From: Microcystis viridis FACHB-1342
GTDB lineage: Bacteria; Cyanobacteriota; Cyanobacteriia; Cyanobacteriales; Microcystaceae
Direction of reading: 5' to 3'
Assembly: GCF_014698335.1 (NCBI RefSeq)
Contig: NZ_JACJSV010000030.1
Location: 1 to 54,185, forward strand
Length of the DNA: 54,185 bases
In this document: positions 1-54,185 of the stretch, one piece after another
How positions within the stretch are numbered: position 1 is the first letter of the stretch
How the letters are laid out: the number at the start of each line of letters is the position of its first letter
Made by a program: the position numbers and the translations under genes
The notes under the pieces: generated by a model
What the model saw: only the letters and a program-made list of their open reading frames with translations
What the model was told of the DNA's origin: nothing
Database searches by the model: none

Positions 1-234
1 AATAAAGAGGTTTTGATAACCAAATTAAAGCAGCTCTAAAGAGTTTTGAGTTAAAAGTTAAACTTCAAGTTTTCATTCAGGACGAATGTACTGATTAACT
101 ATTTTTTTTGGGAAAATTAGTTAACCCATCATTATAACATATAATTAATTTGCAAGAGTTCTAATCTTCTCTGTGGTTTGATTGCTTACTGTCACCAGCC
201 GAAAAAACCCTCCTTGAAGTTAGCTATTTTTGCC

Positions 235-1023
235 TTATATTTCGAGAATAACGGGGGTATGATCGCTAGGTTTTTCTTGTTTTCTGGGTTCTCGATCGAT
301 CAGACAATTAACGGCTTTTTCGTATAGCTGAGGAGTTAAATAAAGATGATCGATTCGCCAACCTCGGTTACGAGCAAAACCACCGCTGCGATAATCCCAC
401 CAACTATAATGTCCTGCTGCTGAGGTGAATTTTCTAAAGGCATCTTGTAAACCAATTTCTAAGACCTTTTCTAAAGCTTCTCTTTCTTTAGCTGAAGACA
501 TAATATGATTTTCTTTGCCTTTGGGATCATAAATATCTTTATCTTCTAAGGCAATATTAAAATCACCGCAGATACATAATTCCTGGGGTTGAGAATTAAT
601 AATTTTATCTAGATATTTCCTAAGAGTTTCTAACCATTTAAGCTTATAAATATATTTATCACTATCTAGGGAAGAACCATTAGGAACGTAGAGATTAATA
701 ATCCGAATATCGCCGATTACTCCAGTAATTAGCCGTTTCTGTTCGTCCAGTTCTCCTGTTAAATTTTCGCCGATAATTGGACTGAATCCCACAGTGATAT
801 CGTCCAGGGGTTTCTGGCTAAAAATCGCCACACCATTATAGGATTTTTGTCCAGAAATATAGAGATGATAACCCAAAGATTCAAAAGCTTCTCTGGGAAA
901 ATCTCGATCGATTACCTTGGTTTCTTGCAAGCATAAAACCTCAACGGGATTGAGTTGTAACCAATTAATTACCTGATCTTGTCGGCTGCGAATCGAGTTG
1001 ACATTCCATGTGGCGATTTTCAT
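235..1023 (-). CDS. xth: Exodeoxyribonuclease III
   Basis: This is a 262-residue Mg-dependent AP endonuclease / 3'-5' exonuclease of the ExoIII family, acting in base-excision repair. The protein opens with MKIATWNVNSIRSR, carries the metal-ligand motif LQETK near residue 34 and GDFNIA in the middle, and ends with SDHTPVILEI, which holds the catalytic Asp-His. These are the canonical blocks in the right order, and the length is normal. The frame stays open 21 codons further upstream, but family homology begins at this ATG. It lies 22 bp downstream of the CpcT-like gene on the same strand and may be co-transcribed with it. Confidence 0.95.
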   Translation of the reverse strand: MKIATWNVNSIRSRQDQVINWLQLNPVEVLCLQETKVIDRDFPREAFESLGYHLYISGQKSYNGVAIFSQKPLDDITVGFSPIIGENLTGELDEQKRLITGVIGDIRIINLYVPNGSSLDSDKYIYKLKWLETLRKYLDKIINSQPQELCICGDFNIALEDKDIYDPKGKENHIMSSAKEREALEKVLEIGLQDAFRKFTSAAGHYSWWDYRSGGFARNRGWRIDHLYLTPQLYEKAVNCLIDREPRKQEKPSDHTPVILEI

Positions 1024-1045
1024 AGCTAAAAACCGAGAATTTTTC

Positions 1046-1630
1046 TCACACTTCCTCAGCAAAACTACTGCGACGCACAAACTCAAAGGGACCGGCGATC
1101 GAACCCCAGACTAATTGATCGGTTTCGGGATCTAAACCGCGATCAACGCTAATTAATCCCTGTTCACTAATTTCAAAACTATTATCCAAATAAGTCATTT
1201 TATCTTTGCGAAAGACTAAACATTGTTTCCCCGGTTTCACCACCCCTTTAAAACTGTTACCTGTCCAAGTTACATTCATATCACAACCCGGCATCGGTTC
1301 TAATAACTCTAAGCTGAGATTTTTGAGACGCTGGGGTTCTCTAGAAGCACCAAAAAAGTTAGCTTCCTCTTTAACTTTAAAGTTTTCTAGTTCAATATGG
1401 TCATCGACTACCGATAATTTAAATACTCGTAAACGATAGGGAGTATTGAGCATAAAATCGTAGGCCTGCTCTAAAAATAAACTGGTTCCCTTCAGTAATT
1501 CATCGGGTAAAGGACGCATACACACGCGAATATGGGCAAAAAAAGGCGGATTAGCAAAAGCTTGTTCTTGATTACTAAAATCGGCCGCCATCCAGCGTGC
1601 TAGGGTTTTTATATCCGTAGAATGAGTCAT
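1046..1630 (-). CDS. cpcT: CpcT/CpeT family phycobiliprotein chromophore lyase
   Basis: This 194-residue protein resembles the CpcT/CpeT family, whose members attach phycocyanobilin or phycoerythrobilin to a cysteine of the beta subunit of phycobiliproteins. Family-like features are the N-terminal LARWMAADFSNQEQAF block, the FAHIRVCMRPLP strand, and a C-terminal half with the pattern GxxFKGVV...CLVFRKDKMTYLDNSFEI. The length fits the family. It would act in the cytosol on phycobilisome rods. The choice between CpcT and a CpeT-like paralogue cannot be made from this window because no phycobiliprotein genes are nearby. Confidence 0.85.
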   Translation of the reverse strand: MTHSTDIKTLARWMAADFSNQEQAFANPPFFAHIRVCMRPLPDELLKGTSLFLEQAYDFMLNTPYRLRVFKLSVVDDHIELENFKVKEEANFFGASREPQRLKNLSLELLEPMPGCDMNVTWTGNSFKGVVKPGKQCLVFRKDKMTYLDNSFEISEQGLISVDRGLDPETDQLVWGSIAGPFEFVRRSSFAEEV

Positions 1631-1729
1631 AATTTTTGATATTTTAATGGCTATTAGCTATCAGCGATCAGCTAGTTAATCGCTCTGATAAATTTTCACT
1701 GATTACTGATAACTATGCCCCGACAATTT

Positions 1730-2188
1730 TTATTGTGCAATTACTTTAATTTCGATATCGGCACTAACTTCGGGATGGAGTTTGACTTGTACTTTATAGA
1801 CTCCCAATTGACCGATATCGGGAACGGTAATACCACGGCGATCGATTTCTAATTTAGCATTTTCTAGAATAACCGTAGCCACATCTTGACTGGTGACAGT
1901 ACCGAAAATCGCCTCGTTTTCACCCACCTGTTTAGGGATGGTGTAGGGACTGAGTTTTTCGATCGCAGTTTTTCTGGTTTCCGCTTCTTGTTTTTCGGCG
2001 AGGAGACGTTGACGCTCTTTTTCTTTCCTAAATTCTGCCTGTTTAATCGCGCCTTTGGTGGCTAAAACGGCCACACCTTGGGGAATAAGGTAATTGCGGG
2101 CATAACCGGGTGCCACTTCCACCACATCGCCATTTTCACCTAATTTGCTGACTTTTTGATTGAGGATAACCTGCATTCGTTTCGCCAT
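1730..2188 (-). CDS. rplI: 50S ribosomal protein L9
   Basis: The 152-residue protein starts MAKRMQVILNQKVSKLGENGD and contains VVEVAPGYARNYLIPQGVA, the diagnostic N-terminal L9 domain. A charged connecting helix follows at about residues 45-75 and then the C-terminal domain with VTSQDVA. L9 binds the base of the L1 stalk in 23S rRNA. Length and domain order are normal. It is transcribed on the minus strand, upstream of the CpcT-like gene, from which it is about 100 bp away. Confidence 0.97.
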   Translation of the reverse strand: MAKRMQVILNQKVSKLGENGDVVEVAPGYARNYLIPQGVAVLATKGAIKQAEFRKEKERQRLLAEKQEAETRKTAIEKLSPYTIPKQVGENEAIFGTVTSQDVATVILENAKLEIDRRGITVPDIGQLGVYKVQVKLHPEVSADIEIKVIAQ

Positions 2189-2257
2189 GATCTTGACCTA
2201 AAACAATAGTTCCAAAACCTTTATCATACCATGCAATCGTCAAGTGTTGATCACAAG

Positions 2258-2584
2258 TTAGTTATTGCCGGCGGCGATGATTTGGGTTAATAGGGGACCG
2301 ATTGCCTGAAAAGCCGAGGGTAAAACCGCTACGGTGGCGGCTGCGATAATAATTGTCGTGGCCAATCTCAGCACTTTCTCGGAGGCTTTTTCGTAGGTGT
2401 CAAATTTATAGTCGAGCTTGTCTAATCTTTGGTCTATTTCCTGAAAGCGTTGTCCCATAGCATCAAAACGTTGGTCTATTTCCTCAAAACGTAGATCTAT
2501 CGCCTCAAAACGTTGATTTACTGCTGTTTGGAAGCTTTTCAGTTCGTTGAGAACATCGGTTAGGGTGGGTTCTTGAGTGGACAT
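2258..2584 (-). CDS. Small coiled-coil protein with C-terminal membrane segment
   Basis: This 108-residue protein has no assigned function. Residues about 15-70 are a strongly heptad-like coiled coil with repeated (R)F(E/D/Q)xIDxRF units. A hydrophobic Ala/Ile/Val-rich segment at about 77-97 should span the membrane, and a short tail follows. The ATG chosen is preceded by GAAGG at suitable spacing; an in-frame ATG 11 codons upstream is less likely. The architecture is the same as in the four tandem paralogues at 44.4-46.1 kb, although the sequence is clearly different. It may be a membrane-tethered oligomerisation or scaffold protein (inference). Confidence 0.7.
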   Translation of the reverse strand: MSTQEPTLTDVLNELKSFQTAVNQRFEAIDLRFEEIDQRFDAMGQRFQEIDQRLDKLDYKFDTYEKASEKVLRLATTIIIAAATVAVLPSAFQAIGPLLTQIIAAGNN

Positions 2585-2711
2585 GGTGACACCTTCGGGA
2601 ATTTGATCGCCTAACACAATTATAACCTTAAGTCAAGCTTTTTTGATGATAATTAACGTTTTTATTGGTAATATTTTGACCTTGTTCCAGTGTTGGAGAC
2701 AACCAGTATTT

Positions 2712-3290
2712 CTATTCTAATAAGGTCTCTTTAATTGTTGTTAAAACTTTGCTATCTTTGACCATCCAAGCATGAAGCAATACGGGAATGGAAATTTCTT
2801 TGCCCACCGATAAACGGGAACTATGGGCAGGAAATATCATTAAATCGTAGGGAGTCCAGATAATTGTGGTTTTAATTTTATTTAAAATTTGTTGACAATC
2901 TTTATTTAAATCCTCTAGAAATTGACTCCCCGGCTGCATTTGTCTAATCCCATCTAAGGGTAAACTATATGCGGTTAAAGTGCCTCGATTCGGGGCAGAA
3001 ATATTTAGGTAACGTTGCACTCTTGCCACCCCTCCTAATCTTTGCAGGTAGTAGCGGGTAATTAGTCCTCCCATACTAAACCCAATCAGATCTACTTTCT
3101 GCTCTTTAGCAAAGTTTTTCTCGATATAATTCTCCACCTGACCTGCTAAAACTTCTAACTTTTCGTAACCGTGATTAGGAATTAGATTAAAAGTATGTAC
3201 CTGCCAACCATGATGGGTTAAATACTCACTCATCGGTTTAAAAACAGCAGTAGTGTCCAGAAAACCATGCACTAAAACGACAGGATTCAT
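2712..3290 (-). CDS. Lipase-like alpha/beta hydrolase
   Basis: This 192-residue alpha/beta hydrolase opens directly with VVLVHGF, the oxyanion-hole HG motif. It carries the nucleophile elbow GFSMGG with Ser72, followed by LITRYYLQRLGG, as in bacterial triacylglycerol lipases and PGAP1-like esterases. A His in VLLHAWMV near the C-terminus is a candidate catalytic histidine. There is no signal peptide, so a cytosolic enzyme is expected. The substrate is unknown. The protein is short for a lipase but has both ends of the fold and looks intact. Confidence 0.8.
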   Translation of the reverse strand: MNPVVLVHGFLDTTAVFKPMSEYLTHHGWQVHTFNLIPNHGYEKLEVLAGQVENYIEKNFAKEQKVDLIGFSMGGLITRYYLQRLGGVARVQRYLNISAPNRGTLTAYSLPLDGIRQMQPGSQFLEDLNKDCQQILNKIKTTIIWTPYDLMIFPAHSSRLSVGKEISIPVLLHAWMVKDSKVLTTIKETLLE

Positions 3291-3565
3291 AGATGAGGGT
3301 TTATCCTTTAATTTCAGATCTATTCTAACGGATGATACGGGTAATTATCGAAAAAATTTTTTAGAAATAAAAGGGCGATCGCACTAATTCAAGATGATTT
3401 AATTTTCGTTTTGGCTTGTTTTCATGTCAAACGTAATCCTCAACAATGGAAAAGACATTTTTCGCAATCGCACCCCAAACCTCTCTTAAAACAAGTTTGA
3501 TCGCAATTCTCAACTCCGCTCGCACCTCAAACTCCCCACAAAGTTCGATCGTACTTCACACTCTC

Positions 3566-3593
3566 TTGCAAAAAATTGATAGGATGCTATAAT
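3566..3593 (+). promoter_or_regulatory. Predicted extended -10 promoter of the first TA pair
   Basis: TTGCAA at 3566-3571 is followed after 16 bp by TATAAT at 3588-3593, which is preceded by TGC to form an extended -10 element. The antitoxin ATG lies 45 bp downstream. The rest of the 3291-3637 gap is filled with GATCGCAC-like repeats related to HIP1 and holds no convincing gene. Confidence 0.55.
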
Positions 3594-3637
3594 CCAATTA
3601 AGCTGATTTATCAAAAACCTTAAATTTTAAAATAATT

Positions 3638-3835
3638 ATGACTATTGAACAAATTGAGAATGCAATTTTAAATCTTTCTAAAACTGATTTTGCTAAGTTA
3701 AGAAATTGGTTATTAGACTTAGATTATTTGCAGTGGGATAAACAATTAGAACAAGATATTAAGGAAGGAAAATTAGATGCTTTAGCTCAAGAAGCACTGG
3801 CTGAATTTGAAGCGGGAGATTATGACAAAATTTAA
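3638..3835 (+). CDS. Antitoxin of RelE/ParE-like TA pair (copy A)
   Basis: This 65-residue acidic protein is the first gene of a two-gene TA unit. It shares the pattern WDKQxxxDxxxGKLDxLxxEAL with the antitoxins at 4398 and 51176, marking one family. The C-terminal half, with GKLDALAQEALAEFE, would be the part that wraps the toxin (inference from TA architecture). Its TAA overlaps the toxin ATG as TAATG, giving translational coupling. The extended -10 promoter at 3566-3593 lies immediately upstream. Confidence 0.8.
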   Translation: MTIEQIENAILNLSKTDFAKLRNWLLDLDYLQWDKQLEQDIKEGKLDALAQEALAEFEAGDYDKI

Positions 3836-4089
3836 TGCACTATACTAACCGTAAATTTTGGTTGTTTTATAATCAGCTACCCGAAGATATACAACAGATA
3901 GCAGATATTGCTTATGAATTATTAAAAACTAATCCTAATCATCTCTCATTACATTTTAAGAAAGTTAATAAATATTGGTCTGTTAGAGTCGGAAAAGCTT
4001 ATCGTGCGTTAGGAATTGAAGTTAAAAATGGGATTTTATGGTTTTGGATTGGTACTCATGATGAATATGATAGATTAATTAGTAAATAA
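3835..4089 (+). CDS. RelE/ParE-like toxin (copy A)
   Basis: This 84-residue protein has the RelE/ParE-superfamily pattern seen in cyanobacterial small toxins: FWxxYNQLPxxIQ, then LHFKKV..YWSVRVGxxYRALG, then WFWIGTHDEYDRLI. The conserved basic SVRV/YRAL strand and the terminal HDEY block would form the RNase or gyrase-binding face (family knowledge). It overlaps the antitoxin stop by 1 bp. About half of its residues match copy B just downstream, and it has a third paralogue at 50720-50977. Confidence 0.85.
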   Translation: MHYTNRKFWLFYNQLPEDIQQIADIAYELLKTNPNHLSLHFKKVNKYWSVRVGKAYRALGIEVKNGILWFWIGTHDEYDRLISK

Positions 4090-4262
4090 AAGCGATCGCC
4101 CCCGCTTCTAAAAAAAAGATCGCACCACCAACTCCCTGAAAACAGCGATCGCACCCTCAAAACTCTCTTACAACAAGTTCGATCGCACTTGAGTTCGTAG
4201 TAAACCCTTTAGGGTTAAATTATGGCTAAAGTTACCGCTACAAGAAAAGACGATGCCGAAGG
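4090..4262. repeat. Intergenic repeat downstream of toxin A, duplicated at 4851-4990
   Basis: This stretch begins with GATCGC-rich sequence, continues with a block around CTCAAAACTCTCTTACAACA and ends in a small imperfect palindrome bounded by GTAGTAA and the related sequence TTACCGCTAC, with ATGGCTAAAG inside. The same order recurs after toxin B at 4851-4990. The spacer copies are nearly identical over about 50 bp although the coding parts have diverged strongly. No gene was seen. Confidence 0.7.
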
Positions 4263-4397
4263 CACAGCTACGCTGCCCGCACCCTTAAACTCTCCAAAAA
4301 GCGATCACAACTACAAGAAAAGCTGATCGCATTCTAGCTAAAAAATGTTAAAATAAAACCTGAATATCAAAAACTATTGTGCTTAAGAATAGATAGT

Positions 4398-4598
4398 ATG
4401 AGCAAATTAGAATCAATTCAGGCAGAAATAGAAACTCTTACCCCCGATGACTTTACCTATTTAAAAAACTGGATTAATGAGTTAGATGAGCAAAAATGGG
4501 ATAAGGAAATTGAGGAAGATTCTAATGAGGGAAAACTTGACTTTCTAATTAAGGAAGCCTTATTAGAAAAGAGTAAAAATCAATTGCAGGAGTTATAA
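4398..4598 (+). CDS. Antitoxin of RelE/ParE-like TA pair (copy B)
   Basis: This 66-residue acidic protein is paralogous to the antitoxin at 3638: it shows KNWINELDEQKWDKEIEED and EGKLDFLIKEALLE at matching positions. The ATG at 4398 (MSKLES) is preferred over an in-frame TTG seven codons upstream because the family begins here. The stop codon is followed without a gap by the toxin start. It is the second member of a local tandem TA duplication. Confidence 0.78.
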   Translation: MSKLESIQAEIETLTPDDFTYLKNWINELDEQKWDKEIEEDSNEGKLDFLIKEALLEKSKNQLQEL

Positions 4599-4850
4599 GT
4601 GCATCGAACTAATGCTAGATTTTGGAGATGTTTTAATCAGTTACCTCAACCAATTCAAATTTTAGCAAAAAAGAATTTTGAACTCTTAAAAAATAACTTA
4701 AATCATCCTTCTTTATCTTTTAAAAAAGTAGGGAAATTTTGGTCAGTTAGAGTTGGTATTAATTACCGTGCTTTAGCTTTTAAAGATGGAGAAGATTATA
4801 TTTGGGTATGGATAGGAAGCCATGAAGAATATGAAAGATTATTGAAATAA
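4599..4850 (+). CDS. RelE/ParE-like toxin (copy B)
   Basis: This 83-residue toxin starts with GTG directly after the antitoxin TAA. It has the same framework as copy A: FWRCFNQLPQPIQ, SLSFKKVGKFWSVRVG, NYRALAF, and VWIGSHEEYERLLK. It is probably an mRNA interferase or ParE-like toxin kept silent by the gene upstream (family inference). Roughly half of the residues match copy A, so the duplication is old at the protein level. The frame is intact. Confidence 0.85.
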   Translation: MHRTNARFWRCFNQLPQPIQILAKKNFELLKNNLNHPSLSFKKVGKFWSVRVGINYRALAFKDGEDYIWVWIGSHEEYERLLK

Positions 4851-4990
4851 AACTGATCGCCCTCGCCTCTAAAAAAAAGATCGCACCCTCAAAACTCTCT
4901 TACAACAAGTTCGATCGAACTTTTAGTTCGTAGTAAGCACGGAGAGGGCTAATCATGGCTAAAGCCATTACTACAAAAAGAAGATCGCAC
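4851..4990. repeat. Second copy of the TA downstream repeat
   Basis: This matches the repeat after toxin A: the same GATCGC-rich block, the same CTCAAAACTCTCTTACAACA, then a palindrome running from TTCGTAGTAA to TTACTACAAA with ATGGCTAAAGCCAT in its centre. The palindrome could fold into a long hairpin and so act as a terminator or REP-like element between the TA unit and the convergent kinase gene. Confidence 0.65.
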
Positions 4991-5033
4991 TTTTTCAGAC
5001 AAATATTTTTAGATTGTTTAAATATTTTGTATG

Positions 5034-6392
5034 TTATAGTCTAGAGAAAAGAAAGATATTACACGCCCTCTCCTTTGCATCTGCCTTTCCACTCCCATAC
5101 CACCATCGTATACCAAACTCAAGAGCAGGAAGATGTCCTCGTGGTGCAGTAGCACTGGAGAAAGTCAGTGAACTGAAATATAACCATTCTTTGTCTAGCC
5201 ACCAGCCTTTACGCCAGCCTATTTTATCGCCAAACTTACAGAAAATATCCCAATCAAAAATACCGATTTCGCCGCCGCATTCTAACCAGATTTTTTTTTG
5301 CACGGAAAAGCCAAATTTACCGTCACTATATTTTACCCAAAGCTGGTCAATAATTTTTAATTCTTCACGAGAAAAATTTTTACAATTATCTTCTTTTAAC
5401 AAACATTCTCTTAGTTCTGTCCCCATAACTTTTCTTGTTCTTAGCCCCATAATTTCATACATTACCTTAGCAGTTTCTTCATCTGCTTCTCGCCATTGTC
5501 CATTTTTTAAATATCGATCTAATTGGGTAAAATCAGCCTTAGCAGTTTTAAGTGGTATTTGTGAAACAGGCATCTTGCCTGTTGGTTGTGCTTGTGGTTG
5601 TAAAGCATTTAAAACTTGTTGTGCAGTCCATCTTTGTCTTCTATCTTTTTGCAAACAACCTTCAATAATTGGCTTAAACTCCCTCGGTAAAGTAGGGATT
5701 TGTAAATCACAATTCATCACCCTAGCCATTAATTGATTAATATCATTATCGAATTTATAGGGAAATTGATTAGTCGTCATTTCAATCAACATAATACCTA
5801 ATGACCACATATCCCAACCTGCTGAAATATCACCCTTAAACGCTTCAGGAGGCATATAAATAATTGTACCGCCATTATTCACTGTTTGAGTATGACTTTT
5901 GTTATTTAAAGTTCTAATTAAGCCAAAATCTGCTAACTTATATTGTTGATTAATCTTAAGAATATTACCCGGTTTTAAATCTCGATGTACCTTATTTTGA
6001 CTATGAAGATAACTTAAACCTTGTGCCACTTGAGCCGTAATATTTTTAATCTCACCCGATGATAAACTACCTTTGGCAATGTGATTTTCGAGGCTACCTT
6101 GTGCCAATTCCATCACTAAATAAAGCATTTCAGTATTGAGAAAACGAAATTCACCTACCGAATAAGCCTTAATTAAATTAGAGTGTTCTAACTTTCTGGC
6201 ATTTTGTAACTCAATTAATTTATCATCGCTACTTTCGGGAATAACTTTAATAGCAACTTCTTGAACAGACGTATTTCTTACCATTTCACTAGCATGAAAC
6301 ACACCCCCAAAACTACCCGCACCGAGAAATTTATTAAGACGATAAGAGCCTATTTGTTGCCCTTCTAGCATCTTCATCATTTGATCTAGCAT
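5034..6392 (-). CDS. Ser/Thr protein kinase with C-terminal GUN4 domain
   Basis: This 452-residue fusion has a Hanks-type kinase at about residues 17-275: glycine loop GAGSFGGV at 24-31, Lys49 in VAIK, HRDLKPGN at 136-143 and DFG at 155-157. All catalytic residues are present. A GUN4-like domain follows at about 300-440, with GQWREADEETAKVM, IDQLWVKYSDGKFGFSVQK and FGDKIGWRKG. GUN4 binds porphyrins and stimulates Mg-chelatase, so this could be a tetrapyrrole-responsive kinase (inference). There is no membrane segment. The start MLDQMM was chosen because the upstream frame (34 further codons) overlaps a palindromic repeat and has no homology. It is convergent with the TA pairs. Confidence 0.9.
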   Translation of the reverse strand: MLDQMMKMLEGQQIGSYRLNKFLGAGSFGGVFHASEMVRNTSVQEVAIKVIPESSDDKLIELQNARKLEHSNLIKAYSVGEFRFLNTEMLYLVMELAQGSLENHIAKGSLSSGEIKNITAQVAQGLSYLHSQNKVHRDLKPGNILKINQQYKLADFGLIRTLNNKSHTQTVNNGGTIIYMPPEAFKGDISAGWDMWSLGIMLIEMTTNQFPYKFDNDINQLMARVMNCDLQIPTLPREFKPIIEGCLQKDRRQRWTAQQVLNALQPQAQPTGKMPVSQIPLKTAKADFTQLDRYLKNGQWREADEETAKVMYEIMGLRTRKVMGTELRECLLKEDNCKNFSREELKIIDQLWVKYSDGKFGFSVQKKIWLECGGEIGIFDWDIFCKFGDKIGWRKGWWLDKEWLYFSSLTFSSATAPRGHLPALEFGIRWWYGSGKADAKERACNIFLFSRL

Positions 6393-6514
6393 AATACTTA
6401 AATTTGCTAATTTTTCCGTTGTGTAGAAATATGAATGGGACTTTCGGCATCGTGATGCGGAACGAAATACGGTTTTAAACCTAACTTTTTCCAATAAATC
6501 AATAATTGATCATG

Positions 6515-6537
6515 TTGGGTTTCGTGCCTCAACCCAA
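6515..6537. repeat. Small REP-like palindrome upstream of the GUN4 kinase
   Basis: TTGGGTT at 6515-6521 and AACCCAA at 6531-6537 form a perfect 7-bp stem with a 9-base loop. The motif resembles palindromes scattered in cyanobacterial intergenic DNA. The remaining sequence between 6393 and 6716 is AT-rich, with no gene seen. It includes TGTCAAGCTTTTTTTTGACG near 6667, a possible terminator stem for the upstream protease region. Confidence 0.5.
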
Positions 6538-6716
6538 TCTATAGGCGATCACACTAAGTTAAAAAACTTTGAGATTATGATGACAAATTGTATCACATCT
6601 CTAACCCTCATAAAAGATGATTGCACCCCCATTATAAGAAAATTATAAGTCAAGACTTGAGTTTTTGTCAAGCTTTTTTTTGACGGCAATCAATGGCAAG
6701 AATTTCGGGGAAGTAT

Positions 6717-8207
6717 TTAGCCACCGATGCCTAACCGTCCCGCTAAACTAGGGCTTAAAGGAATCAGAGTCGCTAACATTAAAAAGAGTAGTAATAAACC
6801 CCAACCGGCGCGGGTGTCATCGGGTTCGGTTAACTCATTTAAACTAGGTCTTTCTAACTCTCTTTGTAAAAAAGCGACTAAAATTGTCCAATAGAGAGGA
6901 ATGGGATTGCTAGAATTAACTAAGGAAATAATGCCCAAAATAACCAAAGTGGCCACAGTGGTACGGCGGGCAATTTTGCGACCATAAATAGCCTGAACAA
7001 TTCTGCCACCATCTAACTGTCCGGCGGGCAGTAAATTAAGGGCAGTAATCACCAATCCTAACCAACCAATAACAGTTAAAGGATGCACGGAGATAACGGC
7101 ATTTTGTAACTCGTCACCTAAAACTATCCGCGCTAAAAAACTCACTAAAATTGAACTTTGGAAAAAGGTACTAGGGATTTGAAAAAGGCTGGCAGAATTA
7201 GATAAAGTCAGTCCAACAATTAACAAGATTAAAGAAACCAAACCTCCCAAAGCAGGACCAGCAAAAGCTATATCAAATAGGACACTGCGGTTAGGTAATA
7301 AAGATTCAAAACGAGTAATCGCCCCAAAAGAACCAATCTGCCAAGTGGGAAGAAAATAGGGTAAACTGAGACGAACATTATGGCGTTTAGCGATAATTAG
7401 ATGACCAATTTCGTGGGCAATTAATACCGACCATAAACCCAAACTGAGGGGAATTGCTTCTCGATATCTCTGCCAATTACTAAACAAATCAAAACCTAAT
7501 AAAATTCCCGCCGCTTCTAAGCTGGTGACAATGGTAGCGACTAACAAAACTAAAGAGAGATTTTTTTGAGCAAGAGTTGCAGGACTAGGATCATTAGTTT
7601 TGGGAAGGATAATTACCACCGGTTTTTCCTCGGTTCCTTCCACCAGAAATAAACGATATTTATCACCAAAATGATTACTTAATTTCTGGGTTAAGCGCGA
7701 GTGAACTATATCCGGTTCTCCCCGTAAATTGCCTTTAAAAATTGCCCCTTCCTGAAAAGAGATAGTTTCGGTGGCAAAAAAAGTATCTATCCCAAAAATA
7801 CTCTGAATAACTTTTATATCCTGTTCGGAAATTGGCATCACATCCGGCACAATTACTGTCACCGCTGCCGGGGTTTCTAGGGGAGTAACGGACTGGCTAA
7901 CTGCTGGGTTAACTTTCGGTTCAATTATCTGATTGGTTTTCAGTAAGCGTAAACGGTTGCCTAAATAAATATAGATAATTGTGGAAGCAATCAGTAAAAA
8001 GAGAATTACCGCTAGATTGAGAGCAATTCCCGCCGCAAATAGCCCGAAAAAAATCAACCAAGGAGCAATTAGTACCAAGGACTGTAACCAAGGTAAAATT
8101 CCCAGTTGGCCGTAGGGTTTAGCTCGATAAAAACTCCAAGTCAAGATAGCACCAGCGACGAGGAAAATAACAGCGACCGCAGCAATTTCCGAAGAAATAT
8201 TAACCAT
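6717..8207 (-). CDS. Site-2 protease family (M50, EGY-like) membrane metalloprotease
   Basis: This 496-residue intramembrane zinc protease has two N-terminal membrane helices (about 8-25 and 42-85), a soluble region with GNLRG at 159-163, then the catalytic membrane core: HEIGH at 265-269 and NLLPAGQLDGG at 391-401, supplying the third zinc ligand Asp. GNLRG plus HEXXH is the signature of the EGY family of chloroplasts and cyanobacteria. Several further hydrophobic helices follow. It is likely a regulated membrane protease; the substrate is unknown. It lies 27 bp downstream of murQ on the same strand. Confidence 0.92.
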   Translation of the reverse strand: MVNISSEIAAVAVIFLVAGAILTWSFYRAKPYGQLGILPWLQSLVLIAPWLIFFGLFAAGIALNLAVILFLLIASTIIYIYLGNRLRLLKTNQIIEPKVNPAVSQSVTPLETPAAVTVIVPDVMPISEQDIKVIQSIFGIDTFFATETISFQEGAIFKGNLRGEPDIVHSRLTQKLSNHFGDKYRLFLVEGTEEKPVVIILPKTNDPSPATLAQKNLSLVLLVATIVTSLEAAGILLGFDLFSNWQRYREAIPLSLGLWSVLIAHEIGHLIIAKRHNVRLSLPYFLPTWQIGSFGAITRFESLLPNRSVLFDIAFAGPALGGLVSLILLIVGLTLSNSASLFQIPSTFFQSSILVSFLARIVLGDELQNAVISVHPLTVIGWLGLVITALNLLPAGQLDGGRIVQAIYGRKIARRTTVATLVILGIISLVNSSNPIPLYWTILVAFLQRELERPSLNELTEPDDTRAGWGLLLLFLMLATLIPLSPSLAGRLGIGG

Positions 8208-8234
8208 AGGAAAGTCAAAATTAACAGGTTTTTA

Positions 8235-9155
8235 TCAATCAATTTGATTATAAGCTTGCAGGGCGGCCCGTAATTGCCCTCGATGCTTTTGTAACAATTC
8301 TTGTCCTGCCGCCGCCGAAAGTCCCGTTTTCTGCATTAACAAAGCCAGTTTAACCCGGCGGCCACTTTTTTCCAGTAAAATTGCCGCTTCCTCACGACTA
8401 ATATCGCTAAGGTGGCAGATAATCCGTAGGGCGCGGTCATGGAGTTTATGATTAGTAACAGCCACATCGACCATCTGGTTGCCGTAAACCTTGCCTAACA
8501 TTACCATTGTCCCTGTGGAAAGGATATTTAAAGCCATTTTCGTCACCGTTCCCGCTTTCAGACGGGTGGAGCCAGCCAAAAGTTCTGGTCCGGTCAATAA
8601 GCGGATATCCACATCCACGGCGATCTCCACTTGTTCGGCGGGGACACAACTAATGGCAATCGTCGTCGCACCTCGCTGTTTTGCCGCCTGTAAAGCCCCG
8701 TGAACGTAGGGGGTTGTCCCCCCGGCGGTAATCCCGACTACCACGTCTAATTCGTGAATTTCTCGCTGGGCAATAATCGCCGCCCCATCTTCCGCTTTAT
8801 CCTCCAAATCTTCGGAACTACGCACCAGCGCTGCCGCTCCACCGGCAATAATTCCCTGTACCAATTCCGGGGGAGTGCAGAAGGTGGGGGGACATTCGGC
8901 CGCGTCCAAAACCCCCAGCCGGCCACTGGTTCCCGCCCCAATGTAAAAGAGCCTACCACCCTTAGCCAGAGCTTGACTGGTCAGGGAGATTGCTAGGGCC
9001 AATTCTTGCCGGGCTATGGCGATCGCTTTTAGGGTTTGGGCATCCTCGCGATTGAAGAGATCCACCAATTCGAGCGGGTTTAATTGGTCTAAATTTAGGC
9101 TGTTTGGGTTAATTTGTTCGGTTAACAGGTGTCCTCTGCTTTCCCACTGTTCCAT
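8235..9155 (-). CDS. murQ: N-acetylmuramic acid 6-phosphate etherase
   Basis: This 306-residue SIS-domain enzyme cleaves the lactyl ether of MurNAc-6-P to give GlcNAc-6-P and D-lactate during cell-wall recycling. Diagnostic stretches are FYIGAGTSGRLGVLDAAECP, the SSEDLEDKAEDG loop, VVGITAGGTTPYV and LKAGTVTKMALNILSTG. The C-terminal helical part SREEAAILLEKSGRRVKLALL is also typical. Length is normal and the ATG start is clear. No anhydromuramic acid kinase or phosphotransferase partner lies beside it. Confidence 0.95.
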   Translation of the reverse strand: MEQWESRGHLLTEQINPNSLNLDQLNPLELVDLFNREDAQTLKAIAIARQELALAISLTSQALAKGGRLFYIGAGTSGRLGVLDAAECPPTFCTPPELVQGIIAGGAAALVRSSEDLEDKAEDGAAIIAQREIHELDVVVGITAGGTTPYVHGALQAAKQRGATTIAISCVPAEQVEIAVDVDIRLLTGPELLAGSTRLKAGTVTKMALNILSTGTMVMLGKVYGNQMVDVAVTNHKLHDRALRIICHLSDISREEAAILLEKSGRRVKLALLMQKTGLSAAAGQELLQKHRGQLRAALQAYNQID

Positions 9156-9219
9156 AACGGTTTAATTGAGCTTTTTGTAAGATTATTTTTAGTATATAGC
9201 CAATCGGTGGGTAAAAAGC

Positions 9220-9249
9220 TTGACAATTGCCCCCCGAATGTTAGATGAT
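9220..9249 (+). promoter_or_regulatory. Predicted rplU-rpmA promoter
   Basis: TTGACA at 9220-9225 is a consensus -35 box, followed after 17-18 bp by a weak -10 region around TAGATGATAG. About 100 bp of leader precedes the rplU ATG at 9351, which leaves room for autoregulation by L21. A hairpin (AGCTGGAATTTTTTTCAGCT) is visible near 9299-9318. Confidence 0.45.
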
Positions 9250-9350
9250 AGTAAATTGTGTCAATTCCTGCTCGGATCAGGTGAAGACATTAGCACAAAA
9301 GCTGGAATTTTTTTCAGCTACCTGTACGGCAAAACGAGCGCAGAAAATTC

Positions 9351-9740
9351 ATGAGTTACGCAATTATTGAGACCGGTGGCAAACAGATTCGGGTGGAACC
9401 CGGTCGCTATTACGATATCGAACTTCTTCCCGTCGATGAACAAAGTACCCATACCATCGACAAAGTGCTATTAATCCATGATGAGGATGATATTAGCATC
9501 GGTCAGCCCTTTATCGAAGGGGCCAGCGTGGAAGGGACTGTCATGCAACATCGTCGGGGCAAAAAAGTTATTGTCTATAAAATGCGCCCGAAAAAGAAAA
9601 CCCGTAAAAAACGCGGTCATCGTCAAGAAATTACCCGTTTTATGATTGATTCAATCAATTATAACGGTAAAACCCTAACTGCCACTGCTGCCACCTCCGT
9701 CGCTGAAGTTGTGGAAGATAGTAGCGACGAAGAAGAATAA
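9351..9740 (+). CDS. rplU: 50S ribosomal protein L21
   Basis: This 129-residue protein begins [18 protein letters not shown] and contains the L21 signature [20 protein letters not shown]-terminal acidic tail ([11 protein letters not shown]) extends it beyond the about 103 residues of the E. coli protein, as in other cyanobacteria. It binds 23S rRNA in the large subunit. It forms an operon with rpmA, which starts 34 bp downstream, the usual bacterial arrangement. Confidence 0.97.
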
Positions 9741-9774
9741 CTTTTACAATCAAAAAAGCATTTGGAGAGAAATT

Positions 9775-10044
9775 ATGGCTCATAAGAAAGGTACGGGTAG
9801 TACCCGCAACGGACGCGATTCTCGTTCCCAGAGACTAGGCGTTAAGCGCTACGGTGGTCAAGTGGTAAAAGCGGGAAGTATTCTCATCCGTCAACGGGGT
9901 ACTAAAGTTCACCCGGGTAAAAATGTTGGTCGTGGTGGCGATGATACTTTATTCGCTTTAATTGATGGTGTGGTCAAATTTGAATACAAGGATAAAAGTC
10001 GCCGTCAAGTTAGCGTTTATCCTGCTGAAGTTAGCGCCAGTTAA
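9775..10044 (+). CDS. rpmA: 50S ribosomal protein L27
   Basis: This 89-residue protein starts [20 protein letters not shown] and shows GVKRYGGQ and [20 protein letters not shown], the L27 signature. Its N-terminus reaches toward the peptidyl-transferase centre. The correct ATG at 9775 has GGAGA upstream; the frame is open further upstream into rplU but lacks homology there. There is no N-terminal cleavable extension of the Firmicutes type. A terminator follows at 10076. Confidence 0.97.
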
Positions 10045-10075
10045 TCCCATCAACCCTGATTAATTTTTTCCCTGT

Positions 10076-10105
10076 AACCTCCTAACTCATCCTAGGGGGT
10101 TTTTT
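10076..10105 (+). terminator. Rho-independent-type terminator after rpmA
   Basis: AACCTCCTA at 10076-10084 pairs with TAGGGGGTT at 10093-10101 with one G-T pair. A run of six Ts (the last two in the stem) continues to 10105. It sits 32 bp after the rpmA stop and closes the rplU-rpmA operon. Confidence 0.75.
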
Positions 10106-10122
10106 CAGATAATTTATATCTG

Positions 10123-10152
10123 TTGACAGGGTAGATCGATCGCTCATAGATT
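10123..10152 (+). promoter_or_regulatory. Predicted promoter of the PhyH-type dioxygenase
   Basis: A perfect TTGACA (10123-10128) is followed after 18 bp by TAGATT (10147-10152), 40 bp before the ATG at 10192. The spacer contains GATCGATCG. The gene therefore has its own promoter downstream of the rpmA terminator. Confidence 0.55.
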
Positions 10153-10191
10153 AAAATAGTCCGAAAGTAGCTCGGAAAAGATGGACTCACC

Positions 10192-11124
10192 ATGATTTTT
10201 AAAATTGCCGATATCTTAAAAAATTTGCCCTGGTCTTTCAATTCTACTGCCGAATTACCCTGGTTAGATCGCTCGCGAGCCGAAAAATCCCTGCAAAAAG
10301 CTCGTCAACAACGGCGAATTTCCGAACGAGAATATCAACTCCTTGACCATTGGCGAGAATTGGGTTATTGTATTGTCAAAGATTTAATTCCCGCAACTGC
10401 GATCAATAATTTAGTAGCAGAATTAGCCGATTTATTTTTCCTAGAATCGGCTATCCCTGGATTAAGAATTGAAGGCATTCAAGCAGAAAATCTACCGGCG
10501 AGTTTAAGTCACGAGCAAGTTTTAGCCCTAGATATGGAGCAAAGAAAAGCCTTAGTTAATTCTATTTGGCGACTCCATGCCTTTCATGAGATTTCCCCCG
10601 CTGCTCGAGCAATTTTTGACAATCAAAATCTGAGAGATTTAGTTAATTTAATTATCGGCAAATCCTGCGAACCGAGATATTCCATCAACTTCCTGCACGG
10701 TACAGAGCAGGGGCTGCACGAGGATATGGCAGTTTTTTATGTTCATCCTGCTAATCATTTAGTCGGTGTTTGGATTGCCTTGGAAGATATTTCCGCCGAT
10801 GCTGGTCCGCTAATTTTTTATCCTAAATCTCATAAAAATATCAAAGTAACTGAATTTTTTCCAGACTATCCCGCCGTCAATCTTAAAAATATTACTGCCG
10901 CTCAAATTCCCCAATACCAAGATTATGTTAACCGGCGCGCTCAGAATTATGATTGTCAATCATTTACTGCTAAAAAAGGAGAGATTCTTCTCTGGCACGG
11001 AATGTTAATTCATGGTGGTGGGAAGATTAATAATACCCTGCTAACCCGTAAATCGATGGTAATTCATTTTATTGCCGAGGGTGGCGATTACAACGATCGG
11101 GCTTTGGGTCCTTTTAATTGGTAA
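10192..11124 (+). CDS. Phytanoyl-CoA dioxygenase (PhyH) family Fe(II)/2-oxoglutarate oxygenase
   Basis: This 310-residue protein has the PhyH double-stranded beta-helix pattern. The metal pair is His-x-Asp in LHEDMAVFYVHP, the central sheet reads VGVWIALEDISADAGPLIFYPKSH, and the distal His lies in LWHGMLIHGGGKINN, followed by the Arg of LTRKSMVIHF for 2-oxoglutarate. Residues 1-65 form an Arg-rich helical N-terminal part. The substrate is not predictable, since PhyH proteins hydroxylate acyl-CoAs, peptides or natural products. No biosynthetic cluster is adjacent. Confidence 0.82.
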   Translation: MIFKIADILKNLPWSFNSTAELPWLDRSRAEKSLQKARQQRRISEREYQLLDHWRELGYCIVKDLIPATAINNLVAELADLFFLESAIPGLRIEGIQAENLPASLSHEQVLALDMEQRKALVNSIWRLHAFHEISPAARAIFDNQNLRDLVNLIIGKSCEPRYSINFLHGTEQGLHEDMAVFYVHPANHLVGVWIALEDISADAGPLIFYPKSHKNIKVTEFFPDYPAVNLKNITAAQIPQYQDYVNRRAQNYDCQSFTAKKGEILLWHGMLIHGGGKINNTLLTRKSMVIHFIAEGGDYNDRALGPFNW

Positions 11125-11163
11125 GATTAATGTACCACTAATAACTCGGAAATAATCGGACTA

Positions 11164-11249
11164 ATACTAAATCCGTTTAGTATAGGCTACTTATGAGGAG
11201 AGGCAATAGGGGTAATAGATAATCCGTCTTTAATAACTAGATTTAGTAT
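11164..11249. mobile_element. MITE-like element with ends ACTAAATC/GATTTAGT
   Basis: TACTAAATC at 11165-11173 and GATTTAGTA at 11240-11248 form perfect 9-bp terminal inverted repeats around about 85 bp of non-coding DNA. The inner block GTATAGGCTAC...GGAGAGGCA recurs at 34395-34421 in a related element. It is a candidate non-autonomous element or dispersed repeat. Confidence 0.55.
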
Positions 11250-11303
11250 AACATCGGATTTTAACAGGTCAAAAGTCTTATTTTCAAAGGGTTTTACCAT
11301 CAT

Positions 11304-11690
11304 TCAGCAAACCCTAAATATGACAAATGCCCCGCAACTATTCTGTTTTTTTTCCCTTGACAATACTTCTTGTATTTGTGGTACTAAGGTCGGCAAATCT
11401 TCTCGAATTGTTGCCCAAATTCTACTTAAATTAACTTGAAAATATTCGTGAGTTGCAACATTTCTCATTCCTGCCATTAAACGCCAAGGAATAAGAGGAT
11501 AGCGAGACTGAATTTCCTTCGGTACATTTCTAGTTGCTTCTCCGATAATAATAAAATCATAGAGAACCGCTTTGATATTTGTTTGATTCTTGGCAAATTC
11601 CTCAAACGTCATTGCCTTTGTTCGCTGTTCAATTTCACTGATAGATTCTAAAATGTCTTGAAGGCGAAGTCGCCAATCTCTAGAAGGCAT
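11304..11690 (-). CDS. HepT-like HEPN toxin (DUF86)
   Basis: This 128-residue all-helical protein belongs to the HepT/DUF86 HEPN family. The RNase-type motif Rx4HxY is R76-N-V-A-T-H81-E-Y83, exactly the form needed for HepT ribonuclease activity and for AMPylation of the tyrosine by the partner MntA (family knowledge). LYDFIIIGEATRNVP matches the conserved helix. It overlaps the nucleotidyltransferase gene upstream by 11 bp, so the two are translationally coupled. The last 15 residues beyond the HEPN fold look non-conserved. Confidence 0.88.
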   Translation of the reverse strand: MPSRDWRLRLQDILESISEIEQRTKAMTFEEFAKNQTNIKAVLYDFIIIGEATRNVPKEIQSRYPLIPWRLMAGMRNVATHEYFQVNLSRIWATIREDLPTLVPQIQEVLSREKKQNSCGAFVIFRVC

Positions 11691-11994
11691 TGATCAGATC
11701 CTCAAGCACAGGTTCCCGTAAATGTTCTCTTAAGGCATCCTGAGTTCCTAAATCCACAGAGCATCCCAGAATATCTTCTAAATAATACTGTACTTGCAGA
11801 AGTTGAAAAAAACCACCTTGTCGATCGAATTCTACTAACAAATCTACATCACTATCGGCATCAGCTTCATCCCTGGCCACTGAACCAAATAAAGACAAAG
11901 ATTTCACCCCTAGTTTTTGTAACTGTTCTCGGTGTGCCTCTAGAATTGCCAGCACCTCGTCCCGTTTCATTTGGTGTGTCTTTGAACCTGCCAT
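11680..11994 (-). CDS. MntA-like minimal nucleotidyltransferase antitoxin
   Basis: This 104-residue MNT-family nucleotidyltransferase carries GSVAR at 37-41 and D49-x-D51 in SDVDLLVEF, the two catalytic aspartates. In MntA-HepT systems it neutralises HepT by adding AMP to the conserved Tyr. The start may be MAGSK at 11994 or MKRDEV at 11970; neither has a strong ribosome-binding site. The frame stays open upstream, without homology. accA lies about 106 bp upstream on the same strand. Confidence 0.85.
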   Translation of the reverse strand: MAGSKTHQMKRDEVLAILEAHREQLQKLGVKSLSLFGSVARDEADADSDVDLLVEFDRQGGFFQLLQVQYYLEDILGCSVDLGTQDALREHLREPVLEDLINAF

Positions 11995-12100
11995 CAATAT
12001 TATAGCTTTGTCGGTGCAACCCTTAAACTGAAGCTGAAATCTTCCAAATCTACAAAACAAACTAATCACTGAAAACTCACATCTGATCACTGCTCACTGA

Positions 12101-13090
12101 TTAAGCGGTAGCTTCTAAAAATACGCCTAAATTGCGGAATTTTTGATAACGAGATTCGCGTCGTTGTTGGGGTGTCAACAAAGATAAAGTCTCTAAATTT
12201 TCACTAATAGCGGCTTTTAAATTGGCTGCCGCTTTAATCGGATCAGCATGGGCCCCTCTGGAGGGTTCAGGAACGATCTGATCGATAATATTTAACTCTT
12301 TTAAATCTTTTGAGGTAATTTTGAGGGCAACTGCTGCTTTATCGGATTTTTTGGCATCTTTCCAGAGAATGGCGGCACAAGCTTCGGGAGTCGCCACGGT
12401 ATAGACAGAATGCTCTAACATTAATAGGCGATCGCCGACACCGATCCCCAAAGCACCGCCGGAACCACCTTCGCCAATAACAGTACAAATGATCGGCACA
12501 TCTAAACGGAACATCTCCCGAAGATTATAGGCGATCGCTTCTCCTTGACCTAATTTTTCCGCTTCTACCCCCGCCCAGGCGCCGGGGGTGTCAATAAAGG
12601 TTAAAATTGGCTGATTAAACTGATGAGCGTGTTCCATTAAACGCATGGCTTTACGATAACCACCGGGGGCAGCCATGCCGAAATTTCTAGCCACATTATC
12701 CTTAGTATCCCGGCCTTTTTGATGCCCGATAATCACCACGGGACGACCGTTAAAACGGGCAACACCACCCACAAGAGCGGGATCGTCGTAACCACCGCGA
12801 TCCCCGTGCAACTCGAACCATTCATCGGTGATTGCCTGAATATAGTCTAGGGTGCTGGGGCGCCGGGGATGACGGGCTAATTGTAGCCGTTGGGAAGGGG
12901 TGAGATTGCTAAAAATTTCACGACGTAATTGATTAGCTCGTTCGTCTAGTTGACTAATTTGTTCCGAGACATCTACGCTATTTTCTTGGGCTAATTCTTT
13001 AATCTGTTCGATGCGGGATTCTAATTCGTAGAGGGGTTTTTCAAAATCTAGGAGAAAAATCTTTTTCTCGGTAGTCTCGTTTTTGGTCAT
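12101..13090 (-). CDS. accA: Acetyl-CoA carboxylase carboxyltransferase subunit alpha
   Basis: This 329-residue protein provides the alpha half of the carboxyltransferase that makes malonyl-CoA for fatty acid synthesis. Diagnostic blocks are [54 protein letters not shown], the oxyanion-forming [15 protein letters not shown], and [23 protein letters not shown]. Length is normal. accD is not in the window, as is usual in cyanobacteria. The start [10 protein letters not shown] is the only good ATG. Confidence 0.96.
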
Positions 13091-13148
13091 AGGTTAGTGG
13101 CTAGAAGTTTACTGTTCGCTAAGTAGGTAGGCGTTAAAAATTATCAAA

Positions 13149-13257
13149 TACCCCCCTTATCAATGGGGGATTAAGGGGGGATCGGCACCCCCCTTATCAA
13201 GGGAGATCCCCCCGCCTATCGGCACCCCCCTTATCAAGGGGGGCAGGGGGGATCAGA
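13149..13257. repeat. REP-like cluster of CCCCCCTTATCAA palindromes
   Basis: Three copies of CCCCCCTTATCAA followed by G-runs occur within about 110 bp, interleaved with ATCGGCA spacers. At least one forms a perfect CCCCCCTT/AAGGGGGG stem. The same palindrome occurs after the ars operon at 37619. The cluster fills the divergent gap between accA and speE (13091-13440), which otherwise holds only the speE promoter. Confidence 0.75.
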
Positions 13258-13396
13258 GGCAAAATCTATCTTCAATTTAATTATAACTACTTACTTAATC
13301 TTTTCTAGCTTAACGTTTTTCAGCGATCGATTATCGGCAGCTTCGGGATTACCCGGAGATAATTTCAGATTATCGATCGAATTTTGTCAATTGTTG

Positions 13397-13402
13397 TATA
13401 AT
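13397..13402 (+). promoter_or_regulatory. -10 box of speE
   Basis: A consensus TATAAT lies 39 bp before the chosen speE ATG. No good -35 sequence is seen at 17 bp; the region upstream holds GATCGATCG-like sequence. Confidence 0.45.
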
Positions 13403-13440
13403 GATAGATCGTGCCTTTTTCACCCCAAGGAGGATTAGTT

Positions 13441-14388
13441 ATGGCAGGAAGTGAACTAAAAGCGGATCTATGGGTTAACGAATATATTACCCCCTGGGAC
13501 ATTTATAGTCATGGGGTTTCGCGGATTTTAGCCTACAAAAAAACCGCTTTTCAGGAGATGTATATTGTAGAGTCGGGGGCCTATGGAAAAGCCTTGGTAC
13601 TGGATGGGAAATGGCAATCTTGTACGGGGGATGAATTTATTTATCATGAAGCATTAGTGCAACCGGCAATGATTGCCCACCAAGAACCAAAAACTGCTTT
13701 AATTCTGGGAGGTGGTGAAGGTGCGACAACGCGGGAGTTATTGCGTTGGAAAACAATCGAAAAAGTGATGATGATCGATATCGATGGGGATGTGGTGGCA
13801 GCCTGTAAGGAACATCTTCCCGAAATGCACCAAGGCACTTTTGATGATCCTCGTTTTGAGTTAGTTGTGGCCGATGCTTTAGAAGTTTTAGACACTACTA
13901 ACGATCAATGGGATATTATTATTTCTGATCTGGTTGATCCCATCGGAGAGGGTCCTTCTTTCCCCCTATTCACGAAAGAATACTTTGAAAAACTACAAAG
14001 AGTTTTGGCCGAAAATGGCATTGTTGTTGTCCAATCTGGCCCAGTTTCTCCTCCTTCGGTGATGTATCATGCGCGTTTGGTGAATACTTTAAAAGCAGTT
14101 TTTCCCTACGTTCATTCCTATTGCGCTCCCACCCCTAGTTATGGTTCCCCTTGGGGTTTTACTCTCTGTGCTAATCATCCTTTAAATACTCGTCCCGATC
14201 CCGATGTGGTGGATGAATTAATCAGCGATACAACTACGGGAGGATTACGTTTAATTGATGGCATGACTTTACTAGGAATGTTACAAACTCCTCTCTATAT
14301 TCGTCAAGCAATCGCACAAAATACGGAAGTTTATACCCTAGCAAAACCTCCGAAATTCTTCGGTCAAGGAGTTATCAGTAATCAGTAA
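13441..14388 (+). CDS. speE: Polyamine aminopropyltransferase (spermidine synthase)
   Basis: This 315-residue Rossmann enzyme transfers aminopropyl from decarboxylated SAM to putrescine or a related amine. Key blocks are LILGGGEGATTREL, VMMIDIDGDVV, DPRFELVVADALE and IISDLVDPIGEGPSFPLFTKEY, with the catalytic Asp. The ATG at 13441 is fixed by AAGGAGG at 13427-13433; an in-frame GTG 10 codons upstream is not needed. The last residues (GVISNQ) are encoded by the start of a TTATCAGT heptamer repeat, so the natural C-terminus may have been replaced by repeat sequence. Confidence 0.93.
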   Translation: MAGSELKADLWVNEYITPWDIYSHGVSRILAYKKTAFQEMYIVESGAYGKALVLDGKWQSCTGDEFIYHEALVQPAMIAHQEPKTALILGGGEGATTRELLRWKTIEKVMMIDIDGDVVAACKEHLPEMHQGTFDDPRFELVVADALEVLDTTNDQWDIIISDLVDPIGEGPSFPLFTKEYFEKLQRVLAENGIVVVQSGPVSPPSVMYHARLVNTLKAVFPYVHSYCAPTPSYGSPWGFTLCANHPLNTRPDPDVVDELISDTTTGGLRLIDGMTLLGMLQTPLYIRQAIAQNTEVYTLAKPPKFFGQGVISNQ

Positions 14389-14417
14389 TCATCAGTTATC
14401 AGTTATCAGTTATCAGT
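14371..14417. repeat. Short tandem heptamer repeat (AGTTATC) at the end of speE
   Basis: Imperfect and then perfect copies of AGTTATC/AGTAATC run across the speE stop codon. Such short tandemly repeated repetitive sequences are common in filamentous and colonial cyanobacteria. The same unit recurs at 21058, 23665 and 34474, in one or the other orientation. Confidence 0.8.
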
Positions 14418-14432
14418 CAATAAGAGTTATGA

Positions 14433-16715
14433 TTAGAAATCGATCGAGTCTTCATGATTAAGAATTGTTTGCAGAATTTCTATAGGAACAGTAGCAAAGT
14501 ATTGCTGGAGAAAGTTTTCTAAGGCCACCGCTTCCAGAAATTGCTCAATCTTATTAATTTTTGCCTCATGATTGACTAATTCAAAGGATAAATTTTCTTG
14601 ATTTTTCTTGACTTTAAAGCCATTTTCTGCTAGGGAAACTAATCCTAATTCTAGGGTATGATAACTGAGGTTTAAGCGGTTTTGTAATTGTTGACGGGAA
14701 ATACTGGTTTTAGTTCTAGCTAAATATTTCCCAATCCCCACAAGGTTTATCCATCTGGTGTGAGCGGATTTTTTTAAAGGACTAGCATAGGCAAGAACTA
14801 ACTTTTTATCGCGTAAAATTGCCTGTTGATATTCCCTAGAAAGTTTTGTCCAATCCCGGGGACATTCCCGGAGAAAAAGGGGATTTAATTGGTTAACTTC
14901 TTGATTAATTTCTCGATTACGATTGTCGATTAAAAAATCTTTTTTATTGCCATAGCTTAGGAATTCTTGTTGATAGGGTTGCAGAGCAATTAATCGCACT
15001 TCATAGCGATTTTTGGAGGTATTAAAATCTAATTCAACTACGGCATCATAATGGGTATCGGCAGCAATTTCGTCTCTCTGATGACCCCACCACATACCGG
15101 GGAATCCCTGCTCGATTGAACTATCCCAGAGATCAAAAGTTGTCCGGGGATAAGCGATTTTTTTGCCTTTGAAATCCTCAAGATTTTTATGCCAAAGATT
15201 GTGAAAATAACAATTTTGAATTAATAGCTTCGGTGTCGGATTACCCATCCCGCAGGGTTCCAGTAATTTTAATTCTCGAAATAGACTTTTTCCCAATTGG
15301 GAAACCGTCACCACTGCATCCACTTCTATCTGGGAAGAAAGGGAAGTTAAATCAATTCCTGTGCGTCGTAACTGTTGATTAATTCCCTCAATAAATAGGG
15401 GTAAATTTTCTATGGTTAAACTTAAACCTGCGGCCAAAGGATGACCACCAAAACGATGTAAAAGATGGGATTGAGAGGATACTAATTGATAGAGATCGAT
15501 CTCGCGAATTGACCGAGCGGAACCCTTAGCAAAAGGTGGTTCACTGGTACTTAATAAAATTGTTGGTCGCTGGTATTCTTGGGCAATTTGTCCCGCAACT
15601 AATCCTAAAATTCCCGCCAGCCATTGGGGATCATCTAGAATAATTACATTAGTGGTGGAAAGATCAATTCTCTCTAGTTTTTTCTGAACTTGTTTAATAA
15701 TATCCCGTTGGATTTCTTGGCGACGAATGTTGGCTAATTCCGCTTGTTCAGCTAATTCTTGACAACGCTTTTCATCTTCACTGGTGAGTAATTCCACACA
15801 AAATCTAGCATCGCCATAAATGCGACTGACGGCATTAATTCGCGGTCCAATACCGAAGGATATATCCATCGGTCTATCTCCGGTTTTGTTACATAAATCG
15901 AGTAATTTTTTAACTCCTAAACGCTGAGTATTTTGGAGCTTTTGCATACCTTTTTGGGCTAAATAACGACATTCTCCCGTCAATTTGACTAAATCAGCAA
16001 TTAAACCAATCGCAACTAAATCAAGTAAATTTTCTAGGGGTTTTCTGGGAATATCTGCTAGGGTTAAATACATCGCTTCCACTAATTTATAAGCAACAGC
16101 AACCCCAGAAAGATGATAGAAAGGATGGGTTTCCACAAAGTAGCGGGGATTAATCAGGGCAATCACCTCGGGGCGCTCGTCGGGTAGGGTATGATGATCG
16201 GTGATGATAATATCGATGCCTAAACCGTTTGCATAGTCAATTTCAGCGATATTCGTGCTTCCCGTGTCACAGGTGACGATTAAACTGGTTCCTTGATGCG
16301 CTAGTTTCTCGATACCTGGACAATTGAGGCCGTGGGATTCTTTTTGGCGATCGGGTATGTAATAATCTAACTGTTGATAGGGTGGAAAAAACTGCCCCAA
16401 TCCTTCCCAGAGGACACTGGTAGCGGTGACACCATCGGCATCGAAATCACCCCAAATAGTCACTTTTTCGCCTTTATTTAGGGCTTTTTCCAGTCTTTTG
16501 ACGGCAAAGTTCATTTCTTGCCCAAAATCAAAGGGAGTTTTTGACTGATAAGCTTTCTCATCCAGAAACGTCCGCAGAGTCGCCCCATCCCGGACACCGC
16601 GATGCCATAATATTTGTGCCACGACGCTGCCATCCGACTCTGGGGTGTAGTCTTGGACTATTTTTAAAAACTCTTGGGGAAGAGTTACCGATGGGGGAAT
16701 TTGCCAGTTAGACAC
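14433..16715 (-). CDS. recJ: Single-stranded-DNA-specific exonuclease RecJ
   Basis: This 760-residue 5'-3' ssDNA exonuclease acts in recombination and mismatch repair. The DHH-family motifs are present: TIWGDFDADGVTATSVLWEGL, DHHTLPDE, VAVAYKLVEAM and the C-terminal FGGHPLAAGLSL (DHHA1 motif). RecJ core homology spans about residues 40-560. The remaining 200 residues are a cyanobacterial-type C-terminal extension with no motif I recognise. It is convergent with speE and the two are separated by only 44 bp of repeat DNA. Confidence 0.95.
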   Translation of the reverse strand: MSNWQIPPSVTLPQEFLKIVQDYTPESDGSVVAQILWHRGVRDGATLRTFLDEKAYQSKTPFDFGQEMNFAVKRLEKALNKGEKVTIWGDFDADGVTATSVLWEGLGQFFPPYQQLDYYIPDRQKESHGLNCPGIEKLAHQGTSLIVTCDTGSTNIAEIDYANGLGIDIIITDHHTLPDERPEVIALINPRYFVETHPFYHLSGVAVAYKLVEAMYLTLADIPRKPLENLLDLVAIGLIADLVKLTGECRYLAQKGMQKLQNTQRLGVKKLLDLCNKTGDRPMDISFGIGPRINAVSRIYGDARFCVELLTSEDEKRCQELAEQAELANIRRQEIQRDIIKQVQKKLERIDLSTTNVIILDDPQWLAGILGLVAGQIAQEYQRPTILLSTSEPPFAKGSARSIREIDLYQLVSSQSHLLHRFGGHPLAAGLSLTIENLPLFIEGINQQLRRTGIDLTSLSSQIEVDAVVTVSQLGKSLFRELKLLEPCGMGNPTPKLLIQNCYFHNLWHKNLEDFKGKKIAYPRTTFDLWDSSIEQGFPGMWWGHQRDEIAADTHYDAVVELDFNTSKNRYEVRLIALQPYQQEFLSYGNKKDFLIDNRNREINQEVNQLNPLFLRECPRDWTKLSREYQQAILRDKKLVLAYASPLKKSAHTRWINLVGIGKYLARTKTSISRQQLQNRLNLSYHTLELGLVSLAENGFKVKKNQENLSFELVNHEAKINKIEQFLEAVALENFLQQYFATVPIEILQTILNHEDSIDF

Positions 16716-16783
16716 GGGATATCAAGGAAAAAGTAAAAAGGGAAAAAGGTGGCAGTTTTTGTGATTTTCCCTATCTCCATTTA

Positions 16784-16996
16784 GGGCTTGCTGAACAAAT
16801 GTGAAATGTAGGCAAGGTAAGGGTTTTGTGGCTTTTCTCGCGAAACAGGTGCAAGATTTTGAGAGAATCGTGCTTCAAAACCTTGCGTCTTCATCAGCCC
16901 GCGTCCTGTAGGGGCGAAGCATTCGGACAATAACCTATCGGTGAAACCGTAGATTTTCTATCCGAATGCTTCGCCCGTACTTTTTCAGCAAACCCC
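16784..16996. mobile_element. 213-bp MITE with 5-bp target duplication
   Basis: The ends GGGCTTGCTGAA and TTCAGCAAACCCC are inverted repeats with one mismatch over 11 bp, and ATTTA flanks both sides (16779-16783 and 16997-17001). The interior has no ORF and contains a long inverted repeat around GCGAAGCATTCGG / CCGAATGCTTCGC. The right target duplication contains the moaD stop codon, so the element inserted exactly at the end of that gene. Confidence 0.8.
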
Positions 16997-16998
16997 AT

Positions 16999-17253
16999 TT
17001 AGCCACCACTAACGGGGGGAATTAGAACTATCTCATCGCCATTTTCGAGGACTTTCTCTCCCGAAACAAACTGAAGATTAACTCCAAAACGAGTAACATC
17101 GCGCCATCTTTCTAATTGAGGATAGGGGGCTATAATATAGTTTAACACTTCTGTAAGGGAAGTGTGGGCAGGAAATTCGAGGTTTAATTGTGAAGTTTGA
17201 TAGACTTCTTGATAAATAGCAAATAGTTTTACTGTTACCGTAATTTTTTCCAT
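16999..17253 (-). CDS. moaD: MoaD/ThiS-family sulfur carrier protein
   Basis: This 84-residue ubiquitin-fold protein ends in VSGG, the Gly-Gly tail that is adenylated and thiocarboxylated. FAIYQEVYQTSQL, the VLNYIIAPYPQLERW helix and ENGDEIVLIPPVSGG match the small subunit of molybdopterin synthase. It donates sulfur for molybdenum cofactor synthesis. moaE is not adjacent. The TAA stop lies in the target duplication of the MITE immediately downstream, but the reading frame is intact. Confidence 0.88.
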   Translation of the reverse strand: MEKITVTVKLFAIYQEVYQTSQLNLEFPAHTSLTEVLNYIIAPYPQLERWRDVTRFGVNLQFVSGEKVLENGDEIVLIPPVSGG

Positions 17254-17272
17254 ATTTACATCAATATTTTTC

Positions 17273-20200
17273 CTAGGATAATAACATCAATTGGGAACCC
17301 TGTTCGGTTTTGCGGACTTCGATGCGATGTTGAAAAGCTTCTTTAAATTGGGGCATATGAGTTACAGTCAAAATACAGGCAAAATCGGCGGATATAGCGT
17401 TAATTGCCGCAATTAAGCGATCGCATCCTTCCGCATCCTGAGTTCCGAATCCTTCGTCAACAATGAGCATTTGTAGAGCTGTTCCGGCTCTTTGTGCCAA
17501 TAATCTCGCTAAAGCTAATCGAATCGAGAAATTAATCCGAAAAGCTTCCCCTCCTGAATAGGTTTCGTAGGGACGGGATCCCCGGGTATCACCAATAATA
17601 ATGTCTAAAGTATCGATTAACTTTTCTCGCTGTTTCTTCGTACCTTTACCGCTTTTTTGGGTTAAAAACTGCACATGAAATTGATTACCAGTTAAGCGAG
17701 CTAAGATATGATTAGTTTGTGCTTCTAACTCTGGTAAAACATTCTCAATCATCAGAGTTTGTAAACCATTTTTGCCGAAAGCTAGGGCTAACTCTTTATG
17801 AACTCTATATTGTTTTTTAACTTTAGCTAAATCGCTCTCTTTTTCTGTCAGTTGTTTACCTAAAGTTTCCAGTTGATGTAACTTCTCCTCAACCCGACCT
17901 TTTTGGGAGAGCAATCCATCAATTATCTGTCTCCGCTGTTGAATATTAGTCGATAATGCGGCTATTTCTTGGCGATAGTCGGTCAAAGTACCAATCTTTT
18001 GAATAATATTTGCTAACTCCTGATTTATCTTTTGGTGATCCTCATTTCGCAGCTGTAATCTTTGCTCAATGTCAGCGATTTTAGCGGCTATTTCTGGATA
18101 AATTTTTTCCGCTTGTTGCCAGTCTTGATACTGTAATCTTACCCCCTGTAATTGTCGGATCAGATTTTGAATATTCTGATGTTCACTGCGATCATAATTT
18201 AAGTTTTGAATAAGCTTTTCTAAGCGTTCAATTTCCTGTTTAAGTGGGGAATTTTGACCTAGTTCTTGCTTCTCTTGTTCTAGTCTAGCTAATTGGTTAA
18301 TTAAATTAGGTTTCTCAGCCTTGATATTAGCTAAACGACGGTTTGCTTGCTTAAGTTCTGATTCTTGAATTTCTGCCCAACGCCATCTTTTTTCTTCTCC
18401 TCTGACTAAAGCATGACTTTGTTCATCATAATTTAATAAGGCGATTTCTTGATTGACAATTTGCAATTCTTGCTGTAATTCTAGGGCATAATTGCCACTG
18501 CGTAAAAGTGCTTCTAACTCCACAAGTATCTCCTCGGTTTTCTCTAGTTCTATTTCCTTTTCTTCAATAGTTTCTAACTTGACTTCCAACTGCACATATT
18601 TTTGTTGTAGATTCGATCTTACTGGCAATTCTTGTTTAATTTGGGCTAATTCCTCGCGTAAACGTTTTAAATCTCGATCGCAGTCTGCCATCTGTTCCTG
18701 TAGGGACCAAATTTGCTCTTGAATTTGTTCTTGATGTTGATGGGTTTTTCTGATTACCTGATGACGGTGATGACTGTCTAAATTCTGTTCACACAAAGGA
18801 CAAACCGAATCGGGAATATTCAATTTTTCCAATTTATCAGTTAACTCTAAAAGTTGTTCTTCATATCTTTTCTGTTGCTCCAATAAACTTTTTTTATCCA
18901 CTTGTTTAACCGTTTCTTTTTCTTCCACTCGTTCACAATAGGTTTGTTTTTTATCTAGTTCCTTAATTCGCTTGGCTAAATTGAGAGCTTCCTCTCTTAG
19001 CAGCGGAATACGAGCGATTTCTGTCTCTAATTGTTGCCGATTTCTTTGCAGTTGTTCCCGACGAGCATTAATCCTGGCTTTTTCCCGTTCCAACTGCATA
19101 TTTAGATCAGCTTTTCGGCTATTTAAAGGAGCATATTTTAAAGCTAATCTATCCAATTCCTGAAGACGTTGACGATGATAATTTAATTTCTCTAATCCTG
19201 CTTGAATATCCCCCGCTTGCTCGATAATTTTTTGAGTTTCTTGTTCCTGTCTTCGCAATTCTTCTAAACGAGCGCTCGTTTGTTGGATGGGAAGGGTAAA
19301 TTCGTTAATTTTTTGCTGTAATTTCTGTTCTAATTGTTGTTTATCATACTGGGCCTGTTGCCAAGCTTGCAATTGACTTGACAAACTTGCCTCTTTCTGG
19401 TCTAAATTGATTAGGCGCTCGTGTGCAGTAATAATGTCATTTTTGCGATGAAGAATGGTCCTTATTTGATTTAATTGATTATCTAGACTAACTTTTTCCC
19501 GGTCTAATCTCTCGATTTCTGCTAATAAAACTCGCTCCTGTTCTCGTTGCCACTGCAGCTGTTTTTCCCAATTCTGACGCTGATTTTCTTCCCCTTGCAG
19601 TTGCTGTAAACGCCAATTATTTACCTCTTGTTCTTGATTAATTTGGTTAATTTGGGTGCTTAACTCTTGCAGGTGTTCCTGATAAGAATTTTTCTCCTGA
19701 AGACGGAGTTTGATAGTTTCTACTTGCTGCTCGATCTGGAGGGATTGTCCATCAAATTGTTTCGATATATCCTTGGCTTTATTCGCTAAAATTTCATAGC
19801 GATCGAGTTGTAATAATTCTGCTAAAATCTGTTTACGACCACTAGGAGGCTGTTTCATAAACTCGTCCGCTTGTCCCTGTCGTAAATAAGCAGAATTAAT
19901 GAAAGTTTTATGGTCTATTTTTAGATAAGTATTAATCTGTGCTTGGGTATCTTTAATACTTTTACCCGATAAAGGACGAAAACTTTGATCATTAATCACC
20001 TGAAAATCTAAACTAGAAGCTTTTCCCCCCCGGTGACGACTACGGATAATTTTATAGATTTCTCCCCCATAACTAAACTCGAAATCTACCCGCGCATAAT
20101 CGCTGCCCGCATGAATCACATCATCAGCAATCGAGACGCGACTTTCCCCCCAAATTACCCAAGTAATTGCTTCGAGTAAAGAGGATTTTCCCGCACCATT

Positions 20201-20296
20201 GGCACCACAAATACAGGCAGTATGTAATCCGCGAAAATCTAGCACTGCCTCGCGATAACTGAGAAAATTTTTTAGGGTTAATTGTAGGGGAATCAT
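17273..20296 (-). CDS. sbcC: SbcC/Rad50-type SMC-like ATPase
   Basis: This 1007-residue DNA-repair ATPase has an N-terminal Walker A (CICGANGAGKSSLLEAI, about 28-44) and a long antiparallel coiled coil. The coil is interrupted near residue 500 by the zinc hook CPLC. The C-terminal half holds the ABC signature YSGGEAFRINFSIRLALARLL and Walker B LQMLIVDEGFGTQD. Rad50/SbcC works with a Mre11/SbcD nuclease on DNA ends and hairpins; no sbcD lies nearby. The moaD start is 19 bp downstream, so the two may be co-transcribed. Confidence 0.92.
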   Translation of the reverse strand: MIPLQLTLKNFLSYREAVLDFRGLHTACICGANGAGKSSLLEAITWVIWGESRVSIADDVIHAGSDYARVDFEFSYGGEIYKIIRSRHRGGKASSLDFQVINDQSFRPLSGKSIKDTQAQINTYLKIDHKTFINSAYLRQGQADEFMKQPPSGRKQILAELLQLDRYEILANKAKDISKQFDGQSLQIEQQVETIKLRLQEKNSYQEHLQELSTQINQINQEQEVNNWRLQQLQGEENQRQNWEKQLQWQREQERVLLAEIERLDREKVSLDNQLNQIRTILHRKNDIITAHERLINLDQKEASLSSQLQAWQQAQYDKQQLEQKLQQKINEFTLPIQQTSARLEELRRQEQETQKIIEQAGDIQAGLEKLNYHRQRLQELDRLALKYAPLNSRKADLNMQLEREKARINARREQLQRNRQQLETEIARIPLLREEALNLAKRIKELDKKQTYCERVEEKETVKQVDKKSLLEQQKRYEEQLLELTDKLEKLNIPDSVCPLCEQNLDSHHRHQVIRKTHQHQEQIQEQIWSLQEQMADCDRDLKRLREELAQIKQELPVRSNLQQKYVQLEVKLETIEEKEIELEKTEEILVELEALLRSGNYALELQQELQIVNQEIALLNYDEQSHALVRGEEKRWRWAEIQESELKQANRRLANIKAEKPNLINQLARLEQEKQELGQNSPLKQEIERLEKLIQNLNYDRSEHQNIQNLIRQLQGVRLQYQDWQQAEKIYPEIAAKIADIEQRLQLRNEDHQKINQELANIIQKIGTLTDYRQEIAALSTNIQQRRQIIDGLLSQKGRVEEKLHQLETLGKQLTEKESDLAKVKKQYRVHKELALAFGKNGLQTLMIENVLPELEAQTNHILARLTGNQFHVQFLTQKSGKGTKKQREKLIDTLDIIIGDTRGSRPYETYSGGEAFRINFSIRLALARLLAQRAGTALQMLIVDEGFGTQDAEGCDRLIAAINAISADFACILTVTHMPQFKEAFQHRIEVRKTEQGSQLMLLS

Positions 20297-20643
20297 AAGC
20301 TGGGAAGTGGGGAAGTGGGGAAGTGGGGAAGTGGGGAGATGGGGAGAAAGGAGAGGGGAGAATGCAGTACAGATTAGAAATTAATCAGAGGACAAAAAAC
20401 CGAGGACAAGATAGCTTCAGCGCAATACATCTGGGTGAATCTATTCGGTATCAATAACTCTCTCCTACAATAACCTCTAATCAAAGCTTAACTGAAATCC
20501 AGCCGGGGGCAAATGCGCTTTTTTCTGTTCCTCAGAATTCTCCTCACCATTATCACAACCTAGGCACTGTTCACAGATAAACGCTCAGGGTCCCTCGATT
20601 TGCTACTCTAAAGGAAAGATAACCGATTCTTAAGACCAAATCT
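20297..20643. other. Gene-poor gap with an octamer repeat and a short open stretch
   Basis: Positions 20301-20348 hold about five tandem copies of an 8-bp unit, GGGGAAGT. On the minus strand, 20477-20584 is open for 35 codons without a start codon. It reads as a Cys-rich ICEQCLGCD followed by HLPPAGFQLSFD and a TAG stop. It looks like the end of a broken or frameshifted gene. Otherwise this divergent gap between sbcC and the rhodanese gene shows nothing clear. Confidence 0.5.
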
Positions 20644-20982
20644 ATGAGCATTCCCGAAATTAGCGTCCATGAACTCGCTCTCCGTTTAGCCGATCATGAT
20701 CCTAATTTACAACTTATTGATGTGCGCGAACCGGAGGAAGTTGCGATCGCATTTGTAGCCAGTTTTACCATTTTACCCTTGAGTCAATACCAAGAATGGT
20801 CGCCCACTATTGCCACCCAATTCAACCCCCAAGCGGAAACCCTCGTTATCTGTCACCATGGCATGAGATCCCTGCAAATGTGCCAATGGCTACAAAGTCA
20901 GGGTTTTACTAATGTTAAGAATATTAACGGCGGCATCGATGCTTATTCCCTCCTCGTCGATCCTAATATTCCCCGTTACTAA
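20644..20982 (+). CDS. Rhodanese-like domain protein
   Basis: This 112-residue single-domain protein shows the rhodanese pattern: LQLIDVREPEEV at the N-terminal CDC25-like strand, the active-site loop CHHGMRS with the catalytic cysteine, and WLQSQGFTNVKNINGGIDAY. Rhodaneses carry persulfide sulfur. The physiological acceptor is unknown. It is the full length of a stand-alone domain and is followed by hrcA about 160 bp downstream. Confidence 0.9.
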   Translation: MSIPEISVHELALRLADHDPNLQLIDVREPEEVAIAFVASFTILPLSQYQEWSPTIATQFNPQAETLVICHHGMRSLQMCQWLQSQGFTNVKNINGGIDAYSLLVDPNIPRY

Positions 20983-21057
20983 TTTTTATAGCCCCCATCG
21001 GGAAAAGAGAGGGGTAAACTATCCCCTTTCTCCCCACGGAGGACTGACTAATGACTA

Positions 21058-21082
21058 CTGATAACTGATAACTGATAACTGA
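21058..21082. repeat. Heptamer repeat ACTGATA
   Basis: Four near-perfect copies of the 7-bp unit lie just upstream of the hrcA promoter region. This is the reverse complement of the AGTTATC-type repeat seen elsewhere in the window. Confidence 0.75.
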
Positions 21083-21139
21083 ATAAGCGTTATACTGTCT
21101 AGAAAAATGTTATAAATCTTTTGTTAAGATTATCCCCCT

Positions 21140-22216
21140 ATGTCCGCTAGAACCCATCTCAGCGATCGCTATCAACATATCTTAAAGGCGACAATCCAAC
21201 ATTATATCGCCACAGCCGAACCGGTTGGCTCGAAAACTCTGCTAGAGGAGTACAAATTTACGGTTAGTTCCGCCACGATTCGCAATGCTCTCGGTAAACT
21301 AGAAAAAGAAGGTTTACTCTATCAACCCCACACTTCCTCCGGACGCATTCCCTCCGATTGGGGTTATCGTCTCTACGTCGATGAGTTAATGACTCCCGAT
21401 GACCGTATCGGCGAAAAAATCGGCTATTATCTGCATCAAAACGCTAAATCTCCCGCTTGGAGTCTCGAAAGTCTGCTGCAACGGGCCACCCAGTTTTTAG
21501 CCGGTTTAAGCGGTTATATCGCTATCGTTACCCTTCCCCACACCCTCACTAATACCCTGCGTCATCTGCAATTAATCCCTGTCTCGAACCGGCAGATCAT
21601 GTTAATTATTGTTACAGATAGTTTACAAACACGCTCGGTTATGATAGAGATTCCTGAGTCTATGGCAACGGACAAGGAGGATGGATTAGCAGAAGAATTA
21701 CAAATCCTCTCTAATTTTCTCGGGGAAAAATTAAAAGGTTATTGCTTGGCAGATTTAATTAACCTCGATTGGCAGCAAATCGAGCGAGAATTTACCCGTT
21801 ATACTCATTTTCTCCAACAATTAAGCCAAGAAATCAGCGCTAGTCTCCAATCCACTGCCATCCCAGAGATTATCGTCCATGGTGTCGCTGAAGTCATTCG
21901 ACAGCCAGAATTCGCCCAATGGCAACAAGTACAAATGTTACTGCATCTATTGGAAGCAGAACAGGATCGCCTTTTACCCCTGATTTTACAAAGACCAGAA
22001 CTAGAAAAATCAGCTAAAAAAGTCAAAATCACCATTGGTTCCGAAAATCCTCTGGAATCCATGCGCCCTTGTACTCTTATCTCCGCTTTTTATAAACAGG
22101 GAGATACTCCCGTCGGTAGTGTCGGCATTATCGGACCGACGCGAATGTTATACGAAAATACTATTCCCCTAGTGGAATCCACCGCTAACTATCTCAGCGA
22201 GGCTATAAGTAAGTAG
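21140..22216 (+). CDS. hrcA: Heat-inducible transcription repressor HrcA
   Basis: This 358-residue repressor has an N-terminal winged helix (LSDRYQHILKATIQHYIATAEPVGSKTLLE, VSSATIRNALGKLEKEGLLYQPHTSSGRIPSDWGYR read in parts) and the GAF-like HrcA domain. The C-terminal CTLISAFYKQGDTPVGSVGIIGPTRM block is highly diagnostic. HrcA binds CIRCE operators upstream of groESL and is stabilised by GroEL. No CIRCE sequence was seen in this window, so its targets lie elsewhere. The last 14 bp overlap the convergent gene at 22203. Confidence 0.95.
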   Translation: MSARTHLSDRYQHILKATIQHYIATAEPVGSKTLLEEYKFTVSSATIRNALGKLEKEGLLYQPHTSSGRIPSDWGYRLYVDELMTPDDRIGEKIGYYLHQNAKSPAWSLESLLQRATQFLAGLSGYIAIVTLPHTLTNTLRHLQLIPVSNRQIMLIIVTDSLQTRSVMIEIPESMATDKEDGLAEELQILSNFLGEKLKGYCLADLINLDWQQIEREFTRYTHFLQQLSQEISASLQSTAIPEIIVHGVAEVIRQPEFAQWQQVQMLLHLLEAEQDRLLPLILQRPELEKSAKKVKITIGSENPLESMRPCTLISAFYKQGDTPVGSVGIIGPTRMLYENTIPLVESTANYLSEAISK

Positions 22217-22496
22217 ATATCCCCCGTAAAGGTTCGGGAATAGGACAATCGACAGTAAACTCTAAAATTGTTTCACCATCCCCCAAATAGCCAGAATTGG
22301 CAAAACAGAGCAACATCCGCACCAGCGCCACCCACACCTGTGCATCGAACTCCCAATCCTGTCCCCGACGCGCTCCACAGGCGATCGATTTTAGCGCCCA
22401 AAAATAACTATTTCTCACCACCGAACCGCCTTTTTTATAAACTGGCACATCCTCATGGTGAATATAAAGAATATCATCTTTAGCGATCGCTCTCAT
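22203..22496 (-). CDS. Conserved-looking hypothetical protein
   Basis: This 97-residue protein has no function that I recognise. It contains HHEDVPVYKKGGSVVRNSYFWALKSIACGARRG, read in parts, a hydrophobic helix VALVRMLLCFANSGYL and a terminal FTVDCPIPEP. The balanced composition and absence of repeats suggest a real gene rather than an antisense artefact. It is convergent with hrcA and overlaps its end by 14 bp. There is no signal peptide. Confidence 0.55.
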   Translation of the reverse strand: MRAIAKDDILYIHHEDVPVYKKGGSVVRNSYFWALKSIACGARRGQDWEFDAQVWVALVRMLLCFANSGYLGDGETILEFTVDCPIPEPLRGISTYL

Positions 22497-22656
22497 CGGT
22501 GGCTAGGAAAGTTATAGGAATTTTCAGCTTATCGTCTAGAGAATAACACCCTATAGGAAATTTTGGGCGCATCCCCTGCACCCCTACCATTTTTAATAAC
22601 TTCTGTTTATCATCACAAATAGGAAATGCCGCCTTTCTAGTGGAGGCACAAAAAGC

Positions 22657-22662
22657 TATAAT
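22657..22662 (+). promoter_or_regulatory. -10 box upstream of menA
   Basis: A consensus TATAAT lies 64 bp before the menA ATG. The matching -35 region (TTTCTA) is weak. Confidence 0.4.
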
Positions 22663-22725
22663 TCTACCTTAAACCCTCGTTTTTTATCCCTAGAGCGATC
22701 GAGTTTTCCTGATTATTATTCAGCT

Positions 22726-23634
22726 ATGACCACCGATACTATCACCACTCCCTCACCCAAAAAACTCTGGTTAGCAGCCCTGAAACCACCAATGTATAGT
22801 GTGGCGATTATACCGATTATTTTGGGAACAGCGATCGCTTATCAGGAAACAGGTGGATTTTCTCTGCCGATTTTTGCCACTTTTATCCTCTCAGCTATTT
22901 TAATTCTCGCTTGGTTAAATCTCAGTAATGATGTTTTTGATGCCGATACTGGGATCGATGTTAATAAAGCTCATTCGATCGTTAATTTAACTGGCAATAA
23001 ATCTTTAATTTTCTGGCTCAGTAATCTTTTTCTATTAGTGGGTATTGCTGGTATTTTTGCTATTAGTTATTGGCGAGGTGATTGGACTATCCTAGAATTA
23101 ATCGCCCTCTGCTGTTTTTTGGGCTATACCTATCAAGGGCCTCCCTTCCGTCTCGGTTATCAAGGATTAGGTGAAATTATCTGTTTCTTTACTTTTGGAC
23201 CCTTGGCGATTGCTGCTGCCTACTATTCCCAAGTGGGTGCTTTTTCTGTCTCTAGTCTAGCGGCTTCAATTATTATCGGGATTACCACTTCTATCATCCT
23301 TTTTTGTTCCCATTTCCATCAAGTTGCCGATGATCTCAAAGCGGGTAAAAAATCACCTATTGCTCGTTTAGGTACTTTAAAAGGTTCTAGAGTTTTAACC
23401 GTAGTGACGGTTCTCGTTTACGTTTTAACGGTAGTTTTTGTCCTGCTGCAGGTTTATCCCCCTCTCACCCTCTTAATCTTCCTTAGTCTCCCTTTCGCTT
23501 GGCAATTAGTCCACCACGTTAACCAAAATCACGATCAACCTCAGCTAGTCAGTAACTGCAAGTTTATAGCGGTTAATCTTCACTTTTTTAGTGGCATTCT
23601 CTTCTCCCTTGGCTATTTCCTTGCTTCCCGTTGA
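22726..23634 (+). CDS. menA: 1,4-dihydroxy-2-naphthoate phytyltransferase
   Basis: This 302-residue UbiA-superfamily prenyltransferase has about eight membrane helices. The first Asp-rich motif reads NLSNDVFDADTGID, and the second region is FHQVADDLKAGKKSP. The N-terminal KLWLAALKPPMYSVAIIPIILG is MenA-like. In cyanobacteria MenA attaches the phytyl chain during phylloquinone synthesis for photosystem I, in the membrane. The length fits. A run of heptamer repeats separates it from the next gene. Confidence 0.9.
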   Translation: MTTDTITTPSPKKLWLAALKPPMYSVAIIPIILGTAIAYQETGGFSLPIFATFILSAILILAWLNLSNDVFDADTGIDVNKAHSIVNLTGNKSLIFWLSNLFLLVGIAGIFAISYWRGDWTILELIALCCFLGYTYQGPPFRLGYQGLGEIICFFTFGPLAIAAAYYSQVGAFSVSSLAASIIIGITTSIILFCSHFHQVADDLKAGKKSPIARLGTLKGSRVLTVVTVLVYVLTVVFVLLQVYPPLTLLIFLSLPFAWQLVHHVNQNHDQPQLVSNCKFIAVNLHFFSGILFSLGYFLASR

Positions 23635-23664
23635 TCAACCCGATTTTTTTTCTTAAACCCCTTT

Positions 23665-23793
23665 ATCAGTTATCAGTTATCAGTTATCAGTTATCAGTTA
23701 TCAGTTATTAGTTTTGAGTTTTAAGTTCAGTGATCACTGTTTACTGATCACTGAAAACACTTCCTCATTCATAATTCATAATTCATAATTCAT
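23665..23793. repeat. Heptamer repeat cluster (AGTTATC and CATAATT)
   Basis: Six tandem AGTTATC units occupy about 23665-23711, and four CATAATT-type units occupy about 23766-23793. Degenerate copies lie between. They form most of the gap between menA and the HerA-like gene. Confidence 0.85.
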
Positions 23794-23813
23794 CGCCACA
23801 AATCAAGGTTAGC

Positions 23814-25508
23814 ATGAGTGAACAGCCCCTCGGATCGGTTATTCAAGGTTCCCTGAGTGAAGGTTTAGAAATCCGTCTTTATCCGGATATTTCGGTAGAA
23901 GATATGCGCGTCGGTAAATTTTTAGTGGTGCAAGGCACTCGCTCGCGTTTTTTCTGTCTCCTCACCGATGTCTCCCTGGGTAACTCTAGTCCCCGAATTA
24001 TCGCGAATCCTCCCCATCCCGATGATAGTTTTATGCGCGATGTTTTAGCGGGTAGCGGTACTTATGGTACTATTGAACTATCGCCTATGCTTATGTTTAC
24101 ACCGACTGGAGGTAATTCCCCGGCAGTTTCCGACACTTCCTTAGGCTCTTTTCAACCCCAAACTAGCGCCGATTTAGAATTACTGCCAGTTAAAACTATT
24201 CCCGCGCATTTTAGCCAAGTTTATGAAGCTTGTGAGCAGGATTTTCGCATGGTTTTCGGTTGGGAAGATGATCCCACCAGAAAGAATTTTGCTATTGGTC
24301 AACCCCTTGACATGGACGTGCCAATATGTATTAATCTCGATCGCTTTGTGGAACGTAGTAACGGTGTTTTTGGCAAATCCGGGACGGGAAAATCCTTTTT
24401 AACCAGGCTCTTAATTTCGGGTATTATTCGCAAACAAGCAGGGGTTAACCTCATGTTTGATATGCACTCGGAATACGGTTGGGAAGCGATGAAAGAAGGG
24501 AAGGAGGTTTCTACGGTGAAAGGATTATGTCAATTATTTCCCGGACAGGTAGAAATTTATACCCTCGATCCCGATTCTACCAAACGCCGGGGAGTACGAG
24601 GGGCGCAGGAATTATTCTTAAGTTATAATCAGATTGAAATCGAAGATATTCGTTTAATCGGTCGGGAATTAGGTATCTCGGAAGCTAGTTTAGATAATGC
24701 CAATATTCTCTATAACGAGTATGGAGAATCCTGGATTACTCAGTTATTAAATATGAGTAACGAGGATATTAAAATCTTCTGTACGGAAAAACAGGGCCAT
24801 GCGGGATCAATCATGTCCCTCCAGAGAAAATTAATGCGTCTAGATAGTTTGAAATATTTAAGAAGTTCTTGTCCCCACAATTATATCGATCAGGTTTTAC
24901 AAGCTTTAGATGCAGGTAAGCACGTTGTTATTGAATTTGGCTCCCAAAGTAATATGCTTTCCTATATGTTAGCCACCAATATGATCACCCGTCGGATTCA
25001 TGCTAATTATGTTAAAAAAGCTGAATATTTTTTACAAACTAAAAACCCCGTTGATCGGCCGCAACAGTTAGTGATTACCATTGAAGAAGCTCATCGATTT
25101 CTTGATTCTGCTGTGGTACATCAAACTATCTTTGGAACCATCGCCAGGGAGATGCGAAAATACTTTGTTACTCTCTTAATTGTCGATCAAAGACCTTCAG
25201 GAATTGATAACGAAGTTATGTCTCAGGTAGGGACGAGAATCACCTGTTTATTAAACGATGAAAAGGACATCGAAGCCATATTTACTGGGGTTTCTGGAGG
25301 GGGAAGTTTGCGATCAGTTTTAGCGAAATTAGACTCAAAACAACAAGCTTTAGTTTTAGGTCATGCGGTCCCTATGCCGGTAGTAATTCGTACTCGCGCC
25401 TACGATCAAAAATTCTATACTGAAATAGGTGCGACCGACTGGCGAGAATTACCCGATGAGGAAGTTTTAGCGGCGGCCAAAATTGCCAAAGCCGATCTAG
25501 GATTTTAG
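23814..25508 (+). CDS. HerA/DUF87-type ATP-binding protein
   Basis: This 564-residue ATPase has a beta-rich N-terminal domain resembling the HerA/HAS barrel (about 1-110), then Walker A GVFGKSGTGKSFLTRLLISG near residue 183, the FDMHSEYGW motif, a Walker B-like TIEEAHRF near 425, and a late RPSGIDNEVMSQVGTRI region typical of HerA/FtsK motors. HerA proteins move DNA with the NurA nuclease. No nurA lies nearby, so the role here is unknown. Confidence 0.85.
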   Translation: MSEQPLGSVIQGSLSEGLEIRLYPDISVEDMRVGKFLVVQGTRSRFFCLLTDVSLGNSSPRIIANPPHPDDSFMRDVLAGSGTYGTIELSPMLMFTPTGGNSPAVSDTSLGSFQPQTSADLELLPVKTIPAHFSQVYEACEQDFRMVFGWEDDPTRKNFAIGQPLDMDVPICINLDRFVERSNGVFGKSGTGKSFLTRLLISGIIRKQAGVNLMFDMHSEYGWEAMKEGKEVSTVKGLCQLFPGQVEIYTLDPDSTKRRGVRGAQELFLSYNQIEIEDIRLIGRELGISEASLDNANILYNEYGESWITQLLNMSNEDIKIFCTEKQGHAGSIMSLQRKLMRLDSLKYLRSSCPHNYIDQVLQALDAGKHVVIEFGSQSNMLSYMLATNMITRRIHANYVKKAEYFLQTKNPVDRPQQLVITIEEAHRFLDSAVVHQTIFGTIAREMRKYFVTLLIVDQRPSGIDNEVMSQVGTRITCLLNDEKDIEAIFTGVSGGGSLRSVLAKLDSKQQALVLGHAVPMPVVIRTRAYDQKFYTEIGATDWRELPDEEVLAAAKIAKADLGF

Positions 25509-25590
25509 AAAAATTAACTTTTGATTGTAGAATAGAGTTGGGTTATTTTTACTGAGAAGAAACCCTGGATGAAAACTGGTTTCCCTAACT

Positions 25591-26955
25591 ATGCAACAAG
25601 GTGATTTAATCGAGATCGAGATTACCGACCTCAACCATACGGGCGAAGGTGTGGGAAAATACCGAGGACAGGTGATTTTTGTGCCAGATACGGTTATTGG
25701 CGATCGCATTCAAACTCGCATCACCTATATCAAAAAAAGTCATGCGATCGGCAAACTACAAACTATTCTACAAGCATCTCCCCATCGTATCCGGCCTCGC
25801 TGCATCGTTGCCGATAAATGTGGTGGCTGTCAATGGCAACACATCGAGGATCAATTTCAGCTGCAGGTCAAAAAAGAGCAAGTACAAGAGGTATTAACCA
25901 GAATTGGCGGTTTTACCGATCCTTTGGTTTATCCTCCCCTCACCGGTACTTCTCCCCTCGCTTATCGCAATAAAGCTACCTATCCTCTCGGATTTTCCCC
26001 CACCGGCAATGTGCAAGCGGGTTATTATCGTCGCGGCAGCCATCATCTGATTAATCTCAATCAATGTCCAATTCAAGATCAGGCTTTAAATCCGTTTCTA
26101 GCAGAGATAAAACAGGATATTCAGGAGCAAGGCTGGTCAATTTACGATGAAAAGACCCATCAAGGACAATTACGCCATTTATCCCTAAGAATTGGCCGCC
26201 ACACGGGAGAAATTTTATTAACCCTGATTAGTACCGATAATAATTTACAGGGAATTGAGACCCAAGCGCGGCAATGGCTGGCAAAATACGGCAATTTAGT
26301 CGGTGTAACCCTGAATTATAACCCCGATCGAGGTAATGCTATTTTTGGCACTCAGACCACAACTATTGCGGGAAGGGACTATATTAACGAAAAGTTCGCC
26401 GGATTAACCTATCAATTGGCTGCCGATACCTTTTTTCAGATTAATACAGAGGCTGCTGAAGCCTTATTTGCGCTTATTTGCCAAAAATTAGAGCTTAAAG
26501 GTGAAGAAATTCTTATTGATGCTTACTGTGGTATCGGTACTTTTACTTTACCCCTCGCTAAACGGGTTAAAGAGGTGATTGGACTAGAATCCTATAGCTT
26601 TTCCCTCGATCGAGCCAAGATTAACGCCCAATTAAATAATATTACCAACACAACCTTTATTTTAGGGGCCGTAGAAAAAACTTTACCGCAACTGACAGTT
26701 AAACCCGACATTATTTTACTCGATCCGCCCCGCAAAGGTTGCGATCGATCTGTTCTCGATAGTCTGTTACAGCTGCAAAGTCAACGCATTGTTTATATCA
26801 GTTGTCAAAGTGCAACTTTAGCCAGAGACTTGCAATATCTTTGTAAAACAGGCGATTATCAACTACTAGAAGTGCAAACCGCCGATTTCTTTCCCCAAAC
26901 TCCCCACGTCGAATGCGCTGCTTTTCTTAGACAAAAAAACACAAATCTGGTATGA
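25591..26955 (+). CDS. rlmD: 23S rRNA (uracil-C5)-methyltransferase RlmD/RumA
   Basis: This 454-residue SAM-dependent methyltransferase opens with a TRAM domain (about 1-60). It has the 4Fe-4S cysteines in RCIVADKCGGCQWQHI plus NQCPI. Then come the Rossmann domain DAYCGIGTFTLPLA, LDPPRKGCDRSVLD and the catalytic YISCQSATLARDL with its nucleophilic Cys. It would form m5U in 23S rRNA; the exact uridine cannot be told from RlmC/RlmD motifs alone. It follows the HerA-like gene on the same strand by 82 bp. Confidence 0.92.
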   Translation: MQQGDLIEIEITDLNHTGEGVGKYRGQVIFVPDTVIGDRIQTRITYIKKSHAIGKLQTILQASPHRIRPRCIVADKCGGCQWQHIEDQFQLQVKKEQVQEVLTRIGGFTDPLVYPPLTGTSPLAYRNKATYPLGFSPTGNVQAGYYRRGSHHLINLNQCPIQDQALNPFLAEIKQDIQEQGWSIYDEKTHQGQLRHLSLRIGRHTGEILLTLISTDNNLQGIETQARQWLAKYGNLVGVTLNYNPDRGNAIFGTQTTTIAGRDYINEKFAGLTYQLAADTFFQINTEAAEALFALICQKLELKGEEILIDAYCGIGTFTLPLAKRVKEVIGLESYSFSLDRAKINAQLNNITNTTFILGAVEKTLPQLTVKPDIILLDPPRKGCDRSVLDSLLQLQSQRIVYISCQSATLARDLQYLCKTGDYQLLEVQTADFFPQTPHVECAAFLRQKNTNLV

Positions 26956-27245
26956 TGAAATAAGGGAGAAAACCCGACACTTTAGCCGTTTATGGCTGAA
27001 AAGTCAACGGTTAAGGATAATAGCATATTAAGCCCCGTTCCAGTCAACTATTTTTTTGATTAACTACTCGCTCAAAGCTGCCTTGATTCTCGATTGGTTT
27101 GTAGATCAATCATAAAAATATCTAATCAATCTCAGAGACAGAAAAGGGATAAAACATGACTCATTAGGTATGGCAATCATCGGTTAAGAGACCTTAATCT
27201 TTCTGTAAGAGAATAGTCATTGAATAAAAGCTAGAGGTAAAGCGC

Positions 27246-27692
27246 GTGATTGCTATTTCACTGCCCACAAGCAAACGAAGCTGGAACACCATGAGTTTCG
27301 CTTCCACCTTGTATCTTTGTCCGATTTTAGATTTATTGACCGCTAGTATTCCCGAAGAATTAGAACCAGAAATTAGATTAGGATTGCAAGAGGCTTTAGT
27401 TAATGCCGCTAAACACGGCAATCATCTCGATCCCAGCAAAACCGTGGTCGTTCACTTTTCCAGCAGTAAAGACGAGTATTCTTGGGTAATTACCGACGAA
27501 GGTTGTGGATTTACGCCAGGTTGTCACCATCATGGCTGTAGTTGCGATTGCCCCAATTTTCCCCCTGAAGAAGCGGAAAATGGCCGAGGACTGTGTATGT
27601 TATATCAAATCTTCGACCAAGTTCACTGGAATCAAACAGGAACCCAACTGAAACTTTCTAAACAAATTAAACAGGAACGCTGGTTGAATTAA
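27246..27692 (+). CDS. RsbW-like anti-sigma-factor-type ATPase with a Cys/His cluster
   Basis: This 148-residue GHKL ATPase has the N box LQEALVNAAKHGN, G1 box DEGCGF and G2 box GRGLCML, as in RsbW/SpoIIAB-type regulatory kinases. Between G1 and G2, where the ATP lid sits, is an unusual metal-ligand-like run TPGCHHHGCSCDCPNFPPEE. The GTG start is chosen because the residues before the internal Met at codon 16 match the family N-terminus. The partner sigma or anti-anti-sigma factor is not in the window. Its stop overlaps the convergent gene at 27689. Confidence 0.8.
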   Translation: MIAISLPTSKRSWNTMSFASTLYLCPILDLLTASIPEELEPEIRLGLQEALVNAAKHGNHLDPSKTVVVHFSSSKDEYSWVITDEGCGFTPGCHHHGCSCDCPNFPPEEAENGRGLCMLYQIFDQVHWNQTGTQLKLSKQIKQERWLN

Positions 27693-27976
27693 TGACCATG
27701 ACCGTGAGAAGGACAGGGAGGAGCAGAAATCGAGCGATCAAGCCAGCCTGTAGCCTGTTGTAGCCGAGGAAGTGCTTCTTCTGGCTGATTATCTAATAAA
27801 AACACCAAAGCCGTCCCCAATTGTTCAGCAGCCCGAGCATTACGATTGGCCTTCAGACGATGCCAGTCAATTGGTGCGATCGCCAAACGTTCCGCCAAAA
27901 TCCGCGCCAATTCCAGGGTAGATAGATCATCAACAGTCTGAGAGGAGGAAGAGACAGGGGATGGAATCATAATCAA
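27689..27976 (-). CDS. Small conserved-looking helical protein with His-rich tail
   Basis: This 95-residue protein has no recognised function. It is predicted helical, with TLELARILAERLAIAPIDWH and LGTALVFLLDNQPEEALPRLQQA, the latter resembling a TPR-like helix pair. It ends in CPSHGHGH, which could bind metal. It is convergent with the RsbW-like gene, overlapping by 4 bp. The coding pattern looks genuine, and homologues would be expected in cyanobacteria. Confidence 0.6.
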   Translation of the reverse strand: MIMIPSPVSSSSQTVDDLSTLELARILAERLAIAPIDWHRLKANRNARAAEQLGTALVFLLDNQPEEALPRLQQATGWLDRSISAPPCPSHGHGH

Positions 27977-28042
27977 AAGGTTTCGTAAAACCGTAAAATC
28001 GTCTATAACTATAGTTTAGACGCAGGCAATCGGATCGAGTCC

Positions 28043-28444
28043 ATGTCCTTAGAAGAAAACCCCTACCCTAACGATGAATCGGCAGAATTTACCGAAGCGA
28101 TTGAAGAAGTCGAAGCGGCGATCGCATCACTAAAAGACCGTTATCGACAGATCAATGAAGCAGAACAGCAAAAAAAAGACCTAGAAGCACAATTTAGCCA
28201 AATAGAACCCCAATGGCGCGAAAATCCCCTACCTGAACTAGAAAAGGAATTAGTACAAATTCGCGAACAGATTCAAGAATTAGAGGTAATTTTAGAAAGC
28301 AATTTACTTAAAGAAGGGGAATTAAAGCGCCTATTCTGGGAAGGAATCCGTCGCGGACTGCTGGGGGAAGTTTTTTGGCAAATTGTCCGCTTTGGTGGTA
28401 TTGGAGTCTTACTGGGTTGGATTCTGCGATCCTGCAGTGGGTGA
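28043..28444 (+). CDS. Coiled-coil protein with C-terminal membrane segment
   Basis: This 133-residue protein has an acidic start, a coiled coil at about residues 18-100 (EEVEAAIASLKDRYRQI, ELEKELVQIREQIQELEVIL) and one terminal hydrophobic helix (IVRFGGIGVLLGWILRS). It would be tail-anchored with the coiled coil in the cytosol. Function is unknown. It is divergent from the His-rich gene. The gap after it (28445-28714) holds ACACAAAGGACACAAAG-like dispersed repeat sequence and no gene. Confidence 0.65.
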   Translation: MSLEENPYPNDESAEFTEAIEEVEAAIASLKDRYRQINEAEQQKKDLEAQFSQIEPQWRENPLPELEKELVQIREQIQELEVILESNLLKEGELKRLFWEGIRRGLLGEVFWQIVRFGGIGVLLGWILRSCSG

Positions 28445-28714
28445 TGAACTGGTATCTAAATTACTTGTTAAGACTGCACTGGGGAGGAGAGAAGGGGTTC
28501 TCTTGGATTTGGTGGGTAAAATGTATTCTAAGATACATTCCTCCTAGCGAGGGGGTGGAACGAACCACAAAGACACAAAGGACACAAAGATCGATCGATC
28601 ATATAGTAAGTTAAACTTATCACACAGAACCTAGAAGAGGAGAGAAGGTAGCTTTTTTTCAGGGAATGCTCACCTAATACCGCTCACTGAAAAATCGCCT
28701 ATCTCCCCATCTCT

Positions 28715-30271
28715 CTATTTCGGTAAAATTCGGCCAATAGTGCGATTTTCCGGGGTAAAAGTCTCTTTAGCCACCCGTTGAATATCAGCTGCCGTGACAG
28801 CATTATAAGCATCTAATTGGGCGAATAAATTACGCCAATCGCCGGTTTTTACCTCGTATTCGATCAAGGATCGCGCCATGCCCATGTTAGAATCAAGACC
28901 TCTTAATAGGGCTGCCCGTAGTTGATTTTTAACCCGTTCTAATTCCTGTTCCGAAACCGGTTCATTTTTCAATCTTTCCAACTCCAAATTCAAACCCTGC
29001 GCTACTTCCTCTAGGCTGACATTAGGAGCGCTCAGAGCATAGAATAAGAGCAAATTCGGGTATTTATCCCCCGGAAAGCCGTTAAATCCCTGGGCAGCGA
29101 GAGCAAGTTGTTTGTCCTCCACTAAAGCTTTATACAGTCGCGAAGTTCTTCCTTCACTCATTAAAGTGGCAATAACCTCGTAAACCGCATGATCGGGATG
29201 ATTGAGGGCGGGACGATGGTATCCTTCTAAATACCAAGGCTGCGAGGCTAATTTTAGGGTAATTTCCTTGGTTTTGGTTTGGTTCGGTTCCACTACCGTC
29301 ACCTGTGGGGGTTTCGGTTTAGCGGGAAAACGACCAAAATAAACTTTAGCTAACTGTTTGACCTGTTCTGGGTCCACATCCCCGGCGATAGCTATGGTTA
29401 AATTACTGGCAGGATAAAATTTATCGAAAAAGTTTTGGATATCTGAGGGTTCCAGATTGCGAATATCTCGATCGTAGCCGATAACGGGACGTTTGTAGGG
29501 ATGGACAGTATAAGCTTGATCGAGAAAAGCTTCGATTAATAGACCCAAGGGGCTATTATCCGTCCGCATCCGTCTTTCTTCTAGAATTACGTCTTTTTCT
29601 TTGTAAAATTCCCGTTGGAACACCGGTTCTAAAAATCGTTCCGATTCCAAAGACATCCACAATTCCAATTTATTCGACGGGAAGCTGTAAAAATAGCTAG
29701 TTGCATCGCTGGAAGTGGTGGCATTTAAACCGACTCCCCCCTGAGTTTCGACAATTTGCCCGTATTCGTTGCGTTGGACGAATTTCTCGGACTCTGCCTT
29801 AGTTTTTTGAAATTCTTCCGTTAATTTAGCCACTTCTGCGCTTTTACCTGCTTTTTTGGCCGCTTGCAGTTCTTTGTCTATAGCTTCAAGGCGATCGAGG
29901 ACTTTTTTCTCGCTAAGATAATCGCTAGTACCGATGGTTTTTGTGCCTTTAAAGGCTAAATGTTCCAAAAAGTGGGCAACTCCTGTTTTACCGTCTGGTT
30001 CATCGGCACCTCCCACATCCGCGTAGGTGACAAAGGAAATAACCGGGGCATCGCGATTTTCTAGGATAATAAATTTTAGTCCGTTATCGAGGCGAAATTC
30101 GGTAATTTTTTGTTGAAATTGCTTAAGGTAGGGGGTAATCGATTGTACATCGGCTGGTTCCTCTTTCGCTTGGGCAAGAAGGGGTGAGAAACTCCCAAAA
30201 CCCCAAAACACAAGGAAAGCGACCCAAAAGCCGATTACAGCCCGATAATAGGGGTTATTTTTAATGATCAT
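28715..30271 (-). CDS. M16 (insulinase/pitrilysin) family zinc peptidase
   Basis: This 518-residue protein begins with a signal peptide or anchor (YYRAVIGFWVAFLVFWGFG...LLAQA) and so acts outside the cytoplasm. The inverted zinc motif HFLEH with downstream Glu lies in TGVAHFLEHLAFKGT. A charged helical insertion follows (KELQAAKKAGKSAEVAKLTE). The second M16 domain holds the substrate-binding region, including PVIGYDRDIRN. The start at 30271 is chosen because the 38 further codons upstream are non-homologous. The substrate is unknown. Confidence 0.88.
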   Translation of the reverse strand: MIIKNNPYYRAVIGFWVAFLVFWGFGSFSPLLAQAKEEPADVQSITPYLKQFQQKITEFRLDNGLKFIILENRDAPVISFVTYADVGGADEPDGKTGVAHFLEHLAFKGTKTIGTSDYLSEKKVLDRLEAIDKELQAAKKAGKSAEVAKLTEEFQKTKAESEKFVQRNEYGQIVETQGGVGLNATTSSDATSYFYSFPSNKLELWMSLESERFLEPVFQREFYKEKDVILEERRMRTDNSPLGLLIEAFLDQAYTVHPYKRPVIGYDRDIRNLEPSDIQNFFDKFYPASNLTIAIAGDVDPEQVKQLAKVYFGRFPAKPKPPQVTVVEPNQTKTKEITLKLASQPWYLEGYHRPALNHPDHAVYEVIATLMSEGRTSRLYKALVEDKQLALAAQGFNGFPGDKYPNLLLFYALSAPNVSLEEVAQGLNLELERLKNEPVSEQELERVKNQLRAALLRGLDSNMGMARSLIEYEVKTGDWRNLFAQLDAYNAVTAADIQRVAKETFTPENRTIGRILPK

Positions 30272-30397
30272 AGATAGTTTTATCAGGTGTCGTGGGAGCG
30301 AGAGATCGATCGCTCTGTTCGATCTTAGCAGTCGATTGTTAGGAGAGGGGGAGTGGGAAGCTTTTTTCAGTGTTGCCAAAGGCACGGCGTAGCCGTC

Positions 30398-30423
30398 CAG
30401 TAAACAGTAAACAGTAAACAGTT
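30398..30423. repeat. Heptamer repeat CAGTAAA
   Basis: Three perfect copies of the 7-bp unit plus a partial one. Further on, 30485-30515 holds TTGCCTT-type heptamers. Both lie in the 30272-30776 gap, whose remaining content is the MITE at 30549. Confidence 0.75.
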
Positions 30424-30548
30424 AAGCTAAGACGCATTTAAACCGCTTATTCTTAGATTAGCCGAACCCCCCCAATCCCTTTACTGTTGCCTTTTGCCTC
30501 TTGCCTTTTGCCTCGTCTCAACAAGCAATTTAAATTACGAACAGCTTA

Positions 30549-30681
30549 GGGACTTGCGTGGGAATAATATCCCAATCGATCGGAGGGCGCAAGCTTTGCG
30601 CCCCTACAGTAACGGATTTTGCCCACAATGTAGGGGCGAACTGCGTTCGCCCAAAAGGTACATTATCAAAGCGCAAGTCCC
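30549..30681. mobile_element. 133-bp MITE with GGGACTTGCG ends
   Basis: GGGACTTGCG at 30549-30558 and CGCAAGTCCC at 30672-30681 are perfect 10-bp terminal inverted repeats. TTA flanks both sides as a possible 3-bp target duplication. Inside are two palindromes, GGGCGCAAGCTTTGCGCCC and GGGGCGAACTGCGTTCGCCC. No protein is encoded. It is a non-autonomous element. Confidence 0.75.
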
Positions 30682-30776
30682 TTATCAGTTGTCATTTCAT
30701 TGTTTACTGTTCACTGTATCTCAACAGTAGAAGAATTTATATAACATCGTCAAGTTTATTACTGTTTGGGCGACTA

Positions 30777-32021
30777 TCACTGCCCATCTAAAATGCCTCT
30801 GAGGGGGTTGCGGGCTTTTTCTTCTAATTCTTTACCTCGCACCCAAAGGACAGTACAAAATCCGAAGATAACTAGCCAAAATAGGGATATTGATTGCCAT
30901 TCCCAAGATAGGCGATGATACAGAGCAAAAGAGGTAAACCCAAATACAATGGGAAACCAACAAAACCAGGGAAAAGCCAATATCGACAAGAATCGCACCC
31001 ATCCTAAATCTGTTTCTTCTTTAGCCCGATACCAAATTCCCAAACCAAAGCCAATAGCCGCAGCCCCAGCCCCAGCCACAGCCCCAGCCACAGCCCCAGC
31101 CCCAGCCCCAGCCATAGCCGCAGCCACAGCCGCAGCCACAGCCACAGCCACACCCGCAGCCGCAGCCACAGCCACAGCCACACTCCCAGCCCCAGCCGCA
31201 ACCACAACCCCATCCTCAAACAAAGCTGTCACCCCTTCCCAAACTAGGTTTTTTCTGAGTAGTCGATACCATTCTTGGCAAAACGTCCAGGATCCGAGTA
31301 AGCCCAATTGCATCAATAAAGTTGGCTCTGATTTATCTTCTTCGGTTATTTCTATCAATAAAACTCTCAAAAAAGACAGCACAACAACAATTGTGATTGC
31401 CATCAAGCCATTAACCCAACTTTTTGGCTGACTGTACATGATAGCGAATATTTCAATTACAGATCCAAGAGAGAGCAAGAAGACAATAGTTAAAACAATT
31501 AGATATTCTCGGCCTTTTTTAAACTCATATTCTATTTTTTCAAAAAGATTGCGCCAGTCGTTTCTTGTGGGGCGGCGGTAGTTGATTAAGCGAAACAGTA
31601 AGGCAAATTTTAATTCAGGTGTCAGACTATTAAATAAATATAACCAACGCTGGTTTGGAGTGATTTTACTTAAAACTCGATCAACAAACTCTATTTTAGC
31701 AGCTAAATTTTCAATTGAAACTGATTCCAATTCATTTTTAAAAGAACTTAATTGAGTTAGATTAATTTCATCTTGTAACTGAATCGCACATAAAGGAATG
31801 ACTAACCGAGGATCGACTTCAAAAGTGATTTTAGGAATATCATCAGCAGAGCTTTCAATAATTGCAGCAGCAACTTTCTTGACAGTAGCAGAGAACTGAA
31901 AATTGCTTGAATTTTCAAAAGGTTGCCAAATCCAATTTAAGTCCGTTTCGATTACCTCTTGTGGCTGGCGCTTTTGTTTAACGGCTCGATTTTTTAGTCG
32001 GCGAATGAATCTGAATAGCAT
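30777..32021 (-). CDS. Multi-membrane-segment protein with Ala/Val/Gly repeat tract
   Basis: This 414-residue protein has no recognised family. Residues 1-170 are soluble. Then come membrane helices at about 172-195 and 202-225, a long Ala/Val/Gly tract at about 265-325 encoded by hexanucleotide repeats, and two more helices near 340-370 and 378-395. The tract could form one or two bilayer-spanning or glycine-zipper helices. It starts 10 bp after the NACHT gene and is surely in its operon, so it is probably a functional partner such as a membrane effector or sensor (inference). Confidence 0.7.
   Translation of the reverse strand: MLFRFIRRLKNRAVKQKRQPQEVIETDLNWIWQPFENSSNFQFSATVKKVAAAIIESSADDIPKITFEVDPRLVIPLCAIQLQDEINLTQLSSFKNELESVSIENLAAKIEFVDRVLSKITPNQRWLYLFNSLTPELKFALLFRLINYRRPTRNDWRNLFEKIEYEFKKGREYLIVLTIVFLLSLGSVIEIFAIMYSQPKSWVNGLMAITIVVVLSFLRVLLIEITEEDKSEPTLLMQLGLLGSWTFCQEWYRLLRKNLVWEGVTALFEDGVVVAAGAGSVAVAVAAAAGVAVAVAAAVAAAMAGAGAGAVAGAVAGAGAAAIGFGLGIWYRAKEETDLGWVRFLSILAFPWFCWFPIVFGFTSFALYHRLSWEWQSISLFWLVIFGFCTVLWVRGKELEEKARNPLRGILDGQ
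31060..31200. repeat. Hexanucleotide microsatellite GCCCCA/GCCACA/GCCGCA in a coding region
   Basis: About 23 consecutive six-base units of the form GCC(C/A/G)CA run in frame through the multi-membrane-segment gene. On the coding strand they give alternating Ala, Val, Gly and Met codons. Unit gain or loss changes the protein by two residues without a frameshift, so length should vary between strains. Confidence 0.85.
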
Positions 32022-32031
32022 TAGTTTTCCT

Positions 32032-34365
32032 TCATGATAGAGTGCGATTGCGTTCAGCTTGACTATCTTCTAACTCCTTCAACAGTGCTGCAAGTCGAAA
32101 ACTTACTTTTCCGCTTAAGTTCGGATCTTCCTGCAATCTTTCAAGTGCCTCAGCCGCTTCTGGTATGGCAATTTTAACTAGATCATCCATTGCTTCTATA
32201 GAGCCTTTTCGAGCTAAAGATTCTAGTTGATTAACTGCTAAACCTCCCATTCTGATCAACGCTTCTCGCACTTCTATAAAATGGGGTTGATTGGGATCAT
32301 AGTAAATAACTAATTTTTCTACTGCTTGAGGCAAATTAGTGGCGGATAAGGCTTGAGCCGCTGCTTTTTGGCTGGCTGAATTATCTAAACTAGCAACTAA
32401 AAAATCAAATAATGCTTTCCCTCTAGGACGAAAATCAGCCGCGACTGAGCCGAAAGCACTACAAATTGATTCATCAGTTTTCAATTGTGTCTTAAAATAA
32501 TCTATAATCTCCTGAGCAACTTCTGGTGTTACTTCTTGAGCATCTGCTAAACATTCAAATGCTGTCAGTGTATCTTGTTGATATACCGCCGCAATTAAAT
32601 CCGTACTACTGTTGTTTGGCAATCCACACCATAACTTAACAATTTCTAGCCAGTCGCTAGGAGCATTTTGCCATTTTTGAATTAATTCATCTTGTCTGTT
32701 TGTTAAAGCTGCTGCTACGAAATATTCTTGTAGAGTGAGATGAGGAAAATAATAACGCTGTCCGCCATCAATGCGAAGCAATAATCCACTGCGTTTGACG
32801 ATTTCATCAACGATAGAATTAGCATCTTTAGCCTCTAGATTTAATGAAGGTAAGACTTGTTTAACTTGTTCCCATACTTCAGAATCAAGAAGACTGCGGC
32901 GATCTTGCTGTTGTCGATTAGTGCTATTCTGAGCATAGAGTGCTAAATGTTGCAGAACTCGCCGCTTGTTGACACCCCTATATTGATTATCAATATTTCT
33001 TTCTTGATCGCGCAATTCTAATAAAACATCAGTAGCTTTAGTGTAAAATTCGGCTCGCGAATGAGGTAAAACGAAGGGAGTATCAGTATAAAGATAGGCG
33101 ATGATTGTTAACAGTAGGGGATTCCGCGCCAGTGCCATAATTTTCGGTTTAGCTCGCAAGTTTTGAATCAATTGTTCTACTGATTTCTCTGGCGGCATTT
33201 CCGACTTCCAAGCTTGCAAAAAGCGGCGCATTTGTTGGTCACTAAATTCGTCAATCTCTAAAGTTTCCTCGGTATTATCGACAAACTCATTATGATAAAC
33301 AGCCGTCCGACAGGTAATAATTACTCGACATTTTTTATAATTTTCTAATTCTAAAAAGTCCTTAAGACACCGAACAACAGAAGAGCGAACGCCACTACTA
33401 ACCTCATCTAACCCATCTAAAAGCAGCAGCAAACGTCCGTCTTTTAAACCTTGAGAGATGAAACGATTAGCTTTAGGAAAATTATGGCGATCGCAAGCTT
33501 CTACTAAATGTTGTTCTAACTTTTCTACTGTCAAATTAGCCTCATTGAGGCGGTTCAATTCTAGTAAAATTGGCACGGGACGATCCGATAAATTTTTGAA
33601 TCGTCCTTCTGAATAGGAAAGTGCTAGATATTTTAATAACATCGACTTCCCCGAACCAGGCGCACCTTTAACCACTAAGCGGCGGTATTTTTGCACCGCA
33701 TTTTCTGCTTCAATCAAAGAGCGATCGCTCGCTTTAAAAGCTTTTAAAGAAACATAAATCTCCCGCATTTCTAGGGGACGATGAGGACGAAAAGGTATAT
33801 TAAGTTTTTGATATTTATCAATTAATGCTTGTCGATACTTTTTAAGAGCAATATTTTCAAATAAGGGTGTTCCAGCAAAGGTTTTATAAATCCATTTACT
33901 AATCGCTTCTAAAGACTGATTGAGCCATTTTTTTAAGGTATCACTAATAACATTCCACAAAATACCACCCAAAACAAGAATAACAATCACAGGTATCCAG
34001 GCAGGATATTTATTAATATCATATTGTTGTTCATAGATATCCCATAATTCATCCTGTGGAAAACAAGAAGCTTGAGAATTTACCTCTTTATACAAATTTA
34101 AAATATCAGCAATTGTCTTTTTCTTTTTATCAGTATTAAAAAAGTTCAAACGGTCAGCTTCTGCATCTTTTTTTGCCCGATTTTGAATATCTCCCCTAAG
34201 TTGGTTACAGGGATTAGGTGCAGGAGACTTTTGAGTAAAAACAGGCAAAATTGTCCCCCACGCGACTGAAATTGCCAGCGCTAGGACAAAAATCATCAAT
34301 AACTGCTGCTTTTTCCAGTGAATAAACTTCATTGTCTGTACCGTTTCTTTGCCTTTTTCCCACAT
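32032..34365 (-). CDS. Membrane-anchored NACHT-domain STAND ATPase with HEAT-like repeats
   Basis: This 777-residue protein has a membrane helix at about 22-42, an extracytoplasmic loop of about 80 residues with two cysteines, and a second helix at about 122-140. The NACHT ATPase follows: Walker A GAPGSGKS at 234-241 and Walker B LLLLLDGLDEV near 313-322. HEAT-like repeats make up about 590-760 (SQKAAAQALSATN, EVREALIRMG). NACHT proteins are STAND switches that oligomerise on sensing a ligand; in bacteria many are anti-phage. The start is uncertain: ATG at 34365, TTG at 34377 or ATG at 34332. It is first in a two-gene unit. Confidence 0.85.
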   Translation of the reverse strand: MWEKGKETVQTMKFIHWKKQQLLMIFVLALAISVAWGTILPVFTQKSPAPNPCNQLRGDIQNRAKKDAEADRLNFFNTDKKKKTIADILNLYKEVNSQASCFPQDELWDIYEQQYDINKYPAWIPVIVILVLGGILWNVISDTLKKWLNQSLEAISKWIYKTFAGTPLFENIALKKYRQALIDKYQKLNIPFRPHRPLEMREIYVSLKAFKASDRSLIEAENAVQKYRRLVVKGAPGSGKSMLLKYLALSYSEGRFKNLSDRPVPILLELNRLNEANLTVEKLEQHLVEACDRHNFPKANRFISQGLKDGRLLLLLDGLDEVSSGVRSSVVRCLKDFLELENYKKCRVIITCRTAVYHNEFVDNTEETLEIDEFSDQQMRRFLQAWKSEMPPEKSVEQLIQNLRAKPKIMALARNPLLLTIIAYLYTDTPFVLPHSRAEFYTKATDVLLELRDQERNIDNQYRGVNKRRVLQHLALYAQNSTNRQQQDRRSLLDSEVWEQVKQVLPSLNLEAKDANSIVDEIVKRSGLLLRIDGGQRYYFPHLTLQEYFVAAALTNRQDELIQKWQNAPSDWLEIVKLWCGLPNNSSTDLIAAVYQQDTLTAFECLADAQEVTPEVAQEIIDYFKTQLKTDESICSAFGSVAADFRPRGKALFDFLVASLDNSASQKAAAQALSATNLPQAVEKLVIYYDPNQPHFIEVREALIRMGGLAVNQLESLARKGSIEAMDDLVKIAIPEAAEALERLQEDPNLSGKVSFRLAALLKELEDSQAERNRTLS

Positions 34366-34384
34366 CCTGGCTACCAATATAACA

Positions 34385-34475
34385 CTGATTTATACAGTAT
34401 AGGCTACATATAAGGAGAGGCACTCATGCACGAGGGGGAATAAATAATCAGTTTTTAATAACCAGATTCAGTATG
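34385..34475. mobile_element. Second copy of the 11164-type MITE-like repeat
   Basis: CAGTATAGGCTACATATAAG, GGAGAGGCA and AATAAATAATC followed by TTTTTAATAACCAGATTCAG repeat the order and most bases of the element at 11164-11249. It sits directly upstream of the NACHT gene and may carry or disturb its promoter. Confidence 0.55.
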
Positions 34476-34520
34476 ATAACTGATGACTGATAACTGATAA
34501 CTGACTCCCGACTCCTGACT
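34474..34520. repeat. Heptamer repeat GATAACT / GACTCC
   Basis: Several copies of TGATAACT-type heptamers are followed by CTGACTCCCGACTCC. It belongs to the same short tandem repeat family as at 14371, 21058 and 23665. Confidence 0.7.
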
Positions 34521-34595
34521 TTTAGACAAAAAATCTCTCCCTAAAGAGGAGAGAAGTCAAAAAAAGCACGAATAACAATGGGTGGGAGGCGATTT

Positions 34596-34715
34596 TTATA
34601 GGTCGCCACCACGAAAAGCTAGTAGGAAAATGACAAAGGGGCCAGCTAACATGATTAGCGCCACGAAGGTGAGTTGAAAAATGGGTTCTAAATTGAGAGC
34701 CGCAAATAATTCCAT
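34596..34715 (-). CDS. psb30: Photosystem II protein Psb30/Ycf12
   Basis: This 39-residue single-span membrane protein begins [17 protein letters not shown] and ends [12 protein letters not shown]. The conserved pattern QLTxVAL..LAGPxVIFLLAxRxGDL is that of Ycf12/Psb30, a peripheral subunit near cytochrome b559 and PsbJ that stabilises photosystem II. The ATG is preceded by AGGAGA with ideal spacing. It is easily missed because it lies inside a longer non-coding open stretch. It is divergent from arsR, with no functional link seen. Confidence 0.88.
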
Positions 34716-34909
34716 GATGTCTCCTAACCTGTTTACAATGATTTAAAAGGCTAATCTGGTCAAAACCATTGTCTCTGGTCAAAACCATTGTCTATCATAC
34801 AGGGGATGATTCGCTGGTTTTCCTGATTCGATACAAAAATACATAAAGTTTTGTTGCAATTCTGAATTTTCCCGCTTTCCTATTTCCTTCCCACCGAGGG
34901 ACCATCTCA

Positions 34910-35248
34910 ATGTTCAACTCTCTGACCACATCTCCCGACTCGTTAACCCAAATTTACACTGGTTTTCAGGCACTCTCGGATCCCCTGCGACTGCAAATTT
35001 TGCAACTGTTGCGACATCAGGAATTATGCGTCTGTGAATTGCGCGATCATCTCGATATCGCCCAATCTAAACTATCTTTTCACCTAAAAACGCTAAAAGA
35101 AGCCAATTTAGTCCGCAGTCGTCAAGAGGGTCGTTGGATCTACTACAGCCTAAATCTATCTCAATTTCTTCTCCTAGAAGAATATCTATCCGAATATCGT
35201 CGTTTTGCCGCCCTTGTCCCCGCTCGTTTCTGCGAGGAAAATCAGTAA
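34910..35248 (+). CDS. arsR: ArsR/SmtB-family arsenite-responsive repressor
   Basis: This 112-residue winged-helix repressor has ELCVCELRDHLDIAQSKLSFHLKTL, read in parts, which carries the As(III) cysteine pair Cys40 and Cys42 at the recognition-helix start. Another Cys (about 108) is at the C-terminus. It would leave its operator upon As(III)/Sb(III) binding and so induce the adjacent efflux operon. The gene has its own start 125 bp before the transporter. Length is normal. Confidence 0.92.
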   Translation: MFNSLTTSPDSLTQIYTGFQALSDPLRLQILQLLRHQELCVCELRDHLDIAQSKLSFHLKTLKEANLVRSRQEGRWIYYSLNLSQFLLLEEYLSEYRRFAALVPARFCEENQ

Positions 35249-35297
35249 CCAATCAAGATTTTTAGAAATATTAAAGCTTTATAACTAGCTTTTACCC

Positions 35298-35327
35298 TTG
35301 ACATATCAACTTTTTTTGAAATAATAA
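35298..35327 (+). promoter_or_regulatory. arsenite-efflux operon promoter with ArsR operator
   Basis: TTGACA at 35298-35303 and TAATAA at 35322-35327 frame an 18-bp spacer that contains ATCAA-N6-TTGAA (35305-35320). This is close to the ATCAA-N6-TTGAT operator described for Synechocystis ArsR. Repressor bound there would cover the promoter core. The arsenite transporter ATG is 46 bp downstream. Confidence 0.7.
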
Positions 35328-35373
35328 AGGTGGATTACCCAATCTCCCATTATTCTCTTTCCACCTTTGTGCG

Positions 35374-36519
35374 ATGACTAATCAAATCAATCCTAAAGCC
35401 GCCAAAGCTGGCGGTAGCCTTAGTGTTTTTGAAAAATATCTTACCCTTTGGGTTATTTTCTGTATTTTGGCGGGAATTGCCCTCGGTCGGTCATTTCCGG
35501 ACGTAGCGCGGACTTTAGATGCCATGAGTATCTATAACGTTTCTATTCCGATCGCCATCTGTCTTTTCTTCATGATGTATCCGATCATGGTTAAGATCGA
35601 CTTTTCTCAGGCTCTCCGGGCTGCCCGTACTCCCAAACCAGTTATTTTAACTTTAGTGGTTAATTGGCTGATCAAACCCTTTACCATGGTGGCGCTGGCT
35701 CAATTTTTTCTCGGCTGGCTGTTTCTGCCTTGGTTGAGTCAAACGGAGATTATCCGAGGACAGACGGTAAGTTTAGCTAGTTCCTACACTGCTGGAGCTA
35801 TTTTACTAGGAATTGCTCCCTGTACGGCCATGGTTTTGATGTGGGGCTATCTTTCCTACAGTAACCAGGGTCATACCCTAATTATGGTAGCAGTCAATTC
35901 CCTAGCGATGCTTTTTCTCTACGCTCCTCTAGGTAAATGGTTACTGGCAGCTAATAATTTTGTAGTCCCCTGGCAGACCATTGTTTTTTCTGTGTTAATC
36001 TACGTTGGTTTACCGCTTATTGCCGGTATCTATAGCCGTCACTGGATTTTTAAACATAAAGGACGCGCCTGGTTTGAATCGCGTTTTCTTCACTATCTCA
36101 GTCCTGTGGCAATCACTGCCTTATTGTTAACCTTAATCCTCCTCTTTGCTTTCAAAGGCGATTTAATTGTTAGTAATCCCCTGCATATTTTCCTGATTGC
36201 TATTCCCCTGTTTATTCAAACTAATCTGATTTTTTTACTTAGTTATGTGGCCGCTCTCAAACTCAATTTAGTTTACGAAGATGCGGCTCCCGCTGCTTTA
36301 ATTGGTGCTAGTAATCATTTTGAGGTCGCGATCGCCACTGCGGTGATGTTATTCGGATTGAATTCGGGGGCTGCTTTAGCGACAGTAGTGGGGGTATTGA
36401 TTGAAGTACCTGTGATGTTAATGTTGGTAGAATTCTGTAAAAAAACCGCCTTTTGGTTTCCCAGAGATCCAGAAAAAGCCACCCTTCTCGATCCTCGTTG
36501 CTTGAGTCCTTACAAATAA
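35374..36519 (+). CDS. arsB: ACR3-type arsenite efflux transporter
   Basis: This 381-residue protein has about ten membrane helices. It carries ACR3-family stretches: [23 protein letters not shown], the [17 protein letters not shown] cysteine motif essential for arsenite transport, and [31 protein letters not shown], read in parts. It extrudes As(III) across the plasma membrane. In cyanobacteria the gene is called arsB although it belongs to the ACR3 and not the E. coli ArsB family. It leads an operon with arsH and arsC. Confidence 0.93.
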
Positions 36520-36528
36520 TTATTCACC

Positions 36529-37176
36529 ATGATCCAATCGACTCACAAACCAAGAATTCTTTTTCTGTATGGCTCTTTGCGGCCACGTTCTTACAGTCGT
36601 TTATTAGCAGAAGAAGCGGCCAGAATTATCACTGAATATGGGGCAGAAGTGCGCTTTTTTGATCCCCGTGAATTGCCGATTTATGGCAGTGTTTCCGATA
36701 CTCATGCCAAGGTGCAAGAATTACGAGAATTAAGTCAATGGTCTGAGGGTCAAGTCTGGTCATCTCCCGAACTTCACGGCAATATTAGCGGCATTATCAA
36801 AAACCAAATTGATTGGATTCCCTTGAGTATTGGTGCGGTTAGACCTACCCAAGGCCGCACCTTAGCAGTTATGCAAGTAAGCGGAGGTTCCCAATCTTTT
36901 AATGCGGTTAATACCCTGCGAATTCTTGGTCGTTGGATGCGAATGTTTACTATTCCTAATCAGTCTTCGGTGGCTAAAGCTTATCAGGAGTTTCACGAGG
37001 ATGGCACGATGAAAGATTCCCCCTATCGAGATCGAGTTATTGATGTGATGGAGGAACTTTATAAGTTTACCATTCTCCTGCGAGATCAGGTAGATTATCT
37101 GACTGATCGCTATAGTGAAAGAAAGGAAAAAGCCGCCCAAGAAATAGCCACAATTGCCCATAAAGCTATTAATTAA
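36529..37176 (+). CDS. arsH: ArsH NADPH-dependent FMN reductase
   Basis: This 215-residue flavoprotein shows [21 protein letters not shown] (FMN-binding loop), [23 protein letters not shown] and [22 protein letters not shown], read in parts. These are characteristic of ArsH. ArsH oxidises trivalent organoarsenicals and reduces quinones in arsenic-resistance operons. It starts 9 bp after the transporter stop and ends 23 bp before arsC, so it is the middle gene of the operon. Confidence 0.93.
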
Positions 37177-37199
37177 ATCAATTTCTAGGAGTTAAAATC

Positions 37200-37598
37200 A
37201 TGAAAAAAGTCATGTTTGCCTGTAGAAAAAATTCCTGTCGTTCCCAAATCGCCGAAGGTTTCGCTAAAACTTTAGGTGCGGGTAAAATTGCTGTCACCAG
37301 TTCTGGATTAGAAGCGGCCAAAGTTCACCCCGGAGCAATCGAAGTTATGGGGGAAATTGGTATCGATATTACTGACCAAACTTCTAAATCAATTAGGGAT
37401 TTTAATCCTGAAGATTACGATGCCGTTATCTCCCTATGTGGTTGCGGTGTCAATCTGCCGGAAGGATGGATTTTACAGGAAATTTTCGAGGATTGGTTAA
37501 TTGATGATCCCGATGGTCAACCCATGGAAACTTTTCGCCGAGTTCGCGATGAAATTAAGGCTAAAGTTATCAGATTAATCGAGCAGTTAAGTAGGTAG
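37200..37598 (+). CDS. arsC: Arsenate reductase (low-molecular-weight phosphatase fold)
   Basis: This 132-residue enzyme has the P-loop Cx5R at Cys8-Arg14 (CRKNSCR) and the redox pair Cys80/Cys82 in LCGCGVNLP. The same three positions are catalytic in Synechocystis ArsC, which uses glutaredoxin/glutathione. It reduces As(V) to As(III) for export by the transporter. It closes the arsB-arsH-arsC operon. The ribosome-binding site CTAGGAG is well placed before the ATG. Confidence 0.93.
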   Translation: MKKVMFACRKNSCRSQIAEGFAKTLGAGKIAVTSSGLEAAKVHPGAIEVMGEIGIDITDQTSKSIRDFNPEDYDAVISLCGCGVNLPEGWILQEIFEDWLIDDPDGQPMETFRRVRDEIKAKVIRLIEQLSR

Positions 37599-37618
37599 TT
37601 GTTAAAAGTTGTCAGACA

Positions 37619-37637
37619 CCCCCCTTATCAAGGGGGG
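37619..37637. terminator. Perfect GC-rich hairpin after the ars operon
   Basis: CCCCCCTT-ATC-AAGGGGGG is a perfect 8-bp stem 20 bp past the arsC stop. There is no T-tract, so it may be a REP-like repeat that also stabilises or ends the transcript. The same palindrome is clustered at 13149-13257. Confidence 0.5.
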
Positions 37638-37820
37638 ATTAAGGTAGGGTTGATTCATTTAAATTAAGTACAGCTGATTTTGAGTCAATAAATTTGACTT
37701 AAGATTCTCAAGTTTATCTTTTTCTAATCAAAAGAGTTAGTTACAATAACTAATCTTTAATCCTCTGCCAATATTTATTATGAATAAATTGATAAAACTT
37801 GTTCTCAAGGCACTAAAAGC

Positions 37821-38758
37821 CTATCTCTCTTGAAGTTGTCTGAGAGTACATCCTGTTAATTTAGCTAATTTTTCTGCTTCTTACGTCGATAAAACTATCA
37901 GTTTTTCCCAACGTTCAGCTAACCACTTCTGTCCCTCCGTGATTGAGAGAAAACCCAAACCTCTGAAAAGATTCAATCCTATAGTTGTGAGAATTGACCA
38001 ATTGCTTGCCGCTTGAAAATCACTGATCTCGCTTTTATCTTCCTCAAAAATTACATCTTTTACCCAATGTAACTGATTTTCTATTTTCCAATATCCTCGA
38101 ATAATTTTAGCAAATACTTGAGCGGATTCGGTTAGGCTACACTTCGACAGGCTCAGTGACCGCTGATATAGTAAGCTGTTTCTTCATAAGTTTTATCCCC
38201 GCGACTACCCCTTCTTTCTACTTTAATAATTCTTCGCAGATTTTCAAACCCTTGTCTTTCATTTTTCCTCACTTTAAAAACTTCTATTTTTCTTGATATT
38301 TTTCGTCCATGACTATTATTTTGACGGTGATAACATAATCATTTTTACTCTTGGCTATTAAGCTGATTGTTTTTTTCTGACAGTGTCAAGCATCCCCAGT
38401 AAAAATTTTATTTTGGAAAGAGCAAACCTCAATTATAGCTTAACCTTCGTCGATTTCAGACCCTTTTTTGTTTTCGACTCTTTTTAAGTGTAATACTAAT
38501 CCACACTTCGACACATTTCGACACATTTTGACAAGCTCAATGTAAAGGGTCAGTGACACTTTCTTGACTAAACAATGAGACAAGCATGATAAAATTTTGT
38601 TGTTCATTGTTAGGATTCTTTAGGGTGTTTTTGAGACTTTTTCTATCTATGTCTAGCCAATTTATATCATATCTTTGTCCATATTCTTCTAATACCCATT
38701 CATTAAACATTTTTAACAAACTCTGCCATTTAATTCCCATTATTAAGTACCTAAGCAA
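37821..38758 (-). pseudogene. Decayed ISAs1-family transposase
   Basis: The minus strand reads as fragments of an ISAs1-type DDE transposase. In order they are MGIKWQSLLKMFNEWVLEEY with DIDRKSL; then ENKKGSEI; then HCQKKTISLIAKSKNDYVIT; then FENLRRIIKVERRGSRGDK; then RGYWKIENQLHWVKDVIFEE with the catalytic Glu; and a tail KLTGCTLRQLQER. Internal TAA and TGA stops and frameshifts break it. Two insertions of CTTCGACAGGCTCAGTGACC-like repeat interrupt it near 38150 and 38510. It cannot make a protein. Confidence 0.85.
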
Positions 38759-39260
38759 AATTAATTACACATTTCGATAAAGCTTGGTTCTTCCGAACTT
38801 ACACTGTAGAAAATTCCCCAAGCTTCCTCTCTGTCCAGCAATGCTCTAAAGTTGATAAATATCAATCTAATAAAAACTCAAAGCCCTATTGTACAAGCTT
38901 TACAAGCATGAGTTGTTGATAGTTTTGCATGACAGTTTCGGTAGAGCCTAAAGCTTTTGCCTATTGCCTATTGCATGAGTGCCTATCCTAACCAAGAAAT
39001 TAATTTTGCACGACTACTTACCCTTCTAATTATTGAACAAAGTCCTAGAAATCAGCCAAATTACCGCCCTATTTTTTGACACCTACAATTAAGGATAATC
39101 AGGGCAGTATCAGCCTCGAAATCGTCAAAAACACCGATAACCATCCGGGGAAAGTTGACGGCCAACCTGAACCTAGAACTAGGGAGACAAAAACAAGATC
39201 GGGCAGAAAGCCGATACTTGTTACAATAGTTTACAAATCACCCTGCCCCGTCACCGAACT
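38759..39260. other. Gap without a supported gene upstream of the ABC1 kinase
   Basis: This stretch is AT-rich, with TTGCCTATTGCCTATTGC repeats near 38957 and a TACAAT -10-like box at 39222-39227 that may serve the kinase gene 33 bp downstream. An open frame at 39076-39276 overlaps the kinase start and looks spurious. Confidence 0.45.
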
Positions 39261-41252
39261 ATGTCCGAACAGATGATCTCCCCAGAGACGCAACCCGAAG
39301 AAGCGATTACTGTTGAAGTGCAGCCCGTCCATATTCCCGAAGAGCATCGGGAAGATATCGGCCCCATGGATGACAACGTGGCCGAGAGTTGGCGCTACAA
39401 TCCCCAAGTTATTAACGACTATTACCGTGGGCGACCTCTAGACGTTGTGGGGAGATTAATCGAAATTACTCTACCAGTTTTGTCTTTTCTCATCGGTATC
39501 TGGTGGGATAAACTGCGGGGAAAATCGCCGAAAAATGAAATTAGACGGGCTGTACAATTGCGGGAAATGTTGACCAAATTGGGACCGACCTATATTAAAA
39601 TCGGTCAAGCTCTCTCTACCCGTCCTGATTTAGTACCGCCTTTATATTTAGAAGAATTAACCACTCTCCAGGATCAAATTCCCTCTTTTCCTAACGAAAT
39701 CGCCTATCGTTTTATCGAAGAAGAATTAGGTTATTCTCCTGAAGAAATTTATGCAGAATTATCCCCCAATCCCATAGCGGCCGCTTCCCTAGGACAAGTT
39801 TATAAAGGTAAATTAAAAACCGGAGAGAGAGTCGCCGTTAAAGTACAGCGTCCCGATTTGATTCGCTGTATAACTTTAGATGTGTATATCATGCGTAGTT
39901 TGGCGAGTTGGGCGAAAATTAATGTTAAAAGACTTCGCTCCGATTTAGTGGCAATTACCGACGAATTAGCTGGTCGTATTTTTGAAGAAATTAATTATCT
40001 GCACGAAGGACAAAACGCCGAAAAATTCGCTCAACTTTATGGTCACATTGCCGAAATTTACATCCCCAAAATCTACTGGAAATATACCGGGCGACGGGTT
40101 TTAACCATGGAGTGGGTGGACGGCACAAAATTAACTAATATCAAAGAAATTCAAGCGCAAGGTATTGATGCCACCTACTTAGTTAATGTGGGGGTGCAGT
40201 GTTCTTTGCGTCAATTACTTGAACATGGATTTTTCCATGCGGACCCCCATCCGGGTAATTTATTAGCAACTCCCGATGGTAAATTAGCTTATCTTGATTT
40301 CGGCATGATGAGCAATATTGAACCCTATCAACGCTACGGTTTAATCGAAGCGGTGGTGCATTTAGTCAACCGGGATTTTGAGTCTCTGGCCAAGGATTAT
40401 GTTAAACTAGACTTCCTATCACCAACTACCAATTTAGAGCCAATTATTCCCGCTTTTTCGGAAGTTTTCGGTAATGCTTTGGGGGCGAGTGTGGCAGAAT
40501 TAAACTTTAAAAGTATCACCGATAAAATGTCGGCGATGATGTACGAGTTTCCCTTTCGAGTTCCTGCCTATTATGCCCTGATTATTCGCTCGATGGTGAC
40601 TTTAGAGGGAATAGCGATTGGCATCGATCCTAATTTTAAGGTACTGAGTAAAGCCTATCCTTATATTGCCAAACGTCTGCTCACCGATCCTTCCACGGAG
40701 TTGCGAGATTCCCTGCGGGATTTATTGTTTAAAGACGGTACTTTTCGCTGGAATCGTTTAGAAAATCTCTTGCGTAATGCTAAAGATTCTAATGATTTTA
40801 ACTTCGAGAAAGTCAGCGAACAAGCATTAGATTTTCTTCTGTCAGATAGGGGTATATTTATCCGCGAAAAATTAGTGAATGAGTTAGTAAATACCCTCGA
40901 TAATTTCGGCCGTCGCACTTGGTTTAATCTCACGGTTAATTTCCGGCAACAGGTGGGTTTAACGGTACAAGAAACTCCCCCAGAATTGTTGGGTGATGCT
41001 AAGAGTTTTGAGCATCTTCGCAACATCTTTAGTATTTTACAGGAAACGAAAGGATTCGATGCCATGGCTATGGTGCCAGTGATGACTAAACTAATCGCTA
41101 AACCGGAAACCCAACAGATGGGACAAAAAATTGCTGAAGGTTTACTACAAAAATCCCTAGCGCGTTTGATTCGTTACCTAGTTCTCGAATTTGATACACC
41201 AAATCATCGGCAAAATGGAGAATTATCGAAAGCTTTACCCGCTGCCGATTAA
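39261..41252 (+). CDS. ABC1/UbiB-family atypical kinase
   Basis: This 663-residue protein belongs to the ABC1/AarF/UbiB family. The Ala-rich nucleotide loop AAASLGQVYKG replaces the glycine loop, followed by VAVKVQRP. The KxGQ motif reads YIKIGQALSTRPDLVPPLY, and the catalytic/metal segment is FFHADPHPGNLLATPDGKLAYLDFGMM, read in parts. A hydrophobic segment is at about 70-85. Relatives support quinone or prenyl-lipid metabolism in plastids and cyanobacteria. Which of the cyanobacterial paralogues this is cannot be told. Confidence 0.92.
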   Translation: MSEQMISPETQPEEAITVEVQPVHIPEEHREDIGPMDDNVAESWRYNPQVINDYYRGRPLDVVGRLIEITLPVLSFLIGIWWDKLRGKSPKNEIRRAVQLREMLTKLGPTYIKIGQALSTRPDLVPPLYLEELTTLQDQIPSFPNEIAYRFIEEELGYSPEEIYAELSPNPIAAASLGQVYKGKLKTGERVAVKVQRPDLIRCITLDVYIMRSLASWAKINVKRLRSDLVAITDELAGRIFEEINYLHEGQNAEKFAQLYGHIAEIYIPKIYWKYTGRRVLTMEWVDGTKLTNIKEIQAQGIDATYLVNVGVQCSLRQLLEHGFFHADPHPGNLLATPDGKLAYLDFGMMSNIEPYQRYGLIEAVVHLVNRDFESLAKDYVKLDFLSPTTNLEPIIPAFSEVFGNALGASVAELNFKSITDKMSAMMYEFPFRVPAYYALIIRSMVTLEGIAIGIDPNFKVLSKAYPYIAKRLLTDPSTELRDSLRDLLFKDGTFRWNRLENLLRNAKDSNDFNFEKVSEQALDFLLSDRGIFIREKLVNELVNTLDNFGRRTWFNLTVNFRQQVGLTVQETPPELLGDAKSFEHLRNIFSILQETKGFDAMAMVPVMTKLIAKPETQQMGQKIAEGLLQKSLARLIRYLVLEFDTPNHRQNGELSKALPAAD

Positions 41253-41272
41253 CCTCTGTTCGGTCAATAAAT

Positions 41273-41294
41273 GCCGTGAAATAAATTTCACGGC
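41273..41294. terminator. Bidirectional hairpin between ABC1 kinase and P450 genes
   Basis: GCCGTGAAAT and ATTTCACGGC form a perfect inverted repeat in the 90-bp gap between the two convergent genes. It can serve as a terminator for both strands although no T-run follows directly. Confidence 0.5.
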
Positions 41295-41342
41295 TCCGAG
41301 AAAAACGTTAAACTGTTTTTAAAGTTTTTTTATCCTAGCCGG

Positions 41343-42647
41343 TTAACGGAGTTTAAAGGTGACTTGTAAACCGTCCCGGGGATGGGGAGTGGGGATAGTG
41401 GTGAGGGTGAGATCTTGATTGGGGAGTAATTGCCAATCGTATTTTTCTACTAAACGGACGGCTAAAATTTTCATCTCTAAACGAGCGAATTCCTTGCCGA
41501 TACATTCGCGCAATCCCCCACCAAAGGGGATATATCCGTAGGGTTTTTCGTCGGCTAAAAAGCGATCAGGATCAAAGGTTTCAGGATGGGAATAAATATT
41601 ATTATCTTTATGGGTATTGCTGATTTGATACTGCACTACCCATCCTTTCGGCAAATGATAACCGTTAAATTGACAGTCTTTTATTACCCGACGGAATCCT
41701 CCTCCCACGGGGGGAGTAAAACGTAAAACTTCCTTTAAAACGCGATCTAAATAGGTCATCTGTTTGAGGGTATCAACGCTTAAAGGAGTGGATAGATCAA
41801 AATTAGTTATTTCCTCAAGGACAAGCTGAAAAATATCGGGATGCAGTGCCATTTGTAGGCAGAAAGTGGCGATAGCAGAGGTTAAAGTTTCATGACCAGC
41901 AAAGAGTAATAATAGCACTTGATCCTTTAATTCCGCTAGGGATAAACTTTGACCGTTTTCGTCTTTAGCTTGTAAAAGGATAGCAAGAGCATCCTGGCCG
42001 GGGTTATCATTTTTTTGTCTTTCTAAAATGATAGTTTCGAGCGCTTGCAGTAATTCTTCTCGACAGCGTAATGCTTTGCCGAAAGCTGTCCAAGGAAGGG
42101 GAAGGGGAAGGGTAAATAGTCCCGCAGAAAAAGTATCAAAAGCTTCTCCTAATTTGGTAGCAGAACCCTGGTCAAGACCGACAAATAATTTACAGGCGAT
42201 ATCGAGGGTATAGTTTCTTAATTCAGGATACCATGACAGGGTTTTTGCGGTTTGCCAACGCTCTAAATAGCGAGCGGTAATTGTTTCTACCGTAGGGATA
42301 TAACTTGCTAGGGACCGGGGTTGAAAAGCTTGATAGATTAAACGACGACGGGAAGCGTGAACATCTCCCGTATGCACTGCTAAAGATGCGCTACCTAGGA
42401 GAGTTTTGGTACTTTTAGGCCAAGTGGCCGCAAAGTATTTATTCTCGTTGCTGAGGAGAAACCGGTTAGCTTCGGCACCGGATAAAATAATCGTGGGACT
42501 GCCAAAAATATGAGTACGGAAAAGTTGACCATATTTATTATGACGTTTGCTGGCAAAATCCCCATCGGTTAAAAAAGCGATTGTTTCTCCTAATAGGGGT
42601 AATCCGAAACTGCCGGGGGGTAGGGGTAAATCGTTGCTTGTAGTCAT
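41343..42647 (-). CDS. Cytochrome P450 (CYP120-like)
   Basis: This 434-residue P450 has the proline-rich start LPLPPGSFGLPLLGET, I-helix AGHETLTSAI, K-helix EVLRFTPPVGGGFRR, and the heme loop PFGGGLRECIGKEFA with the thiolate Cys. CYP120A1 of Synechocystis, a retinoid hydroxylase, has a similar layout; the assignment is by resemblance. The ATG at 42647 has AGAGG five bases upstream, so the in-frame ATG nine codons earlier is not used. It is soluble. A redox partner is not adjacent. Confidence 0.9.
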   Translation of the reverse strand: MTTSNDLPLPPGSFGLPLLGETIAFLTDGDFASKRHNKYGQLFRTHIFGSPTIILSGAEANRFLLSNENKYFAATWPKSTKTLLGSASLAVHTGDVHASRRRLIYQAFQPRSLASYIPTVETITARYLERWQTAKTLSWYPELRNYTLDIACKLFVGLDQGSATKLGEAFDTFSAGLFTLPLPLPWTAFGKALRCREELLQALETIILERQKNDNPGQDALAILLQAKDENGQSLSLAELKDQVLLLLFAGHETLTSAIATFCLQMALHPDIFQLVLEEITNFDLSTPLSVDTLKQMTYLDRVLKEVLRFTPPVGGGFRRVIKDCQFNGYHLPKGWVVQYQISNTHKDNNIYSHPETFDPDRFLADEKPYGYIPFGGGLRECIGKEFARLEMKILAVRLVEKYDWQLLPNQDLTLTTIPTPHPRDGLQVTFKLR

Positions 42648-42846
42648 CGCTGCCTCTAGGGTAAAACTAATCATTTGCCGTCGATTAACCCTGTTTATTC
42701 TAACCTAAAGCACTGGGGAATTCATCCCCCAGCGATCGCACTTGACCAAGGCAAGTATCTAGGCAAAATTAATTACAGATATCATCACCAGTCATTCAAC
42801 AGTGAGAATTGCCGCCAATTGACATTTTTTAAGATCACCGCCATAA

Positions 42847-44061
42847 TTAGCCATTGCTAATAGTAATTCGCGGCAAACGATGCTTAAAACCGCAGAGAAT
42901 CTCCCAGGATATCGTACCTAAATCCCGCGCCCAATCGTCGGCGGTGATGCACTGTGGGCCATCTTTACCGATAAGTGTGACGATTTCCCCTGTTTTTACC
43001 TCTGGAATCTCGCTCACGTCAATCATTAACTGATCCATGGTTATCGCGCCGATTTGGGGTACTAAACGTCCTCTCAGGGATACTTTTAAACGATTGGAGA
43101 GATTGCGGGGAATTCCATCAGCGTAACCGATACCGACCACAGCAATACGGGTGTCTTTTGCCGCTATGTACTGATGACCATAACTCACTCCCGAACCGGC
43201 GGCAATGGTTTTGACTTGGGCAATGCGCGCTTTTACTTGCAGGACGGGTTGCAAAGGGACTTTATCGGTGAGATGATCGGCGGGATAAAGACCGTAGAGA
43301 GCTAATCCGACTCTAACTCGATCGTAGTGCAGAGATCGATCGCTTAGGGTAGCGGCAGAGTTGGCTAAATGCAGACAGGGGGGATGATAACCTTTTGATC
43401 TTAACTCGGCGATCGCTTGTTGGAATCTTTGCCGTTGTAACTGCATGATCTCGGGATTGGGATCGTCAGCTGTGGCAAAATGGGAGTATATACTGGCAAT
43501 TTTCAGGTTAGGAGCCTCTAAAACCTGTTCGACGAATTTGGTGCCGTTGTGCCATTGTGTACCTAAGCGAGACATCCCCGTATCTAGTTTGATATGGACC
43601 GGCAGCCGCTGCTCTAAGCGTCTCATCACGCTGGCAAAAATTTGCACCTGTTCGATTTGCACCAGGGTGGGTTGCAATTGCCAATGGGCTAAGGCTGCCA
43701 CTTCTTCCGGGGTGTTCACTGCCCCTAAAATCATAATTGGGGCAACGATTCCCGCTTCCCGTAGTTCGATACCTTCCCCGATAGTCGCGATGGCTAAAGA
43801 CTGCGCTCCAGCTTCTAAAACGCTGTTAGCCACCTTAACTGCCCCGTGTCCGTAAGCATCGGCTTTAATTACCGCCATTAATTCCGTTTTTGGGGCTAAT
43901 AAGGCCTTGACTTTTCGCACGTTTTGTTGTAGGGCAGATCGATCAATCTCTACCCAAGCACGATAGCGAATTACTTCCGACAATTGATAATCATGACGGT
44001 TTTTGGGCGGATTGATAATTTTTGGTTCGATGCTAAACGTCACTCGCTCACTCCTTTGCAC
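42847..44061 (-). CDS. alr: Alanine racemase
   Basis: This 404-residue PLP enzyme makes D-alanine for peptidoglycan. The PLP lysine is Lys66 in AVIKADAYGHG. Later blocks are VHIKLDTGMSRLG, HLANSAATL, VRVGLALYGLYP, and GSGVSYGHQY with the second catalytic Tyr region, then AVVGIGYADGIPR. The first 30 residues precede the family start. An alternative start inside this extension is possible but no better Met is near. Confidence 0.95.
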   Translation of the reverse strand: MQRSERVTFSIEPKIINPPKNRHDYQLSEVIRYRAWVEIDRSALQQNVRKVKALLAPKTELMAVIKADAYGHGAVKVANSVLEAGAQSLAIATIGEGIELREAGIVAPIMILGAVNTPEEVAALAHWQLQPTLVQIEQVQIFASVMRRLEQRLPVHIKLDTGMSRLGTQWHNGTKFVEQVLEAPNLKIASIYSHFATADDPNPEIMQLQRQRFQQAIAELRSKGYHPPCLHLANSAATLSDRSLHYDRVRVGLALYGLYPADHLTDKVPLQPVLQVKARIAQVKTIAAGSGVSYGHQYIAAKDTRIAVVGIGYADGIPRNLSNRLKVSLRGRLVPQIGAITMDQLMIDVSEIPEVKTGEIVTLIGKDGPQCITADDWARDLGTISWEILCGFKHRLPRITISNG

Positions 44062-44389
44062 GCATAACCCAATTTATACCAAAAGAAAACCGAGAGGGCT
44101 AGGAAAAAAGCCGGAAACTCCTCTGGATTTCCTCCTTTTTCCAGGCGGAATCTAGGCTTTAAGATGAATGGGATCTTAGGAAGTTCCCGAAAAAATTGGC
44201 AGTTAGGGTTTTTTCCTAGAGAATGAACAGTAACGGGTAATCAGTGACAAGAAAGTAGCGAAGTTTTCACCTAACACTATCTCAGTGGTTGGACAGAAGT
44301 GAAGTTAACTATAGGCTAAGGAATGCCAAAAAGCCTAGACTAAGATAAAATTATTATATCCAACCAGATGCAGTACAGGAGTTTAGCCA
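44062..44389. other. Gap upstream of the coiled-coil array
   Basis: No gene is seen. The last about 60 bp (GCCTAGACTAAGATAAAATT, then ATCCAACCAGATGCAGTA and an AGGAG ribosome-binding site) are repeated before all four coiled-coil genes. This is therefore a duplicated promoter/leader, with TAAGATAAAAT as a probable -10 region. Confidence 0.6.
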
Positions 44390-44665
44390 ATGTCTAACGA
44401 AACTGTTACTTATTCCCTAGAAGCTGTCCTCACAAGGATTGAGGGGAAGATCGATAAGATTGATGAGCGCTTGACAAAAGTAGAAATAGGATTAACCGAT
44501 CTCAAAGGAGATATTAAAGTGTTAGACGAGAAAATCGAAGGCATGGACAATCGGCTAATATCGGTAGAGGGAACCCAAAAAAATCAGGTCTGGACATTGA
44601 TTATCCTTTTGGGAAGTGCCATTATTACTGCCGCTTGGAAAGTATTTTTTTCCAGTAATATCTGA
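44390..44665 (+). CDS. Coiled-coil/membrane-tail protein, array copy 1
   Basis: This 91-residue protein starts MSNETVTYSLEAVLTRI. It has an amphipathic coiled coil (about 10-63) and the tail VWTLIILLGSAIITAAWKVF, one membrane span, ending SSNI. It is the shortest of four tandem paralogues. The tail anchor places the coiled coil in the cytosol. Function is unknown; the shape recalls small oligomerising or spacer proteins. It shares its leader sequence with the other copies, so all are probably co-regulated. Confidence 0.75.
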   Translation: MSNETVTYSLEAVLTRIEGKIDKIDERLTKVEIGLTDLKGDIKVLDEKIEGMDNRLISVEGTQKNQVWTLIILLGSAIITAAWKVFFSSNI

Positions 44666-44778
44666 GTTCTCTAATTCTCAACAAGACTACAGTTAACCGC
44701 TCCTGAAAGAAAATTTTCTTAAAGCCTAGACTTAAGATAAAATTATATCCAACCGGATGCAGTATAGGAGTTTACCAA

Positions 44779-45177
44779 ATGTCTAACGAAACTGTTACTT
44801 ATTCCCTAGAAGCTGTCCTCACAAGGATTGAGGGGAAGATTGACTCGCTTGAGAAGCGGGTTAACGAAAGATTTGACAAGGTAGAAGATCGGTTAACCAA
44901 ACTAGAAATAGGAGTAACTGATCTCAAAGGGGATATTAAAGTGTTAGACGAGAAAATCGAAGGCATCGACAATCGGCTAATATCGGTAGAGGGAACCCAA
45001 AAAAATCAGGTCTGGACATTGATTATCCTTTTGGGAAGTGCCATTATTACGGCCGCTTGGAAAGTATGGCTCTTCGGTTTATGTTATGCAATGAACGGGG
45101 GTTATAAGGGATGGAACCCTTATATAGAAAGGCATTTAGCGATTTTTGTTAATTATTTTCGATCTAGAGCGAACTAA
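44779..45177 (+). CDS. Coiled-coil/membrane-tail protein, array copy 2 (C-terminus altered by MITE)
   Basis: This 132-residue protein has the same N-terminus and tail as copy 1, but its coiled coil carries an extra 11 residues (SLEKRVNERFD region). After AAWKV the family ending FFSSNI is replaced by about 36 unrelated residues (WLFGLCYAMNGG...), because a 187-bp MITE inserted into codons for the tail. Removing the MITE and one target copy restores a 102-residue family member. The membrane span is intact, so the protein may still insert in the membrane. Confidence 0.75.
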   Translation: MSNETVTYSLEAVLTRIEGKIDSLEKRVNERFDKVEDRLTKLEIGVTDLKGDIKVLDEKIEGIDNRLISVEGTQKNQVWTLIILLGSAIITAAWKVWLFGLCYAMNGGYKGWNPYIERHLAIFVNYFRSRAN

Positions 45178-45254
45178 TCAATTAAATCCCTTGCCAGATA
45201 AGGATTTAGTCGATTTATGCCCCCCTATCGAACCATACCAAGTAACGAAGAGCC
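45068..45254. mobile_element. 187-bp MITE with 8-bp target duplication, ISL3-like ends
   Basis: The ends GGCTCTTCG and CGAAGAGCC are perfect 9-bp inverted repeats. GAAAGTAT is duplicated on both sides (45060-45067 and 45255-45262). GGCTCTTC ends and 8-bp duplications are typical of the ISL3 family, so this is probably an ISL3-derived non-autonomous element. It interrupts array copy 2. Confidence 0.85.
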
Positions 45255-45394
45255 GAAAGTATTTTTTTCCAGTAATATCTGAGTTCTCTAATTCTCAACA
45301 AGACTACAGTTAATCGCTCCTGAAAGAAAATTTTCTTAAAGCCTAGACTAAGATAAAATTATATCCAACCAGATGCAGTATAGGAGTTGACCCA

Positions 45395-45712
45395 ATGTCT
45401 AACGAAACTGTTACTTATTCCCTTGATGTCGTCCTTAAAGAAATTAAAGACAGTATCAAGGAAGTTAGCCAGAAATTCGATAAGATTGATGAACGGTTTG
45501 ATCGATTAGATAATCGCTTAACAAAACTTGAGATAGGACAAGCAGATATCAAAGGGGATATTAAAGTGTTAGACGGGAAAATTGAAGGCATCGACAATCG
45601 GCTCAGATCGGTAGAAGGAACCCAAAAAAATCAGGTCTGGACATTAATCATCCTTTTGGGGAGTGCCATTATTACGGCCGCTTGGAAAGTCTTTTTTTCC
45701 AGTAATATCTGA
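45395..45712 (+). CDS. Coiled-coil/membrane-tail protein, array copy 3
   Basis: This 105-residue protein is the longest regular paralogue. The N-terminus differs from copies 1 and 2 (SLDVVLKEIKDSIKEVSQKF), but the core IKGDIKVLDGKIEGIDNRL and tail VWTLIILLGSAIITAAWKVF match. It has one more heptad (FDRLDNR) than copy 4. The leader with AGGAG is repeated. The function is unknown, and no stop or frameshift is present. Confidence 0.75.
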   Translation: MSNETVTYSLDVVLKEIKDSIKEVSQKFDKIDERFDRLDNRLTKLEIGQADIKGDIKVLDGKIEGIDNRLRSVEGTQKNQVWTLIILLGSAIITAAWKVFFSSNI

Positions 45713-45824
45713 GTTCTCGAATCCTCAACAAAACTACAGTTAACCGCTCCTGAAAGAAAATTTTCTTAAAGCCTAGACTAAGATAAAATTATATCCAACC
45801 AGATGCAGTATAGGAGTTGACCCA

Positions 45825-46121
45825 ATGTCTAACGAAACTGTTACTTATTCCCTGGATGTCGTCCTTAAAGAAATTAAAGACAGTATCAAGGAGGTTAGTC
45901 AGAAATTCGATAAGATTGATGAGCGGTTGACAAAAGTAGAAATAGGAATAGCCGATCTCAAAGGGGATATTAAAGTGTTAGACGGGAAAATTGAAGGCAT
46001 CGACAATCGGCTCAGATCGGTAGAGGGAACCCAAAAAAATCAGGTCTGGACATTGATTATCCTTTTGGGAAGTGCCATTATTACGGCCGCTTGGAAAGTA
46101 TTTTTTTCCAGTAATATCTGA
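45825..46121 (+). CDS. Coiled-coil/membrane-tail protein, array copy 4
   Basis: This 98-residue protein matches copy 3 nearly perfectly except that one heptad (FDRLDNR) is missing and a few residues follow copy 1 (LTKVEIG). This mosaic suggests recombination among copies. The tail is unchanged, ending SSNI. It ends 62 bp from the convergent mnmE stop. Function is unknown. Confidence 0.75.
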   Translation: MSNETVTYSLDVVLKEIKDSIKEVSQKFDKIDERLTKVEIGIADLKGDIKVLDGKIEGIDNRLRSVEGTQKNQVWTLIILLGSAIITAAWKVFFSSNI

Positions 46122-46183
46122 GTTCTCCAATCCTCAACAAGACCACAGTTAACCCAACACAGTTGACCAGATTTTCTAATTGC

Positions 46184-47557
46184 TTATTTACCAATACAAA
46201 AACGGCTAAAAATGCGATCAAGTACCGATTCAGTCACTTCTTCGCCGGTAATTTCTCCTAAAGCTTGAATGGCAGTACGCAGATCGATCGACCAAAAATC
46301 AAAAGGCAAATTTTCGTCAATTGTGTTTTTGACCTGTTGCAAAGCAATTTTCGCCCTAGTTAAAGCGGCCGCCTGTCGTTGATTAATGGCTAAATCCAAA
46401 TTAGCCGCCTGTATTTCTTGATTTTGGACAGCATTAATAATAGTTTTTTCTAACTCTTCAATACCCTGATTTTGGGCAGCGGATAGCTTGACAACTCGCT
46501 CAATTTCTGCTGGATAAATTACCGTTTCGGGATGAGCTAAATCAATTTTATTAATCACTAAAATTAATCGGCGATCGCTGACAGAGCGATAAATTTCCTC
46601 ATCTTCCTCTGTCCATCCGGACTCTGCGGAGACGGTTAAGAGAACTAAATCAGCAGACCGGGCCGTTTGACGGGAACGTTCCACCCCAATTTGTTCAACT
46701 CGATCGCTGGCCGAGCGAATTCCTGCCGTATCGAGGACTTGTACGGGAATTCCCGCCACAACTAGCTGAGATTCGACGATATCGCGGGTAGTGCCGGGTA
46801 AATCGGTGACAATCGCTCGATCGCTCCGACTCCAAGCATTTAACAAACTGGATTTACCCACATTCGGCCGCCCCACGATCGCCACTTTCAGACCACTACG
46901 CAGCAATTCCCCGCGCTCGGCGGTGGCTAAAATTAAATTTACTTGACAAAAAACCTGTTCTATGCTATGGAGAACCGCCTCGCAATCCAAGGGCGGTAAA
47001 TCCTCTTCAAAGTCAATACGGGCCTCAATTTCAGCCAAAATATCGAGACAGGTGGCCCGCAAATGGCGGATCGGTTGCGCGAGTTTCCCCTGCAACCCAG
47101 CGAGGGCAAATTGTGCCGCTTGGGGAGAACGCGCCCCAACGAGATCGACGACGCTTTCGGCTTGAGTTAGGTCAATTCTGCCGTTCAGAAAGGCACGCAG
47201 GCTAAATTCCCCCGCTTGTGCCAAACGCGCCCCATTTTCTAGACATAACTGTAACACCTGTTGTACGGGAATAATGCCGCCATGACAGTGAAATTCCACC
47301 ACATCCTCGCGGGTGAAAGAGCGGGGCGCTAACATGAGCAACAGTAAAGCTTCATCGATAATTGCTTGACTTTGGGGATGCCGGATATAACCGTAGAGAA
47401 GACGATGACTTTCCCAGGGTTGACGATTGCGGGTATGGAAAAGCCGACGAGCGATCGCCACTGCCTGACTACCGGATAAACGGACAATACCGATACTACC
47501 CTGTTCCGGAACGATCGCCGTAGCGATAGCGGCGATCGTATCCCCTGTGTTTAACAT
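46184..47557 (-). CDS. mnmE: tRNA modification GTPase MnmE
   Basis: This 457-residue enzyme installs, with MnmG, the (carboxymethyl)aminomethyl group at U34 of tRNAs. The N-terminal folate-binding domain starts [24 protein letters not shown]. The G domain in the middle holds [14 protein letters not shown] (P-loop), DLPGTTRD and DTAGIR, then NKID. The C-terminus FCIGK carries the conserved Cys. Length is normal. It is on the minus strand, convergent with the coiled-coil array. Confidence 0.96.
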
Positions 47558-47621
47558 CTCTTAATCACTCCTTGCTAAAATTGAAGTCAGGATCAATTTT
47601 GTCAGCATTTATCCCGAAAAT

Positions 47622-48143
47622 ATGCGCTCAAGGTCATTAAAAGCGAGAAAAAGCCGCAAATATTCAAGTAATCGCTTACTGCGATTTTTGCGCTATTGGT
47701 ATATTCGCTTAATGCGATTACAAGGACATCCTAGGGAAATTGCCAGGGGTTTTGCCTTGGGAGTTTTTTCGGGATTTTTCCCGTGGATCGGCCTTCAAAT
47801 CATCATCGCTATCTTTTTAGCTACCCTATTTCGTGCCAACAAAATTGCCGCTGCTGCTGGTACTTATATCAGCAATCCCGTGACCGATCTGCCGATTTTC
47901 CTGTTTAATTATAGATTGGGAGAGTTTATTCTTGGTCAAAGCGGGCGATCGAATGTGGGTGACATTTTTCAAACTAATCAAAGCTTCACCGAAAAGTTAG
48001 CTAGTTCTGGCGGCCAATTTCTTTTGACCCTGTTTTTTGGTTGCTTACTATCAGCGACGGTATTTGCTACTATAACCTATTTTGTTAGCTATCGCCTAGT
48101 TCATCAACGGTATCACCGGCGACAAACAAGGAGAAAACGCTGA
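47622..48143 (+). CDS. DUF2062 membrane protein
   Basis: This 173-residue protein has a basic N-terminus, RLQGHPREIARGFALGVFSGFFPWIGLQ, read in parts, which is the DUF2062 signature. A membrane span follows, then AAAGTYISNPVTDLPIFLFNYRLGE, also read in parts, and a second span near 135-160. The tail is Arg-rich. Family function is unknown. It is divergent from mnmE with 64 bp between. It is the last ordinary chromosomal gene before the accessory island. Confidence 0.85.
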   Translation: MRSRSLKARKSRKYSSNRLLRFLRYWYIRLMRLQGHPREIARGFALGVFSGFFPWIGLQIIIAIFLATLFRANKIAAAAGTYISNPVTDLPIFLFNYRLGEFILGQSGRSNVGDIFQTNQSFTEKLASSGGQFLLTLFFGCLLSATVFATITYFVSYRLVHQRYHRRQTRRKR

Positions 48144-48211
48144 TAAATTGTAACCGTTCGGGGGGGACGAAATCTGGTAATCTAAGAGGCATCGATGAGA
48201 AGCACCTACGG

Positions 48212-48300
48212 TAATCCCACAATAAGTCTAAACTGTTATTTGATTGAATGAATACTATGATTGTGTTGTATTCAGCAAGTCTTCATCAATGATCAATTAT
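48212..48300. repeat. Partial diverged copy of the 104-bp repeat
   Basis: From ATAAGTCTAAACT to GATCAATTAT this matches the unit arrayed at 49190-49501, with a small deletion in the middle. It is followed directly by the shared downstream segment of the TPR-tail ORF at 48330. The gap 48144-48211 before it shows nothing. Confidence 0.8.
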
Positions 48301-48329
48301 AGTCCATCCCATAATCCCATCAATCACAG

Positions 48330-48434
48330 TTAAGACGATGGATGTGACTGTCGCATCATTTGTAAATTATTACGAATCATTTGTGTATTGAGATGCTCTT
48401 TACTTAATGTATTGACATACAATACTTTTGTCAT
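48330..48434 (-). CDS. 34-codon ORF with TPR-protein C-terminus (cassette 3 tail)
   Basis: The ATG follows the HEPN stop with no gap (TAAATG). The C-terminal half reads EHLNTQMIRNNLQMMRQSHP, then SS and stop. It lines up with the end of the TPR protein at 50392, ENHPTTVKIRENLQTLRQQQ then HPSS. It is the third copy of this tail and is the shortest recognisable remnant, with a new N-terminus. It may be translated by coupling with the TA operon or be a decayed relic. Confidence 0.5.
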   Translation of the reverse strand: MTKVLYVNTLSKEHLNTQMIRNNLQMMRQSHPSS

Positions 48435-48833
48435 TTAATCAGTAGGAAGCAGGTCTGAAATTATATTTAAAAAATCTCTCACTTTTGCAATAAAAGGAAG
48501 AACTTGTAATTCATCAAAATCTGCAAAGTCTGTATAATCTGCTTCGAGACGGTATTCAAATAATTCGTTATAAACTGCACCAAAGTCTTTTGAAATAATT
48601 TCGCTACGGATGTAGTTTTTGTTGAAGAGACTACGGACACCTGTATGTTTTGGAGATGAGAGATTATCATAAGCAAGTAAAGCCGTAACAGCATAAAAGC
48701 AACTATAGTACAGACGATTGATACAACTATTCCATCTTGCACCATCAGCAAGAGAACAAGCATCTTGATAAGCTTCCTCTGCACGATTTAAACGATACCT
48801 AATTAGTTGATCGTGAGGGGAATTTTTACTCAT
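48435..48833 (-). CDS. HEPN-domain protein of an MNT/HEPN pair
   Basis: This 132-residue helical protein has the HEPN core seen in MNT-associated proteins: RAEEAYQDACSLAD, RLYYSCFYAVTALL and SPKHTGVRSLFNKN, then YNELFEYRLEADYTDF. The canonical Rx4-6H RNase motif is not clear, unlike in the HepT at 11304. It is therefore a different HEPN subfamily, which may bind rather than cleave RNA. It overlaps the MNT gene by 4 bp (ATGA), so the pair is translationally coupled. Confidence 0.82.
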   Translation of the reverse strand: MSKNSPHDQLIRYRLNRAEEAYQDACSLADGARWNSCINRLYYSCFYAVTALLAYDNLSSPKHTGVRSLFNKNYIRSEIISKDFGAVYNELFEYRLEADYTDFADFDELQVLPFIAKVRDFLNIISDLLPTD

Positions 48834-49144
48834 AGCATAATAGCTTCTTTGTTAACTGATTGCCAGAAAGGAGTAGTTTGTAATAAGGGATGTTCCCATT
48901 GATTTTTGCTGCGAACAATGGTACAAATAACTTCTTCTGTTTCCCATTCGATTTCATAAATTTGACGACGGATTTGAGATGTGCGAGTAGGGTTAGTGAT
49001 CCCATCAACTAATACTAATATATCCCAATCAGAGTCTGGTTGAGCATCGTTTCGCGCCCGTGAACCATAAAGAAATATTTGCGCTTGTGGTTCGATCGCT
49101 TGTACTGCTTGTTTAATTTTATTGAGTAATAGTTGTTTGTCCAT
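48830..49144 (-). CDS. MNT-family nucleotidyltransferase
   Basis: This 104-residue minimal nucleotidyltransferase has YGSRARND at 26-33 and D39-W-D41 in SDWDILVLVDG, the catalytic GS...DxD set. It pairs with the HEPN gene immediately downstream. MNT partners of HEPN proteins act as antitoxins by nucleotide transfer (family knowledge). It is first in a TA-like operon whose upstream side abuts the 104-bp repeat array. Confidence 0.85.
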   Translation of the reverse strand: MDKQLLLNKIKQAVQAIEPQAQIFLYGSRARNDAQPDSDWDILVLVDGITNPTRTSQIRRQIYEIEWETEEVICTIVRSKNQWEHPLLQTTPFWQSVNKEAIML

Positions 49145-49189
49145 GATTTTTTATTACCTTTTTGTACTGCAAAACAATATTAACAATAT

Positions 49190-49501
49190 AGTCCATCCCA
49201 TAATCCCATAATAAGTCTAAACTATGATTGAAATGATTGAATGAATACTATGATTGTGTTGTATTCAGCAAGTCTTCATCAATGATCAATTATAGTCCAT
49301 CCCATAATCCCATAATAAGTCTAAACTATGATTGAAATGATTGAATGAATACTATGATTGTGTTGTATTCAGCAAGTCTTCATCAATGATCAATTATAGT
49401 CCATCCCATAATCCCATAATAAGTCCAAACTATGATTGAAATGATTGAATGAATACTATGATTGTGTTGTATTCAGCAAGTCTTCATCAATGATCAATTA
49501 T
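49190..49501. repeat. Three tandem copies of a 104-bp repeat
   Basis: The units begin at 49190, 49294 and 49398 with AGTCCATCCCATAATCCCAT and are nearly identical, with one T/C difference seen. Each contains GAATAC...GTATTC as an inverted repeat and ends in GATCAATTAT. No ORF is present. The array lies between the MNT/HEPN and VapBC-like cassettes. A partial copy is at 48212. Confidence 0.92.
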
Positions 49502-49530
49502 AGTCCATCCCATAATCCCATAAATCACAG

Positions 49531-49626
49531 TTAAGACGATGGATATTGCTGTTGTCGCATCATTTGTAAACTTTTCCGAATTTGAACAATAGTAGAGTGA
49601 TTTTTCCTAATAGTCGTTGACTCCAT
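49531..49626 (-). CDS. 31-codon ORF with TPR-protein C-terminus (cassette 2 tail)
   Basis: The ORF begins MESTTIRKNHSTIVQIRKSL and ends QMMRQQQYPSS. It aligns with the last 27 residues of the TPR protein at 50392 (ENHPTTVKIRENLQ, RQQQHPSS). The ATG is 19 bp after the VapC-like stop on the same strand. The same downstream segment (TAACTG, then ATGGGATTATGGGATGGACT) follows. It may be a functional micro-ORF or a relic; the conserved tail suggests recent duplication. Confidence 0.5.
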   Translation of the reverse strand: MESTTIRKNHSTIVQIRKSLQMMRQQQYPSS

Positions 49627-49645
49627 TTTATAGTAGTTCTATTTT

Positions 49646-50053
49646 TTAAAAAAGAATAATAAAACCTTCTTGGGTAAAGTGCTTGTCATGGGTAAGCACT
49701 TCAAAAATATCCATTTGTTGCATAATTATCATTGATATGCAGTCTGTAATACTATAACCTTTGTCTGACCGTTGTTTATATAATTCAAAACCTAATTGAC
49801 GTAATTCTGGTGTATAGGAAATAACTTGTATTGTTTTTTCCCGTAGCATTTGCGTACACATTAAGAGTGCTTTCTGTCTCATAATAGTTCCTCTACATGA
49901 AGCATAGTTCAGTATCTCATCAATAATGCCATCCGTTGTTATTAGTTGATCATTGATACAATTATGAGCATAGTTGAGTGCGATTTGATGCCAGTCATCT
50001 TTGGGGTTGAGTAAAGCGATCCAATAAAAGGTGTCGGCAAAAATTTGCTTCAT
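49646..50053 (-). CDS. vapC: PIN-domain (VapC-like) ribonuclease toxin
   Basis: This 135-residue PIN protein has the acidic metal-binding set Asp7 (FADTFYWIAL), Glu46 (IIDEILNY), Asp104 (SITDCISM) and Asp123 (LTHDKHF), in the standard spacing. VapC-type toxins cleave tRNA or rRNA. It starts 2 bp after the antitoxin stop, giving a tight operon. It is intact and of usual length. A TPR-tail micro-ORF follows. Confidence 0.88.
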   Translation of the reverse strand: MKQIFADTFYWIALLNPKDDWHQIALNYAHNCINDQLITTDGIIDEILNYASCRGTIMRQKALLMCTQMLREKTIQVISYTPELRQLGFELYKQRSDKGYSITDCISMIIMQQMDIFEVLTHDKHFTQEGFIILF

Positions 50054-50055
50054 GG

Positions 50056-50298
50056 TTAATGTTTAGGAGTACCGTAGATGTAATGATCATGTTGCTCTGC
50101 ACTATCGGTTGGTAAGGTATCTAAAACTTCTTGAGGAATATCAGCAGTGAGTTCTTCGATAAATCGCGCGAAAGGTTTAGATTGTTCTTGCGATCGATGA
50201 TGTTTGATTTTGGCTAACAATAAAAAGTCAAAAACTTCTTCTATTACCTCATCGGATACTGTTTCAATTTCATGAATTAGTTGTTCTTTAATGGTCAT
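50056..50298 (-). CDS. VapB-like antitoxin
   Basis: This 80-residue protein begins MTIKEQLIHEIETVSDEVIE and continues VFDFLLLAKIKHH, a DUF2281-like helical start common in cyanobacterial antitoxins of PIN toxins. The C-terminal part is disordered and acidic (TDSAEQHDHYIYGTP) and would contact the toxin. It is first in the operon with the PIN gene. Family assignment rests on position plus the N-terminal pattern. Confidence 0.75.
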   Translation of the reverse strand: MTIKEQLIHEIETVSDEVIEEVFDFLLLAKIKHHRSQEQSKPFARFIEELTADIPQEVLDTLPTDSAEQHDHYIYGTPKH

Positions 50299-50391
50299 AA
50301 TTTTACCTTTGTAAGTTCTTCAACTATAGCCTATATCAGTTATCAGTGATTAATTCAATTATAGTCCATCCCATAATCCCATCAATCACAG

Positions 50392-50703
50392 TTAAGACGA
50401 TGGATGTTGCTGTTGTCGCAGCGTTTGTAAGTTTTCCCGAATCTTAACAGTAGTAGGATGATTCTCCCCTAAAGCTTGCTCGGCTATGTCTAAAGCTTGC
50501 TGGTGGAGTGGTTCTGCTTCTTCATACCTTCCTTGAGAGTGGTAGAGTTTTGCTAAATTATTAAGATTTTCAGTGATATTGGGATAGTTATCGCCTTCAA
50601 AAATTTCTGGACAGTATTTTTTTTGATTTGCCAGAAATTCCTGTGAGGTAACTTCAGTAAAATATTGGTGGATAATATTGCGAAATTCTTTAGGCTCTAG
50701 CAT
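50392..50703 (-). CDS. Short TPR protein (cassette 1 tail)
   Basis: This 103-residue protein has an N-terminal region MLEPKEFRNIIHQYFTEV that recalls no family to me. One kinesin-light-chain-type TPR follows (TENLNNLAKLYHSQGRYEEA, EPLHQQALDIAEQALG), then the tail ENHPTTVKIRENLQTLRQQQ. The TPR and tail are almost the same as the end of the NB-ARC protein at 51249. It starts 16 bp after the RelE/ParE-like toxin. It is either a small TPR adaptor or a truncated derivative. Confidence 0.7.
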   Translation of the reverse strand: MLEPKEFRNIIHQYFTEVTSQEFLANQKKYCPEIFEGDNYPNITENLNNLAKLYHSQGRYEEAEPLHQQALDIAEQALGENHPTTVKIRENLQTLRQQQHPSS

Positions 50704-50719
50704 GGTTAATTTTCTCCTT

Positions 50720-50977
50720 CTATTTAATTAACTCTTCATACTCATCATGAGAACCAATCCAAAACCAGTAATAATCTTCACCTTTTTTCAATGCTAAAGC
50801 TCTATAATTCTCAGTTATTCGGACTGACCAGACATTTTTCCCTACTTTCTTGAAATGTAATGATCGATGGAAAACATTACTAATCCAGAGACGATAGGCT
50901 TTTTTGGCCTGTTGCTTAATGTAGGGAGATAAGTTGGCATAACATTGCCAAAAATCAGGAGTTGTTAAGGATTTCAT
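50720..50977 (-). CDS. RelE/ParE-like toxin (copy C)
   Basis: This 85-residue toxin belongs to the same family as those at 3835 and 4599: FWQCYANLSPYIKQQAKKAY, SLHFKKVGKNVWSVRI, NYRALALKKGEDYYWFWIGS and HDEYEELIK. It overlaps its antitoxin gene by 23 bp, unlike copies A and B, which barely touch. It is a remote paralogue about 46 kb away in the window. Confidence 0.85.
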   Translation of the reverse strand: MKSLTTPDFWQCYANLSPYIKQQAKKAYRLWISNVFHRSLHFKKVGKNVWSVRITENYRALALKKGEDYYWFWIGSHDEYEELIK

Positions 50978-51176
50978 CTAAAGGCTTAACTTGATTGTTA
51001 CTGATATCATTGTTGACTTTTTGTAATAGTCGATCGAGTTTCCCTGATTCGAGATCGTTTTTTATCTGTTTGTCCCAACTATCATCAAGATAGTCTTGTA
51101 ACCAAGCTGATAATTGATGGATTTCTTCGTCAGGCAACTGGAGAATCGCGGATTCAATATCTTTGAGTGTAGTCAT
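50955..51176 (-). CDS. Antitoxin of RelE/ParE-like TA pair (copy C)
   Basis: This 73-residue protein shares IESAILQLPDEEIHQLSAWL and SWDKQIKNDLESGKLDRLLQ with the antitoxins at 3638 and 4398. It has a slightly longer C-terminus that overlaps the toxin start. It is likely to bind its toxin and the operon promoter, although a DNA-binding fold is not obvious. It lies downstream of the NB-ARC gene, on the same strand, after a hairpin. Confidence 0.8.
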   Translation of the reverse strand: MTTLKDIESAILQLPDEEIHQLSAWLQDYLDDSWDKQIKNDLESGKLDRLLQKVNNDISNNQVKPLDEILNNS

Positions 51177-51228
51177 GATTGTTTGGTTGATTGAAGGTGA
51201 TTGTATTATTTTATATTGTTGTATTATC

Positions 51229-51249
51229 GGATGGGTTAATAACCCATCC
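51229..51249. terminator. Hairpin at the end of the NB-ARC gene
   Basis: GGATGGGTT-AAT-AACCCATCC is a perfect 9-bp stem with a 3-base loop, touching the NB-ARC stop codon. It separates that transcript from the TA pair downstream. It also resembles dispersed cyanobacterial palindromes. Confidence 0.55.
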
Positions 51250-53591
51250 TACGGAAGCGACTCTAAGTTTTCCCGAATCCTAACAGTAGTAGGATGATTC
51301 TCCCCTAAAGCTTGCTCGGCAATTGCTAAAGCTTGTAAATAGAGAGGTTCCGCTTCTAAGTATCTTCCTTGGTATTTGTACAGCTGTGCTAAATTGTTAA
51401 GGGAAGTTGCCAAATCGGGATGATTGTCTCTTAAGAGTCGTTTTCTCAAATCTAATGCTTCTAGAAGGAGAGGTTCCGCTTCTGTGTACCTGCCTTGGAA
51501 ATAGTACAATTCTGCTAAATTGTTGAGGGAAGTTGCCACAAGGGGATGATTGTCTCTGAAGAGTCGTTTATACAAATCTAATGCTTCTAGATAGAGAGGT
51601 TCCGCTTCTGTGTACCTGCCTTGGGATTTGTACAGCTGTGCTAAATTGTTGAGGGAAGTTGCCACAAGGGGATGATTGTCTCTGAAGAGTCGTTTATACA
51701 AATCTAATGCTTCTAGATAGAGAGGTTCCGCTTCTGTGTACCTGCCTTGGGATTCGTACAATGATGCTAAATTGTTGAGGGATTGTGCCACAAGGGGATC
51801 ATTGTCTCCTAAGAGTCGTTTTCTCAAATCTAATGCTTCTAGATAGAGAGGTTCTGCTTCTGTGTACCTGCCTTGGGATTTGTACAATCCTGCTAAATTG
51901 TTGAGGGAAGTTGCCACATGGGGATCATTGTCTCCTAAGAGTCGTTTTCTCAAATCTAATGCTTGTAAAAAGAGGGCTTCCGCTTCTGTGTACCTGCCTT
52001 GGGAACGGTACAATGCTGCTAAATTGTTGAGGGAAGTTGCCACATGGGGATCATTGTCTCCTAAGAGTCGTTTTCTCAAATCTAATGCTTTTAGATGGAG
52101 AGGTTCCGCTTCTTTGTACCTGCCTTGGGAATTGTAAAATGCTGCTAAATTGTTGAGGGAAGTTGCCACATGGGGATGATTGTCTCCTAAGCGAGATTGT
52201 ACCGCTTCGAGACAATTATCAAAATATCTTTCTGCCGAGTTATACTGTCCTTGCCCCTCATAAAACCATGCTACCCCAACAAATGCCCACATTAAATTAT
52301 CATCATCAGGATTAGGAATATCATCCAGCATCTCTTGACTCAGTAACTCCAGATGAGGAATAGCCAGACGCACTCTGTCAATATCTGCAATAACGGGATT
52401 CTGGGGAATAGTCTTTGCTACGGCAATTCCACTACTCGCAATTCCTCCTTGCAGAACATGAATAAAATCATCCCCTTCCTGCTTACTTTGATAACGAAAA
52501 TACTCTCTCAACAAAGCATGAATAACAATATTTTTACCATTCTCAATCTCAATCAGAGACAAATTATCTAACTGCTTGCGTGCATCCTTGACTGCTTTCT
52601 TCTCCCATCCCAAACTGTTTATCGTCGGTTCCACCAAATCCTGCCAAGGAATAGCAGCAGCAGCAAACCTTCCCAACAGCATCGCCAACTGAGTTGCTAA
52701 ACGTTGCAAACGTTGCCAACTCAAATTAAACGCAGCTATCACACCCCTCTCAGCCGTAATTCCCCTCACCATTTCATCGGAAAGCGACTCATCCTCAAGA
52801 CTCAACTGCTGTAAATAATCTTCCAGAGACAACATCCGGTCATCTTTTAAATATTTAGCAACCAACTCTAATGCTAAAGGTAAATAACCCAGATAACGAC
52901 AAATCTCCTTGGCTGTTTCTATCTCATTTTCACTGCGCGAAGTGAGTTCAGCATCGACAATTTTTGTTAACAGTTCAAGAGACTCCGCTTCTGACAACAC
53001 CCCTAACGATAACTCCCAAAACCTCAGACTCAGATTCCTTTGTCGCGTCGTTAGCATCACCTTAAAACGAGAGGAAATTGGGAGCAATTCTTGAGGAATA
53101 TCTTCTAAGCTTTTAACATCATCAATAACAAGTAAAATTTGTCCCTCTTGAGGATGCCAGTTTTGCCAACACCACTTCACCTGTTCCTCAACACTTCCCA
53201 ATTTCTGTAACTTCTCCGGCATTGCTAAATAAGGCGCAGCTTTTAATAAAATTTGAGTCGCTAAATCCCCTTGATTGAGAGAAAACCAATAACAAGCCAC
53301 ATATCGCTGTTGAAACTCCCTTGATAACGCATACTGAACCGCTAACTCAGTCTTACCCACACCTCCCATACCCCGCACCGCACAAACCGAAACCTTACCC
53401 TCATTTTGTAACGCCTCATGCAAGTTTTTTAAGTCTTGCTGTCTCCCGACAAAATTGGGTGATCCTTGTCGTACATCACTGGGAATCGTTGTACTTACTT
53501 TTGGTAAATTAATCGTTTGGTTAATCTCAATTTGAGCATAATCACCAAATGTTGAATCTTTAATCCCTGTCTGAGTATTTTTGTTATCCAT
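51249..53591 (-). CDS. NB-ARC STAND ATPase with kinesin-light-chain-type TPR repeats
   Basis: This 780-residue protein begins with a short beta-like leader (STFGDYAQIEINQTINLP), then FVGR at 47-50 and an NB-ARC ATPase: Walker A GMGGVGKT at 74-81, Walker B ILLVIDDV near 160, and GLPL-like GYLPLALELV near 250. After a winged-helix-like region come about nine 42-residue TPRs (about 440-770) of the form ATSLNNLAxLYxSQGRYTEA. The DNA repeats are nearly identical at 126-bp spacing. The ATG at 53591 is used; an in-frame TTG at 53624 overlaps the upstream gene. STAND/TPR proteins sense ligands and trigger effectors. Confidence 0.88.
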   Translation of the reverse strand: MDNKNTQTGIKDSTFGDYAQIEINQTINLPKVSTTIPSDVRQGSPNFVGRQQDLKNLHEALQNEGKVSVCAVRGMGGVGKTELAVQYALSREFQQRYVACYWFSLNQGDLATQILLKAAPYLAMPEKLQKLGSVEEQVKWCWQNWHPQEGQILLVIDDVKSLEDIPQELLPISSRFKVMLTTRQRNLSLRFWELSLGVLSEAESLELLTKIVDAELTSRSENEIETAKEICRYLGYLPLALELVAKYLKDDRMLSLEDYLQQLSLEDESLSDEMVRGITAERGVIAAFNLSWQRLQRLATQLAMLLGRFAAAAIPWQDLVEPTINSLGWEKKAVKDARKQLDNLSLIEIENGKNIVIHALLREYFRYQSKQEGDDFIHVLQGGIASSGIAVAKTIPQNPVIADIDRVRLAIPHLELLSQEMLDDIPNPDDDNLMWAFVGVAWFYEGQGQYNSAERYFDNCLEAVQSRLGDNHPHVATSLNNLAAFYNSQGRYKEAEPLHLKALDLRKRLLGDNDPHVATSLNNLAALYRSQGRYTEAEALFLQALDLRKRLLGDNDPHVATSLNNLAGLYKSQGRYTEAEPLYLEALDLRKRLLGDNDPLVAQSLNNLASLYESQGRYTEAEPLYLEALDLYKRLFRDNHPLVATSLNNLAQLYKSQGRYTEAEPLYLEALDLYKRLFRDNHPLVATSLNNLAELYYFQGRYTEAEPLLLEALDLRKRLLRDNHPDLATSLNNLAQLYKYQGRYLEAEPLYLQALAIAEQALGENHPTTVRIRENLESLP

Positions 53592-53604
53592 AATCGTTAT
53601 AAAA

Positions 53605-54066
53605 TTAGTTAGTTTCTTGCTCAATTATAAAAATAGCATCTCCATCCGCTTTGATCTGCTGCGCACCAATTTGTTCAACAAGATCGCCCTTAGCTTTTTG
53701 CTTGATTTCTGCTTCTATGCGACCTGCCGTAACATCTCTTAAACCAACTTGGGTGATTTCCCCTGCTTGAATTGCTTGTCCTAAAATCTGTAACTCCTCA
53801 GCAAAAAGGGAGTCTTCATCTAAAATCACATCTAAATTTTTAGTCAAAGTTGCGATCGCTGTACTATCACCAATTTCAACCTTAGCCAATGCTTCATCAA
53901 CTTTAGGAGATTTTCCTGTTAAGCGAGTTTTGATCTTTTCCCATAAAATGGGAATCTTAGCCAAAGCCTCCGCCGTAAAGCGTTTCGCTAAATCCCCCGT
54001 CCCAGACTTCACAAACTCTTGTACTGCTAAGGTGATAAGTAAACCTGCTGTTAATGGCTCAGTCAT
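53605..54066 (-). CDS. Small partner protein upstream of the NB-ARC ATPase
   Basis: This 153-residue protein is of unknown function. It has a hydrophobic start (LTAGLLITLAVQEFV), an Ala/Lys-rich helical region, then AEELQILGQAIQAGEITQVG and a beta-like end (IEAEIKQKAKGDLVEQIG) similar in style to the leader of the NB-ARC protein. The ATG at 54066 has GAGG upstream; an upstream in-frame start 16 codons earlier is weaker. Its stop is 13 bp before the NB-ARC ATG, so the two form an operon and it could be the effector or adaptor (inference). Confidence 0.65.
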   Translation of the reverse strand: MTEPLTAGLLITLAVQEFVKSGTGDLAKRFTAEALAKIPILWEKIKTRLTGKSPKVDEALAKVEIGDSTAIATLTKNLDVILDEDSLFAEELQILGQAIQAGEITQVGLRDVTAGRIEAEIKQKAKGDLVEQIGAQQIKADGDAIFIIEQETN

Positions 54067-54185
54067 TTTTAAATTTTCCTCTAAGGGACTTCCAGAGAAT
54101 AAAATACCCAACAAAAAAATAGAAAAGTGTTTTTTTGAAAAAGTAATTATTTTTGTCTAGGAAAACAAAGAGTCTCCCATTACAA

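Follow-up and report, generated by a model that had tools for sequence, protein, structure and literature searches.

Microcystis is known for its many toxin-antitoxin (TA) pairs. In integron gene-cassette arrays with TA cassettes, unrelated pairs stand in tandem and in one direction, and behind each comes a related sequence. Where an island integrates into the 3' end of a gene and restores the gene, that 3' end is repeated at each junction. In the available text of its description, the MaOC1-linked ParE/ParD-like TA of Microcystis aeruginosa PCC 7806 has direct repeats on both sides with inverted repeats inside them, and the TA with its repeats also occurs in strain FD4, there without the effector gene (PMC7935541). 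The miniature inverted-repeat elements of Microcystis are presented, in the portion of the source considered, as short non-coding repeats with inverted ends (PMC11448079).

We analysed a stretch of 54,185 nucleotides of Microcystis viridis FACHB-1342 (the window), in which three different types of TA pair follow one another on the minus strand (Table 1). This row, already proposed by a sequence-only reading of the same DNA, was confirmed by open reading frames (ORFs) and domains, with a weak match for the PIN/VapC protein. Likewise, the ORFs of 103, 31 and 34 codons reported behind the toxin-side genes are present, at distances of 16 (ParE), 19 (PIN) and 0 bp (HEPN). With 3'-end islands the locus shares the repetition of a gene's 3' end at the junctions, but its end copies are decayed and unequal, and no fixed core site was seen. 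Like MaOC1 in the available text, it combines a Microcystis TA pair and inverted-repeat-bearing repeats with a neighbouring conflict-type effector gene; unlike the window, MaOC1 has a single TA pair and identical 152-bp repeats outside genes and, as described there, comprises neither a chain of unrelated pairs nor gene-end fragments joined to repeats (PMC7935541).

Table 1 Features of the TA chain and its borders in the window, in minus-strand order.
Feature	Position	Strand	Remarks
NB-ARC/TPR gene	51249..53591	-	780 codons from ATG; Pfam NB-ARC 1.6e-19, TPR_12 1.8e-142
ParE pair, antitoxin-side gene	50955..51176	-	ORF overlapping the ParE gene; relatives 99-100% identical (n=4)
ParE-like toxin gene	50720..50977	-	Pfam ParE_like 6.4e-11
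TPR103, 103 codons	50392..50703	-	Shortened version of relatives' 145-codon gene; the first tail is formed by its end
Partial R repeat, first 48 nt	50355..50402	-	Upstream of PIN pair; 98% identity to R
PIN pair, antitoxin-side gene	50056..50298	-	ORF; 8 synonymous, 1 non-synonymous change against G009
PIN/VapC-like toxin gene	49646..50053	-	VapC matches weak
tail31, 31 codons	49531..49626	-	Probable last-TPR relic running into R
R repeat, ~120 nt	49422..49541	-	15-nt inverted ends
R-body tandem array, 104-bp unit	49187..49523	-	3.2 copies
MNT nucleotidyltransferase gene	48830..49144	-	Pfam NTP_transf_2 3.2e-11
HEPN gene	48435..48833	-	Pfam HEPN 2e-16
tail34, 34 codons	48330..48434	-	Probable last-TPR relic running into R
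R copy beside DUF2062 flank	48225..48340	-	93% identity to R
Element E remnant, cut by R	48152..48211	+	Sequence comparison
DUF2062 flank gene	47622..48143	+	Fixed border of the hotspot; Pfam 1.9e-45

All three are predicted TA pairs, and toxicity and neutralisation are likewise predictions. The first qualifies as a putative ParE/RelE-like type II pair by its ParE_like domain and the small overlapping ORF upstream, the protein of which has no family match in Pfam or NCBIfam. The PIN protein has no match in Pfam and resembles VapC weakly (NCBIfam E 0.0023, below the cut-off; PDB VapC20 E 2.1e-4). The third has the predicted MNT/HEPN order, a nucleotidyltransferase gene followed by a HEPN gene in Pfam; the MntA equivalog model matches the MNT protein with a score below the model's cut-off. 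Two genomes compared at the PIN gene plus its antitoxin gene show 16 synonymous and 4 non-synonymous changes. The ParE gene shows 0-3 differences in 258 nt among relatives, and its pN/pS of 1.05 is an artefact of an in-frame stop in one genome (G002).

The ~40 bp that had been described behind each tail were confirmed and turned out to be one end of R, a repeat of ~120 nt with 15-nt inverted ends. In a whole-genome search, the 114 nt of tail plus repeat at the first copy matched the other two with 89% and 88% identity (E 4.8e-35 and 4.1e-25). The shared PSS-stop ending is also present; however, the final PSS codons, like the TAA stop in all three tails, are supplied by the R end. The sequence ATGGGATTATGGGATGGACT has six exact copies genome-wide, all at the mnmE-side locus, and four of these lie inside the 104-bp tandem array at 49187-49523. 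In the predicted fold the 15-nt end arms pair, as terminal inverted repeats of a miniature inverted-repeat element (MITE) would, and the fold is not exceptional (z -0.96). R is thus like the Microcystis miniature elements, in the available text on them, in being short and non-coding with inverted ends, and unlike them in that full-length R is low-copy and lies at two TA/STAND hotspots, its transposition being only hypothetical (PMC11448079). Partial R-type ends occur at further loci. As a side observation, the tandem array was absent from the sequence-only reading.

The coding parts of tail31 and tail34, with the R end removed, outscored 300/300 dinucleotide shuffles against each of five TPR-gene ends. 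The claimed alignment with the TPR C-terminus therefore stands, but the three tails are not of a kind. In all four relatives that have the gene, the counterpart of the 103-codon ORF is 145 codons long, and the frame is open in 5/5 genomes (pN/pS 0.40). Judged by these comparisons, TPR103 is a real, intact gene, whereas tail31 and tail34 look like leftovers of decayed last-TPR sequences. Local alignment gave tail34 a score of 29 against the TPR end at the mnmE site of G006 and of 19 against TPR103, and tail31 scores of 29 and 39, respectively; since their higher scores fall on different TPR ends, the tails appear to be of different TPR-end origin and not one recent copy. The TPR145 N-terminus was rejected as a domain used elsewhere: it has one match in each of 5/12 genomes, all at the mnmE-side locus.

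We compared the locus in 12 genomes of the genus (G000, the window's genome, to G011), a small set of which several are fragmented. The DUF2062 region is present in 12/12, and the site that adjoins it and mnmE varies between genomes as a hotspot. In G002 it reads ParE pair-TPR145-8 R units-DUF2062, lacking the PIN and MNT/HEPN pairs. G008 and G010 hold a DUF433+HNH stretch in place of PIN, followed by R-MNT-HEPN-tail34-R; G003 agrees with them except for a truncated HEPN gene and an absent tail. In G004, R-MNT-HEPN-tail34-R runs to the contig end, G006 has a TPR gene-R arrangement with TA absent, and in G007 573 nt are visible beyond DUF2062. In G011, DUF2062 adjoins the gene that bounds the far side of the island in G002 and G010. 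The window and G004 are 97.5% identical in HEPN, 98.7% in MNT, 69.7% in DUF2062 and 95.9% in mnmE, and the window and G002 98.8% in ParE, 100% in its antitoxin, 69.2% in DUF2062 and 97.5% in mnmE. TA genes of 97-100% identity beside a DUF2062 gene of ~69% indicate that recombination separates the island from its flank. The PIN-tail31-R unit recurs in G009 at another locus, where it bears, as read by eye, the E|R junction that five genomes have beside DUF2062; the search for element E missed this copy, and the counts it gave are therefore minimum values. The base at which R meets the next cassette differs among AT_PIN, MNT and DUF433, with no constant crossover point.

The row of TA pairs most likely arose through recombination at R and at gene-end homologies, which stacked alternative TA alleles of the mnmE hotspot; we put the probability of this reading at roughly 0.6. 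The site would first have held an NB-ARC/TPR effector gene with its 3' end against R, comparable to the allele of G006 today. In individual lineages, a TA pair would then have replaced most of the TPR gene, sparing the last few dozen bases by R. Crossing-over at R or at R plus tail between different alleles or hotspots, a step partly shown by the mosaics, would finally join units head to tail, so that behind each TA lies a TPR end of its own version, together with R; the R-by-R crossing-over itself we infer rather than directly observe. The tandem R array (3.2 units here, 8 in G002) may stem from the same type of event. R meets the following cassettes at differing junctions, so that some other event would be needed to bring TA and tail together in the first place. 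The PIN allele before stacking was found at the mnmE site in no genome examined, and we infer it from the second locus in G009. One suggestion of the sequence-only reading, that TA pairs were joined as modules to copies of a TPR-gene tail, thus holds in outline, given the other combinations in relatives and this second locus, but two of the tails are probably relics. The locus would offer a concrete and testable explanation of how unrelated TA pairs come together at one place, namely through recombination at a short repeat fused to the end of a resident effector gene, with alternative alleles of the TA locus visible in related genomes.

A second hotspot, linked to glgP, is the mirror image: there the repeated heads of a TPR-CHAT gene (1348 aa) take their ATG from an R-type end, and these heads, each by an R-type end, alternate with TA pairs (HicBA, HigBA and ParE/RelE-like). 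At least two head copies occur in 6/6 regions examined, and G001 and G004 carry a 182-codon head-HicB fusion. We further compared 17 places with R-type ends away from the mnmE site (most of them weak, partial matches, and reducible to ~8-9 loci) with 20 evenly chosen control places in four complete genomes. TA-type Pfam families numbered at least 11 among the 25 shown of 31 at the R places and at least two among the 25 shown of 37 at the controls. As TA families we took DUF2281, ParE_toxin, HicB_lk_antitox, UPF0150, DUF1902, HicA_toxin, DUF433, PIN, DUF5615, AF2212-like and PhdYeFM in the R set, in which two ORFs of locus L195, the source of DUF5615, had been added by hand (42 instead of 40), and ParE_like and HTH_37 in the controls. 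At some R places, among them L186 and L202, the ORF list shows no TA. Two ORFs guessed to encode PIN proteins (L195:3530-3781 and L177:1556-1810) received no confirmation from Pfam. It may be speculated, although we consider it rather unlikely, that Microcystis has a general accretion system in which the R terminus, on either end of STAND/CHAT genes, is a joint for collecting TA pairs, exchanging them among at least three hotspots and stacking them. Such a joint would provide tails with a stop codon and heads with a start codon, and would occasionally fuse an effector head to an antitoxin, as in the head-HicB case.

An unlikely alternative to recombination between alleles is site-specific capture, by which the TA units would be (former) integron cassettes or inserts and R or the gene end the attachment site of a tyrosine recombinase. 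As in cassette arrays, the unrelated pairs are co-oriented and each ends in a related sequence, here a ~120-nt inverted-end repeat. G010 encodes an integron integrase (TIGR02249, 471 bits against a cut-off of 265) on its hotspot contig, ~7 kb beyond the far-flank gene; G005 has one 1.4 kb from that gene, and G001 and G011 have partial or broken copies, so that a site-specific past is conceivable. However, Phage_integrase matches are absent from the window's genome and G008, and R was absent from the five integrase regions searched. An attC-like RYYYAAC...GTTRRRY pair spanning R was absent from two R copies with one mismatch allowed per box, and box pairs in the island (6 per strand) stay below the shuffle mean of 9. 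The R-cassette junctions vary and, unlike in integron arrays, resident gene ends belong to the repeated unit, which cassettes leave unexplained.

Similarly improbable is one-ended or MITE-like transposition of R, which would have brought the adjoining gene end to pre-existing TA genes. This would fit the inverted ends of R, the R-type ends at other loci and the same R-type end fused to TPR genes at their 3' end and to the CHAT gene at its 5' end; but full-length R occurs at two hotspots only, and neither a target duplication nor an empty site was established. Further readings were rejected as well: for viral carriage, viral_contigs gave no exact match of the R start pattern; for a plasmid origin, three plasmid records match, over 2-9% of the query; and a promoter within R has two 10-of-12 matches in R copies, yet the region holds 9 promoter-like sites against a shuffle mean of 15.5.

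That the tails are functional, as an invariant 3' module (a peptide or an element of the 3' UTR) common to TA operons, had also been proposed and appears very unlikely. All three lie close behind a toxin-side gene with a frame open in the window, and the intact TPR103/145 would agree with a function. Against it, the changes in tail31 between two genomes are all non-synonymous (4 against 0 synonymous), few and clustered beside R, and tail34 has lost its start ATG in 2/4 genomes and, in a fifth genome, is deleted along with part of HEPN. Tail34 divergence (0-10%) compares with 5-9% at synonymous sites of MNT and HEPN. Few as the substitutions are, they place codon constraint on the TA genes and TPR103/145 and not on tail31 or tail34, so that a functional third gene in all three operons was rejected and the two ORFs would be by-products of stacking. 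Tails confined to this locus and free of codon constraint were to be read as duplication debris; they do occur elsewhere, but two of the three lack constraint. On this codon evidence, tail31 and tail34 are debris, yet they mark a recombination arrangement that recurs. Short ORFs that several TA toxins share behind them can thus be gene-end relics and not third components.

Plain local duplication, in which the window's tail was copied twice by recent tandem duplication within the locus, would fit the tandemly repeated R body but is highly improbable and already weakened by the relatives, as tail34 is nearer to another TPR end than to TPR103 and PIN-tail31-R and HEPN-tail34-R are present in genomes lacking the chain. 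For the NB-ARC/TPR gene, an alternative TTG start is possible at 53624.

The FACHB-1342 genome (G000) comprises 4.70 Mb in 138 contigs, and the window is its contig C63 of 54,185 bases. On the minus strand, an NB-ARC/TPR gene is followed by a ParE-like pair, a 103-codon TPR ORF (TPR103), a PIN-like pair, a 31-codon tail (tail31), a 104-bp tandem array, an MNT/HEPN pair, a 34-codon tail (tail34) and a flank with DUF2062 and a gene that, from its sequence, is presumably mnmE. The sequence-only reading of three TA pairs with a common tail and repeat is borne out; the similarity of tail plus repeat lies far above chance. In a sequence search, the best matches of TPR103 were from Microcystis. Just ahead of the ParE antitoxin, the NB-ARC/TPR frame also ends within another repeat, a palindrome (GGATGGGTTA/TAACCCATCC), and its original C-terminus may therefore be cut off too.

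The ~40 bp common to the three tails are the start of a ~120-nt repeat (R), whose tail-side end holds the TAA stop of all three. Its ends, GTCTTAACTGTGATT and AATCATAGTTTGGAC, pair together in the predicted fold, and the overall fold energy is ordinary (z -0.96). R-like matches were present in 11 of 12 genomes, G000 and relatives of the same genus. Matches of at least 95 nt occur, judged by neighbour genes, in two places only, namely the hotspot at mnmE and another, hereafter the second hotspot, close to dnaJ-like, frhB-like and DUF1611 genes (names assigned partly by eye), where NB-ARC/TPR genes and TA pairs are found as well.

The DUF2062 side of the mnmE site was found in all 12 genomes. 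The G002 island carries the ParE pair, a 145-codon TPR gene (TPR145) and eight R units; G008 and G010 share the order ParE pair, TPR145, DUF433/HNH stretch, R, MNT, HEPN, tail34, R, which recurs in G003 with truncated HEPN and without tail34. In G004, R-MNT-HEPN-tail34-R reaches the contig end, while G006 has a TPR gene and R without TA. No R was detected at this site within the stretches covered in G001, G005, G007, G009 and G011. The TA genes share 97-100% identity with those of the window, also in genomes whose DUF2062 is only 69% identical (G002, G004) and whose mnmE is back at 96-98%, so that recombination between island and flank is needed. Two DUF2062 alleles, ~69% identical, adjoin near-identical mnmE genes; by sequence comparison, this split is an allelic replacement adjoining the hotspot. 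The DUF433/HNH stretch stands where the window has the PIN cassette, and the ~500 bp from DUF433 to the next ORF may contain a decayed toxin gene. In G002, codon 50 of the ParE-like toxin gene is an in-frame stop, and the accompanying antitoxin gene is identical to that of the window. The eight-unit array of G002, an amplified 104-bp R body, is a possible strain marker.

Locations of features in the window and in relatives (L, stretch of a relative's genome; C, contig)
Feature	Genome	Position
DUF2062 alleles	G000; relatives	47622-48143; L136, L139, L144
Element E	G000 (remnant); relative	48152-48211; L149:7884-8130
tail34	G000	48330-48434 (-)
tail31	G000	49531-49626 (-)
TPR103	G000	50392-50703 (-)
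Palindrome repeat	G000	51229-51251
R array	G002	L136:5406-6226
ParE-like toxin gene	G002	L136:6710-6967
DUF433/HNH stretch		L137:9170-10403; L140:4428-5661
Head-HicB fusion, 182 codons	G001; G004	L152:4772-5320; L189:6744-7292
Head-HicB fusion, 140 codons	G008	L156:6193-6615
Integron integrase	G010	C18:1049-2155 (L226)
Integron integrase	G005	L228:5657-6532

TPR145, with two TPRs, comes after this ParE pair in G002, G003, G008 and G010, and TPR103 is its shortened form. The frame is open in all five genomes, with a pN/pS of 0.40 as a sum over 10 pairs that are not independent. The first 49 residues of its product were found at this locus only (5 of 12 genomes). In alignments, tail31 and tail34 correspond to the final TPR of such genes, after which both continue into R. 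Among TPR ends, tail31 matched best the NB-ARC/TPR gene of G006:C235 (score 41), then TPR103/145 (39); for tail34, the best of five tested was the G006 mnmE-site end (score 29, tied with G010:C61). MNT (46 synonymous, 6 non-synonymous changes) and HEPN (34 and 7; sums over genome pairs) are, by these counts, under strong constraint. The tail data, which are few, point to relics: compared with its G009 copy, tail31 has 0 synonymous and 4 non-synonymous changes, against 8 and 3 in PIN and 8 and 1 in its antitoxin. The tail34 ATG is present in G000 and G008 and missing in G004 and G010, and in G003 the end of HEPN is gone together with tail34. Outside R, tail34 diverges by 0-10% between genomes versus 5-9% at MNT and HEPN synonymous sites.

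The second hotspot of G009 holds the PIN gene (97% identity to the window), antitoxin (96%), tail31 (96%) and R (93%), where the orthologous G000 locus has an 885-codon NB-ARC/TPR gene instead. Past R, this unit shows the same junction to a second element, E, as is found beside DUF2062 in G000, G002, G004, G006 and G010, and the piece therefore derives from an mnmE-type allele. R cuts E at an identical position in these five genomes. E has inverted ends (GTAACCGTTCAGGGGGG/CCCCCCTGAACGGTTAC) and at least 1-7 matches per genome.

The genomes show alleles in recombinant combinations, a unit that moved together with its tail, R amplified in tandem and a non-constant junction. The layout is real and recurrent, and such comparisons favour repeat-mediated stacking of TA alleles as its best explanation: TA pairs would first have replaced most of a TPR gene adjoining R, and homology of R and the tails would then have stacked alternative TA alleles.

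We kept as a rival, albeit an improbable one, that the TA units are former integron cassettes, since integron integrase genes lie near the mnmE hotspot in some relatives: on the hotspot contig of G010, ~7 kb past the far-flank gene at the island border opposite DUF2062 (TIGR02249, 471 bits, cut-off 265), and in G005, 1.4 kb from that gene on a contig other than that of DUF2062 (445 bits). A related gene lies ~17 kb from mnmE in G001 and an N-terminal integrase piece ~9 kb from DUF2062 in G011; in G007, an unrelated tyrosine recombinase adjoins mnmE, on the side opposite to the island. However, while 10 of the 12 genomes searched have Phage_integrase matches, G000 and G008 have none, the five integrase regions contain no R match, and an attC core pair was found neither in R nor, above chance, in the island. 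Junctions of R with cassettes at the hotspot differ.

The closest published description found concerns M. aeruginosa PCC 7806, where the MaOC1-linked TA lies between two 152-bp direct repeats containing inverted repeats (PMC7935541). The layout is not described in the TA and hotspot passages of PMC7159879, where the words Microcystis and fragment are absent, or in the available parts of PMC11448079. In titles and abstract openings, within mainly open-access literature, no description of repeated effector-gene ends between TA pairs was found.

At a further hotspot, linked to what is presumably glgP, heads of a 1348-codon TPR-CHAT gene (Pfam CHAT, 3.9e-51) adjoin R-type ends and alternate with TA pairs. 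Pfam confirmed HicBA and HigBA in G001 and HicA, HicB and ParE_toxin in G004; pairs in other genomes were identified by eye. At least two head copies, varying in length, were present in all six regions examined (G000, G001, G003, G004, G008, G010), and one within the stretches covered in G002 and G009. The R-type end carries, on the opposite strand, the ATG of the head. In G001 and G004 a head forms an in-frame fusion with a HicB antitoxin, and the shorter G008 variant has a GTG start.
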